Shown in pieces: positions 1 to 64,000 of a DNA stretch of 64,000 bases. This DNA is from Schlesneria paludicola DSM 18645 (GTDB lineage: Bacteria > Planctomycetota > Planctomycetia > Planctomycetales > Planctomycetaceae), in assembly GCA_945876035.1 (NCBI GenBank), contig CAMCMU010000014.1:1-64000 (forward strand). Reading direction: 5' to 3'. The position numbers and the translations under genes are program-made. The notes below the pieces were generated by a model. The model saw only the letters and a list, made by a program, of their open reading frames with translations, was not told the DNA's origin and made no database searches. Position 1 is the stretch's first letter. The number at the start of each line of letters is the position of its first letter.

Positions 1-67
1 CAATGGCTTCCCTCGATTTCGACCCGAACGGTCCTGACCTGTGGGGTCCGACTTCCCTACCATCACC

Positions 68-112
68 GCCCCTCAAGGATCATGACGCAGGGCGTCGTGA
101 TCCTTGAGGGGC
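68..112. terminator. Long near-perfect stem-loop (21-bp arms, 3-nt loop), possible bidirectional terminator or structured RNA element
   Basis: GCCCCTCAAGGATCATGACGC-AGG-GCGTCGTGATCCTTGAGGGGC; arms complementary except one G:U-type position; no T-tract follows. Confidence 0.55.
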
Positions 113-622
113 TTCGTATCCCAGACACAAGCCATAGACGCGCTGTCGACTTCATTCCTCGACAGTGTGATCGATCAAACCCGGGTCTCGATGATCGCCG
201 AAGCCAAGGGCAAATCAGGCAATGATTCCCGGCCGACTCTCGACTGCGCGAAGAAGTCGTTCATCCGCATCCGAAGTGATCGCTCCGCCATCAAATCTCG
301 CGACGACATCGCGCCGGCCCAACTCTTGAAATTCATAGGAATTTGATTGACAATCTGTCTGCCCGGTTTCGCCTCCGTTTGCGTATTGTTTTTCCTTTCA
401 TCAAAAGGACTGACGCCAAAGGAGGCTCCAGTGTTTGAATACGCTGTGAGAATTGCGCGCTAGGTCGGATAGCTGTACTTGACGCCTCTCGACGCACAGC
501 GAACGGATGACCATCTCCTTGACTTTAGTTGTCGCGAAATGAATTGTTCTGATGTCCTCTCTCGCCGAAGACCTGATGGAGATCGAATTTTGAATGACGG
601 TGCTGCACACGCTCAATTAGAA

Positions 623-1567
623 ATGATCGCCTCTTTGCGTTGCCCGGCGTGTGGGGGCCGGATGATACACACTGGCGATCGACTTGATTGCTTCACCTGT
701 CAGGAATCGTGTCCTCTTATTGAAAACATCGCTCGATTTACGAGCGATCAACATTTGGCAAGCTTTGGACGACAGTGGACAAAGTATGAAGTGGCACACG
801 AGGACGAAGACCGGGCCACATTTCAGGCCAAGACGGGTGTGACGCTTGACGAACTCGCAGGCTTGCGCGTACTTGATGCGGGATGCGGAGGGGGCCGCTA
901 TAGCAAGGTCTGCGGTGAGGCGGGTGCGAATGTGATCGGAGCCGATCATAGCTCCGCTGTGTCCAAGGCTAGGACGTTATGTACGCACCTGCCACATGTG
1001 GCATTCGTCCAGGCAGATCTGAAACAACTCCCGTTGGAACCATCGTCATTTGACTTTGTGTTCTCGATCGGTGTGATGCACCACGACGTCAATACCCGAG
1101 CTGTTTTCGATGCGGTCGCCAAACTGGTCAGGCCGGGTGGACGCTACTCAGTCTGGCTGTATCGACGCAATCAGTGGTGGCAAGAAGCAATCAACGACAG
1201 CCTACGGCATCGCACAACGAAAATGGATTCCGACAAACTTGAAAAATGGTGCGAATGGGGAGCGTGGTTCGGTGGCGTTCCTGGTCTCAACAGAACCTTG
1301 AACAAGATCGTCAACTTCAGCGCTCACTCAAACCGCGAGAACCGCATTTGCGACACATTCGATTGGTTTGCACCACAATATCAGTACCACCACACAGCCA
1401 AAGAATTGTGCCACTGGTTTGAATCAGCCGGGTTTACTAATTTGAAAGTCCTTCCTCCGGAAAAACAGGGCCCGCTCTACCGCTGGGTCTATGAACAGAA
1501 CCTGCTCATCGGCAGCGGCGTCAATGTCACAGGTGAAAAGGGACTGACGGTGCCGCCCCGGCCGTGA
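623..1567 (+). CDS. Class I SAM-dependent methyltransferase with N-terminal zinc-ribbon/Trm112-like segment
   Basis: ORF 479..1567; likely start at ATG 623 (MIASLRCPACGGRM...C..C); SAM motif LRVLDAGCGGGRYSKVCGEAGANVIGADHS; FDFVFSIGVMHH. Confidence 0.85.
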   Translation: MIASLRCPACGGRMIHTGDRLDCFTCQESCPLIENIARFTSDQHLASFGRQWTKYEVAHEDEDRATFQAKTGVTLDELAGLRVLDAGCGGGRYSKVCGEAGANVIGADHSSAVSKARTLCTHLPHVAFVQADLKQLPLEPSSFDFVFSIGVMHHDVNTRAVFDAVAKLVRPGGRYSVWLYRRNQWWQEAINDSLRHRTTKMDSDKLEKWCEWGAWFGGVPGLNRTLNKIVNFSAHSNRENRICDTFDWFAPQYQYHHTAKELCHWFESAGFTNLKVLPPEKQGPLYRWVYEQNLLIGSGVNVTGEKGLTVPPRP

Positions 1568-2000
1568 TTGAGTGTTTCCCATAAAACCCCTAATCGGATC
1601 GACAAATCCACGGGACATCGTTGACGGCCAAACGCACGCACTGGACTGAGGGGAATCATCGGTCCATCGAGGTTCAGGCGACGGTCTCCACCCCGTCAGA
1701 TAGTTTTTGGTTCCTCGCAAAATTTCTTCGGTCTTTGCGATCCGAAATTATTCGCGGACACAATCGAACCGCTGGTTATTCACGCGTACTCCAGGTCCTA
1801 CAGTGAAAACGAGGATCGCCACGCAGCGGAGAAGTGGTGAGCTCAGAAGGCAAATATGCCCTCTGGACGTCGTGCGGAGATGTTGATTTTCTCTTGCCCG
1901 TTGGCGAAGTACTGTCTCGCGCGTTGGTGTCGTCCGCGCGTGTTCTCATCCCGCGACCTGAAAGGAATGCCATTCTCGACGGGCAAACAAAACGCCCTGT

Positions 2001-2654
2001 TCAGATCTTGATTCGTTGCAGGACGATCTGTTGGAAATAGGTCACGACGTCTTCGACCGTCATCAAGGTAGAATCGACGATCGACGCATCCAGAGCCGGC
2101 TTGAGCGGCGAACACGTGCGGGATTCGTCGCGTTGATCACGCGTTTCTTGATCTCGATATAAATCCGCCCAAGGAACAACCTGACCCTTCGCTTGAAGTT
2201 CTGCTTGTCGACGCCGGGCTCTTTCTGCGGGAGAAGCCGTAAGAAAAAACTTGCATTCCGCATGGGGAAACACAACGCTCCCCTGATCGCGCCCTTCGGA
2301 GACGAGATTTTTTCCCTGAGCCGCGGCCCGCTGTAACTCCACCAAGTGAACACGAACGAGTGAATTTGCAGCAACAACGGAGGCACCCTGAGTCACGATC
2401 TGTCCCTGAATCGCCTCGGTTACGTCGAGATCATCAAGAATCAGCCGGTTGTTGACAAATGAGATTTCGGCCCGTCTCGTCAAATCAGCAACAGAGTCCG
2501 CGTCGGTCAATTCGATATCTCGCTGAAGGCAGGCATATGCAATAGCGCGATACATCGCTCCCGTATTGAGAAATTCAAAACCGAGCCTTGAGGCGAGAGT
2601 CCTCGCGACAGTGCTTTTTCCCGTCCCCGCTGGTCCGTCAATAGTCACGATCAT
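2001..2654 (-). CDS. cmk: Cytidylate kinase
   Basis: MIVTIDGPAGTGKSTVARTLASRLGFEFLNTGAMYRAIA; GRDQGSVVFPHAECKFFLTASPAERARRR. Confidence 0.93.
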   Translation of the reverse strand: MIVTIDGPAGTGKSTVARTLASRLGFEFLNTGAMYRAIAYACLQRDIELTDADSVADLTRRAEISFVNNRLILDDLDVTEAIQGQIVTQGASVVAANSLVRVHLVELQRAAAQGKNLVSEGRDQGSVVFPHAECKFFLTASPAERARRRQAELQAKGQVVPWADLYRDQETRDQRDESRTCSPLKPALDASIVDSTLMTVEDVVTYFQQIVLQRIKI

Positions 2655-3647
2655 TTCAAAAGACAGCTCAATTTCTAGTAATCTGACCAGATAAGACCCC
2701 GTGGCAAAACGGGGCAGGAGACCGATTCAGATCTCGCGAACACTGTTGATTCGCAACTAATAACAGACGAGCCGCATTTCCCCTGTGGTGTCACATTCTT
2801 ATTCCCAAACGCGATACCACTTGTCGTGAATCATCCATTCAATCCCCCTCATCTCCCCTACGATTGTGCAACAGATTCCCAACAGGCCGACTCGATCTAG
2901 GGGCCTCGGTGAACAATCGGCTTCGGAAAAACATTGACAGGGAGGCGAGGTTTCGGCGACAGTTAAACACATTAGCAGCGGGCGACTCGTTCTGGAAATA
3001 GGGGATTTTTAAAACAAACTCGATACCTACCGTAATAAAAGAGGGTTAAATCCGCTATTCCATCCAAACCCGTCTTCGCTTAAGTTGGCGAGAAATGAGT
3101 CTAAAAATTGCAATATTCAACTTCAGTTCTCAAAATTAACTCCACATTGATTTTATGAATCCGTCAGCCGGCTGTTGAAAAATGTGTGATATACTAAAAG
3201 AACGTCACATTGCGTCTGAGTCCTAAGGCACATCACGCGTGTTTGACACATTGAGTTGGGCGGAATGCTGGCACGGACTTTTCCAACAAACGGTCTGCCG
3301 AAAAGTTTTTGAACACTCCCGCTTTGCATGTTCGAATCAGACAGGCTGTCCAACTTCAGAAACAACAATTCAACACCAGAAAGAAATACTGTCGCGAAGA
3401 GGTTGAGCGAAAATAAAGAGCTTTTGCAGGGTGCGACAATCACCGATTCGCGTGGCGGGGGCACTGAGGTATTTATTTTGCGGTTGGTTACGGGCCTTTC
3501 GGTGCTTTGATAGCCTCACACGTTTTCGTACTTCCGGAAATTTTCAGGGTTTCGATTTCGTTTTTTCGTGAGTGATTTAAGACGAGGCCAAGTACGAAAT
3601 CGTGCTCGCCGTTTCAATTAGTCAACAATACGTGGAGGAGAGTCAAA

Positions 3648-4853
3648 ATGTTAAAACGAGAATCTCGCAGAGGTTTTACGCTGATTGAACTGCTCGTCGT
3701 CATTGCAATCATTGCCATGCTGATCGCGTTATTGTTGCCCGCGGTCCAAAAGGCGCGCGAAGCGGCGCGCCGTGCATCGTGCCAAAACAACTTAAAGCAA
3801 ATCGGACTTGCACTTCACAACTATCACGACACACACCGGACGTTGCCGCCGGGGCAGATCAACAACTCGTTTTCGACGGAAACGGTACTCGGATCGTCAC
3901 CACCACTCACATTGCAGTATGCAAACCCGGTTGAAGCCCGTGCCTATTACGCTCCCAAGAATAATGTCAACGGATTCCAAGGCACCAGTTGGATGTTGCA
4001 AATTCTTCCGATGCTGGATCTAGCGTCGTTGTACGGCTTCTATGATCAAACGTCGAACCTTCGCACCAACGGTGACTTTGGAGCCCAAGGGCCACCCCCA
4101 GATTTAATTTTCACTTTTCCGCCGCGAACAGAAGTCCCCGCATTCTATTGCCCAAGTCGGCGAAACCAAATGGATGTCGCGTCCGGAAAGTTTTCGCAAT
4201 GCGACCGTGTTGATGCCGTATCAACGGTGCTGACGCTCCCGCCTCCGCTGACCAACCCCGTCTTGTGGACCAAGGGTGGAAACGACTATGCCGGAGTGAC
4301 TGGATCCGGGCGAACTTTTCACGAAAACATTACCAACCCGTTGGATGTCACAGAACGTCAAACATACTCTTTGACACCCGCGCAATTGTTGTTGACGACG
4401 ACCACAACATCCGTCGTCGTCAACGGCGTCTCCCAGAGCCTCACAACATCTCCTTACACGCAACACACAAACAACATTGGGATTTTCGGTGTGAATACCA
4501 GTGTTAACTTTTTGGCGATTTCCGATGGCACTTCAAACGTCATAATGGTTGCTGAGCGGCGGCTCAATGCGCAACCAAAAACATCACAGTTAGTCGGAGC
4601 GACAGCCCTAACACAACAAATCAGTAGCGATGGGTGGGCTTTTGGCGGAGCTGCGACGCTCATGAGTTGTCGGAACGCTCCTCATTCCATTTTGTCAGAG
4701 TTTGACGAGGCGGACAGCGCCCACGATCAAATCATTCAGGTTTGCCTTGCAGACGGAAGCGTCAAACAAATTAGTGTCAACATTGATCTCCGAACATGGA
4801 AAAACTTGGGAAACATGATGCAGGGCAGCGCCGTCGATTCACCATTCCAGTGA
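3648..4853 (+). CDS. DUF1559 domain protein with type IV pilin-like N-terminal methylation motif
   Basis: [56 protein letters not shown]-terminal [11 protein letters not shown]. Confidence 0.95.
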
Positions 4854-4887
4854 AAACGCTGTTGATCGATTGCTGAACTCCTTTGAC

Positions 4888-4925
4888 AAGCGGCTAGCCC
4901 TCGACATCGGCTGGCCGCTTTTTTA
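4888..4925 (+). terminator. Rho-independent terminator downstream of DUF1559 gene
   Basis: AAGCGGCTAGCC-CTCGACATC-GGCTGGCCGCTT followed by a T run. Confidence 0.8.
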
Positions 4926-5045
4926 ATCATTCGCACGTTGAGATCGTCGTCATGTCATTTCAGGACCCCCTTTTTGTGAAAGCTGTTGCTGTTTGATCGT
5001 TGTTCAGGTCTTGACTTCCATTTCGGAATTAGTGAGAGCTTCAAC

Positions 5046-6230
5046 ATGACGATTCGGTTTACCTGTAACGAGTGCGGTTCGGTACTGAAGATCAAAGATG
5101 AACTCGCTGGAACTCGGGGAAAGTGCCCGAAATGCAAGGCGGAGTTCATCGTTCCGGTCGCGGCTTCTGCGATGCAGGAAGTCATCGAGAAATCGGTCTC
5201 TGCAATCCTTCCTCCCACGGCGAGTGAGTCGTCGACATCGCCCTCAAACGATCCTTCGACGTCAGCCGCGGCATCCGTCGCGGAATTGATCGTGCCAACC
5301 CATTCCGGCACCTCTGATAACGGACCTGAGGGCGCAGACGCCCATCTTCTCCGAATCAGTGACGATCAGGATTCGGAATCGGATCCGTTCGAGGACGTTG
5401 AGATGGATAGCCCGCCGGTTCTCGTGATGGAATCCCTCACCAACGTTTCTTCAAAGGCGAAATCCGCTTCGGTCAAGGAGTTTGACCCAGCAGAGTTTCT
5501 CAATCAAGGAACGCGTAGGTCCGGTCGATCGCCGAATCCATTTCCTCAATCGGATCAAAAATCAATCGATCACGAAGACCAGCACGCGCAGTCTGGAGCT
5601 GCGATTGGACTTGGTGCATCGAATTCCACGAAATCTAATTTGAGTATTGAGGAGACTTCAGATGCCGATTCTTCCGGTCATGCGGATGCGGCCAAATTAA
5701 TGATTCAAGCGGCGCGCGCGAGCCGTGACCAAACGATACGCACGTCTGGAAGACCGAACCTAGTGAATTTTGATCATTTCGGCTTCTTTGTTTTCAGCGT
5801 GAAGGCTCTCGGTATCTTGCTCGTGGCATTTGTCATTTGTATGGGAACGTATTCGGTCGTCGATCGAATGTTGGGTAAACGATTAAGGCTTCCTCCGTTG
5901 GGATATGTGACGGGCACGGTCTCACTTGACGGAAATCCCCTTGCAGGAGTGGTCATCTATTTTGCCCCAGAAATAACCGAGTTTCCCAACGGCCAGAAGG
6001 AGCGTGCTCGAACGTCACTCGGAAAATCTGACGAACGGGGGCGGTACACGATGTACTACACGGATACGATCCAAGGAGTCGCGGCGGGTAATTGTCGCGT
6101 CTGGTTGGATCACACACGAACTGATGGGAGGCAGACCATCCCGTTCAATCATACGGAGTTCACGGTGACGATAAAAAAAGTGGATCCCAAAAGTCAAATA
6201 TACGATTTTGACATGACTTCCGGCCGATGA
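5046..6230 (+). CDS. Zinc-ribbon / single-TM / carboxypeptidase-regulatory-like (transthyretin-like) domain protein
   Basis: N-term MTIRFTCNECGSVLKIKDELAGTRGKCPKCKAEF (CxxC..CxxC); hydrophobic VKALGILLVAFVICMGTYSVV; C-term VTGTVSLDGNPLAGVVIYFAPE. Confidence 0.75.
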   Translation: MTIRFTCNECGSVLKIKDELAGTRGKCPKCKAEFIVPVAASAMQEVIEKSVSAILPPTASESSTSPSNDPSTSAAASVAELIVPTHSGTSDNGPEGADAHLLRISDDQDSESDPFEDVEMDSPPVLVMESLTNVSSKAKSASVKEFDPAEFLNQGTRRSGRSPNPFPQSDQKSIDHEDQHAQSGAAIGLGASNSTKSNLSIEETSDADSSGHADAAKLMIQAARASRDQTIRTSGRPNLVNFDHFGFFVFSVKALGILLVAFVICMGTYSVVDRMLGKRLRLPPLGYVTGTVSLDGNPLAGVVIYFAPEITEFPNGQKERARTSLGKSDERGRYTMYYTDTIQGVAAGNCRVWLDHTRTDGRQTIPFNHTEFTVTIKKVDPKSQIYDFDMTSGR

Positions 6231-6547
6231 CTCAAGCCGCCGGGGCGAGGTGCTTCAGGATTCGACGCATTGCGCAGTATCTGGAATACCAGGACCGAAC
6301 CGGGTTCTGCCGCACCATCACGAGAGGCGGTCGCGACATCACCCTCAGGACTTCTGTTGGATCTGAACACCGGTAACATCAGACCGCGTTCCTGCCCTGC
6401 GGACGAAGTCGGCCAGTGAGACCACGGGTTTCCTTCGATTCCGGGAGGGATGTGGTACTGTTTAAAGTTGCCGTTGCATGGGCTCGCGATTCGGCTGTGC
6501 ATCTACTCCGCCATGACCATCAAGGTCCTCCACGTAAAGGGTAAATC

Positions 6548-7378
6548 ATGTCGCTGATCCACTCCGTCGAGTCCGGCACTGGCCCAGTCCCGATCGTGTT
6601 CGTGCATGGCTTCGGATGCGCCCTGAACGATTGGGAACAACAGGTCGCACATCTGTCCCCCTGTTGCCGGACCGTTGCCGTCGATTTACCAGCCCACGGC
6701 GTGACCCCGGGTATGGCTGAGGGGTGCACGATCGAAGGTTATGGCGCCGAAGTCGCCAAATTGCTGTGGTCATTGAATTTGCCCCCGGCGGTTTTGGTCG
6801 GCCACAGCATGGGTTGCCGCGTGGTTACCGAGGCCGCGTTGCAGGCTCCTGCCCACACTGCGGCTCTGATCCTCGTCGATGGCAGCCAGTTCTCGCCCAT
6901 CATGGGACCGGTCATGAAGCAGTGTTTCGCCAGTGAAGAAGGCTATCGATTGATGGTACACGGCATGTTTACAGACATGTTCACCGCCAAAAGCGACCCG
7001 GTCACCGTGGCCGCAGTCGTCGCGCGCGCAGCGCTTCTGCCCGCCGCCATCGGGGTGAGGTTACTGACCGACTTGCTGCGTTACGATGTCGGCCGCTTCA
7101 GCGCGGCTCTGGCGAGCCTGCGCGTGCCGGTCATGGCGTTGCAAAGCACTTATTCCAATGAAACACGTGAACGCTCCACCTTACGTCCAGGACAATCCTC
7201 ACCGTTTCTCGCTATGCTGACGAACGCCGTGGCTTCAGTATCCATCGAGATCGTGGCAGATACCGGCCATTTTCCGCAACTCGACGAACCCGCCGAGACC
7301 AACGCCTTGATCGAAAGATTCATCGCCTTGTTGGCAGAATGCTCAGGCCAGAACTTCCCACCGCGCACCGCTTTTTAG
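6548..7378 (+). CDS. Alpha/beta fold hydrolase
   Basis: VFVHGFGCALNDWEQQ, nucleophile elbow VGHSMGCRV, late His GHFPQLDEP. Confidence 0.9.
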   Translation: MSLIHSVESGTGPVPIVFVHGFGCALNDWEQQVAHLSPCCRTVAVDLPAHGVTPGMAEGCTIEGYGAEVAKLLWSLNLPPAVLVGHSMGCRVVTEAALQAPAHTAALILVDGSQFSPIMGPVMKQCFASEEGYRLMVHGMFTDMFTAKSDPVTVAAVVARAALLPAAIGVRLLTDLLRYDVGRFSAALASLRVPVMALQSTYSNETRERSTLRPGQSSPFLAMLTNAVASVSIEIVADTGHFPQLDEPAETNALIERFIALLAECSGQNFPPRTAF

Positions 7379-7876
7379 AAAGACTCCCGATGAAAGACGC
7401 CACTGGTACCGATCTGCCCATGATTCTCAACAGACCAGTCGATCACGGCACATCGCGACCCGTTTTCGGTGGTCGGCCGGTGGGAGTCGGTCGCATCTGT
7501 CATGGCGCGCAAACGGTAATCCTTACCGGCGTGATTTATCGTACGCTAACCAAGTGATGGTAACTCCCCAAACCGGCTCGGCCGTGATTATCAATCAGAA
7601 AGTGTTTCACGCTAACTATATCCAACGACAGTGACAGGCGTATACTGACCATCGCGTATCGTCCCGCTGGGGACGGTCCGATCGGCGAAGTCTCCGACCA
7701 CGATCCGGAGCGGGTTGGAACATTTCCGGCTGAAGTCCAGCCGTTCTTTTCCATCTTCAATACGCGTCAGATCGAATACGACTTGCCGAATCGTCCCGAT
7801 CAATTGGCGCAGCACGCGTTCGGAATCAGTCTGCGGCACTGGAGCTCGATGAGGTTGGATGACCGAAGGGAATTCC

Positions 7877-8569
7877 ATGAAGACTTATATTGAAACTTTC
7901 GATGACGGACCCGGAGGCTGGTTTGGCTGGCTGGACAATGCTCGCGGACCCAAGACCCTCGAACGAACGGAGAGTTGCGTCATATCCCGCAGTCCTTGGT
8001 GGATCGACTACAACCATGCGCCGCCGGGAGCCGGTTACATGCACCTGCTGTTTCTTTTGCTGACTAGCGGCAATCCCGGCGAGAACCAGCGGGAAGTCAG
8101 TGGCGAGAATCGCTTTATCAAGAGTGGCTTCGGTACGAACTTTACGAATGCCGAATTGACGTTGAGGCTTAAGGGCGAGCTGCTCGCACGCGACACACAG
8201 CTCTTACTGCTGTGCCAGGGAGTCTACAAAGGAGTCTGTACCGGCTGGTTGCTGACCGGACAGCCGATCACGGTCACGCCAGCTTGGTCCGGACAAAAGA
8301 TCACAGTGGTGGCCGATGAGTCGGCTTGGACATGCCTGGGGAGCCGCCACGATCGAGCCGACTACTATGGCCGAACGCCACTGCAAACAGTGCTCAGCGA
8401 CGTCAACTTAAACATCATGCTGGTGCTCTTTCCGCTGGACATCGCCACGATGGGACCGGTGGACGTCGATCCGCATTTACTGAGACCCGATAAAGACTAC
8501 CCGGTCTGGCGGAGCCGGTTGCCCGAAGGCTACGTTATGCTCGACGAAATCAAGATTGACTTGCGTTGA
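7877..8569 (+). CDS. Uncharacterised protein, possibly laminin-B/beta-sandwich-like
   Basis: MKTYIETFDDGPGGWFGW... intact 231-aa ORF; tail MLDEIKIDLR resembles carbohydrate-binding beta-sandwich ends. Confidence 0.6.
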   Translation: MKTYIETFDDGPGGWFGWLDNARGPKTLERTESCVISRSPWWIDYNHAPPGAGYMHLLFLLLTSGNPGENQREVSGENRFIKSGFGTNFTNAELTLRLKGELLARDTQLLLLCQGVYKGVCTGWLLTGQPITVTPAWSGQKITVVADESAWTCLGSRHDRADYYGRTPLQTVLSDVNLNIMLVLFPLDIATMGPVDVDPHLLRPDKDYPVWRSRLPEGYVMLDEIKIDLR

Positions 8570-9284
8570 GCCGTGATTTGCTCAATGGCCGACGGCAACC
8601 GTGACACTGGGGAAAAACGGCCCACGTTCGGAACGACATCCGCAGCCTGAAGTGACCGTCCAGCAAGTGACTGTAAATCGGAGGGCCTCTTCAGTCACCA
8701 GAAGAGCGAGACCCTGCCGCTTAAACAGAATGAAATTGGAGTTAGCCCGTCGGGACACGCTGGCCGCTCCCGATGCCGCAATGAGGTCCGGCGAGCGGCA
8801 TCTCGAAGTCTTTTCCGCGACGACAACTCCGGCCGATTGCTCAAAGTGGACTCCCGGGAGGACGCGAAATCAAGGCTCCACTGGCGTGCGACGCCTTGCA
8901 ACAGATCCTCAAAAGATCCCCTCCCTGCGAAAAGTCGTTCCTGCAGCACTAAGATCACCGCCGCACGTGCGTGATCGTTGCTTGCCCGTCGACGTCGCGC
9001 GGCGATGACTCAACGCGTCAGGCCGGTTGCTGCGACGCATAAAGAAAATTTTCTGGTCTATTCAAAACGAATGAACCAACCGCCATCGCTGAGTGTGACT
9101 GAGATAGAACGAAGCTGTGCGCGTTCAAAAAACACCGGTGAGGACAATCCAGTGCATTACCGCCAGACCCTAGGCGACGTATTCCCCATCCACTGGAAAC
9201 CGACATGCCTTGAGTCCAAACGGCGGAATTGGACCACCGCCGGAATTTGTCATTTCTGACACCGAGGAGGACCACGAAGGATTA

Positions 9285-11072
9285 CTACGGGCGTGTCCCT
9301 CGTTTTCCGAGAGGTGGACTTTCTCCGTTCGGCTGGAAGTTACGTCGTGGAGGGAGTCCTGGCATCGCCTGAACTCGTCGACCTCGAAGACGGACTCCCT
9401 GGACCGCACCCAGGATTTCCTCGGCATGTTCCGATGCCACTTGAACGTAACTCACGGTTGCAAGAATCTGAATCGCGCCGATGACCGTTCGGGGAACACC
9501 CGCCTCATTGGCAATACATCCGACGAAGTCTCCTGGTGCAACACCAGAATTTTCCCCAACATTGAATTTCAGCCAAACGCCGGTTTCGTCAATCCGCGAA
9601 GTTGATCCGCCCCCCGCTGGACCTGAGGAGTGGTCTCGATGACTCGGGGTTGCCGAGCGACCTTCTGAAATTGGCCCTCTTTCACGCCCGCTGCGGAACG
9701 TTCGGTCTTCTGATCGCTCGCGAGGAATGGGTCGCCGTTGTTGGCGTGGATCGTCTTCCGGAATACGTTCAGGGGCCCGGACACTCTCACCCGCCAGCAG
9801 ATGCATCAGAGCCGAGACAATTTCACCGGGAGCGTGTCCCGCTTCGATCAAATCCTCCAAAAGTTTATCCTGCGGCTTGAATTGCCCAGCCTGAATCGTG
9901 TTGTGCAGAGATTCGACCAATCGACTGGCATGCTTTTCTTCCAACTCTTCCAGACGCGGGACTGAAAGGCGAGGAATTTTGGCCTTTGTGAAACGCAGGA
10001 TCTGTTGGAGACGACCAAACTCGCGACCGCTCACTAGGCTGATCGCTTTTCCACTCTTGCCCGCACGTCCGGTCCGACCGATGCGATGAACATAGTCCTC
10101 GGCATCGTTGGGCAATTCGTAGTTGATGACAATTTCGAGATCATCGACGTCCAATCCCCGTGCGGCGACATCTGTGGCCACGAGCAGTTCTATTTTACGT
10201 TCCCGAAATCGCTTCATCGTTCGCTCACGCATCGGCTGAGTCATATCACCGTGCAACTTATCCGCCGCGTAGCCGCGCGCTACCAACGCCTCGGTCAGCC
10301 CATCGACTTGGACTTTGGTGAACCCAAAAATCAAGCCATAACGGACATCATGCAAATCGAGAAGCCGACATAAAACTTCGGTTTTTGAGCGGTAATCGAC
10401 TTCGACATAGCTCTGCTCAATCGATGGAATCGTGAGCGAGGTGGCTTCGATCTTCACATGCACAGGATCGTTGGTGAACTTCTCGATGATTTTTTTGATC
10501 GGTGGTGGAACCGTCGCCGAGAACAATACGATTTGCCGTTGGATGGGAATCGATTCAAGAATTTTTTCGATGTCATCCCGAAACCCCATGTCGAGCATGC
10601 GGTCTGCTTCATCGAGAACCACCATTTTCACGGCATCGAGTTTCAGTGTCCCTTGACCGATGTGATCGATCAGTCGACCTGGTGTTCCGATCACTATTTG
10701 CGGACCGGCCTTCAGGCCACGAAATTGATGATCATAACTTTGGCCACCAAAAATCGGCAATTCCCGCACACCCTTCTTGAATGCCGCGAGTTTGGCAATT
10801 TCCTCCGCCACCTGAGATGCAAGTTCTCGGGTGGGGCAGAGCATCAAGACTTGAACATTGCGGCTTGTGGGATCCACCAGTTCGACCGCGGGAATGCCGA
10901 ATGCCGCCGTCTTACCGGATCCGGTTTGCGATTGCCCAATAACGTCGCGACGACTGAGCAATGTTGGGATCGCTTCCGCTTGAATGGGAGAGGCCTTCTC
11001 GAACCCCATTCGTTCCACGGCCTTCAACAGTTCAGGCGACAAACCCAGTTCAGAAAACAGCTTTTGTGTCAT
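9285..11072 (-). CDS. DEAD-box ATP-dependent RNA helicase with C-terminal DbpA-like RNA-binding domain
   Basis: Q motif, GQSQTGSGKTAAFGIP, VLDEADRMLDMGF, SAT, HRIGRTGRAGKSG; C-term VWLKFNVGENSGVAPGDFVGCIANEAG. Confidence 0.95.
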   Translation of the reverse strand: MTQKLFSELGLSPELLKAVERMGFEKASPIQAEAIPTLLSRRDVIGQSQTGSGKTAAFGIPAVELVDPTSRNVQVLMLCPTRELASQVAEEIAKLAAFKKGVRELPIFGGQSYDHQFRGLKAGPQIVIGTPGRLIDHIGQGTLKLDAVKMVVLDEADRMLDMGFRDDIEKILESIPIQRQIVLFSATVPPPIKKIIEKFTNDPVHVKIEATSLTIPSIEQSYVEVDYRSKTEVLCRLLDLHDVRYGLIFGFTKVQVDGLTEALVARGYAADKLHGDMTQPMRERTMKRFRERKIELLVATDVAARGLDVDDLEIVINYELPNDAEDYVHRIGRTGRAGKSGKAISLVSGREFGRLQQILRFTKAKIPRLSVPRLEELEEKHASRLVESLHNTIQAGQFKPQDKLLEDLIEAGHAPGEIVSALMHLLAGESVRAPERIPEDDPRQQRRPIPRERSEDRTFRSGRERGPISEGRSATPSHRDHSSGPAGGGSTSRIDETGVWLKFNVGENSGVAPGDFVGCIANEAGVPRTVIGAIQILATVSYVQVASEHAEEILGAVQGVRLRGRRVQAMPGLPPRRNFQPNGESPPLGKRGTRP

Positions 11073-11351
11073 TCCCAGAGTCTACCGGAATTCGCGGCAC
11101 GATCCCAGTCTGCCGGCTTGTTGACGGACACGATTCTTTAATCCCAACACAATTTCAGTCCAGTTATGCGGACAATATCATCCCGATCGGTAGTTTCGTT
11201 TCTGTTGGTCGCCGAGTGATAGAAAATGACCGTTTTCGCTGCTCGATGGAATCCCTCTCGCATCGGCAACCGTGCTAAACGCATCACGATTGACCAGACG
11301 TTTCTGCCGTGACTTAAGAAAAAACGGATTCGCCATATTCTGATTGGAGTT

Positions 11352-12299
11352 TCAGTGTTTTTCCGTTGTCCATTGAAGGAACTGCTCCCGCGCTTCGGCG
11401 ACTTGACCTGTAACCGCGTCCCCTTCATGGATGTACATTCCATAACGCATGTGCAGCGGAGGTGATTTTTTTTCTAAAATAACCGGATTGGCTTTTGTCG
11501 CGTCGTCCTGATACGCACCTTCTCCGAACGGACTCACCGAAAACAGGCCATAATCGCGGACGTGGAAACGTGACGGCCGGAAGTTCGACGGGTGATCCAT
11601 AATTGCGACACCATAGATTTTTCCATCAACGGGTCCGGAATAATCGACCCATTTCGACGGCCGCCCCCAGCACTCCTTGGCAGACTGTTTCCCTTCGGAA
11701 TTCACAACAATCCCCCCCACGTTTTCTCGCATGGTCGCCGCCACGCGGATACCGAGCCAGCCTTCTTTCGTATCCTTAAACGTCACTTGGCTGACGACGG
11801 CGGTCAGCGTGATGTCATAGACGATCAGGCGTGAAGGGAAAAAACTCACCGTAGAATTTTCGATGAGTATCGGTCTGCCGTCTGGTCCGACCCAGTGATT
11901 TGTTAAGCTGAGTGATGCAGGAACACCGGGAGAGAGCACCACTTCCTGATTGACGATCTTCCCTTTCTCACCCCAAAACTTGATTCCATTGACTTCATCA
12001 ACGGCCAGCCAGATTCCCTTGTGATGCGGATGGTCGTTGTCGCTTGGGTCATCGAGTGGCCGAGTGATGATCGAACCATCCGATGCTCGAACCGGCGAGA
12101 AAAAGGGCTTCTCGAATTTATCGTCATTCCGCCAAATGGTGAACTCGGAGTCTCCAATCATAACGGCCAACCCTTGTTCCACGCTCTTAAACACCACCGG
12201 TTTCTGAGGTTGCTCCGACCGTCCCTGTTTAGGAAAAACGAGAGCCGAAAAACTGCAGAGCACAACAAGAGACCTGAGGATCGATAACGGGGGCATCAT
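11352..12299 (-). CDS. DUF6807 / PmoA-family secreted protein
   Basis: RPLDDPSDNDHPHHKGIWLAVDEVNGIKFWGEKGKI; signal peptide after MMPPLSILRSLVVLCSFSALVF. Confidence 0.8.
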   Translation of the reverse strand: MMPPLSILRSLVVLCSFSALVFPKQGRSEQPQKPVVFKSVEQGLAVMIGDSEFTIWRNDDKFEKPFFSPVRASDGSIITRPLDDPSDNDHPHHKGIWLAVDEVNGIKFWGEKGKIVNQEVVLSPGVPASLSLTNHWVGPDGRPILIENSTVSFFPSRLIVYDITLTAVVSQVTFKDTKEGWLGIRVAATMRENVGGIVVNSEGKQSAKECWGRPSKWVDYSGPVDGKIYGVAIMDHPSNFRPSRFHVRDYGLFSVSPFGEGAYQDDATKANPVILEKKSPPLHMRYGMYIHEGDAVTGQVAEAREQFLQWTTEKH

Positions 12300-12628
12300 A
12301 TTTTCCTCATTCAAAACAGCAGCGAACAGATTCAATCAAGGACGGAAGCAACAAAATACGGATTCCGTGACTTCGCTTTCAGACAGTGAAAAGAACCCAT
12401 TCGCCTGACAATGGCTACGCGAGTCCCTCTGCGATGCAACTGATCGTAAACGGTGGGGTCTCATGTCACCACACATCGACAACGCGACGCCCCGAAAAAG
12501 CCTCCTGAATCTTGCTTGCACCCTAATGCGGTCGCTCCGGGTTTTACGGGTAACGCGTATCTGAGGCCATCGGATGCCGTGAGATTCCTGAATACGGGTC
12601 GGTGGCTGAAGCCTGAAACTCGACCGCG

Positions 12629-13498
12629 ATGTCCGTTTTCAGCGGCAGGGCGAAGACGATATGTTACGGCCTTCGATTCTTGCCGCCGAGTGGTTCTGCT
12701 GCTAAAAGTAACGAGACAAGGGTACGAACTACCAGCTTTGGTCCAAGAATGTTTTGTCACGGCTCCCCACAGAAGGCCCGCAAGAAAGCCGATCATTCGG
12801 CAATCAAGTCGCGTCCGCTCCGACCGTATCCTGAGCCGGAAGGTGGTTCACAACCATCCCGACACAAACTTGAATCACGTGAATGGGAAATCGTCATTTC
12901 CGGAGAGCTTTCCGACAAAAACGGGGATTTGCATCACCGGTTGTTGGATCTGCCGAGAAACTCGCGAGGAACGATATTTTTCGATTCCTGCGGTGGAAGT
13001 GCGTTCATTGGACTGGCGCTTGCCAGTCTGATTCGATTGCGCGGGCTCAAGGCAACGGCCGTCGTCGCCGGAGAATGCAGCTCCGCGGCCTTGATGCCTT
13101 TTGCGGCTTGCGTGGAGCGATATGTCACACCCCACTCCACATTACTGTTTCACCCCATCCGTTGGCAGAGTGAAGAACAGGTCCGATTGCAAGAGGCCGC
13201 CGAATGGGCACGACACTTCAAAATCATGGAAACCGATCACGACGGACTCATCTCCCGGCTTTTTAACTGTAACGAGGAAACCATTCGACGATGGAACAAC
13301 CCCGGCCGATTTGTGTCCGGTGAGGAACTCTGTGCTGCCGGATTGGCTCAGCTTGTCACCCTGTTCGACGGAGATATCTGGTCTCAGAAAACTCGACGAA
13401 GAGGCGGATGCCCCTTGTCGTTTCAGGCACCTACTCTCGATGCCGCTTCGTTGACTCGGCATTCGGAGAATGAGCCTGAACGGCCAAGAGAGCATTAA
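12629..13498 (+). CDS. ClpP/crotonase-fold Clp-protease-like protein (divergent; start uncertain)
   Basis: IVISGELSDKNGDLHHRLLDL, FFDSCGGSAFIGLALASLIR, AGECSSAALMPFAAC, PHSTLLFHPIRW, RFVSGEELCAAGLAQLV. Confidence 0.75.
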   Translation: MSVFSGRAKTICYGLRFLPPSGSAAKSNETRVRTTSFGPRMFCHGSPQKARKKADHSAIKSRPLRPYPEPEGGSQPSRHKLESREWEIVISGELSDKNGDLHHRLLDLPRNSRGTIFFDSCGGSAFIGLALASLIRLRGLKATAVVAGECSSAALMPFAACVERYVTPHSTLLFHPIRWQSEEQVRLQEAAEWARHFKIMETDHDGLISRLFNCNEETIRRWNNPGRFVSGEELCAAGLAQLVTLFDGDIWSQKTRRRGGCPLSFQAPTLDAASLTRHSENEPERPREH

Positions 13499-14084
13499 AC
13501 CGGCGATGACGATGAGTCATGATCGTTCTCAAGGATTGTCTCAGGGACCTGCATCGGTCGACCTCAGGCATCGATCACGGGTCCGAGTCGATGTCCTCTG
13601 GCTTTGTCATGCGGCGACCTGATTGTCTCCGAAAGGGACACACGCTCAACGCGATCTGCCCCGCAGCCTCTTTGGTGTTGCCAGACGGATTAGCCGAACA
13701 GAACACCCACACGGCATCGATCCGCTGCCTCGAGCAGATGACTTCGGACGATTTCAACAGCCCACCGGGGGGAACATGGCATGGCACGTTTGCCCCAGTG
13801 GGCTCACTTTTCATACTGATTGGCAGACACCCCCTGATCCCTGCAGCACACTTCGTTTCAGTTCCTCTCCTCCGAGGTGAGTCAATCGTGTGTTCCGTAT
13901 GTCGCAGGTGACGTTGCCCCTATTTCGTCAGCACGCTCCTGCCAAAAGCCGCAGGAGTTGCCTGCATCGGTTGGCGTTGCAGTTCGGGCGACAGCCTGGC
14001 AGATATGCTCGAGGCCCGACGCATTCCCCGGACGTGGAAGCCATCGAGTAATGGTCGATCGGTGACGTTCAATGCGTGATTCAG

Positions 14085-15063
14085 TGAGCGGCAGCAGCCA
14101 AGATAGCCTTTGCAGCATTGTGTCCGGGCGCCCCGGTCACCGAACCACAGGGGTGAGTCCCTGATCCGCACAACCAGAGTCCATCGAGTGGCGTTTAATC
14201 GGCAGACCAAGCGGGCAAGGGTCGGCGATGGAGCAATTAGTCCAGTGTCATGTCGACATAGCGAATGCTAGCGTCGGTGATCGCTGTTTCCGATTCCATG
14301 TCGGCCGTGGTATACAACCGTTCCCATTCGATCAGCTCCCGAAATCCGGGCGCGTACTGCTCAACCGTCTGAACGATCGATTCCACAACTCGAGGCCGCC
14401 ACACCTCCCAATCGTCATCGCGTGGGAGAAGCGAAACGGACCCAAACCCCTAGGATTTGTTTGCCTAACGTTACCATTTCGGGCACGAGCAGCGTTGGGA
14501 ACTGAAGACTGAGAATCGGTTGGCGGGCGGGGATGCCCGCCTGCGCATCGAGCCAAGCGTGTTCGTAGTATTCTAAAGTGGGGGCGATCCTGACCGCGCT
14601 GATTTCCATGCTTGGGGAAAGGCATGTGAATGTCGGCGTTCCACTTAGCACGGCATGATACTTCTATATAGCCCTCGCGAGTTTTAATCTGTTGCACTTA
14701 ACGACGGAACGCGTTGGGGATATGGGAGGCGTCCACCAGTCGTAGGAATGTCCGCTTCGGATCGGCGCTGGAGACGATGAGTGGGGCTCGCAGTTCCTCG
14801 CCCCCCTGCAAGCGGACACCGCATGCACGGCTATTTTCGACCAGCACTGTTTCCACCGGCAATTCGGTGCGGATGGTGGCTCCGAATCGCCGTGCGGCGT
14901 CGGCGAGGGCGGCGGAGATTTCCCCCATACCGCCACGAACGATACCCGATCGGCCTTCGATTCCCGCACCATCATTGGCCAAATCCAAGACCTCGGCGAG
15001 CAGGGATCCCACTGCGGTGGGGTAGCCACAATCGTCGGCGCGGGCCAACGCGTACTTGACTTT
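14085..15063 (-). pseudogene. Frameshifted remnant of phytoene-desaturase-type NAD(P)/FAD-dependent oxidoreductase, N-terminus missing
   Basis: Fragments in different minus frames: GGMGEISAALADAARRFGATIRTELPVETVLVE; TLEYYEHAWLDAQAGIPARQPILSLQFPTL; IVQTVEQYAPGFRELIEWERLYTTADMESE; DGLWLCGSGTHPCGSVTGAPGHNAAKAILAAAAH*. Confidence 0.85.
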
Positions 15064-15175
15064 GTCTATCAGAGAGATTCTCTGTGACACCAGAATAGAA
15101 CCAAAAATACGCAGTTGATACCTATGGCGGGAGTCAACAAGACACCTAACGACACGGACGAAAGCAAGATGGCGA
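15064..15175. repeat. 112-bp direct repeat, copy 1 (identical to 55000..55111); possible mobile-element end
   Basis: GTCTATCAGAGAGATTCTCTGTGACACCAGAATAGAACC...GACGAAAGCAAGATGGCGA identical by eye in both copies; abuts the truncated oxidoreductase. Confidence 0.95.
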
Positions 15176-15441
15176 AGCGTATCGTTGCTCGCGCTATCGC
15201 CTCAAGTGCGGTTTATAACACAAATTCTACGTTGATCTTTTCGGCGGTTGCCGATTGCGACCACTTGCTGCCATCGAGTCTGAACGATCTCGTATCCGGT
15301 ATCGTTCGTGTTGCTCGTTTTCCACGTGTCGAGGCGAATCGCTATGGAAGTCAAAGAGGCGCCGACGTGGTATTCTCGTGGAGACTAGATGTTTCATCGA
15401 TCGATAGCGGTCCTCGCAAAAATTGTTCAAATATACGTGGC

Positions 15442-15463
15442 AAACGCCGCGGCCGCGGCGTTT
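15442..15463. repeat. 22-bp perfect palindrome
   Basis: AAACGCCGCGGCCGCGGCGTTT is its own reverse complement. Confidence 0.9.
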
Positions 15464-15721
15464 CTGAGGGGAGGCCGCCAAATCGAAAATCACTCCGCCT
15501 CTGAAGCGTGGCAGCCTTCCTAGACGCAGCCTACCGGGTCGAAGAGTGTGCCGTTTTTTCGGCACGCAGGATGTCGCAATGTGCTTGCGATCGGTAGACT
15601 GCGCGAACTGTTTAGTTGCTCTGCAATTTCAGATTTGCACGCCTCATTTTAAAATCTTACAGACGAGTGACTCTTGACGAACAGCGATGATTTTTTTTTG
15701 CGGTTGCTGTCTTGACCACGT

Positions 15722-15757
15722 CGTTTTGTGTGCAGATCACGTTTTGTGTGCAGATCA
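15722..15757 (+). repeat. 18-bp perfect tandem duplication upstream of rsmB
   Basis: CGTTTTGTGTGCAGATCA x2. Confidence 0.9.
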
Positions 15758-15810
15758 CAGAGTCATGATTTTCTCAGAGCTCCATCGATATTCATTCGGA
15801 AGTTTCCTAC

Positions 15811-17277
15811 TTGCCAACACACCGTGATGACTCATCGGACAATTTTGAAGTGTGTGGCCCTCTTCTTTCGGCCCGGACCGCACGGGAAGCGGCATTCATC
15901 GCTATCGAAGAGTTTCGCAATTCCGGCACATGGTTAAGCGACGTGTTAGACCGCATTTTTCGTTCTGCCAGTCTGCCTCCGATTGAGCGTGGGTTGGCTA
16001 CGGAACTGGCTTGCGGTGTGGTTCGGCGGCAGGAGACACTGGACGCCATATTATCGCAGCTCGTGTCTCGGCGGATTGGAAATGTCGAGCCGTCGTTGCT
16101 CACGATTTTGCGGCTTGGTATTTATCAACTGACGCTCCTCGATGGTATTCCGTCGCATGCCGCTGTGCATGAAACGGTTGAATTGACAAGGCGTCTTGGT
16201 CGGCATCAGTGGACGGGATTTGTGAACGGCGTTCTTCGCGGTGGAACGCGAATCGTGACGCAAGTCTTCGACAAGGAACCGTCTGCATTTGGGGTCCCCG
16301 TCGGAGTCGCTCGGTATCGTCGGCTTGAGGCACCGGTCTTTGCCGATCCGAAATTCAATGTGTGTGGGTACTTTGCGGATGCGTTTAGTTTTCCAGACTG
16401 GCTCGTTGAACGCTGGGCCGCGCGTCTGATCCCCTCCGATTTATTTCGACTCGGTCTGTGGTTCAACACACCGGGCAAGTTGACGTTGCGTGTCAACCGA
16501 CTTCGAACAGCGCCGGATTCGTTGGTCAATGAATTTCAGGTTGCCGGTATTGCCGGGCAGCGCATTGCGGGATCGGATTCCATCCAACTACACGATTCCT
16601 GTTCGGTGGAGGCATTACCAGGTTACACGGACGGACGTTTCGCGGTGCAAGATTTGTCTGCCAGCCGTGCGGCACTCCGCTTGGCACCTCGACCCGGACA
16701 ACGCGTTTGGGATTTGTGCGCCGCGCCAGGGGGCAAGACCTGCCACTTGGCAGAATTGATGCAAAACGAAGGGGAAATCATCGCGACCGATATTCGACCA
16801 GATCGACTGGCACTCATCGAGGAAAACCGATCTCGTTTGGGTGCGGATATTATCCGAACGAGATTGATCGGACATGACCTGTCCAACATTCCGGAGGGTC
16901 TTTTTGATGCGGTTTTGGTTGATGTCCCCTGCTCGAATACGGGCGTATTGGGAAAGAGACCGGAGGCGCGGTGGCGTATTAATGCGGCCGAAATTACGGA
17001 ATTGAGTGGAATTCAAGCGCGATTATTGACCGCGGGATTGGGGAGTCTCGCAGTCAATGGTCGCTTGGTCTATTCCACCTGCAGTATTGAGTCCGAAGAG
17101 AACGAACAACTGGTGCGCCGCGTCCTTGCGGGGAGAGCGGATGTTCAGTTAATCGAAGAGGAGCACTTCTTTCCTGGACAGCCGACGGACGGTGGGTATC
17201 AAGCGTTGCTTGTCCGGACACATTCAGAGAGTTCCGCGAATCTCGTCGCCGAAATCGGTTGTCTGACGGCATCTTGA
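15811..17277 (+). CDS. rsmB: 16S rRNA (cytosine-C5) methyltransferase RsmB (NusB-like N-terminus)
   Basis: NusB-like N-term; VWDLCAAPGGKTCHLAELM; VDVPCSNTGVLGKRPEARWR; LVYSTCSIESEENEQLV. Confidence 0.93.
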   Translation: MPTHRDDSSDNFEVCGPLLSARTAREAAFIAIEEFRNSGTWLSDVLDRIFRSASLPPIERGLATELACGVVRRQETLDAILSQLVSRRIGNVEPSLLTILRLGIYQLTLLDGIPSHAAVHETVELTRRLGRHQWTGFVNGVLRGGTRIVTQVFDKEPSAFGVPVGVARYRRLEAPVFADPKFNVCGYFADAFSFPDWLVERWAARLIPSDLFRLGLWFNTPGKLTLRVNRLRTAPDSLVNEFQVAGIAGQRIAGSDSIQLHDSCSVEALPGYTDGRFAVQDLSASRAALRLAPRPGQRVWDLCAAPGGKTCHLAELMQNEGEIIATDIRPDRLALIEENRSRLGADIIRTRLIGHDLSNIPEGLFDAVLVDVPCSNTGVLGKRPEARWRINAAEITELSGIQARLLTAGLGSLAVNGRLVYSTCSIESEENEQLVRRVLAGRADVQLIEEEHFFPGQPTDGGYQALLVRTHSESSANLVAEIGCLTAS

Positions 17278-17691
17278 GCGGCAGTTCTCCGCGATCCTAT
17301 CTCTTCGCGATCGTTGGCCTGCGTGAATTTGGAGCGATGCGTTCGGTCGCACATTCCGCCGCGGCACCCAATTTCTGCTCGCAGTACGGATCCAGATAGG
17401 GAATGCCGAACAGAGACGCGATCTCTGGCCGCAAGTTACAGGTTTCCTCAATTTTGATTGAAAAACAATTCCCTTTTGGCGGACTGGCTTCAACACCACT
17501 GAAACGTCTGCTATGTTACTCGGCTGTTCGTCTCGCTTCCTCATGCGTGGCGACTCAACAAGTCTTTCAGATCGCATGGCAAGGTCCCTGCAACAACGCT
17601 CTGCCTCTGACTTGTGCCGTCGGTCTTATCTCCTTCGTTTCCTGAGTTGGGCACTTGTCCGTCGAGTGTTCACTCGCTGAGTTTTGTTACC

Positions 17692-19524
17692 ATGCGCCGG
17701 TTCGATATCCGTAACATTGCCATCATCGCTCACGTCGATCACGGCAAGACAACATTGGTCGATTGTCTTCTCAAATCCAGCGGTCAGTTCCGCGAATCTC
17801 AACTTCAGGGCGATTGCATTCTTGATTCGAATGATCTTGAGCGGGAACGCGGAATCACGATTCTTGCCAAAAATATCGCTCTAATGTATGGCGACATCAA
17901 AATCAATATTATTGATACGCCTGGACATGCTGACTTTGGCGGTGAGGTGGAACGGGTGTTGCGTATGGCTGATGGTGCCCTCGTTTTGGTCGATGCATTT
18001 GAGGGGCCACGTCCACAAACACGATTTGTCCTCAAGAAGGCTTTAGAACTGGGACTGCAGCCGATCGTCGTGGTCAATAAGATTGATCGCCATGACGCTC
18101 GGCCGCAGGAAGTTTTGAGTGAGACGTTCGACCTGTTTGTGGAACTGGGAGCGAGCGACGAGACTCTCGACTTCCCCTATGTCTTTGCCAGCGGTCGGGC
18201 GGGGTATGCCACACTCGATCCGACAATCCCGTCAGACAATATCAAACCGTTGCTCGACACGATCGTCCGCCATATCCCTGGTCCGCTGACCAATCCCACC
18301 GGTCCGTTTCAGATGATGGTCACCTCGCTCGCGTACTCGGAATTCGTGGGAAGAATTGCAACCGGTCGGATTGTCAGTGGTACGGTCAAGCCGAATCAGA
18401 AAGTGGTGTTAATGAAGGCGGGTGGCGTCAAATCTCTGCAACAGGTGGTCACGGTCGAAGTCTTTGACAAATTGGGACGGACGTCTGTCAATGAAGGGAC
18501 CGCAGGCGATATCGTTGCTCTGACAGGTTTGGAGAAGCCCGAGATTGGTGATACGGTGGCAGACCCTCTGAATGCTCTGGCACTCCCGCGGATTAGTGTT
18601 GATGAGCCGACATTATCGATGCAGTTCACCATTAATTCTTCGCCATTCGCCGGGCAAAAGGTTGGCGGTGGAAAGTATCTGACCACGCGGCACATTCGGG
18701 ACCGGCTCAACAGAGAGCTAGAAGCGAATGTGGCTCTTCGTGTCGAAGAATCGGAAGACAAAGAGGCCTTCAAAGTTTCCGGACGCGGAGTTCTGCATCT
18801 GGCCGTGCTTGTCGAAACGATGCGTCGCGAAGGCTATGAATTGTCTGTCGGTAAACCAACCGTGATTCGTAAAATCATTGATGGAAAGGTTTGCGAACCA
18901 TTTGAATTATTGGAAATCGACGTTCCCACGACAGAACTCGGCCCGGTGATGGAAGTCGTCGGCAACCGACGTGGTGAAGTCCTCGACCTTACCGGTAACG
19001 CCACAGGATTCACGCACATCGAATTTTCAATACCCGCACGAGGACTAATCGGAATTCGGACGCGACTGCTCAATGCCACTCGGGGTGAAGCAATCATTCA
19101 TCACCGCTTTGACGAGTACAAAAAGGTCGAAGGTGAGGTCCCTCATCGAGCGAATGGGGTCCTGATTTCACAGGAACGGGGCAAAGCGGTTCCGTTTGCA
19201 TTGTTTAAGCTTCAAGACGGAAAAGATTTCTTCATTGCACCGGGCGACGAAGTCTACGAAGGAATGATTGTCGGCGAAAATTCACGTGACAGTGACATGA
19301 TTATCAATCCCATCCGTGAAAAGAAGCTGACCAATATGCGTTCGTCAGGAACCGACGACAATGTGATACTGAAACCGCCTCGAAAAATGTCGCTGGAAAT
19401 GGCGTTAGAGTACATCGAAGACGATGAGTATGTTGAAGTGACTCCGTCTATTATTCGGTTGCGGAAAATCAAACTCACCGAGCAGGAGCGCAAACGAAGC
19501 TCCCGATCGAATTCGGACTCATAA
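17692..19524 (+). CDS. typA: Translational GTPase TypA/BipA
   Basis: MRRFDIRNIAIIAHVDHGKTTLVDCLLKSSG; DTPGHADFGGEVERVL; VNKIDR; C-term domain intact. Confidence 0.96.
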   Translation: MRRFDIRNIAIIAHVDHGKTTLVDCLLKSSGQFRESQLQGDCILDSNDLERERGITILAKNIALMYGDIKINIIDTPGHADFGGEVERVLRMADGALVLVDAFEGPRPQTRFVLKKALELGLQPIVVVNKIDRHDARPQEVLSETFDLFVELGASDETLDFPYVFASGRAGYATLDPTIPSDNIKPLLDTIVRHIPGPLTNPTGPFQMMVTSLAYSEFVGRIATGRIVSGTVKPNQKVVLMKAGGVKSLQQVVTVEVFDKLGRTSVNEGTAGDIVALTGLEKPEIGDTVADPLNALALPRISVDEPTLSMQFTINSSPFAGQKVGGGKYLTTRHIRDRLNRELEANVALRVEESEDKEAFKVSGRGVLHLAVLVETMRREGYELSVGKPTVIRKIIDGKVCEPFELLEIDVPTTELGPVMEVVGNRRGEVLDLTGNATGFTHIEFSIPARGLIGIRTRLLNATRGEAIIHHRFDEYKKVEGEVPHRANGVLISQERGKAVPFALFKLQDGKDFFIAPGDEVYEGMIVGENSRDSDMIINPIREKKLTNMRSSGTDDNVILKPPRKMSLEMALEYIEDDEYVEVTPSIIRLRKIKLTEQERKRSSRSNSDS

Positions 19525-19536
19525 TCGCAGCTCTTG

Positions 19537-19563
19537 TCCCTCAGGAAATGTGTGTCTGAGGGA
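19537..19563 (+). terminator. Stem-loop downstream of typA (weak: no T-tract)
   Basis: TCCCTCAG-N11-CTGAGGGA, 13 nt after stop. Confidence 0.4.
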
Positions 19564-20485
19564 TTGCACCGGCCGCCCATATTGCGGCTGATCAGGACCA
19601 GCGAACGTTTCGGTGACAGCGTGCTTTTCGATGTCCCGCGGCGTTTTTCAGTCTGCCTGAGGCGGTCTCCGTCCGTTGTGGACGGAATTTCTAAGACAGC
19701 CGCTGCCCCGTTCTGCGGGTACCTCAAGTCTGATGATCGGTGTCGGAGGCAAAGGACGCTTGTGTTGTCCTAAGTTTCAGAAATCGCGTCGGGACCGTTG
19801 TTTCCTCGACATGCGAGGAAACAACCCCGCGAAGAGCCTTGATCGGGAATTCGCGTTTCGTTGTGGGTCTCCAACGATGCTTGAGACGATCAGTGATTGT
19901 GGCGGATTTCAGTGGTCTGCGATTCCGCAAATCGCTGTGGTCTGTTCGAACAAAGCGGCAGAGACTTGGTCTGTTGCCTAATCTTGCGAAACTCACCGCC
20001 GGTGACGATTTCTGTGCTGAGTTGTTCCATCCTAAAAACGAATGTTGACTTCTGTTCATGGAGTCCGTCCAATCACAACCGCTTTGATGGATTCCCGTTG
20101 CGGAGCAGCTCGATGCGCGACGGACTCAGCGGCGTCCGCGTGATGTTCTCAGCGACTCAGAGTCGCGTGGAAAGGCGGCGAGAAACTGTGAAGGGCTGAA
20201 GGTTGGCGGGCGAAACGTGCAGGGCCGTATCTGTTGGAATGACTTGCTGGAGCGTGGATGGCAGGTCACTTTCAGGAGCTGTTCCTGGATTCGACGTAGC
20301 ATCCGTCTGGCTCAAGTCAGTCGTCGGTCTTCGTCGCCTCTCGAAGTCAGAGGCTTCGACGATCTCGCCGCGGCGTCTCAGTCCGTCCAGAGTGGCTTCC
20401 GCGAGTCCTTGGCTGCTGAGCCCCTGCGTCTAGTTTTCGACAGGTCAGATTTCGAGTGGTTTATGGCCGCGTCCCGGCACCTGGA

Positions 20486-21952
<1,467 letters not shown>

Positions 21953-22014
21953 ATCGTTACCAATGACGTCGGAGAATCAAAACAAAGGGGAATCGAAAAA
22001 GCGTGGAACGTGTC

Positions 22015-25000
22015 TCAGGTGTTTGCCATCGCCTTCTCCGTTTCTGTCTTCTGCTCGGCGAGCGCCCGCTTGTAGTCGATGGGCATCACCTTCACAAATT
22101 TGGCGAGGCTCACGTCCCAGTCTTTGAGGAGTGATGCGGCGACGGTCGAGCCGGTGTATTTCTGGTGCTTGGCGAGCAGGTCTTTCAGGATCGCGATGTC
22201 TTCGGCGTCGACGACGTTTTCTAATTCGACCATCTCCAGATTGCAATTACCGAGGAGCGCGTCGTGTCTGTCGTAGACATAGGCCACGCCGCCTGACATG
22301 CCGGCAGCGAAGTTGCGGCCGGTGGGGCCGAGGATCACAGCGCAGCCGCCGGTCATGTATTCGAGGCCGTGATCGCCGACACCTTCCACAACGCACTCGG
22401 CTCCCGAATTTCGGACGCAGAAGCGTTCGGCCGCAAGGCCACGGAAGAAGGCCTCTCCTTCGGTCGCTCCGTACAACGCGACATTGCCGATCAGAATGTT
22501 GTCCTCCGGTTTGAAGGTCGAGGCGGCGTCTGGATAGACGATGATCCGCCCACCCGACAGTCCCTTGCCGACGTAGTCGTTGGCATCGCCTTCGACCTCA
22601 AGGGTGATACCGCGGGCGAGCCAGGCGCCGAGACTCTGCCCTGCCGAACCTCGGCAACGAATATGGATCGTGTCGTCGGCGAGACCGTGTTCGCCCCAAC
22701 GCTTGGAGACTTCGTGACTGAGGATTGTTCCCAACGCGCGGTCGATGTTTTGAACTTCGATGTTCAGGCGAATGGGCTTACCTGTTTCAATCGCGTCGTG
22801 CGCCTCGCGGATCAGTTCGTTATCGAGTTGGTATTCGATGCCGTGTTGCTGAGCGATCGTACAGTACGTCTCGACATTGGCGTGCGGCTTGGTAGCCGGC
22901 TGAAGAATTTTGGACAGATCCAGATGCTTCAGCTTCCAATGGGTGATCGAGGTGTCGTACTCCAACACTTCGCTGTGACCAACCATCTCGTTGATGCTGC
23001 AGAAGCCGAGCGAAGCCATGATCTCACGTGTCTCTTCGGCCACAAGGAACAGATAGTTGATGACGTGCTCGGGCTGGCCGTTAAACAGCTTTCGCAGTTC
23101 GGGGTCTTGCGTCGCGATCCCAACCGGGCAGGTATTCAGATGACATTTTCGCATCATGATGCAACCCAGGGCGATCAGCGGTGCCGTTGCGAATCCGAAC
23201 TCTTCGGCTCCGAGCAGGCAGGCAATCACGACGTCCCGGCCGGTCTTGAGTTGGCCGTCTGTTTCGAGACGAACGCGACTGCGGAGATCATTGAGGACCA
23301 ATGTCTGATGAGTTTCGGCGATCCCCAGTTCCCAGGGCATTCCGGCATGCTTGATACTCGTCAGCGGCGAGGCTCCCGTTCCTCCTGAATCTCCTGAGAT
23401 GAGGATTTTGTCTGCATGCCCCTTCGCCACACCGGCGGCGACGGTACCGACTCCGACTTCCGACACCAATTTGACGCTGACGCGCGCGGCGCGGTTGGCG
23501 TTCTTCAGGTCGAAGATCAGTTGCGACAGATCTTCAATCGAATAGATGTCGTGGTGTGGCGGGGGACTGATCAGACCCACTCCGGGCGTCGAATGACGGG
23601 TCGCGGCGATGATCTTGTCGACCTTGTGGCCTGGAAGTTCGCCACCCTCACCGGGCTTGGCGCCCTGAGAAATTTTGATCTGTAACTCATCGGCGTTGGT
23701 GAGATACCAACTTGTCACACCGAAGCGTCCCGAAGCGATCTGCTTGATGGCAGATCGCTTCGAATCGCCATTGACTTCGGGCTGGAAGCGTTTGTAGTCC
23801 TCGCCTCCTTCGCCGGTATTACTCTTGCCGCCGATGCGGTTCATGGCAATGGCGAGCGTCTCGTGCGCCTCGGCTGAGATCGAACCGTAGCTCATGGCAC
23901 CAGTGCAGAAGCGTTTGATAATCGATTCCACGGAATCGACCTCTTCCAGCGGAACGGGCGTCCGCTGGGTGTTGAACTTCAGCATCCCACGCAGGTGGCA
24001 CTCGCGCACGGTCTGTTCGTTAACGATCTTGGCGAAGTCGCGATACGCCTGCTTGTCTCCCTGACGTGCTGCCTTTTGGATATTGGCAATGTTGTGTGGA
24101 TTCCACGCATGCTTCTCACCGTTGGATCGCCATGCGAAGAGGCCCATGTTGGGCAGAACCGGCAGGATGTTGTTCTCGCGTGTCGGGTATCCGAGCTCGT
24201 GTCGACGGATCGCTTCCTCACCCAAAATTTCAAACCCGATGCCACTGATCCGGCTGGACGATCCGCGGAAGCATTTGTTGATGATCTCATCACTCAGGCC
24301 GACAGCCTCAAAAATTTGAGCCCCCTTGTAGCTTTGCAGCGTCGAGATCCCCATTTTGGCCATCACTTTAAGGATGCCCTGTTTGGTGGCTTTGCGGTAT
24401 GCGGCCGTGATCTGTTCGTGAGTCCAATCCTCGCCCAGTGCGCCGTCGTCCTTGAGTTGCCACAGTGATTCAAACGCCATGTAGGGGTTGATCGCGTCGG
24501 CACCGTAGCCTGCCAGCAGGCAAAAGTGATGGACTTCCCGTGCCTCTCCTGTTTCGACGACGATGCCGATGCGAGTCCGTTCTTCATTGTGAACGAGGTG
24601 ATGATGGACGGCTCCCGTCGCGAGCAGTGTGCTCACGGGCAGGCGAGTCGCACTGGCCAGGCGATCCGACAGAATGACGAGACTGTGCCCCGACTCAATC
24701 GCCTTCCGAGCCTCACCGCAGATGCGGTCGAGAGCCCACTTCAGGCCCGCTGCTCCCTGCGTTTTCGGGTACGTCATGTCGATCGTCTTGGCTCGCCAGC
24801 CTCGATAATCGAGATGCTTGATCGTGGCCAACTCTTCGTTGGTCAGGATCGGATGTGGTACGGCGAGTCGATGGCACTGGCCCTCCGTGCAGTCGAGCAG
24901 GTTTCCTTCGGGACCGATGTAACACTCCAACGACATGATGACCTCTTCGCGAGTACTGTCGATCGCGGGGTTGGTGACCTGTGCGAAGAGTTGCTTGAAA

Positions 25001-26634
25001 TAGTCGTACAACAGACGCGGCTGATCGCTGAGGCAAGCTAACGCCGTATCGTCGCCCATCGAGCCGATCGGGTCTTTCTTGGTGGTGATCATCGGCACGA
25101 GCATGAATTGCAGTGTCTCGGTCGTGTAACCAAACGACTGCATGTGCTGGAGTAACTCGTCACCGACCATCCGCTCGGGAGCACCAACGGCGGGAAGTTC
25201 GCTCAACAACAACCGCTGATCCTGCAACCACGTCCGGTACGGCCGGCGGTTGGAGAAGTCCTGCTTGAGCTCTTCGTCGGGGATCATGCGACCCTGCTTG
25301 AAATCGACGAGGAACATCTTACCCGGTTGCAAGCGGCCCTTAATTTTTACATTGGCCGGGTCGATTTCGAGGACACCAACTTCGCTAGCCATGATCACGC
25401 GATCGTCGTGCGTGACGTAGTAGCGACTGGGACGGAGGCCGTTCCGATCCAGCGTCGCGCCGATGACATCACCGTCGGTGAATGAGATCGATGCCGGACC
25501 GTCCCACGGCTCTTGCAGAGCTGAGTGATATTCGTAGAAGGCGCGTTTGTCCTCCGACATCGACTCGTGATTCTGCCACGCTTCCGGAACCATCATCATC
25601 ACCGCTTCGGGCAGACTGCGGCCGGCCGCGACCAGCAACTCCAAGGCGTTGTCGAAGTTGCCCGAGTCCGAACAGTGCGGCTCGACGATCGGAAACAGTT
25701 TCTGAAGGTCGTCGCCAAACAACTCGCTGTGCATCATTCCCTGCCGCGCAACCATCCAATTGGCGTTGCCGCGGACGGTGTTGATCTCGCCGTTATGGGC
25801 AATGTAGCGTTGTGGATGAGCACGATCCCAACTCGGGAAGGTGTTTGTCGAGAAGCGACTGTGAACCATCGCCAGATGCGAGGTGTAGTCGGGATCTTGC
25901 AGGTCGCTGAAGAACGACTGCACTTGCTCGGACGTCAGCATTCCTTTGTAAATTAAAATCTTCGATGAGAGCGAACAGGCGTAGAACTGCAACGCCTGCG
26001 GCAGTTCACCCCCGCGGATGGCATGACTGGCTCGCTTGCGGATCACGAACAGTTGACGTTCAAACGTGGCTTGATCAAGCCCCGGCTTCGCTCCGATGAA
26101 CAGCTGCTCGAACATCGGTGAGGCGGCTCGCGCGGAGGGGCCGATGTCGGCACCTGCGGGATCCGTAGGAACGTGTCGCCAGCCGAGCAGAGACTGTCCC
26201 TGCTCAATGATCAATTTTTCAACGGTCTCTTTCACAATCTGCCTTTGGACCGGATCGATTGGCAGGAAGACCAATCCCACGCCGTATTGCCCCAGCCTAG
26301 GAAGTGTGATGTTCAACTCGCGTTTTGCCACCTTGGTCAGGAAGTCATGCGGGATGGACGTCAAAATCCCGGCTCCGTCACCTGTGTTGGTCTCGCATCC
26401 GCAGGCCCCTCGATGCGCCATGTGTTTCAACATCCGCAACGCATCATCAACGATCTGCCGCGATTTCTGACCCTTGATGTGTGCCACAAAACCAACGCCG
26501 CAGGAGTCGTGTTCGTTGGCGGGGTCATACAATCCCTGAGCCTTCGGAGTCCCATCTGTGTAAAACAGATCCGGATTGCCGGTGGATTGGTGTTCAGTGT
26601 TTCGAGGTTCGGTCATGTCAGTTGTCTCATTCAT
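22015..26634 (-). CDS. gltB: Glutamate synthase large subunit
   Basis: LYDPANEHDSCGVGFVAHIKG (N-terminal Cys glutaminase); KCHLNTCPVGIATQDPELRKLF; C-term GXGXG beta-helix domain. Confidence 0.97.
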   Translation of the reverse strand: MNETTDMTEPRNTEHQSTGNPDLFYTDGTPKAQGLYDPANEHDSCGVGFVAHIKGQKSRQIVDDALRMLKHMAHRGACGCETNTGDGAGILTSIPHDFLTKVAKRELNITLPRLGQYGVGLVFLPIDPVQRQIVKETVEKLIIEQGQSLLGWRHVPTDPAGADIGPSARAASPMFEQLFIGAKPGLDQATFERQLFVIRKRASHAIRGGELPQALQFYACSLSSKILIYKGMLTSEQVQSFFSDLQDPDYTSHLAMVHSRFSTNTFPSWDRAHPQRYIAHNGEINTVRGNANWMVARQGMMHSELFGDDLQKLFPIVEPHCSDSGNFDNALELLVAAGRSLPEAVMMMVPEAWQNHESMSEDKRAFYEYHSALQEPWDGPASISFTDGDVIGATLDRNGLRPSRYYVTHDDRVIMASEVGVLEIDPANVKIKGRLQPGKMFLVDFKQGRMIPDEELKQDFSNRRPYRTWLQDQRLLLSELPAVGAPERMVGDELLQHMQSFGYTTETLQFMLVPMITTKKDPIGSMGDDTALACLSDQPRLLYDYFKQLFAQVTNPAIDSTREEVIMSLECYIGPEGNLLDCTEGQCHRLAVPHPILTNEELATIKHLDYRGWRAKTIDMTYPKTQGAAGLKWALDRICGEARKAIESGHSLVILSDRLASATRLPVSTLLATGAVHHHLVHNEERTRIGIVVETGEAREVHHFCLLAGYGADAINPYMAFESLWQLKDDGALGEDWTHEQITAAYRKATKQGILKVMAKMGISTLQSYKGAQIFEAVGLSDEIINKCFRGSSSRISGIGFEILGEEAIRRHELGYPTRENNILPVLPNMGLFAWRSNGEKHAWNPHNIANIQKAARQGDKQAYRDFAKIVNEQTVRECHLRGMLKFNTQRTPVPLEEVDSVESIIKRFCTGAMSYGSISAEAHETLAIAMNRIGGKSNTGEGGEDYKRFQPEVNGDSKRSAIKQIASGRFGVTSWYLTNADELQIKISQGAKPGEGGELPGHKVDKIIAATRHSTPGVGLISPPPHHDIYSIEDLSQLIFDLKNANRAARVSVKLVSEVGVGTVAAGVAKGHADKILISGDSGGTGASPLTSIKHAGMPWELGIAETHQTLVLNDLRSRVRLETDGQLKTGRDVVIACLLGAEEFGFATAPLIALGCIMMRKCHLNTCPVGIATQDPELRKLFNGQPEHVINYLFLVAEETREIMASLGFCSINEMVGHSEVLEYDTSITHWKLKHLDLSKILQPATKPHANVETYCTIAQQHGIEYQLDNELIREAHDAIETGKPIRLNIEVQNIDRALGTILSHEVSKRWGEHGLADDTIHIRCRGSAGQSLGAWLARGITLEVEGDANDYVGKGLSGGRIIVYPDAASTFKPEDNILIGNVALYGATEGEAFFRGLAAERFCVRNSGAECVVEGVGDHGLEYMTGGCAVILGPTGRNFAAGMSGGVAYVYDRHDALLGNCNLEMVELENVVDAEDIAILKDLLAKHQKYTGSTVAASLLKDWDVSLAKFVKVMPIDYKRALAEQKTETEKAMANT

Positions 26635-26926
26635 TTGGGCTGCGATGAGTTTTTCATCGCCTTGTTCATGGAATCGACATGCAGGTCAGCGATCATGGGA
26701 TCCGCCGTTGCAACGGCGCACAGGCTGATCGGCCGAGACGGCTCATCTCTGAGGCTGCGGAGTCGTACCCGTGTTGTGTGTGAGTTATCGGTAGTTCCAG
26801 TTTTTCAAGCCGATTTTGATGACACATGGCAACTCGTGGGAAGTCAGCGACAGAACGGGTGACTCGCACCTTAAACACCGCAAGGTTGGTACGAGGGGAC
26901 AACGCATGGAAGACAGTAGAAAAGCA

Positions 26927-27961
26927 TCAACGGGCCATGGAATTGGTTTGCGATGCGGCATCCGTGTCCGAACGGTTACGGGTTTCCGCCGCATCGTGCG
27001 ATTGGCTGGGACCGGAGAACGTCTCCGGGGCTTTTGCGAGAAGCTCCAAAAAGCGAGTAATCGCGGTGGCGAACGGTTTCGTTTTCTTGTGAATGATGGC
27101 AAGTCGGCGGAACCACTGGACGTCGTCCAGAGGCAGGGCTATCAGCGAACCCAGTTCGACTTCCCGACGCACTGTCGGCAGGGGCAGGAGGGCGATTCCA
27201 GAGCCGACTTCGACCGCCCGCTTGATGATCTCCACGTTATCGAACGCGTGAACAACGTTGACATGAACCTTGGCCTGCCTCAGCCACTTGTCGGACTCGG
27301 TCCGCATTCGCAACTCGGTCGTGAACCCGACGAGTGATTCGCCCTCGAGATCCTCGACACGCAGCCGATCACGCTTGGCGAACGAGTGCTCCGGAGGGAC
27401 GACGACCACGATCGGTTGGTCCTGCCACGGAATGCAGTTCAGATCGCTCCGCTTGGGCGGGAACGACATCAGTCCTAGATCGACCTCTTCGTTGATCACT
27501 CGCGACAACACCTGTTCCGGATGCAAATACTGCAAGTCGAGTGTTGCATTCGGATAACGTCGCTCGAACTCGGATATATAACCGTCCATTTGCAACAGGC
27601 CGACCGAGTAGATCGCTCCGACTCGCACCGGACCGAGAACTTTGTCATGCCGCTGCAGGACTCGATCTTCGAGACGCCTGTACCCGTCCAAGAGTTGGCG
27701 GCAGCCGTCGTAATAGATGACACCTTCGGGAGTCAGTTCTAGCGGCCGTACGGCCCGATTCAGCACGTCACACCCGAGATGCTCCTCAATCGACTTCACG
27801 ATCTCGCTTGCGGCCGGTTGTGATATCCCGTGCACTTTCGCTGCCTTGGAAAAGCTTCCCAAATGCGAGACTTCGCAAAAAATTTCCAGATCGCGGAGGT
27901 TCATTGTGTGTCTCGTATCTGTCTTATCAAATACCATCAAGCGAACATTATCAGATTTCAC
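26927..27961 (-). CDS. LysR-family transcriptional regulator
   Basis: MNLRDLEIFCEVSHLGSFSKAAKVHGISQPAASEIVKSIEEHLGCDVLNRAVRPLELTPEG; start probably internal Met. Confidence 0.93.
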   Translation of the reverse strand: MKSDNVRLMVFDKTDTRHTMNLRDLEIFCEVSHLGSFSKAAKVHGISQPAASEIVKSIEEHLGCDVLNRAVRPLELTPEGVIYYDGCRQLLDGYRRLEDRVLQRHDKVLGPVRVGAIYSVGLLQMDGYISEFERRYPNATLDLQYLHPEQVLSRVINEEVDLGLMSFPPKRSDLNCIPWQDQPIVVVVPPEHSFAKRDRLRVEDLEGESLVGFTTELRMRTESDKWLRQAKVHVNVVHAFDNVEIIKRAVEVGSGIALLPLPTVRREVELGSLIALPLDDVQWFRRLAIIHKKTKPFATAITRFLELLAKAPETFSGPSQSHDAAETRNRSDTDAASQTNSMAR

Positions 27962-28215
27962 GATATCGAATCGTAACCTTCGTCGACGGAGCTCGTCAAC
28001 ACGGTCGATGCTGAAAATCAGCGTTGAGAACCGCGATGGTTCGGCCGTTCTCGCGATAAGTTCGCTATTTTAAGGACCGGCCCTGGCATTCTGAGTGAAA
28101 TCTGCGACTCATGAGTCAACGGTTTCGATTTCGAGAGAGGATGTCTTCAGGGCGAATTCAGCCAAAAAATAAGGGGCACGCCGAGAATTAAGGTTTTCCC
28201 CTGCCTCAGAAAATT

Positions 28216-28707
28216 TCAAGACAATTCCCGAGGTCTGAAGACGGCAATCGTTTTTAATCGAGATTTTTCCGTGAGTTCAGACCAGTTGCAGACATCAAAT
28301 TCGAGGACTGCGAGCGATGTAGTAGGGAGGACCTCCTGTTTTTCGGAAAACAGCGAGACGAATTGTTCAAAACCGGGATTGTGCCCGACCATCAACACGA
28401 CCGAGAAACGTTCCGGCAGGTGATAAACGTGACGGAAGATTTGCCTGGCATCAGCATGGTACAGCTCTTGGTGGATTCGTCGCTCCGGGGTGATCCGCCA
28501 TTCCCCTGTGAGCCAGTGCATTGTTTCCATCGTACGAACCGAGGTTGAACAGAGTATCAGATCCGGAATGAGGTTCTGTTCCAGCATCCATCGTCCTCTG
28601 GTTTGGACTTCGTTTCGTCCGCGTTTTTTAAGAGGCCGATCATGATCCGGTTGTAAGGGATCATCTCGGCTTGATTTGCCGTGGCGCAGAAGGAGCAATG
28701 TTTTCAT
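28216..28707 (-). CDS. SixA-like histidine phosphatase
   Basis: MKTLLLLRHGKSSRDDPLQPDHDRPLKKRGRNEVQ; VLMVGHNPGFEQFV. Confidence 0.93.
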   Translation of the reverse strand: MKTLLLLRHGKSSRDDPLQPDHDRPLKKRGRNEVQTRGRWMLEQNLIPDLILCSTSVRTMETMHWLTGEWRITPERRIHQELYHADARQIFRHVYHLPERFSVVLMVGHNPGFEQFVSLFSEKQEVLPTTSLAVLEFDVCNWSELTEKSRLKTIAVFRPRELS

Positions 28708-28833
28708 GAGACCTCACAGCTCAGGTCATTGGGTGCAGTCCCAAACCCATCACCATGGGACTCGGAAGGATGTGCTGAATTTGAACCGATTCAAGAGTCT
28801 GGCCAGACTTATCAGGTGACCTCTGGGGACGCG

Positions 28834-31119
28834 TTATTCGTCAGCACGGGGGCCGCGATGCGGTTCGAACATTGTGAGGGCTGCCCGTTCCGATTCATCA
28901 ACCGCATTAACCGCACGCTGATAAAGCCGTTCTTGACTGCGTATTGTGTCGGCGGACGAGTTTGTTTTGACGGCTTCGTATCGGCCATCCGGCAGCAGTT
29001 TTCTGGCTTTGACGTTATCCTGAAAATGAATTTTTAAAATGGATAACAACTTTGCGCGGCAGGCGGGGTCTTCCACAGGAACGAGCAATTCGACCCGCCG
29101 ATCGAGATTGCGGGGCATCCAATCGGCACTCGAAATAAACAGCCGTTCGTCTCCCCCATGGTAGAAATAAAGAATTCGGCTGTGTTCCAGAAAACGATCA
29201 ATGACTCCCGTGACACGGATGTTTTCGGAAAGCCCTGGGACACCAGGACGAAGGCAACAAATCCCGCGCACGTTCAGTCGGATTTTTACGCCCGCCTGTG
29301 ATGCCGCATAGAGCGCTTCAATCATCTGACCGTCCACCAGCGAATTCAGTTTTGCCATGATCAGAGCCTTTTGACCATGTTTTTTTCGCTCCGTTTCAGA
29401 CTCAATCATTTCTAAGAGCTTGTCTCGCAGTCCAATCGGCGCCATTTCGATCTGTCGAAATTGTTGCGGTTGCGAGTAACCGGTAATGGCATTGAAGAAT
29501 GCCGTCGCGTCCGCTCCAAGATTTTCATTGCAGGTTAGCAGGCTCGCGTCGCTGTACACGCGGGCGGTCATTTCGTTGTAGTTTCCAGTGCCAAAGTGAA
29601 CGTATCGCTGAATTCCCTGAGGCTCGCGACGCACGATCAGACAGATCTTAGCGTGGGTTTTTAATCGCTTCACCCCATAGATCACTTGAACTTCCGCCCG
29701 TTCAAGATCCCGAGCCCATTCGATATTTCGCAACTCGTCGAATCGGGCTTTCAATTCGACAACAACCGTGACATGTTTTCCCGATTGTGCCGCCCGTTTC
29801 AACGCGGCGACGATGGGGCTGTTGGAACTCGTGCGATAGAGAATTTGCTTGATGGCAAGCACCTCTGGATCGTCCGCCGCCTCTTCGATCAGTCGCACAA
29901 TCGGATCAAAGCTTTCGTAGGGGTGATAGAGCAACAGGTCACCACGGGAGATCGTTGTGAACAGACTTTCCGCGGGATCGATTTGTGGCACACGCTTCGG
30001 CGACCATATTTCGTAACGTAAGGCGTCGAAGCCCTGCGCATCGGAGAGCCGAAAAAAGGAAACCAGTCCAAGTGGTCCCGGAACGGCAAAGATCCACTCG
30101 CTGGAAACATGCAGGGCGGATTGCAGAAACTCGCGAACGACCGAGCTGCCATGATGATCCACCTCCAGCCGAACGCAGACACTTTGACGCCGTGCGTTGA
30201 CTAGTTCCTGCATTTCACGCAACAGGTCGAAGGCCTGATCCTCTTGGAGTTCTACGTCTGCGTTACGCGTGATGCGGAACGGAACGCACTCCTCGATCTG
30301 CTCACCGGGAAACAGTTGCGAGATAAACAAACGGACGACATCCTCCAACAGAATGAAGCTAAAACCGCTCTCCGAAGGAAGCGTCATGAACCTCTGTCGG
30401 TGACGCCCAAAAGGGACGATTGCAAAACGTGGTCCTGTTGTCCCGGTGGAAGGAGCTAGCCTGACACACAGGCTGATGGATTGATTCGTGAGATTGGGGA
30501 AAGTCGGTGTTTTTGCGGACGACAAAAACGTCGGACTGTCCGTCACGGTTTGCGATTCATCGTCTGCGACGGCAGACGCTTCGTTCGCAGAGTTTTTGTC
30601 CGGATCGCCCAATATCCCAAGCGATCGGTTCCCGTTTGGTTGTGGGGCCTTGTGCGAATCGACGGTCACAGCGATGGCCAACGGAGTCAGAACAGGAAAA
30701 ATTTCCTCTCTGAAGAGAGTTTGAACGTGCTCTTTTTGACGCTCGTCCAATTCTTCAAGACGGACTCGCCGGATGCCTGATTGGCACAGTGCCGGCTCGA
30801 GTTCTGATAGATAGAGCCGATACTGCTCCGATGTCAAAAAACTCATTCGCTGGCCAATGGCCTGCAGTTGCTCGCCAATCGTCATGCCATTCGAGTCAGT
30901 CCGCGATTCGCTGGCCGTGGCCAGCATTTGCAGGCTGCCGACGCGAACCATCGTGAATTCGTCTAAGTTCGAAGCGGTGATAGCCAGAAACCGCAGTCGT
31001 TCGAGCAATGGAATTGACGGATCACACGCCTCGTCCAAAACTCTCTGATTGAATTCAAGCCAGCTCAACTCACGATTAAAAAGGTGCGATTCAGCAGCCA
31101 TGCCGTGAAAGTATCCCAA
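28834..31119 (-). CDS. ppk1: Polyphosphate kinase 1
   Basis: FNRELSWLEFNQRVLDEA; KQILYRTSSNSPIVAALKRAAQSGKHVTVVVELKARFDE; KRLKTHAKI; FLEHSRILYFYHGG; likely start at internal MAAESHLF. Confidence 0.96.
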   Translation of the reverse strand: MGYFHGMAAESHLFNRELSWLEFNQRVLDEACDPSIPLLERLRFLAITASNLDEFTMVRVGSLQMLATASESRTDSNGMTIGEQLQAIGQRMSFLTSEQYRLYLSELEPALCQSGIRRVRLEELDERQKEHVQTLFREEIFPVLTPLAIAVTVDSHKAPQPNGNRSLGILGDPDKNSANEASAVADDESQTVTDSPTFLSSAKTPTFPNLTNQSISLCVRLAPSTGTTGPRFAIVPFGRHRQRFMTLPSESGFSFILLEDVVRLFISQLFPGEQIEECVPFRITRNADVELQEDQAFDLLREMQELVNARRQSVCVRLEVDHHGSSVVREFLQSALHVSSEWIFAVPGPLGLVSFFRLSDAQGFDALRYEIWSPKRVPQIDPAESLFTTISRGDLLLYHPYESFDPIVRLIEEAADDPEVLAIKQILYRTSSNSPIVAALKRAAQSGKHVTVVVELKARFDELRNIEWARDLERAEVQVIYGVKRLKTHAKICLIVRREPQGIQRYVHFGTGNYNEMTARVYSDASLLTCNENLGADATAFFNAITGYSQPQQFRQIEMAPIGLRDKLLEMIESETERKKHGQKALIMAKLNSLVDGQMIEALYAASQAGVKIRLNVRGICCLRPGVPGLSENIRVTGVIDRFLEHSRILYFYHGGDERLFISSADWMPRNLDRRVELLVPVEDPACRAKLLSILKIHFQDNVKARKLLPDGRYEAVKTNSSADTIRSQERLYQRAVNAVDESERAALTMFEPHRGPRADE

Positions 31120-31449
31120 CTATGTGAATGGATCTCAAAACACAAGGGATGGAAAACGACGCAGACACGGGGGACCCGTCGCCGCCAAAAACGAGTGATG
31201 CTACCATGCCTGATGCCTACGATTCGTGCAAGCGAAGGACGGGTTCTCTTCGAAAGAAATGTGTTGCCGGGGCCTCAAGACATCAACGCAGTATTGGTAA
31301 AGTCAGGGAGTCACGGCATCATTCCCAAGCCGTTACCAAATACGTAAGCTCGCAGGATCTAACAGTAACGCCACGGTTAGCAATCCGCCTGCGAGGCGGC
31401 ACGGGAAATTGTCTTTGTCAGGCCAACCCTTATCCCAGGACGAATTTCA

Positions 31450-31662
31450 ATGAATGTCTCTTCTATCTCTGTTTTGGCTGGTACCGCATCGTTTGGACTA
31501 TTGGGAATGTTTCTTTTACTTCTGGGATTCAAGGCTTTTGAATTGATTACAACGCGTCTCGATGTCGAAAAGCAGCTTGCCGAGGGCAATTATGCTGTTG
31601 CGATTGTGGTGGCGACCATCATGATCTCCTTGAGCTGGATCATCGTACACTCCATGACCTGA
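31450..31662 (+). CDS. DUF350 small membrane protein (YjfL-like)
   Basis: FGLLGMFLLLLGFKAFELITTRLDVEKQLAEGNYAVAIVVATIMISLSWIIVHS. Confidence 0.85.
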   Translation: MNVSSISVLAGTASFGLLGMFLLLLGFKAFELITTRLDVEKQLAEGNYAVAIVVATIMISLSWIIVHSMT

Positions 31663-31735
31663 AAAATCTCGCTCATTCCCGCAACACAGACCTTCCGGCA
31701 GATCCTCACTCAGTCGTTATGGATGCGTGTGAAAT

Positions 31736-32203
31736 ATGTCAAAAAAAAGTTTTCGTGTGGTCCTCACGCTTCTCGGATCGGGCGCATTCGCCAGCGGCTG
31801 TTCACACGAGTATTCGGAAACGAAAGAGGCCGCCTTTACGTCGCAAATCGATTTGGAGCAGGACCACGATCCTCTGCGTGAGCAGGACACACCACAAACC
31901 GTGACAGACCAAAATTCGGCCGGCTCGACATCGGCCGTGGAACCGGGTTCCGCCAAGACTCAAACCAGACATTCGCACTACCGCGGGTCATCCATGATGT
32001 GGCCGCTGCTCTGGATGATGTCGTCGGGTTCTCATTCGTCTTACAACCGTCCGCCCATTTCGGGGCGTGGTTTAGCCTCACCGAGTTCACCGAGGTACTC
32101 CCCGGCAGGAACAGGGGGATCCGTTCCTGTCCAAAGCACGGCGGGGTCTGTCAACGCACACGGGTTTGGAAAAACGGGGCGGGCGATTTCGGGAGGCTCG
32201 TAA
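31736..32203 (+). CDS. Secreted lipoprotein, Ser/Gly/Pro-rich tail, possibly DUF1190/YjfM-like
   Basis: Lipobox-like LGSGAFASGC; SHYRGSSMMWPLLWMMSSGSHSS...AHGFGKTGRAISGGS; stop overlaps next start (TAATG). Confidence 0.65.
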   Translation: MSKKSFRVVLTLLGSGAFASGCSHEYSETKEAAFTSQIDLEQDHDPLREQDTPQTVTDQNSAGSTSAVEPGSAKTQTRHSHYRGSSMMWPLLWMMSSGSHSSYNRPPISGRGLASPSSPRYSPAGTGGSVPVQSTAGSVNAHGFGKTGRAISGGS

Positions 32204-33327
32204 TGCATCGTCGAGAAATTGCACCCCGCCGAGACTGGCAGCGATGCGTCGAAGACCAAGGTCTCGCCTTTCACACGATTGACGGCGATCTTTATTGGGA
32301 TGAATCCGCGTACTACGAATTTACGTCGATGGAGATCGACTTGCTCGAATCGGCCACGAATGCGCTACAGGCGATGTGTCTCCACGCCGTGCAGCATGTG
32401 TTTGATGAAAACCGGATGTGTGAATTTCAGATTCCGACGGTGATGCAGGAATGGGTACGCGCCAGCTGGGATCGGGATGACCCGAGTCTTTACGGACGAT
32501 TCGATCTGGCTTACGACGGTGTAAGGCCACCGCAGTTGCTGGAATACAATGCCGATACACCGACCTCTTTGTTAGAGGCCGGAGCCATTCAATGGTTCTG
32601 GTTGCAAGACGTCAATCGTCGTGCCGACCAGTTCAACAGCATTCATGAACAGTTGCTCCAGACGTGGGCGAAGTTTTACGAAAACTGCAACCAACCCCTT
32701 TATTTCACGTCGGTCGAAAATCACGAGGAGGATTTCGGAAACGTCCGGTACCTGCAGGATACGGCCGAACAAGCCGGCCTCCGGACCGTCTATGTGCCCC
32801 TCGAAAAAATCGCCTTCGATTTGGATTCCCAACAGTTCCTCGACCCGAGTGGATCGCCGATCGGCACGTTGTTCAAGCTCTACCCTTGGGAGTGGATGCT
32901 GCAGGAGGAATTTGGGAGACATCTTCCCGTGGCGCCCACACACTGGATCGAGCCACCATGGAAAATGCTGTTGAGTAACAAATCGCTTCTCGTGGTCATG
33001 TGGGAACTCTTTCCGGATTCCCCCTATCTGTTACCTGCTGCTTACACGCCGATGGGGTCGTCTTACGTCTGCAAGCCGTGCCTCTCTCGAGAAGGAAGCA
33101 ATGTCTCAATTTTCCACGGTGGGACTCAGATTGACGGCACATCGGGTCCTTATGTCACGGGACCGAGGGTGTATCAGGAATATCACGAACTGCCGGTTTT
33201 CTCCGGAAATTATCCCGTCATTGGCAGTTGGATCGTGGGCGGTGAAGCCTGTGGACTAGGAGTTCGCGAAGACCGGTCACGCATCACTCACAACATGAGT
33301 CGCTTCGTCCCACACCTGTTTTTTTGA
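32203..33327 (+). CDS. Glutathionylspermidine-synthase-family ATP-grasp protein (YjfC/YgiC-like)
   Basis: ORF 31999..33327, likely ATG 32203; LYGRFDLAYDGVRPPQLLEYNADTPTSLLEAGAIQWFW; PPWKMLLSNKSLLVVMWELFPDSPYLLPAAY; KPCLSREGSNVSI. Confidence 0.92.
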   Translation: MHRREIAPRRDWQRCVEDQGLAFHTIDGDLYWDESAYYEFTSMEIDLLESATNALQAMCLHAVQHVFDENRMCEFQIPTVMQEWVRASWDRDDPSLYGRFDLAYDGVRPPQLLEYNADTPTSLLEAGAIQWFWLQDVNRRADQFNSIHEQLLQTWAKFYENCNQPLYFTSVENHEEDFGNVRYLQDTAEQAGLRTVYVPLEKIAFDLDSQQFLDPSGSPIGTLFKLYPWEWMLQEEFGRHLPVAPTHWIEPPWKMLLSNKSLLVVMWELFPDSPYLLPAAYTPMGSSYVCKPCLSREGSNVSIFHGGTQIDGTSGPYVTGPRVYQEYHELPVFSGNYPVIGSWIVGGEACGLGVREDRSRITHNMSRFVPHLFF

Positions 33328-33518
33328 TGATGGAAGTGGTGGCCGTTCGCTCTGCTGTTTTTTTTCGATCGACCAAATGCTGCAATCACTGTGTCGGTTC
33401 CCGTTGACGATCCATTGAACAACTCCGATGATCATGCGACAGCGAATTTTCCCTGAGTGCCGGTCGTTCCTTCCGCGACTTTCTGGACTCGGCAAAAAAT
33501 CATTCAAAGGTTTGTGGT

Positions 33519-33926
33519 ATGAAAATGACAGTCGTCTGGTGTGGTGTGGTGTTGAGTCACCTGTGGATCACGACGGTAAGTGCCTTCCCGCCGATTCCGG
33601 CTCAAATCAAAGAGACTCTGAAAGACAACAAGGTCTATCAACCGTTTCTTGATACGCTGGATGGTCTCACGAGCAAATGCGACGTGTGCCACAAACCGGG
33701 TGCGGATAAGAAGGGCAAAGGGCATGGGTTGAACGACTTTGGAAAAGTCTTTCATGATCGATTTGAAGCCAAAAATTACAAAAAATCTCAAGACGAGAAA
33801 AAAACGTCCGAGGCACTCAAGCTCTTTCAGGCTGCGTGGGATAAGTCCGTCATCGAGCGGACCAGCGACGGAAAAGTTTACGGCGATCTCATGAAATCCG
33901 GCTTGTTGCCGAGCAAGAATGAATAG
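33519..33926 (+). CDS. Small secreted protein with a single CxxCH haem-binding motif
   Basis: Signal peptide MKMTVVWCGVVLSHLWITTVSA; SKCDVCHKPG. Confidence 0.7.
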   Translation: MKMTVVWCGVVLSHLWITTVSAFPPIPAQIKETLKDNKVYQPFLDTLDGLTSKCDVCHKPGADKKGKGHGLNDFGKVFHDRFEAKNYKKSQDEKKTSEALKLFQAAWDKSVIERTSDGKVYGDLMKSGLLPSKNE

Positions 33927-35014
33927 CGAGCCACGAATGTCCCTTCGTGCTTCTGGTTCATCCGCCGGAATCCTCTGGCCGCTCGCCAAATGTCGCATGG
34001 CACTTGTTTTTGTGAGTTGATGAGTCTTTTTTGAGCAGCAAAAATACCGGCTGCCGGCAGGTGTTTTGCAGCATCGTTTTGAGTTTTACGGCCACAGGCA
34101 TGAACAGGTCGAAGTTGTTGGGGATTGCCTCATCGTGCATGTGCCGCAGTCGTTCTTCGTCGAGTGGGTCGGTAGGAGTGCGGCTCTGGGGAATGCATGG
34201 CCGGGAGTTGCGGCCCGATGTTGGGTGGGAAACAGTGTGTGACGATCGTGTGAGCGATTGCCCCTGCGGCTCGCCGGCCCCAAGGCGACCGGCGGCGTCT
34301 GAAAGTAACTCTGCCTCGGCATCGGCCCCCGGTTAGCACTGACAATCTGTGCGATGATCCGGCGTTTTTTTTGGCGAGACGATCCACAGGCGGCTGCCGC
34401 TTTCACCTCGACGGATTTGCCCGAGCCGAAGGCTCCCGGGTTCCAAGGATCGGCCAGTTCACCAAGACTCTCTTCGAGCATCCCCGTGGCCTCCAGCGGC
34501 TGCTCGAAGAGATCCGCCACAAAACCATCTAACAACAGGCCGACGTTCTTCGGTATCCCGAAGATTTAAACCACCCCCTTAAGGAACTCCACGAAGCCCT
34601 GTACGCTTGGGATCAAGGACGGGAAAGCCTGCGGAGGTCTCAGCTGTTTCTGGAGAGCCTTGGAACGAGCCCGCCGGTCGAAGTCACGCTGCATCACCTC
34701 CTGTTCGGCGATGATAGAACCCAAGGGATTTCGTGACATTCGCGGGCGCGGTCTCCGCTGTCTTCGCGATCGGTTCTTCACGGTCGGTCGCTCTCTGGCG
34801 GTGAACCCCCCTGAAATCAAGCCTGAGCGTTCGGTTCTTGGGCTCATGGACAATTGACTATCGGCCCGAAGTCCGACACCACCTGTGGTCTCGGCGACTG
34901 CGATTGCCACACGTTTCCGGTTTCCCTACAACCAATCTTCTGCAATCACTCAGCCGGCTGAAACGGGGTGCTGCGTTCTGTCCGTGACGACGATATTTCA
35001 GGGATGAATCGCTG

Positions 35015-36814
35015 ATGACGACGGTCTGTCGACACCAATTAGTGCTCCTCTTAATTGCCGGTTTCGTGTTTTTTACGAATCTTGGCGGATATGCCTTATT
35101 TGACGAAGATGAACCGAAAAATGCCGTCTGTGGTCGTGAAATGTTTGAACGAGGCGACTGGATCGTTCCCACATTCAATGCTCAGCTAAGAACCGACAAG
35201 CCGGTTCTGATTTATTGGTTGATGCAGATCTCGTTTCATCTGTTTGGTGTCTCTGAGTTTTCTTCGCGATTGGGTTCCTCGCTATTGGCTGTGGGAACGA
35301 CACTGCTGACGTACCATCTGGGTCGCAAGCTCTATTCCCCCCCCGTCGGTTTGCTTGCCGGAATTATCCTCTGTACCTCAGTGATGTTCTCGGCTGTTGG
35401 TCGTTCCGTGACACCGGACTCCGTATTGATCTTTTGTCTGACGCTGGCTTTCACGATCTACGTCTGGACCGTGGCTCAGCAGCGTGGCGGTCAATTCAGC
35501 GGCATATCAGCAAATCAAGAAGTGAAGAGACTGGCCGACTTGCTGCCCAAAACGTGGTTGGCATCGCTTGCCATGTATTCAGCGATGGGCTTGGCCATTT
35601 TGGCGAAGGGGCCCATCGGAGTCTTGCTGCCGTGTACGATCATTGGCCTCTTGTTGCTGATTTCGCAACGCGAAATCGAACTCACCGAAGGACGGATTTT
35701 TGCAACCGTCGGTCCTTGGTGGCGCCGGAGCTTGGGGTCTGTCACTCAAGTCTTGCGACTGAGTCGAATTATCGAAGCGGCATCGGCGATGAGAGTCTTA
35801 TTCGGTGCGGTGGTTGTTTTAACAATTGCTCTTCCGTGGTATCTCGCTGTGGGATGGCAAACGGATGGAGTTTGGTTGCAAGGCTTTTTGGGTGATCACA
35901 ATCTCGCCCGATTTCTCAAGGCGAAAGAGCATCACAGTGGTCCGGTCTTTTACTATGTCATCGCTATTTTTTGGGGCAGCCTCCCCTGGTCTGTTTTTCT
36001 ACCGCTGTCGTTATGGACGTTGAAGAACCGTCTGGAAAAAACGAACATCGATCACCACAGCGATTGCTTCGTCGCCTGTTGGGCAGGTGTCTGGTTTGCC
36101 TTTTTTTCGTATTCCAGCACCAAGTTGCCGAATTACGTCTTGCCGATGTACCCTGCGCTAGCCTTGCTGACCGCTCGAACGCTCCACGCATGGCAGATGT
36201 CTTCGGCGAGCCAAGGGATGATTTCATTTCGCCATTCCTGCCGTGGATTGTCAGCCATCGGTATGTTGTTGATGGTCTCCATTCCGATCGCGTCGAGCTT
36301 CCTACTGCCTGGCGAAGAATGGCTGCTGCTGATTGGTGCTATTCCGGTGATGGGCGGCGCATTTGCCTACGCGGCGGCAGAACGAGAACGGCGGTCGCAG
36401 GCGATTGGCATTTTGTCTGTGAGTGCGGTCGCGTTGGCAATCTCGATCACAGGGATTGGACTGGCCTCCGTTGGGTCTCATCAAGACTCTCCGAAACTTG
36501 CCGCCGCCGCGCGGCAAGCGGCTGGCACGATGGAAGTACAGCTCGCGGCCATCAATTATTTTTCACCAAATTTAGTATTCTACTGGAAGCACTCTGTTCA
36601 ACGGCTTCGAAATCCGAAGGAGATGACTCAGTTCTTCAACGAGAATCCGCGAGGCTTCGTTGTCACCCGCTCAGACAAGCTCGAAATGCTGGGTGAGCAA
36701 TTGTCGAGCTTGGCCGAAGTGGCACGGCATCGACGTTTCCTCGGAAACTATGACCTCGTGCTTTTGCGACGTTCCACCTCCGTAGCGCTGCACAACAGTT
36801 CCACGACAGACTAG
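35015..36814 (+). CDS. GT39/ArnT-like multi-TM glycosyltransferase
   Basis: YALFDEDEPKNAVCGREMFERGDWIVPTFNAQLRTDKPVLIYWLMQISFHLFGVSEFSSRL; many TM segments. Confidence 0.88.
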   Translation: MTTVCRHQLVLLLIAGFVFFTNLGGYALFDEDEPKNAVCGREMFERGDWIVPTFNAQLRTDKPVLIYWLMQISFHLFGVSEFSSRLGSSLLAVGTTLLTYHLGRKLYSPPVGLLAGIILCTSVMFSAVGRSVTPDSVLIFCLTLAFTIYVWTVAQQRGGQFSGISANQEVKRLADLLPKTWLASLAMYSAMGLAILAKGPIGVLLPCTIIGLLLLISQREIELTEGRIFATVGPWWRRSLGSVTQVLRLSRIIEAASAMRVLFGAVVVLTIALPWYLAVGWQTDGVWLQGFLGDHNLARFLKAKEHHSGPVFYYVIAIFWGSLPWSVFLPLSLWTLKNRLEKTNIDHHSDCFVACWAGVWFAFFSYSSTKLPNYVLPMYPALALLTARTLHAWQMSSASQGMISFRHSCRGLSAIGMLLMVSIPIASSFLLPGEEWLLLIGAIPVMGGAFAYAAAERERRSQAIGILSVSAVALAISITGIGLASVGSHQDSPKLAAAARQAAGTMEVQLAAINYFSPNLVFYWKHSVQRLRNPKEMTQFFNENPRGFVVTRSDKLEMLGEQLSSLAEVARHRRFLGNYDLVLLRRSTSVALHNSSTTD

Positions 36815-36908
36815 AGATTTCCACTGCAGATAAGATCCGACTCGGGTGCTCAATCGACCCACCATGAAAGCTGCGGAAAGAGGGTTAACCGGTCTGTTCG
36901 CGATCTCG

Positions 36909-38333
36909 TCAGCCAGCCGCTTTAGTTGTGTCGCCATTCAGTTTGTTGTACAGCGTCTTTAACGCAATACCAAGCTCATTGGCCGCCTTGGGCTTGTCAC
37001 CTTGATGCTTGTCGAGCACCCGATAGATCACGTCCATCTCAATCTCGCGCAATGTTTTTGGACACTTGGAGAGTTCAACAGTGGCTGTTTTGATGAGGCC
37101 TGACGCGGCCGCATGACGCAGAATGCCGGCAGGAAGGTCCTCCGGTTCGATGACTTCTCCATCGGACATGATGACGGCATGCTCGAGGGCATTCGCCAGT
37201 TCCCTTACATTCCCAGACCAGTCGTGCAACTTCAAAATCTGAACCGTCTCGGCGGACAGAGCATTGTCGGAAACGTCGCGTCGTTTCATATAACGCATGA
37301 TTAATGTGCGCGCCAGTTCCGGAATATCCTCTTTACGCTCTCGCAAAGGTGGCAGTTGTATTTCGAACGTATTCACGCGGAAGTACAAGTCTTCGCGGAA
37401 CGATCCTTCAACCACCATTTCTTGCAGGGAGCGATTGGTGGCGCAGACCACGCGGACATCGACATGGAATGCGTCATTTTCGCCAACGCGACGGACTTCA
37501 CCGGACTCTAGAAATCGGAGCAACTTGACTTGCATCGATTTGTCGAGTTCGCCCAATTCATCAAGAAATAATGTTCCACCATTCGCCACTTCAAGCAGTC
37601 CCTTGCGCGGCGTATCGGCGCCTGTGAACGCGCCCTTTCGGTGTCCAAACAATTCACTTTCCACAAGATTTTCTGGAAGCGCTCCGCAGTTGACGGCCAC
37701 AAACGGCATGGTCGATCTCAAGCTGAGATCGTGAATGCGTCGAGCGACTAGTTCCTTTCCCGTACCCGTCTCTCCCAAAATCAAAACACTGGAATCGGTC
37801 GGTGCGATTTTTTCGCACAACTTTTTGACATGGAGCATTCCGGGAGTCCGGCCAATCAGATCGGGTGCGCCTTCCACGGCCTTCAGTCTCGATTCGAGCG
37901 CGATCGTCTTGTGTGTCAGCGTGCGTTTGTCGGCGACGCGTTTTAAGGACGCATTGATGTCGATTAGCTTGCAGGGCTTTCGCAGAAAATCATAGGCTCC
38001 GGCGCGAACGGCCTGAATTGCCGCATCGACGTCGCCATGTGCTGTACTGATGATGACTTCGGTTTCTGGCGAGACTTTTTTGATGTGTTGGATCACATCC
38101 CATCCGCTCATGCCGGGCATTCTGAGATCCACGATCGCGGCATCAAATGTTTGCAGTTCCAGTGCCTTGAGAGCGGCTGGTCCGTCTTCACATAAGACAA
38201 GATCATGACCCATGCGTGGGAGTTCGATTTTCATGACATCGCGAATGGTTTGCTCGTCATCGACGAACAGGACTCGTAGTTTATTCGTGGCGGCAGCGGT
38301 CAACGGGCGGTCTCCTTGCCCCTCTCGTGACAT
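36909..38333 (-). CDS. Sigma54-dependent two-component response regulator (NtrC/AtoC type)
   Basis: Receiver VLFVDDEQTIRDV; GETGTGKELVARRIH; ELFGHRKGAFTGAD (GAFTGA); Fis-type HTH C-term. Confidence 0.96.
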   Translation of the reverse strand: MSREGQGDRPLTAAATNKLRVLFVDDEQTIRDVMKIELPRMGHDLVLCEDGPAALKALELQTFDAAIVDLRMPGMSGWDVIQHIKKVSPETEVIISTAHGDVDAAIQAVRAGAYDFLRKPCKLIDINASLKRVADKRTLTHKTIALESRLKAVEGAPDLIGRTPGMLHVKKLCEKIAPTDSSVLILGETGTGKELVARRIHDLSLRSTMPFVAVNCGALPENLVESELFGHRKGAFTGADTPRKGLLEVANGGTLFLDELGELDKSMQVKLLRFLESGEVRRVGENDAFHVDVRVVCATNRSLQEMVVEGSFREDLYFRVNTFEIQLPPLRERKEDIPELARTLIMRYMKRRDVSDNALSAETVQILKLHDWSGNVRELANALEHAVIMSDGEVIEPEDLPAGILRHAAASGLIKTATVELSKCPKTLREIEMDVIYRVLDKHQGDKPKAANELGIALKTLYNKLNGDTTKAAG

Positions 38334-38598
38334 CCTTGTCAGCGAGCCGACGATTGTCGGACGGCTTATATTGCCGAAAGATTTAGTTTGGTCGAGCGGT
38401 TCATATCACATCACTATCGTGGGAGCAATGTCCATTTTAGGCTTGTTCGAACTTTAGTGACCGTCAAAAAATAAGGGTCGGCAGAGAACCGTTGTCTCGG
38501 ACAAAATTTATAACGATTCCACACAGATTTGCGCCGTGACTCAATGAAAATTAGGTATCAGTCGTCAACATCAAAACCTCCTTCAGACGGCAGATACG

Positions 38599-40197
38599 CT
38601 AAGCGGCCTTCGAAGCCTCTTGCCCCGTTCGGGGCAGATGAATCCGAAAAGAACTCCCTTTCCCAAGGCCTTCACTGAAGGCCTCAATTCGGCCGCCATG
38701 ATCTCCCATGATCCGATCGACGATCGACAATCCCAGTCCGGTTCCCTTACCCGACGGCTTCTCCGTAAAAAACGGTTTGTAGAGATGCGACAGAATGTGA
38801 GGCGTCATTCCACAACCCGTATCCTGAATATTAAGAATCACCTCATCGACGGATTCGGCCAACATGATCGTGATTGATCCGGACTCCATGCCCTCCATGG
38901 ATTCAAGAGCATTCATCAGAAGATTCAGAATCACCTGTTCGATTTCACCGGCGTTGACGTCGGCCGGGTGCGACTGGCTGCTGTCAAATCGGATCTCAAC
39001 GTGACCGAAACCTTCAATGTGCCGTACCATTTCAAGCACTTCGGCCACGATTTTTGTGACGTCGTAGCGGACACGAGGACTGTTGTTTCCGCGGGCGATT
39101 TCCAACGTTCGTCTGGTGATCTGCTGGCATCGTTCCGTCGCATGCTGGATCATGTTCAAGTAAGTGCGAAGTAAGCCACGGTCATCGGGAGAACTTCCAA
39201 ACTGACTCTCCGTTTCGGCCAACCGTTCCACAAGCGAGTCTGCCGCCATGGAAATTGCCGACAGAGGATTATTGATTTCGTGGGCAATTCCGGAAGCCAT
39301 TTGACCCAGGTCCACCAAATGTTTGTTTCGGACCATTTGCTCGCCGCGACACAAAGCCTCGCGATCGGCCTCAGACTTGTCACGCTGAAAACGATCGATC
39401 ATCCGGTTGAAGCTGTCGGCTAAATCAACCATTTCGTCCCGACCGGGGAGTTTCAATCGGTGCTTGTAGTCTCCGTTAGCGACGCGCAAGGCCGCATCGT
39501 GGAGCTTGCGTACGGGCACAAAGACCCACGCATATCCGCATTGAAACAACCCGTAAAGCAAGCCCACAACAATGACCGAACAAACTCCAATCAACCAGAT
39601 TCGCCAGCGATAGGCGGTATCGGCCTCAGCCAAGATTGGGGACAACTGTTGTTCCGCGATCGGCAGGTTCAGGATGACTGTCTGTAACCAGGCTACGTCG
39701 CGAAGCATTGTGTCGAGCGTCTCTTGACGCTCAGCAGTCGAATCAATCGAGACCTGAACCTGTCCCAGTCGCGACAACGACCGCTGGATCCCATCCAGCT
39801 GATTCAGAATGATCGGCTGCCTCTGAGAGGGATGCAAGTCGTAAAGCTGGACCAGTCGAATGCGGAGTTCATGTAGTTCTTGCAGAGCATGTTCGACGCG
39901 ATCCCGCCAGATTGGGTGATCTAGGTCAAGATCCCGTCGTCTGCCGGTCACTGGTTCTTGACGCCAAGCGAGATTGGGGTCGGGAAGTTCCCTGAGCCAC
40001 AGAGGATCGAACAAACGTGCACAGGCCGTCACCAATTTTGTGGGTGACGGCTCCGAATCCATCACCTTCAGATCGTGAACAAAGCGGCGATACGAAAGTA
40101 ATCCTGACAGCCCCGCAACACCCAGCGAGAGCAGCATCAGCAGCACCAAAACAAGCCCAATGAAGAGCTTGCGACGAATGGATCGCGTAAGGAACAC
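38599..40197 (-). CDS. Sensor histidine kinase (TM, HAMP, HisKA, HATPase)
   Basis: GQMASGIAHEINNPLSAISMAADS; NLLMNALESM; GTGLGLSIVDRIMGDHGG. Confidence 0.95.
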   Translation of the reverse strand: MFLTRSIRRKLFIGLVLVLLMLLSLGVAGLSGLLSYRRFVHDLKVMDSEPSPTKLVTACARLFDPLWLRELPDPNLAWRQEPVTGRRRDLDLDHPIWRDRVEHALQELHELRIRLVQLYDLHPSQRQPIILNQLDGIQRSLSRLGQVQVSIDSTAERQETLDTMLRDVAWLQTVILNLPIAEQQLSPILAEADTAYRWRIWLIGVCSVIVVGLLYGLFQCGYAWVFVPVRKLHDAALRVANGDYKHRLKLPGRDEMVDLADSFNRMIDRFQRDKSEADREALCRGEQMVRNKHLVDLGQMASGIAHEINNPLSAISMAADSLVERLAETESQFGSSPDDRGLLRTYLNMIQHATERCQQITRRTLEIARGNNSPRVRYDVTKIVAEVLEMVRHIEGFGHVEIRFDSSQSHPADVNAGEIEQVILNLLMNALESMEGMESGSITIMLAESVDEVILNIQDTGCGMTPHILSHLYKPFFTEKPSGKGTGLGLSIVDRIMGDHGGRIEAFSEGLGKGSSFRIHLPRTGQEASKAA

Positions 40198-40763
40198 TCG
40201 ACATCCTTGTCGTGTTGGCTTTCAAACAACGAAGCGGAAACGGAGGTTGCAAACATTACAAGAGAATGTCATTTCACTCAACCCCGGTTCAAAAAATGCT
40301 CGAGCCCCCGTCGCTCGATGATCCTCGGATGCCGCCAAAGGGTCGAGTTCGAGCTCGTCAGAAATGAAGGCAATTTCCACGCTCTTGGCTAATCACAGAT
40401 CGGCGTTCGTCTGGGCCGTAGTATGCCTCTCAACGCTCACAATAGTTGACCAGACCGATGGGGCGGCATCAAACCCCGAACGCGTTCCCTAGTCGCGGCG
40501 GCCGACTCAATTTTGTGAGATTTCTCCCGGCCAATCAATCCCCCGCGGCGATCACTGCGCATCTTATCCCGAGAGCAACCAATCGCGCCAGATCGAATCC
40601 GCTGGCCGCACAGGGCAAACGTTGTCTGTTGCAAATCATCGCTTCTCAAATCCTCCGACATCAGGGATAGTGTTCGGATAGCGGCGTTGTCGGCTGGCAA
40701 TTTGCTGATTTTGTAGATTGTCGTTTGCGCGAACCGTGATCCAAACCACCTTGTCACTAGGAT

Positions 40764-43700
40764 TTGCCGATGAATGACTCAATTGTCGGCACGGAAGATC
40801 ACCAGCCGATTTCCCTGTCGGATCGGTCGCGATCCGATGCGGAACCAACCCCCCCAGACAAGTTGAGCCGTACCGCAGTGATGAAACAGCAGTCGATCGG
40901 TAATCCCCCTGAGAAACAATCACCGCGCAGCCTATTTTGTCTGATGGCCGTTCAGTTTTTGACGGTCCTGAATGACAACACGTTTCGGTGGCTGGCCGTG
41001 GCCATTGCAAAGCCTGTGTTGGGTTCCGCCACGGCATTGTCGCTGGGTTTGGCTGGATTCACGTTGCCGTTCATCGTTTTCGCGACCCCGGCCGGGTATC
41101 TCGCGGATCGCTTCTCAAAAGTCGCCGTAATACGCACCTGCAAGGTTGCCGAGATCGTCATCATGTTGCTCGGATGCTCGGCCATCCTCTCGGGTCAGAT
41201 GACCTTACTGTTCCTCGTCGTGATGCTCACGGGGGCGATGGCAGCACTCTTTTCCCCGGCCAAATGCGGTAGCATTCCGGAGCAGGTCGATGAATCGAGG
41301 TTATTGCAGGTCAATGGTTGGATGAGCCTGATGACTGTCGTTCCCGCCGCGTTCGGATTTCTTTTTGGCAATCTGTTGGCCGATCGTATTCAGCCGACGC
41401 CGAGCACTGTTATCACCGCCTCGTCACTGGCTCCCGTCGCGGCAACGCTCTTGAGCGTTGCCGTTGTCGGATGGATCTTGAGTTACGGCATTCGTGCGTT
41501 TCCTTCGGCAGATCCCGCCCGAAAGATTCCGTGGAATCCGCTTGCAGATATCGCTTCATCATTTCGGCTGTTGGCCCATGACCCACCGCTATTGCGTGCG
41601 GCCTGGGGTATCGCATTTTTTTGGATTCTGGCTTCGCTGGCTCAGATGAACATGGATCAGCTGGGACAGAAAGATCTCCGCGTATCCCAGGATATGATTG
41701 GTTGGATGGGTCTGTGGCTTGTGCTGGGGCTCGGCGTTGGCAGCGTGCTCGCAGGATGGTGGTCCGTCGGTCATGTCGAGTTGGGGATTGTTCCGCTGGG
41801 TGCGATTGGCATGGCGTTCTGGTCCATGATGTTATGCCTAGCCGGCTTTTATGGATCCTCGATGCCCCATGAGTCATTCACGGTGGCCTGCCTTTCCCTG
41901 TTCGCTTTGGGCATCAGTGCAGGACTTTTCGATGTTCCACTGGAGGCATACCTGCAACAGAGGGCCGAAGCGCGTCATCTTGGCCAAGTGGTCTCGGCGA
42001 CAAACTTTTTGGCGTTCACCGGGATCCTCCTGATTTCGGGGCTGTACTATGTCGCCCGGGATCTGGTCAATCTGTCGCCGAGTTTTATTTTTCTGATCGC
42101 GGGATTGGGAACCATTCCTGTCGCGATTTACATTGTCTGGTTGTTGCCAGGAGCCACAATTCGCTTCGCCGTGTGGCTGGCAATCCAGACCGTCTACAGA
42201 GTGCGAGTCTACGGTCTGGAGAACGTTCCCAAAACCGGCGCCGCGATGCTCACCCCGAACCATGTCACGTTTGCAGACGGCGTTTTGCTAATGCTGCAGA
42301 TTCCACGACTGACGCGATTCATCGTCTACGCCAACTTTGTCAATCATCCCCAACTCAACTGGTTGGCGCGTCTGTACGAGGTCATTCCGATCAAGTCTGA
42401 CGGAGGCCCAAAGTCACTCATTCAGTCTCTTCGAACGGCGAGGGAGGCATTGGTCGATGGCAGCCTCGTCTGCATTTTTCCCGAAGGTCAATTAACACGC
42501 ACCGGACAATTGCAGGCCTTTCAACCGGGAATGCTCAAGATCCTTCAGGGGACGAGTGCACCAATCATACCGGTTTATCTCCATGGTTTGTGGGGCAGTA
42601 TTTTCAGTTTTCGTGGCGGCAAATTTTTCAACAAGTGGCCGCGTCGCTGGCCCTATCCCCTGTCAATTCATTTTGGGAAACCGATTGCCCCGCCGAAGTG
42701 TTCCGCGGAAATTCGTTTCGCTGTTCAAGAACTGGGAGCTGATGCCGTGGAAGCCGACAAATTCAGAGAACTGACCCCTGCACGGCAACTGATTCGGTCG
42801 TACAAGAAGTCGCGACATCGCCACCGAATTGCCGACTCCAGCGGAGTCGAATTTTCCGGCGGCAAAGTGCTGGCGTCTGTTCTTGCCCTGCGGCGAGTCC
42901 TCCTGCGGCATGTGTTTTCCTCCAACGAACCAAACGTCGGCATCCTGTTACCCCCATCGGCCGGCTGCTCGCTGGCAAATTTTGCGGTGACATTGTCTGG
43001 GCGAGTCCCCGTCAATTTGAACTACACCATGTCCGAAAGAGACATCAACTATTGCATTCAAGACGCCCGATTAAAGCATGTCATCACCAGCAAACAGCTG
43101 CTGGAGAAAAAGCCGATGAACCTCGACGTTCCTTTGGTCTTTTTGGAAGATTTGAAAGAGCAGGTGCGTAGCTTCGACAAATTGTTGGCGGGCCTCGGGA
43201 GCTTTGTGCTTCCCAGTTGGATCTTGGAACGGGTTTTGGGCCAAAGGAGGACGCCGATTGATGGTTTGGCAACGATCATCTATACCTCGGGTTCCACCGG
43301 CGAACCCAAGGGTGTGATGCTGTCTCATCATAATATTTCAGCGACCATCGACGCCATCAATCAAGTTGCTCAGGTGGAGGAACACGATGTCGTCTTGGGT
43401 GTTGTTCCGATCTTCCATTCACTCGGATTTCTGGCCACGTTGTGGATGCCCGTTCTGTTGAACGCGAAGGTGGTTTACCACGTCAATCCGCTCGATGCGC
43501 GTGAGATTGGAAGGCTCGCTCAGAAGCACGGAGCCACAATCCTCTTCGGGACCCCAACCTTCCTGCGGGGATACCTTAAGCGAGTCGACAAAGAACAATT
43601 CAGCAAACTCGATCTGGTCGTCGTGGGCGCAGAGAAACTGCCTCTCGAACTGGCCGAGCAATTTCGTGACAAGTTCGGCGTCCTTCCGTCGGAGGGCTAC

Positions 43701-44360
43701 GGGACGACAGAGACATCGGGACCGGCATCCGTCAACATTCCCGATCATCGTTGTGAACAGACCGAACAAAAGGGAACGAAACTGGGGACAGTGGGCCGGC
43801 CCTTGCCCGGTGTCGTCGCTCGTGCCCTGGACCTCGAAACTCGCCAGCCACTCGGAATCGACCGAGAAGGCTTGATCCAGATCAAGGGGCCGAACATTAT
43901 GCTTGGTTACTGGAACCAACCGGAAAAAACGGCTGCCGTACTCAAGAATGGCTGGTACGACACGGGTGACATGGGGCTGATTGACGCCGATGGGTTCATA
44001 CACATCACCGGGCGTTTAAGCCGCTTTTCAAAAATCGGGGGTGAGATGGTTCCGCATCTGAAAATTGAGGCCTGCTTACAGGAAATCGTTGATGATCCCA
44101 ACAATAGTGATGCCGGAATTCAAATCGCAGTGACCGCAGTTCCTGACGAAAAGAAGGGCGAACGGCTGGTCGTTCTGCATCGGCCGATGATGAAGACCGT
44201 GGCCCATGTCATCGAAGAACTGTCGCGGTGCGACCTCCCCAACCTGTGGATTCCTGCGTACGATAGCTTCATCGAAGTTGCGGAAATTCCACTGCTTGGA
44301 ACAGGTAAACTGGATCTACGCGGAATCAAGCAACTGGCTTTGGAAAAAGCAAAACGATAA
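40764..44360 (+). CDS. MFS transporter / PlsC acyltransferase / AMP-dependent acyl ligase fusion (LplT-Aas-like)
   Basis: 1198 aa: MFS N-term; acyltransferase NHVTFAD and FPEGQLTRTG; adenylation ATIIYTSGSTGEPKGVMLSH, GYGTTETSG, YDTGDMGLID. Confidence 0.93.
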   Translation: MPMNDSIVGTEDHQPISLSDRSRSDAEPTPPDKLSRTAVMKQQSIGNPPEKQSPRSLFCLMAVQFLTVLNDNTFRWLAVAIAKPVLGSATALSLGLAGFTLPFIVFATPAGYLADRFSKVAVIRTCKVAEIVIMLLGCSAILSGQMTLLFLVVMLTGAMAALFSPAKCGSIPEQVDESRLLQVNGWMSLMTVVPAAFGFLFGNLLADRIQPTPSTVITASSLAPVAATLLSVAVVGWILSYGIRAFPSADPARKIPWNPLADIASSFRLLAHDPPLLRAAWGIAFFWILASLAQMNMDQLGQKDLRVSQDMIGWMGLWLVLGLGVGSVLAGWWSVGHVELGIVPLGAIGMAFWSMMLCLAGFYGSSMPHESFTVACLSLFALGISAGLFDVPLEAYLQQRAEARHLGQVVSATNFLAFTGILLISGLYYVARDLVNLSPSFIFLIAGLGTIPVAIYIVWLLPGATIRFAVWLAIQTVYRVRVYGLENVPKTGAAMLTPNHVTFADGVLLMLQIPRLTRFIVYANFVNHPQLNWLARLYEVIPIKSDGGPKSLIQSLRTAREALVDGSLVCIFPEGQLTRTGQLQAFQPGMLKILQGTSAPIIPVYLHGLWGSIFSFRGGKFFNKWPRRWPYPLSIHFGKPIAPPKCSAEIRFAVQELGADAVEADKFRELTPARQLIRSYKKSRHRHRIADSSGVEFSGGKVLASVLALRRVLLRHVFSSNEPNVGILLPPSAGCSLANFAVTLSGRVPVNLNYTMSERDINYCIQDARLKHVITSKQLLEKKPMNLDVPLVFLEDLKEQVRSFDKLLAGLGSFVLPSWILERVLGQRRTPIDGLATIIYTSGSTGEPKGVMLSHHNISATIDAINQVAQVEEHDVVLGVVPIFHSLGFLATLWMPVLLNAKVVYHVNPLDAREIGRLAQKHGATILFGTPTFLRGYLKRVDKEQFSKLDLVVVGAEKLPLELAEQFRDKFGVLPSEGYGTTETSGPASVNIPDHRCEQTEQKGTKLGTVGRPLPGVVARALDLETRQPLGIDREGLIQIKGPNIMLGYWNQPEKTAAVLKNGWYDTGDMGLIDADGFIHITGRLSRFSKIGGEMVPHLKIEACLQEIVDDPNNSDAGIQIAVTAVPDEKKGERLVVLHRPMMKTVAHVIEELSRCDLPNLWIPAYDSFIEVAEIPLLGTGKLDLRGIKQLALEKAKR

Positions 44361-44392
44361 CTGAAATCCACAGTGGATCGCCGGCCGGCTCG

Positions 44393-44429
44393 AGACAATA
44401 TTGCTTAGACAATGTTGCTTAGACAATGT
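44393..44429. repeat. 14-bp tandem repeat, about 2.6 copies
   Basis: AGACAATATTGCTT AGACAATGTTGCTT AGACAATGT. Confidence 0.85.
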
Positions 44430-44740
44430 GGAGGTTTTTTAGAAGGTCAATGCCGATCGACGACCCTGCCGACAATCAGCATTTTTGCAGAATCGCTGAT
44501 GCGGAATGCCTCGCGCCCGCACTCCGTCCCCGAGATGTTCGCCGGCCAAAAGTGCATTGGTGGGCTGTTTTCTATGGAGCAGGTATTGTTGGCCGAATGC
44601 GCAGCCATGGTTGATCAATTCACTGATGCAGGTACACTTTCTCCACCTGACAAATCGGTCGCGTGGGTTGACCATGCGAGCTTTTGTATTCCGTGACTGA
44701 ATCACTCCCCCCCCAAAAAATTACAGAAGAAGGCTTCCCG

Positions 44741-45376
44741 ATGACTCGATTCATGAGCTGCCTGATGTTGACCGCGTTGACTTTGATCGGATCGGCTGAT
44801 GCGGCTGAACCGGATCAGGATGGTTTCGTTCAACTCTTCGACGGCAAGTCGTTTGAGGGTTGGAAAGCCAATGAAAACAAGAACAGTTGGAAGATTTTGG
44901 ATGGCGCGATTGTGGCCAACGGTTCGAGAAGCCATGTGTTCTATGTGGGAGACGACAAGCCATTCATCAATTTTGAGTTGCGAGTGGACGTCAAAACTGA
45001 AGCCGATTCCAACGGTGGAATTTACTTCCACACAAAGTTTCAGGAGCAGGGTTGGCCAAAATATGGTTTTGAGGCGCAGGTCAATAATTGCCCAAAAAAG
45101 GATCCCATCAAGACAGGTAGCCTGTATGGTGTGAAAAACGTTTTTGAGCTTCATGTGAAGGACGGTGAGTGGTACACCGAGACCGTCATCGTCAATGGTA
45201 AGAACGTCAAGATTAAGGTCAACGACACGATCGTCACTGATTATACCGAGCCCGCTGACAAGCAACCGGAGCCTGATTACACGCATAAACTCGACGAAGG
45301 AACCTTCGCATTGCAGGCGCATGACCCGGGGAGCACCGTTCACTTCAAAAATATTCGCGTGAAGAGGCTCGATTGA
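44741..45376 (+). CDS. DUF1080 (3-keto-disaccharide hydrolase-like) secreted protein
   Basis: Start MTRFMSCLMLTALTLIGSADA; FVQLFDGKSFEGWKANENKNSWKILDGAIVANG; FALQAHDPGSTVHFKNIRVKRL. Confidence 0.93.
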   Translation: MTRFMSCLMLTALTLIGSADAAEPDQDGFVQLFDGKSFEGWKANENKNSWKILDGAIVANGSRSHVFYVGDDKPFINFELRVDVKTEADSNGGIYFHTKFQEQGWPKYGFEAQVNNCPKKDPIKTGSLYGVKNVFELHVKDGEWYTETVIVNGKNVKIKVNDTIVTDYTEPADKQPEPDYTHKLDEGTFALQAHDPGSTVHFKNIRVKRLD

Positions 45377-45812
45377 TTTCGATGGCACACAGCAACGATT
45401 ATGTAGCGAGCCCGACGATTAAAGAAACGTGCACGAGGGGACTGTTTTTCAACCCTCCGCCAGATGTGTTCAGGACAGGCTCAGAGACGATGGACTGCCC
45501 CGGCTGAAAGACCTGAGCCAAGATCGCCTCTTGCCGTTTTAGGATCTATGGCCGAATGGAGTCTGGTACTCTCTCAACCCAGCCGAACAGACGTTCATCT
45601 TTGAACGGGGGAGGCGAGAAGTCCGAGACAGACGCGGGACCCCACGCAGACAGCATCGGATGACATTGACCATCACAACGCAAAATCCAAACCGTTTTTC
45701 TTGACGAAGAACGCGGCAGACATTCCGGAAAACGTGAAAGGTGCCAGAGCGGCCGTGTCAGATCCCCTCTACCTGAGACACGACGCCAGGCGTGTCATTT
45801 TGCTCCACAAAG

Positions 45813-46859
45813 TCACCGCCGGTTGTGTTCCCACGGACCGGTCTTGGTGAAGTTGCCGTCGAGTAACGTTGACGGAGCGATATCAAATTGAAAGGTCAGG
45901 GGGATGATGTGATTTCCGGAGAGCCTGTTGAAGTCTGGGCCTTCCGTCGAGATTGAGGCGCTGATCAGACCCGAAGTGATGCTCACGCCGCTGCAGTTTT
46001 CGATTCGAATGGTTCCGTAAAAAAAACAGCAATTTGCGATTGCCATGCCATGGGTGACGTTTCTGGCCCAGAGAGCGTAGCGTTGGTTGTGATTCACGAG
46101 GCAGCCCGTGATACTGCCGTGCGATCCGTTTTCATGATCGACGATGACAAGACCATCCCTGTTGTCGCCAATATTCGAACTAGCGATGTTGGTGTTTCCT
46201 GCGTGAATTATCAGGCCAGTGAGATTGTGATGGCAGTGCAGGTGTGATGCCGTGATGTATTCGGCTCGCGTGTCAAACCGGATGCCAATAAAATTTTCCC
46301 GAGCCGTGATGCGGGTCAGCGTTCCGCCGTCTGTGAACCCCGACGCTCGGTTGTTTGAGCGGATAATCTGCAGTCCCGCTCCGTCACAGTTTCGGATCGT
46401 GACGCCGGAGACTTCATAACCCCAACAGGCCTCAATCACCATCCCGTGAGCCGCTCGATCAGTCCGTTTCTGCCACGCGCCGATCGCTTCGCCTTGGATC
46501 GTGAGATCTCGTAATTTCCAAGCGGTCGATGTTTGTTGAAGAAACACGGGTTGCTCCCCGAATGCCTGTAAGACGGTCCCGGGGCCAGTGCCGATGACCG
46601 TGACATTTTCGGGAATCGTGACAGCCTGAATGCGATACGTTCCCGGCCCGATTTGGACAACTCCGGGTCCCGCATTCAGGGCCTTTTTCAGAGCCGAAGA
46701 GTCGTCACGCGTCGTCATACTGCCATCGGGCATCGTGCCGTCGTCATTGCGGAAATCCGACAACAGCCGTTCCGCGGTCGCGGAAATCGTTGGATTCGGC
46801 TGCGCACTCACCAGACTGGCGATCAAAAAACAACAACACAAGGCAACGATCCAGCGCAT
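45813..46859 (-). CDS. Secreted right-handed parallel beta-helix protein
   Basis: Signal peptide; ALKKALNAGPGVVQIGPGTYRIQ; repeated GVTIRNCDGAGLQI / NLTGLIIHAGNTNIASSNI coils. Confidence 0.88.
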   Translation of the reverse strand: MRWIVALCCCFLIASLVSAQPNPTISATAERLLSDFRNDDGTMPDGSMTTRDDSSALKKALNAGPGVVQIGPGTYRIQAVTIPENVTVIGTGPGTVLQAFGEQPVFLQQTSTAWKLRDLTIQGEAIGAWQKRTDRAAHGMVIEACWGYEVSGVTIRNCDGAGLQIIRSNNRASGFTDGGTLTRITARENFIGIRFDTRAEYITASHLHCHHNLTGLIIHAGNTNIASSNIGDNRDGLVIVDHENGSHGSITGCLVNHNQRYALWARNVTHGMAIANCCFFYGTIRIENCSGVSITSGLISASISTEGPDFNRLSGNHIIPLTFQFDIAPSTLLDGNFTKTGPWEHNRR

Positions 46860-47704
46860 GCATCTGCTCCATCTCTCAAGAGTTGGCGGTGTCGGTGAGC
46901 TTATTCGAGCGCTCGATTGTATAGGAAAGTCCGTGCGATCGTAATCTTAGGGGACGATGACAGGCGGGCTTGCCATGGATCTCGGTGAGCGACGGCATCG
47001 CAATCTGCATCTGGGGGACGGAGGTCGACAGGTTGCTAAAGCACATCGGAGAGCCGATGGAGATTCAAGACCCTTCCGTCCGGCGAGCGATATTTTCGGG
47101 GATGAAGTTCATGCGTGTTCTTCGCCGTTCGGTCAGCCTGACAGCGTCGTCTGCCAGAGTCCGCTCCGTCGATCGATACGGATCGCATCGCGGGATCGCG
47201 CCCGGTTCCAGTCGCGCCATCCGAAGGGGGATCACCGAGTCTCTAGCCGTCGGCGTGTTTCACCAAATTCCACGATCCGCATCACGAGATCCGGGCGGCG
47301 AGGCGGAGTCGATGATTGCTTTCGAATGGAGCAAAAGTTCAATCATGGTTTACAGCCAATCCATGCGATTAAGGACCAGCGTTTGTCTGCGTGACAAACC
47401 GAGTGAGCGACACTAACGTCTGCCGAGTCGGCGGAGGAATCCACGTCAATAACGGTTGGCCGTGCGACAATCCGGCCCGCTCAATAATGCTATACCGTCA
47501 AGCCGTTGCCGCTTTCGATGGCCATCGCTAAGATTCGGAGACTCGTGCTTTGTCGTCTTGCACGGTTGCCAAACAAATCTCTGCTTCTTCGCCGAATGTG
47601 CCCTTTGTGGCGACACACCAAAAACCCTTGGTCCAGTCGCGAGATTGCTTGACCAAGCAATGTGTCTTCGTAAACGGATTTGTCTTTTAGATGTCGATCG
47701 CTGC

Positions 47705-47732
47705 TCAACAAATAAACATCAACAAATAAACA
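47705..47732 (+). repeat. 14-bp perfect tandem duplication just upstream of the mrp start
   Basis: TCAACAAATAAACA x2; second copy ends 29 nt before ATG 47762. Confidence 0.9.
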
Positions 47733-47761
47733 ACGGACAGACGAGGGATACAGGACCTGAA

Positions 47762-48832
47762 ATGCTCACTGAAATGCAGTTGTTGGAGCCATTGCAAACT
47801 TGCCAAGATCCGGAACTTGGCCGTTCGTTTGGTGAGCTCAAGATGCTCGCCGGAGCTAGTCTCGGATCAGGTAACGTGCTGAACGTGACCATTGATTTGC
47901 CGACTCCAGCCTATCCGCGACGGGCGAGAATTACAGAACTTGTTCAATCGAAATTACGTCAGGCGTTTCCCGATATCGCGACGGTCGCTGTTAGCTACAT
48001 CTCGAATGTCCGGGGCAAAATGAGCGGTGGCACAATCGGCTTGAGAGCGAAGAATGTGATTGCCGTAGGGAGCGGTAAGGGAGGTGTCGGAAAGAGTACG
48101 ATTGCCGCGTCCCTTGCCTACGGACTGCAGACACTGGGGTGCAAAGTCGGGCTGATGGATGCCGACGTCTACGGCCCCAGCATTCCACACATGGTCGGCT
48201 CACAGGGTGCCCCGTCTGCGGTCAAACATACGACTTCCACGGGCGAAACATTCGAACGAATGGAGCCAATCATTGCGGATGGGCTCAAGGTGATGTCGAT
48301 GGCGTATTTCGTGAAGCCGGATCAAGCTGTCATCTGGCGTGGTCCGATGCTTCACAAGGCGATTACACAATTTCTCAAAGACACCGATTGGGGCGAACTC
48401 GATTATCTAATCATCGACCTACCGCCCGGCACGGGTGATGTTTCACTGACACTGTCTCAGATCGTTGGATTGGCTGGAGCGATTGTGGTTTGTACTCCGC
48501 AACAAGTCGCCCTACTGGATGCGATCAAGGCCGTCAGCATGTTCCGGCAGGTGAAAATTCCACTGCTGGGTGTTGTCGAAAATATGACCGGAGAGATCTT
48601 CGGACGAGGTGGCGCGCGCCGCAAAGCGGAAGAGTTGGGTATTCCATTTCTCGGCGAATTGCCAATCGATTCGGGCATTCGAATCCGGGGCGACGACGGC
48701 CGTATTTCCAGTTTATTCAATGACGACAATCCCTCCAAAGAACCCCTGTTACACATTTGCCAGCAAGCCGCGATACAGGTTGCCAAGCAACTGCTTCACG
48801 CGCCACAAATGCCTCAACTCGAGATCCTTTAA
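47762..48832 (+). CDS. Mrp/NBP35/ApbC-family P-loop ATPase
   Basis: Start MLTEMQLLEPLQTCQDPELGRSFGEL; VIAVGSGKGGVGKSTIAASLAYGLQTLG; LIIDLPPGTGDVSLTLSQ. Confidence 0.94.
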   Translation: MLTEMQLLEPLQTCQDPELGRSFGELKMLAGASLGSGNVLNVTIDLPTPAYPRRARITELVQSKLRQAFPDIATVAVSYISNVRGKMSGGTIGLRAKNVIAVGSGKGGVGKSTIAASLAYGLQTLGCKVGLMDADVYGPSIPHMVGSQGAPSAVKHTTSTGETFERMEPIIADGLKVMSMAYFVKPDQAVIWRGPMLHKAITQFLKDTDWGELDYLIIDLPPGTGDVSLTLSQIVGLAGAIVVCTPQQVALLDAIKAVSMFRQVKIPLLGVVENMTGEIFGRGGARRKAEELGIPFLGELPIDSGIRIRGDDGRISSLFNDDNPSKEPLLHICQQAAIQVAKQLLHAPQMPQLEIL

Positions 48833-49421
48833 TCCATTCCTGGGCAAAATTTGCGCCGCTGATTCGGTTTACCGATTCACGCCATTCCAAATACCGGATG
48901 CAATTCGAGTTGTTGTGTGTCCGCTTTGGCGATACCGGTCATCGTCAAAAAATAACGCGTCAGTGATATTTCCGAGCCTTTGGGTGGTTGTGGTGGTGTG
49001 GGATCTCGCCGAGCAGATCGCTAGGGCCAAGAACCCGATTCAAAAATTTTTGTCAGGGACATCAACACACGCAACCCCGCAACACGATCCCGCGATGGTT
49101 CAAATCAGGGACTGATCGATCCCCCTCCTGTGTTCCAATCAGCGTGAACATTCGGTGTTGAAAATGGATCCGTGCTAGGGGGCAATGAAGGCGACACGAG
49201 TCCGCTGTTCCAACGAGCGTCGGATGGGCGTGGGATCTGGCGAATTCTTTTCAGCCGACAACTCCGAGTGATTCACTCGTTGTCCAGAAGCCCCGCAGCA
49301 CCGATTTCCGCGACTCTTGAGAAGGTCTGGAGTGACGCCGGCAGAGACCTCGGTCGCTATTTTAATCGATTCAGGCGGCCGCTCGCACCAAAACGAGTGG
49401 AACACAAAGGAGGCCTTGCAG

Positions 49422-50960
49422 TCAGTCAAGTTGTGTGAGGCGCAAGGTCATAGCGGTTGAAGCAATGAGCCACGTCAGGCAACCGCTCGTCAAAACGATG
49501 GAAACACTGCGGGGCCACCAAGACTGGGCGAGCCGGACGATTCCCCCAGAAGCAATCACGAGTATCGGCGGAACCAGCGGCAGAATGAAGCGTTCGCCGG
49601 CCGCCACGGGTACGTACCAGCCGAAGACCGGCACACAAATCAGCAGCCAAATGGGGATCAAGAAGGGCTCCGTCCGTCGCTCCGTGGCCCCTCCGAACAA
49701 CGCGATCCCGGCCCAGAGGCCTCCGAACAAGATCCGGCTGTCTTGCAATGGGCTTGGCCCCAGACTTCGCATCAGAATAAAGAGTTCCCAAACCACTCCG
49801 GAAACGCCGCGCTCCAGAATCTGTGTTGCGGAATGCTCTTCCAGAAAACGCTGGGTTGCCGTCCCCAAAGACATCGAATTGGCCAGACTCACCGGGTCGG
49901 AAAACTCGTCGACGAACAGCAACCACGAATTCACATTGTAAGTCGGCGACCCATATCTCAAGGTATTGCGGATAAGGAGTGGTGCACTGACCAACCCCCA
50001 ACCGAGGCAGACACAGGCCAGAGACAACAACGCACGCCTCCACCGAAAAGAGGCCTTGTTGAGACCGACGCGCATCGGCTCGGTAGCGTTTGGATTTGTG
50101 AGGCAGACGCGTACAACAAGCAGGATTCCATAGCCAACCAGCCAGAGTAACCCGGTCCCTTTGGTGAGGTACATCAGTCCCAACCACCCGCCACAACAAA
50201 CCTGTCGGACAGACAACGAACGGATCGAAGTCAGGTCGCTCTGATAAGGCCTGCCGAAATACAACCATCCCACCGTCGCGAGACAGACCATCAGACTTTC
50301 ACAACTGACGAGTGTCGCGGCGTAGCAGCAGGCAAAGTTGGTCGCGAAGAGGGTACATGAAACGGCTGATGTGCCGGGTCCGAATTGACGCATGACGGCC
50401 CACCCCAAGCCACAGAGCGTCATCAGTCCGAACAGAACCGAGAGCCATTGTCCCCATTCTTTCGTCGGCCATAAGGCCAACAAGGCCAGATACAGTGGAT
50501 GTCGATTGGCCTCTTCAAATTGACCGGTGAGCAGGTTGCGAACGAGTGCTACGCTTCCCCCGGTGGTGTGTATTTCGGCCGCCGTTGTGAGGTAAGCAAA
50601 CTGATCCGAGTTGTTCTCTAACACTTGCCGCGGAGCGAGATGGGTTGCGATCATCAAAAAGCTGACGCAGGAACACAGGATGAGTCCGCTGGCCATTCGC
50701 TGCGACATCGCGGATTCGACGTCTGGAAAATGATGTAACCAACGTCGAATCGCGTCACTCCGTGTCTGCCAAAAGCGATTCGACGATACGGCTAATAGCC
50801 CAGACAGCACTCCCATGGAGAGGGCCCCGGCCAAGGCGATCAGGCCGAGCCTTGACTGCGCTCCGAGCCCCGTCGTTCGCAAGTGGCAGATGTTTGCAAC
50901 TGCTACCAAGCAAAGGGAGCAGAAAATGAGCGAGAACAGTCGATGTGGAATGAATTGCAT
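49422..50960 (-). CDS. Multi-TM GT39-like (glycosyltransferase RgtA/ArnT-like) protein
   Basis: Probable start MQFIPHRLFSLIFCSL; multiple TM helices; NRHPLYLALLALWPTKEWG; FILPLVPPILVIASGGI. Confidence 0.7.
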   Translation of the reverse strand: MQFIPHRLFSLIFCSLCLVAVANICHLRTTGLGAQSRLGLIALAGALSMGVLSGLLAVSSNRFWQTRSDAIRRWLHHFPDVESAMSQRMASGLILCSCVSFLMIATHLAPRQVLENNSDQFAYLTTAAEIHTTGGSVALVRNLLTGQFEEANRHPLYLALLALWPTKEWGQWLSVLFGLMTLCGLGWAVMRQFGPGTSAVSCTLFATNFACCYAATLVSCESLMVCLATVGWLYFGRPYQSDLTSIRSLSVRQVCCGGWLGLMYLTKGTGLLWLVGYGILLVVRVCLTNPNATEPMRVGLNKASFRWRRALLSLACVCLGWGLVSAPLLIRNTLRYGSPTYNVNSWLLFVDEFSDPVSLANSMSLGTATQRFLEEHSATQILERGVSGVVWELFILMRSLGPSPLQDSRILFGGLWAGIALFGGATERRTEPFLIPIWLLICVPVFGWYVPVAAGERFILPLVPPILVIASGGIVRLAQSWWPRSVSIVLTSGCLTWLIASTAMTLRLTQLD

Positions 50961-51636
50961 GATTGCATCTGTCGTCGGTTGTCGTTGTGATTGGCCACTG
51001 AGTCTGGAACGGAACGGCGTGGAAAATGTCACACGTCGTTTGGCGGCAAGCAAATCAACTCCGCCTGCCGATCGATTGAACTTACCCGAAACGGTGGCCG
51101 GCGTGTATCGGTCGTGTCTATGCTGTTTCACCGAGTTTCGGAAATTGCTGGAAGTTCTAAAGTGGACCTGGTGTGGCCGGCATCTCTGTTCTTGGAATGA
51201 GTCTGGATTGGCAACCCGCGACAGCGTTACGCTCGTTTGATGAAAGGCCTGGATTGAGTGCGATTACGTGAGTCGTAAACTCGGTAATCAGTGGCGGCTC
51301 CGCGCGTTCCGTCCTGAACGTCCCATCGAGATCAAGGACGGCTGCTGCAAGGCGATCATTTTTTCATGCGAGGTAGCCTTTTTTCTGGGGAGTCGAGCAG
51401 ATTGGCCGCAACGTGTCAGGCAGAATTTTTCGAAAAACGACGATCACAAAATAATCGCCTCTTTATTTCCATCAGGTCAACGGGTAAAGTCGTAATCCCG
51501 AGTGTGACGCCTGTCGAACACTCGATCATTCGCAAATGTCACTCATCGCATGACACTTCCAACAGATTTTTTCCTGCCGGGTCGACCACTTGATGAACCC
51601 TGAGTAAAACCGTCATACCTGAGTTTCGTGTACTTC

Positions 51637-52053
51637 ATGTCATCATTCTCTGTCCGTGTTGCTGCAGTGGCAATGATGCTGATTCAGATCAGCATCATTG
51701 GGGTGTATGCACCCACCCATCGGCTGTTGCATCATACATTGGCTCGGGTTGAGACGAATCAGCAATCGGTATCGCACTCCGACGGTCGTACGACTTGTTG
51801 CCATCACGGAGCGTGTGCGTCGAATCCGATCACGCAGCGGTTGAGTGCAGAGGAGTCCCCTGACACACCGTGTTCGGATGACGAGGGTCACTGTGTTTGG
51901 TGTTTGCTGGCGTTGCAACAAGCGGATCTTCCAATCCCTGTTGCAGACACGTTTCAGCGTCCTTCAGTCCAACCACGTTTTGTGATTGCTGGCTTAATCA
52001 TTGAAAGTGATGATGAGACGGCCTTTGACGTTCGTGGCCCACCCTCAGTGTGA
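51637..52053 (+). CDS. Cys/His-rich secreted protein, DUF2946-like
   Basis: TTCCHHGACASNP; CSDDEGHCVWCLLALQQ; C-term VRGPPSV. Confidence 0.5.
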   Translation: MSSFSVRVAAVAMMLIQISIIGVYAPTHRLLHHTLARVETNQQSVSHSDGRTTCCHHGACASNPITQRLSAEESPDTPCSDDEGHCVWCLLALQQADLPIPVADTFQRPSVQPRFVIAGLIIESDDETAFDVRGPPSV

Positions 52054-52287
52054 AGAGGCTTCTCCGAAATGGCGACTTTATGACGTTGTTTTCGAAGTCA
52101 TAAAGAGCCCTGCTCGTCTTAGAAACGTTCCACGTGGAAAATCGCGTGACGTGGTTTCCGGCGGGCATCACTGAGTCACTGATTCGTCCGGTTTCACGCT
52201 TGAACCTGACGGTCTGATCCGCTTCTTTACCGATTAATCAAAAAACTGACCGACGAGCACACAAATGCTGTCGCAAGGAGTCTTCGT

Positions 52288-53223
52288 ATGTTCACGCTCA
52301 TTCCGCGGAAACAATCCGGTTTTACGCTTATCGAACTATTGGTTGTGATCGCAATTATTGCTGTTTTGATCGCCTTGTTGCTGCCTGCGGTGCAGCAGGC
52401 ACGGGAGGCAGCACGCCGTAGTCAATGTCTCAATAATTTGAAACAACTGGGACTGGCATTGCATAACTATCATGACGTTCATGCTCTTTTTCCGCCCGGT
52501 TGGATCGGAGTCCAAGCGGGTGCGACCAATACCGAGGGACCGTCTGGATTTTCCTGGGGATCGCACCTCCTTCCCTACTTAGATCAGGGGAATGTCTACA
52601 GCAAAATAGACTTCAATGTCTCCTGTACGGATCTTGCGAATGATGCCATTCGCAAGACGAATCTTAATATCTTCCGATGCCCGTCTGATGTGTCGAACGA
52701 CACCTGGGAGATCGTGGAAGAGTTAAATCCGACAAATACACTTGCCACGCTACCCACGGCAAACTATGTCGGTAATTTTGGGACAGAGGGCTACGAAGAC
52801 ATCTGTGTGGGGGGAGATTTTCCGGGTGCGCAATGTCGTGGTGATGGCCTGTTTTTTCACAATGGAAATCTGAAGATCATAGACATCCTTGATGGGGCAA
52901 CCAATACTGTCATGCTCGGCGAGCATCGAACAGACAAGGCGTTGGACTGGCATAGTACTTGGCTGGGATACGTGGCGACCGGAGAAGAGGCCGCCGCACG
53001 CATTCTTGCTGTCAGCGACCACACTCCCAATCACCCCTCTCTGCACATTGACGACTATAGTAGCTATCACCCGGGGGGAGTCCATTTACACTTCGTTGAC
53101 GGTCACGCACGTTTTGTGACCAGTTTCATTGACGCGGATGTTTTTAAAGCCATGACCACGCGCGCTGGGGCGGAAGTGGAAAACCTGACCAACGGTAGCG
53201 GCTGGGACGCAATTCCTCATTAA
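52288..53223 (+). CDS. DUF1559 domain protein with type IV pilin-like N-terminus
   Basis: [68 protein letters not shown]. Confidence 0.96.
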
Positions 53224-53430
53224 CGATTGGGCCGCACCGCAAACCGTTTTCCTACATGCCGCGGCTGGCACTGGTCACCTGACTCTGGAGTCCATCCGCT
53301 GGGTTCGCTCAGTGGATGGTCTGTCTAGGGCCTGTGTTTGCAACTCGAAATTGCTTCTTGCTGTCGCCTTTTGCGACTCGCTCAGGATGGACGACCTGGC
53401 AAATGTAAAATCCTCTGCGTCAAGAATAGG

Positions 53431-54903
53431 TGAGACACCTGCCTTTCCCCTATTCGAGTGGCGGGCCAAGAGGACAGGACATGGAGAACCACAGGATGTT
53501 GAGTACCCCAGCGGCGGCGGCTGTGGGCAGCAGCGGCCGAATCCGGTGGTGCCGGAGAAGCCCGTGCGGCGGCGATTCGACGCCGCGTACAAGGCCCGCA
53601 TCCTGCGCGAGGCAGATCAGTTCACGAAGCCGAGGCAACGCGGCGTCCTGCTCCGTCGCGAAGGCCTCTACTCGTCGCACCTGTCAGTGTGGCGAAAGCA
53701 GTGTGGCGATGCGGCACTCGCCGGCCTCGTACCCAAGCGGCGCAGGCGGAAGACCGACCCGAATGCGCCGCTCGTCGCCGAGAACCAGCGGCTCGTCCGG
53801 GAGAACGCACGACTCATGAAGAGACTTCGTCAGACGGAGGCCGTTCGGAACGTCCCCAAAAAACTCTCCGAGATCCTGGGGCTCCAGCTGCCGCCCAACG
53901 ACTACGTAACCGAGCCACGAAAGCGGTTGAGGAACTTACCCCCTCCGTGGGCAGCCGTCGCGTGCGAAGCCATCGCTGTGCCGCGGCCGGCATCGCCACG
54001 AGGCTTTGAGTGGCGACGAATGGAAGCCTGTTCTGGATGTCTTTCTCGGCGAGTCGTTTGCCGACAAGGCTCCCGATGAAACCGACACGAAACTTCGGGA
54101 TCAGGGCACGTCCCTCTGTTCCGTCCGCACGATGTACCGTGTCCTCGAGGCCAATCAGGAGGTCCGCGAGCGTCGTCACCAGCTCCGTCATCCCGCCTAT
54201 GCCAAGCCGCAGCGGGTGGCCACGGCCCCCTACTCGGCCTGGACGTCGGACATCACGATGTTGCTGGGGCTGGCCAAGTGGACCTACTACTACCCCTACG
54301 TCATCCTCGAGATCTACAGCCGGTACGTCGTGGGGTGGATGCTGGCGCAACGGGAATCCCAACATCTCGCCGAACGATTGATTCGCGAGACGCTCGTCAA
54401 GGAATGCATCCATCGCGATCAACTGACAATCGACAGCGACCGCGGCGCGGCCATGCGATCCCATGCCGTGACGCAACTCATGGCCACGCTCGGGGTAATC
54501 AAGTCCGTCAGCAGACCGCACGTCAGGGACGACAATCCCTTCTCAGAAAGCCCGTTCAAGGCGCTGAAGTACCGGCACGACTTCCCAGACCGCTTCGCCC
54601 GCTACGACCACGGACTCGACTTCTGCCGTGGCTTCTTCCGCTGGCACAACGCGGAGCACCGACACGGGGGGGCGGCCTGCTGACGCCGGCATTGATGCAC
54701 ACGGGCCAAGCGACGGCAGTCCTCGAAGCCGGGGCCTCCGTGCTGGCCGCCGCTCATGCCCGCCACCCGGAGCGGTTCGTCCGAGGCGTTTCGTGGCCGC
54801 TGACATCGGCAGAGGAAGTCGGGATCAATCCACCCGAAAATCGACCAACCGGCCGCACACCTGAACGACCCCGCGACACTACAATCGTTCCGCAGGTGTC
54901 TTA
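53431..54903 (+). mobile_element. Decayed IS3-family insertion sequence (orfA + frameshifted orfB) with terminal inverted repeats
   Basis: OrfA RRRFDAAYKARILREADQ...LVAENQRLVRENARLMKRL; OrfB DDE region TAPYSAWTSDITMLLG, TIDSDRGAAMRSHAV, DNPFSESPFKALKYRHDFPDRF; C-term in another frame; ends TGAGACACCTGC / GCAGGTGTCTTA. Confidence 0.88.
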
Positions 54904-54999
54904 AACCAATTGATACGTTCCGTCTTTCGGGAACGGACGATTCTTGGAGAGGCCGCATCGCCCTCAATGAGGCCGTGAACCAAATCGCAATTTTTCATC

Positions 55000-55111
55000 G
55001 TCTATCAGAGAGATTCTCTGTGACACCAGAATAGAACCAAAAATACGCAGTTGATACCTATGGCGGGAGTCAACAAGACACCTAACGACACGGACGAAAG
55101 CAAGATGGCGA
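55000..55111. repeat. 112-bp direct repeat, copy 2 (identical to 15064..15175)
   Basis: Identical 112 nt by eye; 97 bp after the IS3-like right end. Confidence 0.95.
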
Positions 55112-55442
55112 TGTGAGGCGGGCTCAAACTGCAGAGCGACGACCGAACAGATCCTTCTTGACCGGGGAACCTGACATTCTTCACTCCGACTATTTCAAAT
55201 TATTTTACGGAAACGAAGCACCACCATGAATTGTGATTTGAATAATTCGGTGATCGGCGGCGGCCATGTCGTTCCTATCACGATGTGAAAATTAACGAAC
55301 GCGGATCGAACTGCTATCATGGCGAGGTGAAAAAGAAAGTCCCTCAACGTGGCCTAGTGATGGATGATATTTTTCGGAATGATCTGATCGAACGTGCGAC
55401 ACCGGGACATGACGACTAGTATTGAACACGTGGTTCTGATCC

Positions 55443-56369
55443 ATGCAATCCAAATCCAATCAGGAAGAGGGCCTTACTGTGACAATGCCTGTTGAATCTC
55501 GCCGCTGGAGTTTCGATGGATTCCGTGGTGAGCTTGGTCGCATGCCGCTGATGATGGGAATCGTCAATGTGACCCCCGACAGTTTTTCTGACGGCGGACA
55601 GTTTTTTAAAACTGACACGGCGGTTGAACACGCATTGCAGTTGGTCGCGGAGGGAGCGGACATTCTGGACGTTGGCGGTGAGTCGACGCGGCCGGGAGCA
55701 CAGGATGTACCTGTCGATGAAGAATTGCAGAGAGTCCTTCCGGTGATCAAACAACTCGCGAAAAAAGTCGACATTCCCATTTCTGTGGATACATCCAAAG
55801 CCGAAGTCGCGCGTCAGTCGCTGATGGCGGGTGCCCGAATCGTCAACGATATTTCGGGGCTCACATTCGATTCACGGATGATCGACGTTTGCCGGGAGTT
55901 CCAATGCGGGGTCGTTGCCATGCACATTCAAGGTGTGCCACGGACCATGCAAAACGAACCGCATTACAGCGACGTTGTGCAGGAAATCTGTTTGTTTTTC
56001 CGCGAGCGGCTGCAAACTCTGACCGCTGCTGGAGTGGATCCGGAACGAATCATTTTTGATCCTGGAATCGGATTTGGAAAGTCCGCGACTCACAATCTGC
56101 AGATCCTGTCTCACATCAAACAACTGCGTTCATTGGGCCGGCCCGTCATGATCGGCCACTCAAGAAAACGTTTTCTCAAGAACATTTCTGGCCGTGATGT
56201 TGATCAACGCCTGTTCGGAACACTGGGAGTTTCCATCGCACTCGCAAACCAGCATGCCGATATCCTGCGAGTGCACGACGTCGCGGGAAACCGCGACGCC
56301 GTGACTGCTTTTTTTGCAATTGGCCACGAAAGTCAGACGACCGGCCCGGAGACCCAGGCGATGTGCTGA
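55443..56369 (+). CDS. folP: Dihydropteroate synthase
   Basis: LMMGIVNVTPDSFSDGGQFF; DVGGESTRPGAQDV; FDPGIGFGKSATHNLQIL; IGHSRKRFL. Confidence 0.96.
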   Translation: MQSKSNQEEGLTVTMPVESRRWSFDGFRGELGRMPLMMGIVNVTPDSFSDGGQFFKTDTAVEHALQLVAEGADILDVGGESTRPGAQDVPVDEELQRVLPVIKQLAKKVDIPISVDTSKAEVARQSLMAGARIVNDISGLTFDSRMIDVCREFQCGVVAMHIQGVPRTMQNEPHYSDVVQEICLFFRERLQTLTAAGVDPERIIFDPGIGFGKSATHNLQILSHIKQLRSLGRPVMIGHSRKRFLKNISGRDVDQRLFGTLGVSIALANQHADILRVHDVAGNRDAVTAFFAIGHESQTTGPETQAMC

Positions 56370-56372
56370 CGA

Positions 56373-57155
56373 TTACAGTCCGCCACCGGAGCGTGTCGAC
56401 CACCACGGAAGACTCACTCCACCGTCGATCGTCAACGTGCTACCCGTCATGTATTCGGCAGCGTCACTCAAGACGTAGGCTACCGCCTTGCCAATTTCAT
56501 CCGGTCTGCCAAGTCGCTTCCACGGAAGCGTTGCCGCTCCAGCGGCCAGCTGCTCCTCGGTATAAAATTTCCGCTCGCCCGGTGTATCGATCCACCCGGG
56601 ATGAATGATATTGACGCGGATTCGATGTGGAGCGAGCTCGATCGCCGCGGTTCTGGCCATATGATCGATCGCGGCCTTTGCCATATTGTAGGCCATTGCT
56701 GTTGGAAACGGGATGACCGCGTGAGGTGAGCTGATCACAACAATAGATCCGCCCTTGCCCTGCTTGACCATCTGCATCGCAGCCGCCCGCACTCCATAAA
56801 ATGCACCCCACATACCGACATCGATCGTTCGGCGAAAGCCATCGAGATCGCTACCCAGCATCAGCTGTCGGTCGCTGTAAACAGCATTGGAGACGAAGAG
56901 ATCAAGGCTTCCGAACTCGGCGGCGGTCTGTGCCACCATTTCTTCGACCCGTTCACGATTCGAAACGTCCCCCTGAAGGGTAATCGCCCTGCCTCCCCCG
57001 AGACGAACGGCACTGGCGACTTCATCGGCTTCACCGGAGTGCGAGTGATAGTTGATGGCCACATTGGCACCTGCTTTGCCCAGCTCCTCAGCACAGCCTC
57101 GTCCGATCCCACGTGATGCACCCGTGATCAAAGCATTCCGACCCGAAAAACTCAT
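56373..57155 (-). CDS. SDR-family oxidoreductase
   Basis: ALITGASRGIGRGCAEELGKAGANVAINYHS; SNAVY; YNMAKAAIDHM; MTGSTLTIDGGVSL. Confidence 0.95.
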   Translation of the reverse strand: MSFSGRNALITGASRGIGRGCAEELGKAGANVAINYHSHSGEADEVASAVRLGGGRAITLQGDVSNRERVEEMVAQTAAEFGSLDLFVSNAVYSDRQLMLGSDLDGFRRTIDVGMWGAFYGVRAAAMQMVKQGKGGSIVVISSPHAVIPFPTAMAYNMAKAAIDHMARTAAIELAPHRIRVNIIHPGWIDTPGERKFYTEEQLAAGAATLPWKRLGRPDEIGKAVAYVLSDAAEYMTGSTLTIDGGVSLPWWSTRSGGGL

Positions 57156-57238
57156 TTTCTAAACCTTTCACAACATCTCTCATTGGAATCCGCATGACGC
57201 CAATGGCACAACAAAAAGATTTCGAACATTTCTAATGT

Positions 57239-57268
57239 TAAAGCCCGACCTGAAATACAAGTCGGGCT
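57239..57268 (-). terminator. Stem-loop downstream of erpA/iscA-like gene
   Basis: AGCCCGAC-N11-GTCGGGCT, followed on minus strand by TTTAAC. Confidence 0.5.
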
Positions 57269-57298
57269 GAATTAACAACGTGCTTAATAATCGAAATT

Positions 57299-57640
57299 TC
57301 AAGCGGAGAAACTACTACCACAGCCACAACTTTTGACGACATTGGGATTATTGAACTTGAATCCCCGTTGGTTGAGTTCGTCCAGAAAATCAAGAACTGT
57401 TCCATCGAGATACAGTGAGCTTTTCTTATCAACAGCGACCTTAATTCCATGCTGTTCGCTAACTTGATCCTTGCTCGAATCTGTGGCTGTATCAAACCCC
57501 AGCGAATATTGAAAACCGCTGCAGCCTCCGGCGGCGACACCGATTCGCAATACAGAAGTCTCCGGACAATTTTGCTCACCCATAACGCGTTTGATTTCGC
57601 CTGCAGCTTTTTCAGTTAACGTCAGAGCCATCGCAATCAT
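57299..57640 (-). CDS. Iron-sulfur cluster assembly/insertion protein (HesB/IscA/ErpA family)
   Basis: [52 protein letters not shown] (three conserved Cys). Confidence 0.95.
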
Positions 57641-58321
57641 CTCCTCTTAGTCATAAAAACCACAGCCGCTCTTTATAAAAATCGCAGCCGTTTAGGACTC
57701 TCGCCCATTGTCTGTCCAGATTATACAGCCGGGCGATCAAAAGCAACGTAAGAAGTTGCTCGGGATTTTGTCAACGGTGATTTTCGGCCGTCAATTTGTC
57801 ACTGGTAGTCAATCTCGTTTTTTCGTGTGACTACGGCCCATGCGGTCCTGAAATTTTAAGACTCGTTGACTTCAGGCCGATCGCTGGAGGCGGAGAGCGG
57901 CGCTAGCCCCAGGCTCCCTCTGCCCCCCCCTTCCCAAAAAAACTCGATCTCGCCTCACGATACGATGTCGCGAGAAGCGACGCTCAGATACCACGCCGGA
58001 ACGGTCACGCTCGTCCAGATCGCGATCCTCGGCCTACCACGCATGAGGCGAGGATCGGTGACAAGCGACCGCCGCAAGAATTATTGAACGTGCGGTTCCA
58101 CCAAATTGAGGCAGAAGACGGCGCGCACATTGAGCGTTGGCAAGCGGCATTTTAGTTACTGAACCTGCTAAAACGGTAATCTCGAATCGATTGGCACGAC
58201 CAACGTCAAGTCGTGGTCAGCCTGCAAGCATCGCAGGCGAGGCCGTTGCGCCGCGATGTGCTCGGCAGATTCGAAATAACGGTTGGCAGGCGATTTTTCG
58301 AGACAGACGCGGAAACCCCAA

Positions 58322-59263
58322 CTACGAATTTTTTACCAAGGCGTGCCGGCCGTAGAAGCGTCTGCTTCCGGAAAGCTTTCGAATGGCGTCCAAGTAGTAC
58401 AGACGCTCGACCGACCTCATTTCCCAATCCGCCATTCCTTCATCAAACGGCCAGAGATGGCGACGTTGAATTCGGTAGAATGCCAGACGCAGACGAACTT
58501 TAAGCGACCGTAACAAAGGCCGCGAGATTTCCGCGTGTTCCCAGTGATGGGAAATATACGCGTGGCAAAAGCCTTGAACGCGGGCCCTCGCAAGAAAACT
58601 TTGTCGTGTGAGCCGGCACGGATCGGGGTGATGTTCCACCTGAGCATCGGCAACGCCCAACAACAGGAATCCGGCCTGAAGCAATTGCTTGGAAAAAAAG
58701 GTATCCTCGGCGAACCCAAGGGCTCCGGGACCGAGTTCCGAATCGAATCCGGTAACTTTTTCCAGCACTTTTCGCAAGAATGCCATATTCGCGCCGACCA
58801 TTTCTTGAACGTCGCTGAAATTTCGGTCCGATGTATCGGCCAAGTAACTTCGGTGCAGATTGGTCATCCACGGACGCGACAGGTGCGGTGCCAGTTTGAT
58901 ATGACCCGTAGTGCACTCCGCCTGGCCATGGACGATCGGCTGGCAAATTTTTACCAGCCACAGCGGGTGCATCCGCACATCGTCATCAGTGAAAACCACA
59001 ATCTCACCCGTAGTTTCAGCCAAGCCACGGTTCAACGCCCGAGACTTTCCGGGCTTGCCCACGAAAAGATATCTGACTTCGATTGGACTCAAGTCCGCGG
59101 ACTCTACCACCGCCCGCGTGCCATCGGTGGAACCATTGTCAACAACCAGCAGTTCAACCATCCATCCTTCCGGCACAGTCACTGTGCGAAGCGATTCCAA
59201 GGTCAGCCGTAGGCTTTCCGCCCGATTACGTGTGCAGATGATGATGGTGACATTTGGGGGCAT
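58322..59263 (-). CDS. Glycosyltransferase family 2
   Basis: MPPNVTIIICTRNRAESLRLTLESL; VVDNGSTDGTRAVVE; IVVFTDDDVRMHPLWL. Confidence 0.95.
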   Translation of the reverse strand: MPPNVTIIICTRNRAESLRLTLESLRTVTVPEGWMVELLVVDNGSTDGTRAVVESADLSPIEVRYLFVGKPGKSRALNRGLAETTGEIVVFTDDDVRMHPLWLVKICQPIVHGQAECTTGHIKLAPHLSRPWMTNLHRSYLADTSDRNFSDVQEMVGANMAFLRKVLEKVTGFDSELGPGALGFAEDTFFSKQLLQAGFLLLGVADAQVEHHPDPCRLTRQSFLARARVQGFCHAYISHHWEHAEISRPLLRSLKVRLRLAFYRIQRRHLWPFDEGMADWEMRSVERLYYLDAIRKLSGSRRFYGRHALVKNS

Positions 59264-59820
59264 CGAGCGGCACCAAACGGAGGAGACACGTATCTTCCCC
59301 TGACGATTCAGACATGACTCGCAAAGGAATGTTTTCTGGACGCTGGTGTATCCTGCGATGAATCGTGTCGCGATTCAACTCAACGAAAGTTTCGAACGGC
59401 CGATGTTTGATCCCGGCGCAGACGTTCCCGGTTTCGATCCCTTGATCCGGCGTGCGTGAACATCTTCTTAATCGGTTTGGGGGCAATGACCAGCGCGACG
59501 AATTTCGAACGGCACAATGTTCGATCCATTTTCTACAAACAACATGCGAGATCCCTTTGGTTGACGGCTAGCAAGTGGTTTTTAGGTGTGCTGACTCCGT
59601 GGTACTCTATTGCACATCGATGCCTGCTGTTTCGATAATCCCAAACAACCCTGCGCAATGACATAACGAAAGCGGTGCGCGTGTGGCGACGACAATTGCA
59701 AGGACTCGACTTTCCAACCGGGTTTTTGCGAGCTTCTTTCGAGGTGTTTCGGTTGGAACACGATTCGCTTCATCGTTCAACCTTCGAGACACCGGAAATT
59801 TTCAATGGGGTGGACATAAA

Positions 59821-60930
59821 ATGCCGGCCAATCTTTTGCTTAGGGTTTTAGTACCGTTTCTCTTCTTCGCAATGGTGCTCAGCCCGCATTCGCGAGTTTG
59901 GGGAGCGGATCGAGTGGGCTTCGATTCTGTGGCCGCGGAACTGACCGTTGTTCCCCAAAACTTGCTCAAACTGGTTCACACACCGGAAATACAAAAGGAA
60001 TTGCAACTTGAGGGGGACTCGCTTTCGTCGTTCTTGGTGGAGCTAGTCAAGATCGATGGTCCGTGGTGGAGAGCCCGAATTAAGCCCGAAGAGGAGCAAC
60101 GCAAGATCATTGCAAATCAAGAGCAGTTGCTCATCGACTTGCTGAAGAAGTCTGTGGCTCCAGAAAACTTGGAGCGGTTGAAGCAAATCGAACTTCAGTC
60201 GCAAGGGACACGCGTCTTTGCTCGGCCAGAAGTTGTCGAGGCTGTCAATCTCACGAAGACTCAATCGTCGCGGCTCAATGATTTGTATGCGGCAACCGAT
60301 CGGGCTGCAAAAAAGTTTTCGGAAGCACAAGCACAAGATAAAGAGCTCTTTGCGAACGTTAAGGCTGCCAAAGATGCGGAAGCCCGGGGCGTCGCGGAGA
60401 CATTGACGACTCCACAGCGGGCTGCGTTGAGTCAATTGGTGGGTCCTCCTTTTGAGACGATGACGCTGAAGCGAATTTATCCTCTTGCCCCCGAACTCAT
60501 TGACAGTGGCCATTGGGCCGGTGCATCGGAAACGAGTCTTGCGGACAATCGTGGCAAGGTCGTCTTGCTGCATTTTTATGCATTTCAATGCCATAACTGT
60601 GTCGCCAATTTCGGGCACTACACTCGTTGGCACGAGCAATTGACCAAACGCGGCGTTCGCGTCATTGGAATTCAAACGCCAGAAACTGAGACGGAACGCG
60701 ATGTCAAGAAAGTTCAAGACGCCGCTAAGAACAGAGGGTTCAAATTCCCCGTGCTCATCGACCTCAAGAACAGCAATTGGGACGCTTGGTCGAACACCAT
60801 GTGGCCCACCGTTTACGTGATTGACAAGAATGGCTATGTGCGATTTTGGTGGCAAGGAGAACTCAACTGGAAGGGTGCCACAGTCGACAAGAGGATCGAA
60901 AACATCGTTGACGAGTTGCTTGCCGAATAG
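59821..60930 (+). CDS. Secreted TlpA/redoxin-like thioredoxin-fold protein with N-terminal helical extension
   Basis: Start MPANLLLRVLVPFLFFAMVLS; VVLLHFYAFQCHNCVANFGHYTRWHEQL (CHNC); FPVLIDLKNSNWDAWSNTMWPTVYVIDKNGYVRF. Confidence 0.9.
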   Translation: MPANLLLRVLVPFLFFAMVLSPHSRVWGADRVGFDSVAAELTVVPQNLLKLVHTPEIQKELQLEGDSLSSFLVELVKIDGPWWRARIKPEEEQRKIIANQEQLLIDLLKKSVAPENLERLKQIELQSQGTRVFARPEVVEAVNLTKTQSSRLNDLYAATDRAAKKFSEAQAQDKELFANVKAAKDAEARGVAETLTTPQRAALSQLVGPPFETMTLKRIYPLAPELIDSGHWAGASETSLADNRGKVVLLHFYAFQCHNCVANFGHYTRWHEQLTKRGVRVIGIQTPETETERDVKKVQDAAKNRGFKFPVLIDLKNSNWDAWSNTMWPTVYVIDKNGYVRFWWQGELNWKGATVDKRIENIVDELLAE

Positions 60931-61214
60931 AATTCGTTTCCCTCCCGACATGGAGCAGACAGCTTTAGTAATGGTCTCAGACGGTCTGTCGCATTTGGCA
61001 TTCCTTTGTCAATTGCTTTCTTGCAACGTGCCACTGACGAGTGATCATTCCGATTGGGACTTCACCTGAACGACTCATCCGGTTTAGGATTGGACCGTCG
61101 AAGTAGAAAGCAACCAACGTCTTGCGATCGAGATCTCTCACTCCGTTCAAACCCGGATGAACTTGCATCTTCTGCCCGCCACTCAAAACTGCATCCAATC
61201 GATCGCTATCGCAC

Positions 61215-61680
61215 CTAACCGTGGATTTCCTGTCGTAGCCACTTTGTATAAATCTCCACTTCAGCCGGCGTCCGGCCCATTGTGTTTTCGCTAGGACAGC
61301 TCAAGCAGTGACCGATCAGGAGAGACTGCTTCTCAATCCCTTGGTCGGCCACGTTGTGAGTGATGCCGCGGACGATCGCGTATTTGTCAGCTCCCTTCGC
61401 CAGTACCGGCAAGTGCGTAGAGATTTTGCTGCCGCTGACACACGTGTTGACTGGCTGGAATTCGCCTCGCACTTCCCCCAGTGCTTCTGGCTTAATGTCA
61501 AACGTCTCTTGATGAGAGGGACAGTCTTGGCTCATTTGACAATCATCCTCCGTACTGTCAACCTGCTCTCGCTCGAACTCAGCAGTTCTTGCCATGCCAC
61601 CGGTCACGTTTGCCGATGCCTTGCGCAAGCTCCAGATCTCGTTCATCGGAATCCGCCAAACGATCACCAATGGCAATGAC
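61215..61680 (-). pseudogene. Remnant of DUF1501-family protein
   Basis: QETFDIKPEALGEVRGEFQPVNTCVSGSKISTHLPVLAKGADKYAIVRGITHNVADQGI matches the N-terminal DUF1501 pattern; rest of the protein absent. Confidence 0.7.
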
Positions 61681-62101
61681 AGAGGTTCGAGTCTTGGCTC
61701 TCGCGCAACATTTTTTATGATGTTTGTTGCATTGTGAAGTGCTATCAAATTCTTTCGAAGGCGTCCAGCGGATGAAATCGCCGGGGTACCGTCACAGCCT
61801 GTGCGGGAAAGCAGCTCTTATGTGAGTTTCACGACTTCGCGGGCCCTAAATTGTTTTCTGCCTCTTACCGATATTGCAGGCGATTAAATCACCTTTCTGG
61901 GGAATGAGTCGATCCTAAAGGCGGCATAGTCGGCGAGGGTGGTGATTCCTCTTCCTGATTCTTAGCTGATGGCTGGCTGGATTTTGGGCGGCACACACAT
62001 CGTCCACTCCGGGCGGAATCTTAAATAACACGCAATTGAACTCCTCGACAGACCATTGGATTTAAAGCGGTATCAGGCAAACGCACTTTTCGGGAACACA
62101 T

Positions 62102-63508
62102 GTGAAAGACACTATGGACACTCACCACAAGGCGTTAACGGTCAATCTTGACACACGTCGATACGGAACATTTGCCGAAATCGGAGCCGGCCAAGAAGTC
62201 GTGCGGTGGTTTTTTCGCGTGGGAGGTGGCGCCGGGACTATCGCGAAAAGTATGTCTGCCTATGACATGAAAGTCAGCGATGCCATTTATGGTCGGGCGG
62301 GTCGATACGTTTGTCGCGAACGATTACAGGCGATGTTGAATCATGAGCATCAATTAAACCTAGACCGTCTGCGTGATGTTCGCGGTGACAGCAGCACTTT
62401 CTTTGCGTTTGCGGATACCGTCACCGCTCGGGGCTACAAGGGCGGTTCGGAATGCCACGGATGGATGGGCATTAAGTTTCAGGCGCATCCTCGGGATGAG
62501 GACAGCCAGATTATTATTCACGTACGGATGCTGGACACCGAGGCCGCCCTTCAGCAGGAAGCACTGGGAATCGTCGGCGTGAACCTGATTTATGGCGCTT
62601 TCTCTCTGAATCACGAGCCCGAACTCCTTGTTGATTCATTGCTCGATGGACTCTCCACATCGAGGATTGAGATCGACATGATCGAGTTTTCTGGTATCGC
62701 ATTCCGGCGAATCGATAATCGGCTGATGAGTCTGAAACTGGTTGAGCTGGGCTTAAGCGGAGCAGCGATGTTCGCGGCGAACGGAGAAGTTCTGCAGCCT
62801 TCCGAATTTCTTTACCACAGGCCAATCCTTGTCGAACGCGGCAGCTTTCGGCCTGTCTGCAATGTCAACGTCGATATGCTGCAGTGCGCGCATGCAAAAT
62901 TCAGTGAGCTGCCTGATGTTCAGGGAAAAGAGATCGCGCAAATCATGGAAATCACCATGCGAAATCTGAAATCTGAAGGAGAAATTGATCGACGCGACTT
63001 CCTGTCGCGTGCCGACGTGATGGCCGCCTGTGGTATGACGGTGCTCATTTCTGACTACTTTGAATATTACCGACTTGCCGCTTACCTAACGCGATATACA
63101 AAAGAACGAATCGCAATCACATTGGGAGCGGGCAGCTTGCGCGAGCTGTTTGATGAAAAATACTATGCATCACTGGACGGCGGAATTCTGGAATCCTTCG
63201 GGCGACTCTTCAAGAACGATCTCAAGATCTACTGTTATCCGTTACTGGATCAGACCACCGGAAACCTTGTGACTTGTGACAATCTGGAGATCAAGCCGGA
63301 GTTACAGAAGTTGTATGGTTACCTGCTCGACCGGGGCGGCATCAATCACCTTAATAACTACTCTGAAGACTGCCTCCGTATTTTGTCTCGCGAAGTACTC
63401 AGGAAAATCAGTAGCTGCGAGCCCGATTGGGAACAAATGGTGCCGGCACCTGTTGCCAGCATCATTAAAGAACGTAAGTTTTTCGACTATCAGTGTGATC
63501 TCATGTAG
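62102..63508 (+). CDS. Conserved large uncharacterised protein
   Basis: Intact 468-aa ORF; RRYGTFAEIGAGQEVVRWFFRVGGGAGTIAKSMSAYDMKVSDAIYG; no recognised catalytic motif. Confidence 0.85.
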   Translation: MKDTMDTHHKALTVNLDTRRYGTFAEIGAGQEVVRWFFRVGGGAGTIAKSMSAYDMKVSDAIYGRAGRYVCRERLQAMLNHEHQLNLDRLRDVRGDSSTFFAFADTVTARGYKGGSECHGWMGIKFQAHPRDEDSQIIIHVRMLDTEAALQQEALGIVGVNLIYGAFSLNHEPELLVDSLLDGLSTSRIEIDMIEFSGIAFRRIDNRLMSLKLVELGLSGAAMFAANGEVLQPSEFLYHRPILVERGSFRPVCNVNVDMLQCAHAKFSELPDVQGKEIAQIMEITMRNLKSEGEIDRRDFLSRADVMAACGMTVLISDYFEYYRLAAYLTRYTKERIAITLGAGSLRELFDEKYYASLDGGILESFGRLFKNDLKIYCYPLLDQTTGNLVTCDNLEIKPELQKLYGYLLDRGGINHLNNYSEDCLRILSREVLRKISSCEPDWEQMVPAPVASIIKERKFFDYQCDLM

Positions 63509-64000
63509 CCTATGGCTCGCGTAGATTCTGATCGCTCGTCATCATCCTAATTCGAATCTCCAAAAATGGTTTCCAGAAACTGGGGTAAGAAATCTCGTCA
63601 GCGTCTCCATTCGTGAACGCCTTTAGTCTTAGAATAGGCGGGCTTATGGCCATATGGTGTTGTTCGACGAACTGACCGTTCGGGTCTAGGGAGACGTTTT
63701 TGTCACCGCTCGAAATTCTTTGATGTTTCTAGGAATTTCAAGCGCGCTCGGATCTTGGTCTGTGAGGTTGAGAGGGCGGGATACCGCGGTATCAATGTGA
63801 TCTGTGGATTATGTTGGTGAAAACAGCGTCCCGAAAACTTGTTCGGGACTGAGTTTCTCTAGCCGAAGTTCACTATCTCTAAACATCGTGGCGCAAACAT
63901 CGCTGGGTTCCCTCTTCGCGCTGCCGCTCCCAATCGACGTGGCCCCGCGTCCAAAATTCCACGCACCAATTCAACAGCCCCTTCGGTGGTCGTTACGTCC

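Follow-up and report, generated by a model that had tools for sequence, protein, structure and literature searches.

A planctomycete DUF350, lipoprotein and ATP-grasp ligase cassette and a lipoprotein C-terminal tail as the candidate ligase substrate

The cassette and its products

The window, by which we mean the whole stretch of 64,000 nucleotides analysed here, carries three consecutive plus-strand open reading frames encoding a DUF350 protein, a lipoprotein and an ATP-grasp amide ligase (Table 1). A preceding sequence-only reading had described this row of ORFs, with products of 70 and about 374 residues for the first and the last, and an overlap of the last two as TAATG; we recovered both (products of 70, 155 and 374 residues), the lipoprotein stop and the ligase start having one base in common. 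The matches to DUF350 (6.7e-11) and GSP_synth (1.7e-146) indicate that the cassette ORFs are genes rather than chance frames, and at the ends of the lipoprotein synonymous differences are in strong excess over non-synonymous ones. Rfam, promoter and terminator scans gave no signal above chance. The cassette is flanked by a divergent polyphosphate kinase 1 gene (28834-31119, minus strand) and by a small secreted CxxCH protein (33519-33926), with no adjacent PspA/DUF2170 dyad.

Table 1. Features of the cassette in the window.
Feature	Position	Strand	Basis
DUF350 protein, 70 aa	31450..31662	+	Pfam PF03994, 6.7e-11
Lipoprotein, predicted ligase substrate, 155 aa	31736..32203	+	FASGC lipobox, Cys22
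Lipoprotein signal peptide, conserved, MSKKSFRVVLTLLGSGAFASGC	31736..31801	+	hhalign to DUF1190 proteins, 97% probability
Lipoprotein C-terminal tail, AHGFGKTGRAISGGS	32156..32200	+	variant (HGFG) of the general RGGFG...G-G/S tail
GGAGG ribosome-binding site of ligase	32192..32196	+	within lipoprotein tail codons, read from sequence
YgiC/YjfC-type ATP-grasp amide ligase, 374 aa	32203..33327	+	PF03738, 1.7e-146
Ligase catalytic stretch R99-T121 (R99, D101, E114, N116, T119, T121)	32497..32565	+	invariant in 114/114 aligned ligases

The ligase matches PF03738 over its full length (488.6 bits against a curated cut-off of 29.3), and its closest solved structures are those of YgiC (PDB 7uk8, 3e-99) and YjfC (7uk6, 8.5e-93). 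Its active-site residues align one to one with those of glutathionylspermidine synthetase (Gss): the six catalytic-stretch residues of Table 1 correspond to Gss R316, D318, E330, N332, S335 and S337, and K260, K291 and R296 to E. coli Gss K498, K533 and R538. In Gss, R316, D318, E330, N332, K498, K533 and R538 serve in binding of ATP, of Mg and of the acyl phosphate; on this alignment the ligase retains all ATP/Mg residues of Gss, and its active site is intact. At the positions of S335 and S337, the glutathione-contact serines of Gss, all 114 aligned ligases have Thr. The window enzyme further differs from Gss and trypanothione synthetase in having no amidase domain and a lipoprotein as its genetic partner. 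A bifunctional Gss was considered and rejected, as the protein has 374 rather than about 619 residues, matches PF03738 only and lacks the N-terminal amidase domain; against NF007801 it scored 144 bits (cut-off 882). By sequence and active site the window ligase is a member of the YgiC/YjfC family. Pederick 2023, as cited in PMC12568646, reports E. coli YgiC and YjfC to be active as peptide-spermidine ligases, so that the earlier description of the function of these genes as unresolved is, going by that report, partly out of date; the RefSeq product name likewise gives YgiC/YjfC as peptide-spermidine ligase.

With 42.8 bits the DUF350 protein exceeds the cut-off of 26, the match covering only positions 70-133 of the 133 in the PF03994 profile. 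It is a single two-helix unit of half length and not the two-repeat, four-helix form, and it is the sole DUF350 of the genome. Its position is unchanged in members of the genus and in L027. A DUF350 lies near the ligase in at least 40 of 115 loci, a lower bound given that many loci came with just 1.5 kb of flank, and from this count it looks accessory rather than core. In one genus member (G007, locus L209) DUF350 adjoins a radical-SAM-like protein, with no ligase.

The lipoprotein is mostly low-complexity, and comparison with Pfam, NCBIfam and PHROGs yielded no match for it. It had been proposed as a DUF1190 protein (PF06693), an assignment that we rejected: neither Pfam nor profile comparison gave a domain match, the region aligned by hhalign to DUF1190 proteins being the signal peptide alone, and the four conserved cysteines (invariant C45, C55, C79 and C88 in DUF1190) are absent, the window protein having one Cys (Cys22). 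At its ends it may resemble DUF1190 proteins with their K-R-S signal peptide and RGGFG tail: the signal peptide aligns, and the tail is present as the HGFG variant; judged from these alignments, the lipoprotein and DUF1190 proteins seem to have a signal peptide and a C-terminal tail in common, not a domain. Among 59 tail lipoproteins 24 have a DUF1190 Pfam match, and the window protein has none. The signal peptide of the tail lipoproteins, that at 31736-31801 included, is conserved across phyla (M-K-R/K-S-x-x-I/V-x-L), which is unusual for a signal peptide.

Conserved gene pair and conserved C-terminal tail

In members of the genus DUF350, lipoprotein and ligase occur together in unchanged order, and likewise in a more distant planctomycete; the contig of one member (G004) starts just inside DUF350, whose last part is still visible. 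A profile of the lipoprotein found it in all eight ligase-bearing genus members searched (G000, G001, G002, G004, G005, G006, G009 and G014) and in none of seven ligase-less ones. Outside the genus, the ligase is absent from the sampled family members (22 other genera). When contigs were scanned genome-wide with the single protein as query, just four relatives came back. One genus member (G009) has a second ligase ORF (L029, contig C63) that is N-terminally truncated, has no lipoprotein and is probably decaying. The adjacent monohaem CxxCH ORF, which the sequence-only reading had left as a possible member, was rejected as a fourth gene, since it stands beside the ligase in the window only and has no counterpart near the ligase of any relative.

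The correspondence to YjfL/YjfM/YjfC and the conservation in related genomes that had been put forward proved right. E. coli yjfL-yjfM-yjfC has the same order of DUF350, lipoprotein and ligase, and the planctomycete cassette is a compact version of it: YjfL has four helices whereas the window DUF350 has half that length, and the window lipoprotein lacks the DUF1190 domain and its cysteines. YjfM and YgiB have the same kind of C-terminal tail. The ligases of ygiB-ygiC and yjfC are similar to that of the window over the full length (43% identity to YgiC). The cassette probably works like YjfL/YjfM/YjfC. Unlike the PSP-linked yjfIJKLMC-type operon, it has no adjacent PspA, DUF2170 or DUF2491. The PSP-linked polyamine operons of PMC11237479 (groups 2 and 3) likewise combine DUF350 and a lipoprotein with an enzyme, which is either the ATP-grasp ligase or a protein of the 7TM spermidine synthase-like kind; the accessible part of that paper mentions neither a shared C-terminal tail nor the lipoprotein as substrate, and in the window PspA is not adjacent.

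Ligase loci were gathered from sequenced phages, from IMG/VR contigs and from four phyla, namely Planctomycetota, Pseudomonadota, Actinomycetota and one other, and were dereplicated to one per 80% identity cluster with 600 bases upstream required (n = 110). At 83 of the 110, an upstream same-strand ORF carries GGFG within 60 residues of its C-terminus, as compared to 2/429 other same-strand and 3/1010 opposite-strand ORFs of the same loci (5/1439 in total) and 133/17800 shuffled tail proteins. The strict pattern was found downstream of the ligase in 7 further loci, bringing GGFG neighbours to 90/110. Since it excludes variants such as the HGFG of the window, a second pass counted these as well and added tails (HGFG, SGFG, QGFG, GGWG) in 11 loci, including the window (HGFG) and the sister L017; the remaining 9/110 have no tail near the ligase within the available flanks. 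Otherwise the tailed neighbour proteins are mostly unalignable, and their middles look unrelated between classes. E. coli YgiB ends TRGGFGE...SMGG and YjfM ends SRGGYG...WGG.

The very end of the tail is constrained: 98/98 tails have G, S, A or E as their last residue (C-1) and 75/98 have Gly as the penultimate one (C-2), while shuffles within the last 15 residues gave 69 ± 5 and 39 ± 5, respectively. The conservation of so Gly/Ser-rich a tail could be partly compositional, though these within-tail shuffles fall short of it. Within the genus, the last 16 codon positions show 103 synonymous and 19 non-synonymous differences and the first 24 show 159 and 39, whereas the middle shows 285 and 835, to which 310 mismatches with gaps are added. 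Thus, the tail and the signal peptide are under purifying selection and the middle of the lipoprotein is drifting.

The ligase tree mixes bacterial and phage groups, showing that the tail is not limited to one lineage. Since IMG/VR contigs may hold non-viral sequence, the phage claim rests on the named phages, Motura, vB_OspM_OC and 50AhydR13PP; for one Acinetobacter entry among the phage records, the neighbourhood looks bacterial. Several of the distant PF03738 loci taken as a contrast set (L034-L052) have GGFG in a clearly different downstream protein family, which makes this set an unclean negative control. A literature search outside subscription sources, which does not establish priority, returned no paper pairing the RGGFG tail with DUF1190, YgiB or YjfM.

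The lipoprotein tail as candidate substrate

The sequence-only reading had suggested that the ligase modifies a peptide, a polyamine or the lipoprotein tail. The last of these is now the best-supported reading, given the tail, the constraint on its terminal residues and its co-occurrence with the ligase, and the tail is what we infer to be the substrate. With the peptide-spermidine ligase activity of YgiC/YjfC on one side and the tail on the other, the simplest model is polyamine amidation of the lipoprotein C-terminus, and we consider it rather probable, going by sequence comparison, that the ligase forms an amide at the C-terminal carboxylate of its partner's tail, probably with a polyamine. 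The lipoprotein would then be a membrane-tethered peptide substrate in which a disordered, drifting linker connects the signal peptide and its lipid anchor to the conserved tail. Translated from the overlapping frame, the ligase would phosphorylate the tail carboxylate with ATP, and the activated tail would be coupled to an amine, most likely a polyamine, much as glutathionylspermidine synthetase acts on the C-terminal Gly of glutathione, so that an envelope lipoprotein would bear a positively charged amide at its free end. A cytosolic ATP-dependent ligase would need access to this C-terminus before export, and the reaction would fall before or during export. DUF350, a frequent membrane partner, may bind or hand on the modified tail.

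Docking is also commonly achieved by conserved linear motifs that terminate a disordered linker, and the tail could be bound by the ligase yet stay unmodified. It might thus serve to recruit the ligase or DUF350 to the membrane, the true substrate being another peptide or a small cytosolic metabolite. The effect of the Min system on YgiC membrane association (PMC4858940) and the occurrence of DUF350 and tailed-lipoprotein pairs also away from the ligase (L199 and L200) would fit such a role. It leaves unexplained, however, why the constraint is greatest on the very last two residues, given that for binding alone a fixed chemical end would be unnecessary, and it likewise does not account for Lys-ended tails beside an amine-using enzyme (see below). 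We regard docking as unlikely, if still worth weighing.

Gss and trypanothione synthetase, the closest well-studied enzymes and ones that the ligase resembles, make peptide-polyamine metabolites. The ligase might similarly produce a small glutathionylspermidine analogue that the lipoprotein and DUF350 sense or transport, and the ties of DUF350 and DUF1190 to envelope stress and polyamine operons in PMC11237479 are in keeping with this. Yet YgiC is reported to be without Gss activity (PMC12506659), and on this view it is unexplained why proteins that are otherwise unrelated should nearly all carry the C-terminal tail, so that we judge this to be quite improbable. We give still less credence to the idea that the tail joins the lipoprotein to some other envelope amine, for example of peptidoglycan or a protein, as an anchor: the terminal Gly/Ser and the tethered design would fit covalent anchoring, but known members take spermidine, and the ligase, which has no signal peptide and requires ATP, should act in the cytoplasm.

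In keeping with a polyamine as the amine, a homospermidine synthase gene adjoins the pair at two loci, L086 and that of phage Motura. In the genome of the window neither the saccharopine-type nor the deoxyhypusine-synthase-type homospermidine synthase was found, the first of these searches having been run without a positive control. In Achromobacter phage Motura (L062:1803-4628) the genes for homospermidine synthase, tailed lipoprotein and ligase are consecutive, and DUF350 follows some 1.4 kb downstream, measured from the start of the ligase. If confirmed, the model would mean a C-terminal lipoprotein modification across several phyla and some large phages, and DUF350 and DUF1190 would gain a role.

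Second pairs of DUF350 and GGFG-tailed lipoprotein occur in two genomes, G047 and G051 (L199:1402-2295 and L200:146-876); as they are distant from the ligase, one ligase may serve several tails.

A parallel operon with Lys-ended proteins

Three ligase-less members of the genus (G010-G012) have DUF350 together with a small secreted protein and a 7TM spermidine synthase-like enzyme, an arrangement matched by a second operon type with such an enzyme in PMC11237479. The small secreted protein ends SSGGFGGGGK (RSSGGFGGGGK in G011 and G012). Near relatives of this enzyme, a membrane aminopropyltransferase, in other phyla, Lys is the final residue of 20 of 22 candidate partner proteins that are anchored, compared to 69 of 1120 ORFs generally, and the remaining two resemble out-of-frame ORFs. 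Lys is a residue that could be used by an aminopropyltransferase.

Small-residue tail ends would thus go with a carboxylate-activating ligase and amine (Lys) ends with an aminopropyl-transferring enzyme, a pattern that was recognised after the fact and that the sequences suggest. Lys-ended tails beside membrane aminopropyltransferases constitute a second, independent prediction. More generally, in bacteria and phages the C-terminus of a membrane-tethered tail may receive a polyamine-like group by either of two routes whose enzymes are unrelated: tails with G/S/A/E ends at their carboxylate from an ATP-grasp ligase, and tails with a terminal Lys at that residue from a membrane aminopropyltransferase. 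DUF350 often accompanies both enzymes. We hold this broader proposal at a little under an even chance.

The operons that combine DUF350 with the membrane spermidine synthase-like enzyme and a small anchored Lys-ended protein (ends such as GGGPGFGK, RGLRGGK and PTHK) are those of loci L198, L201, L202, L210-L227 and L240-L257.
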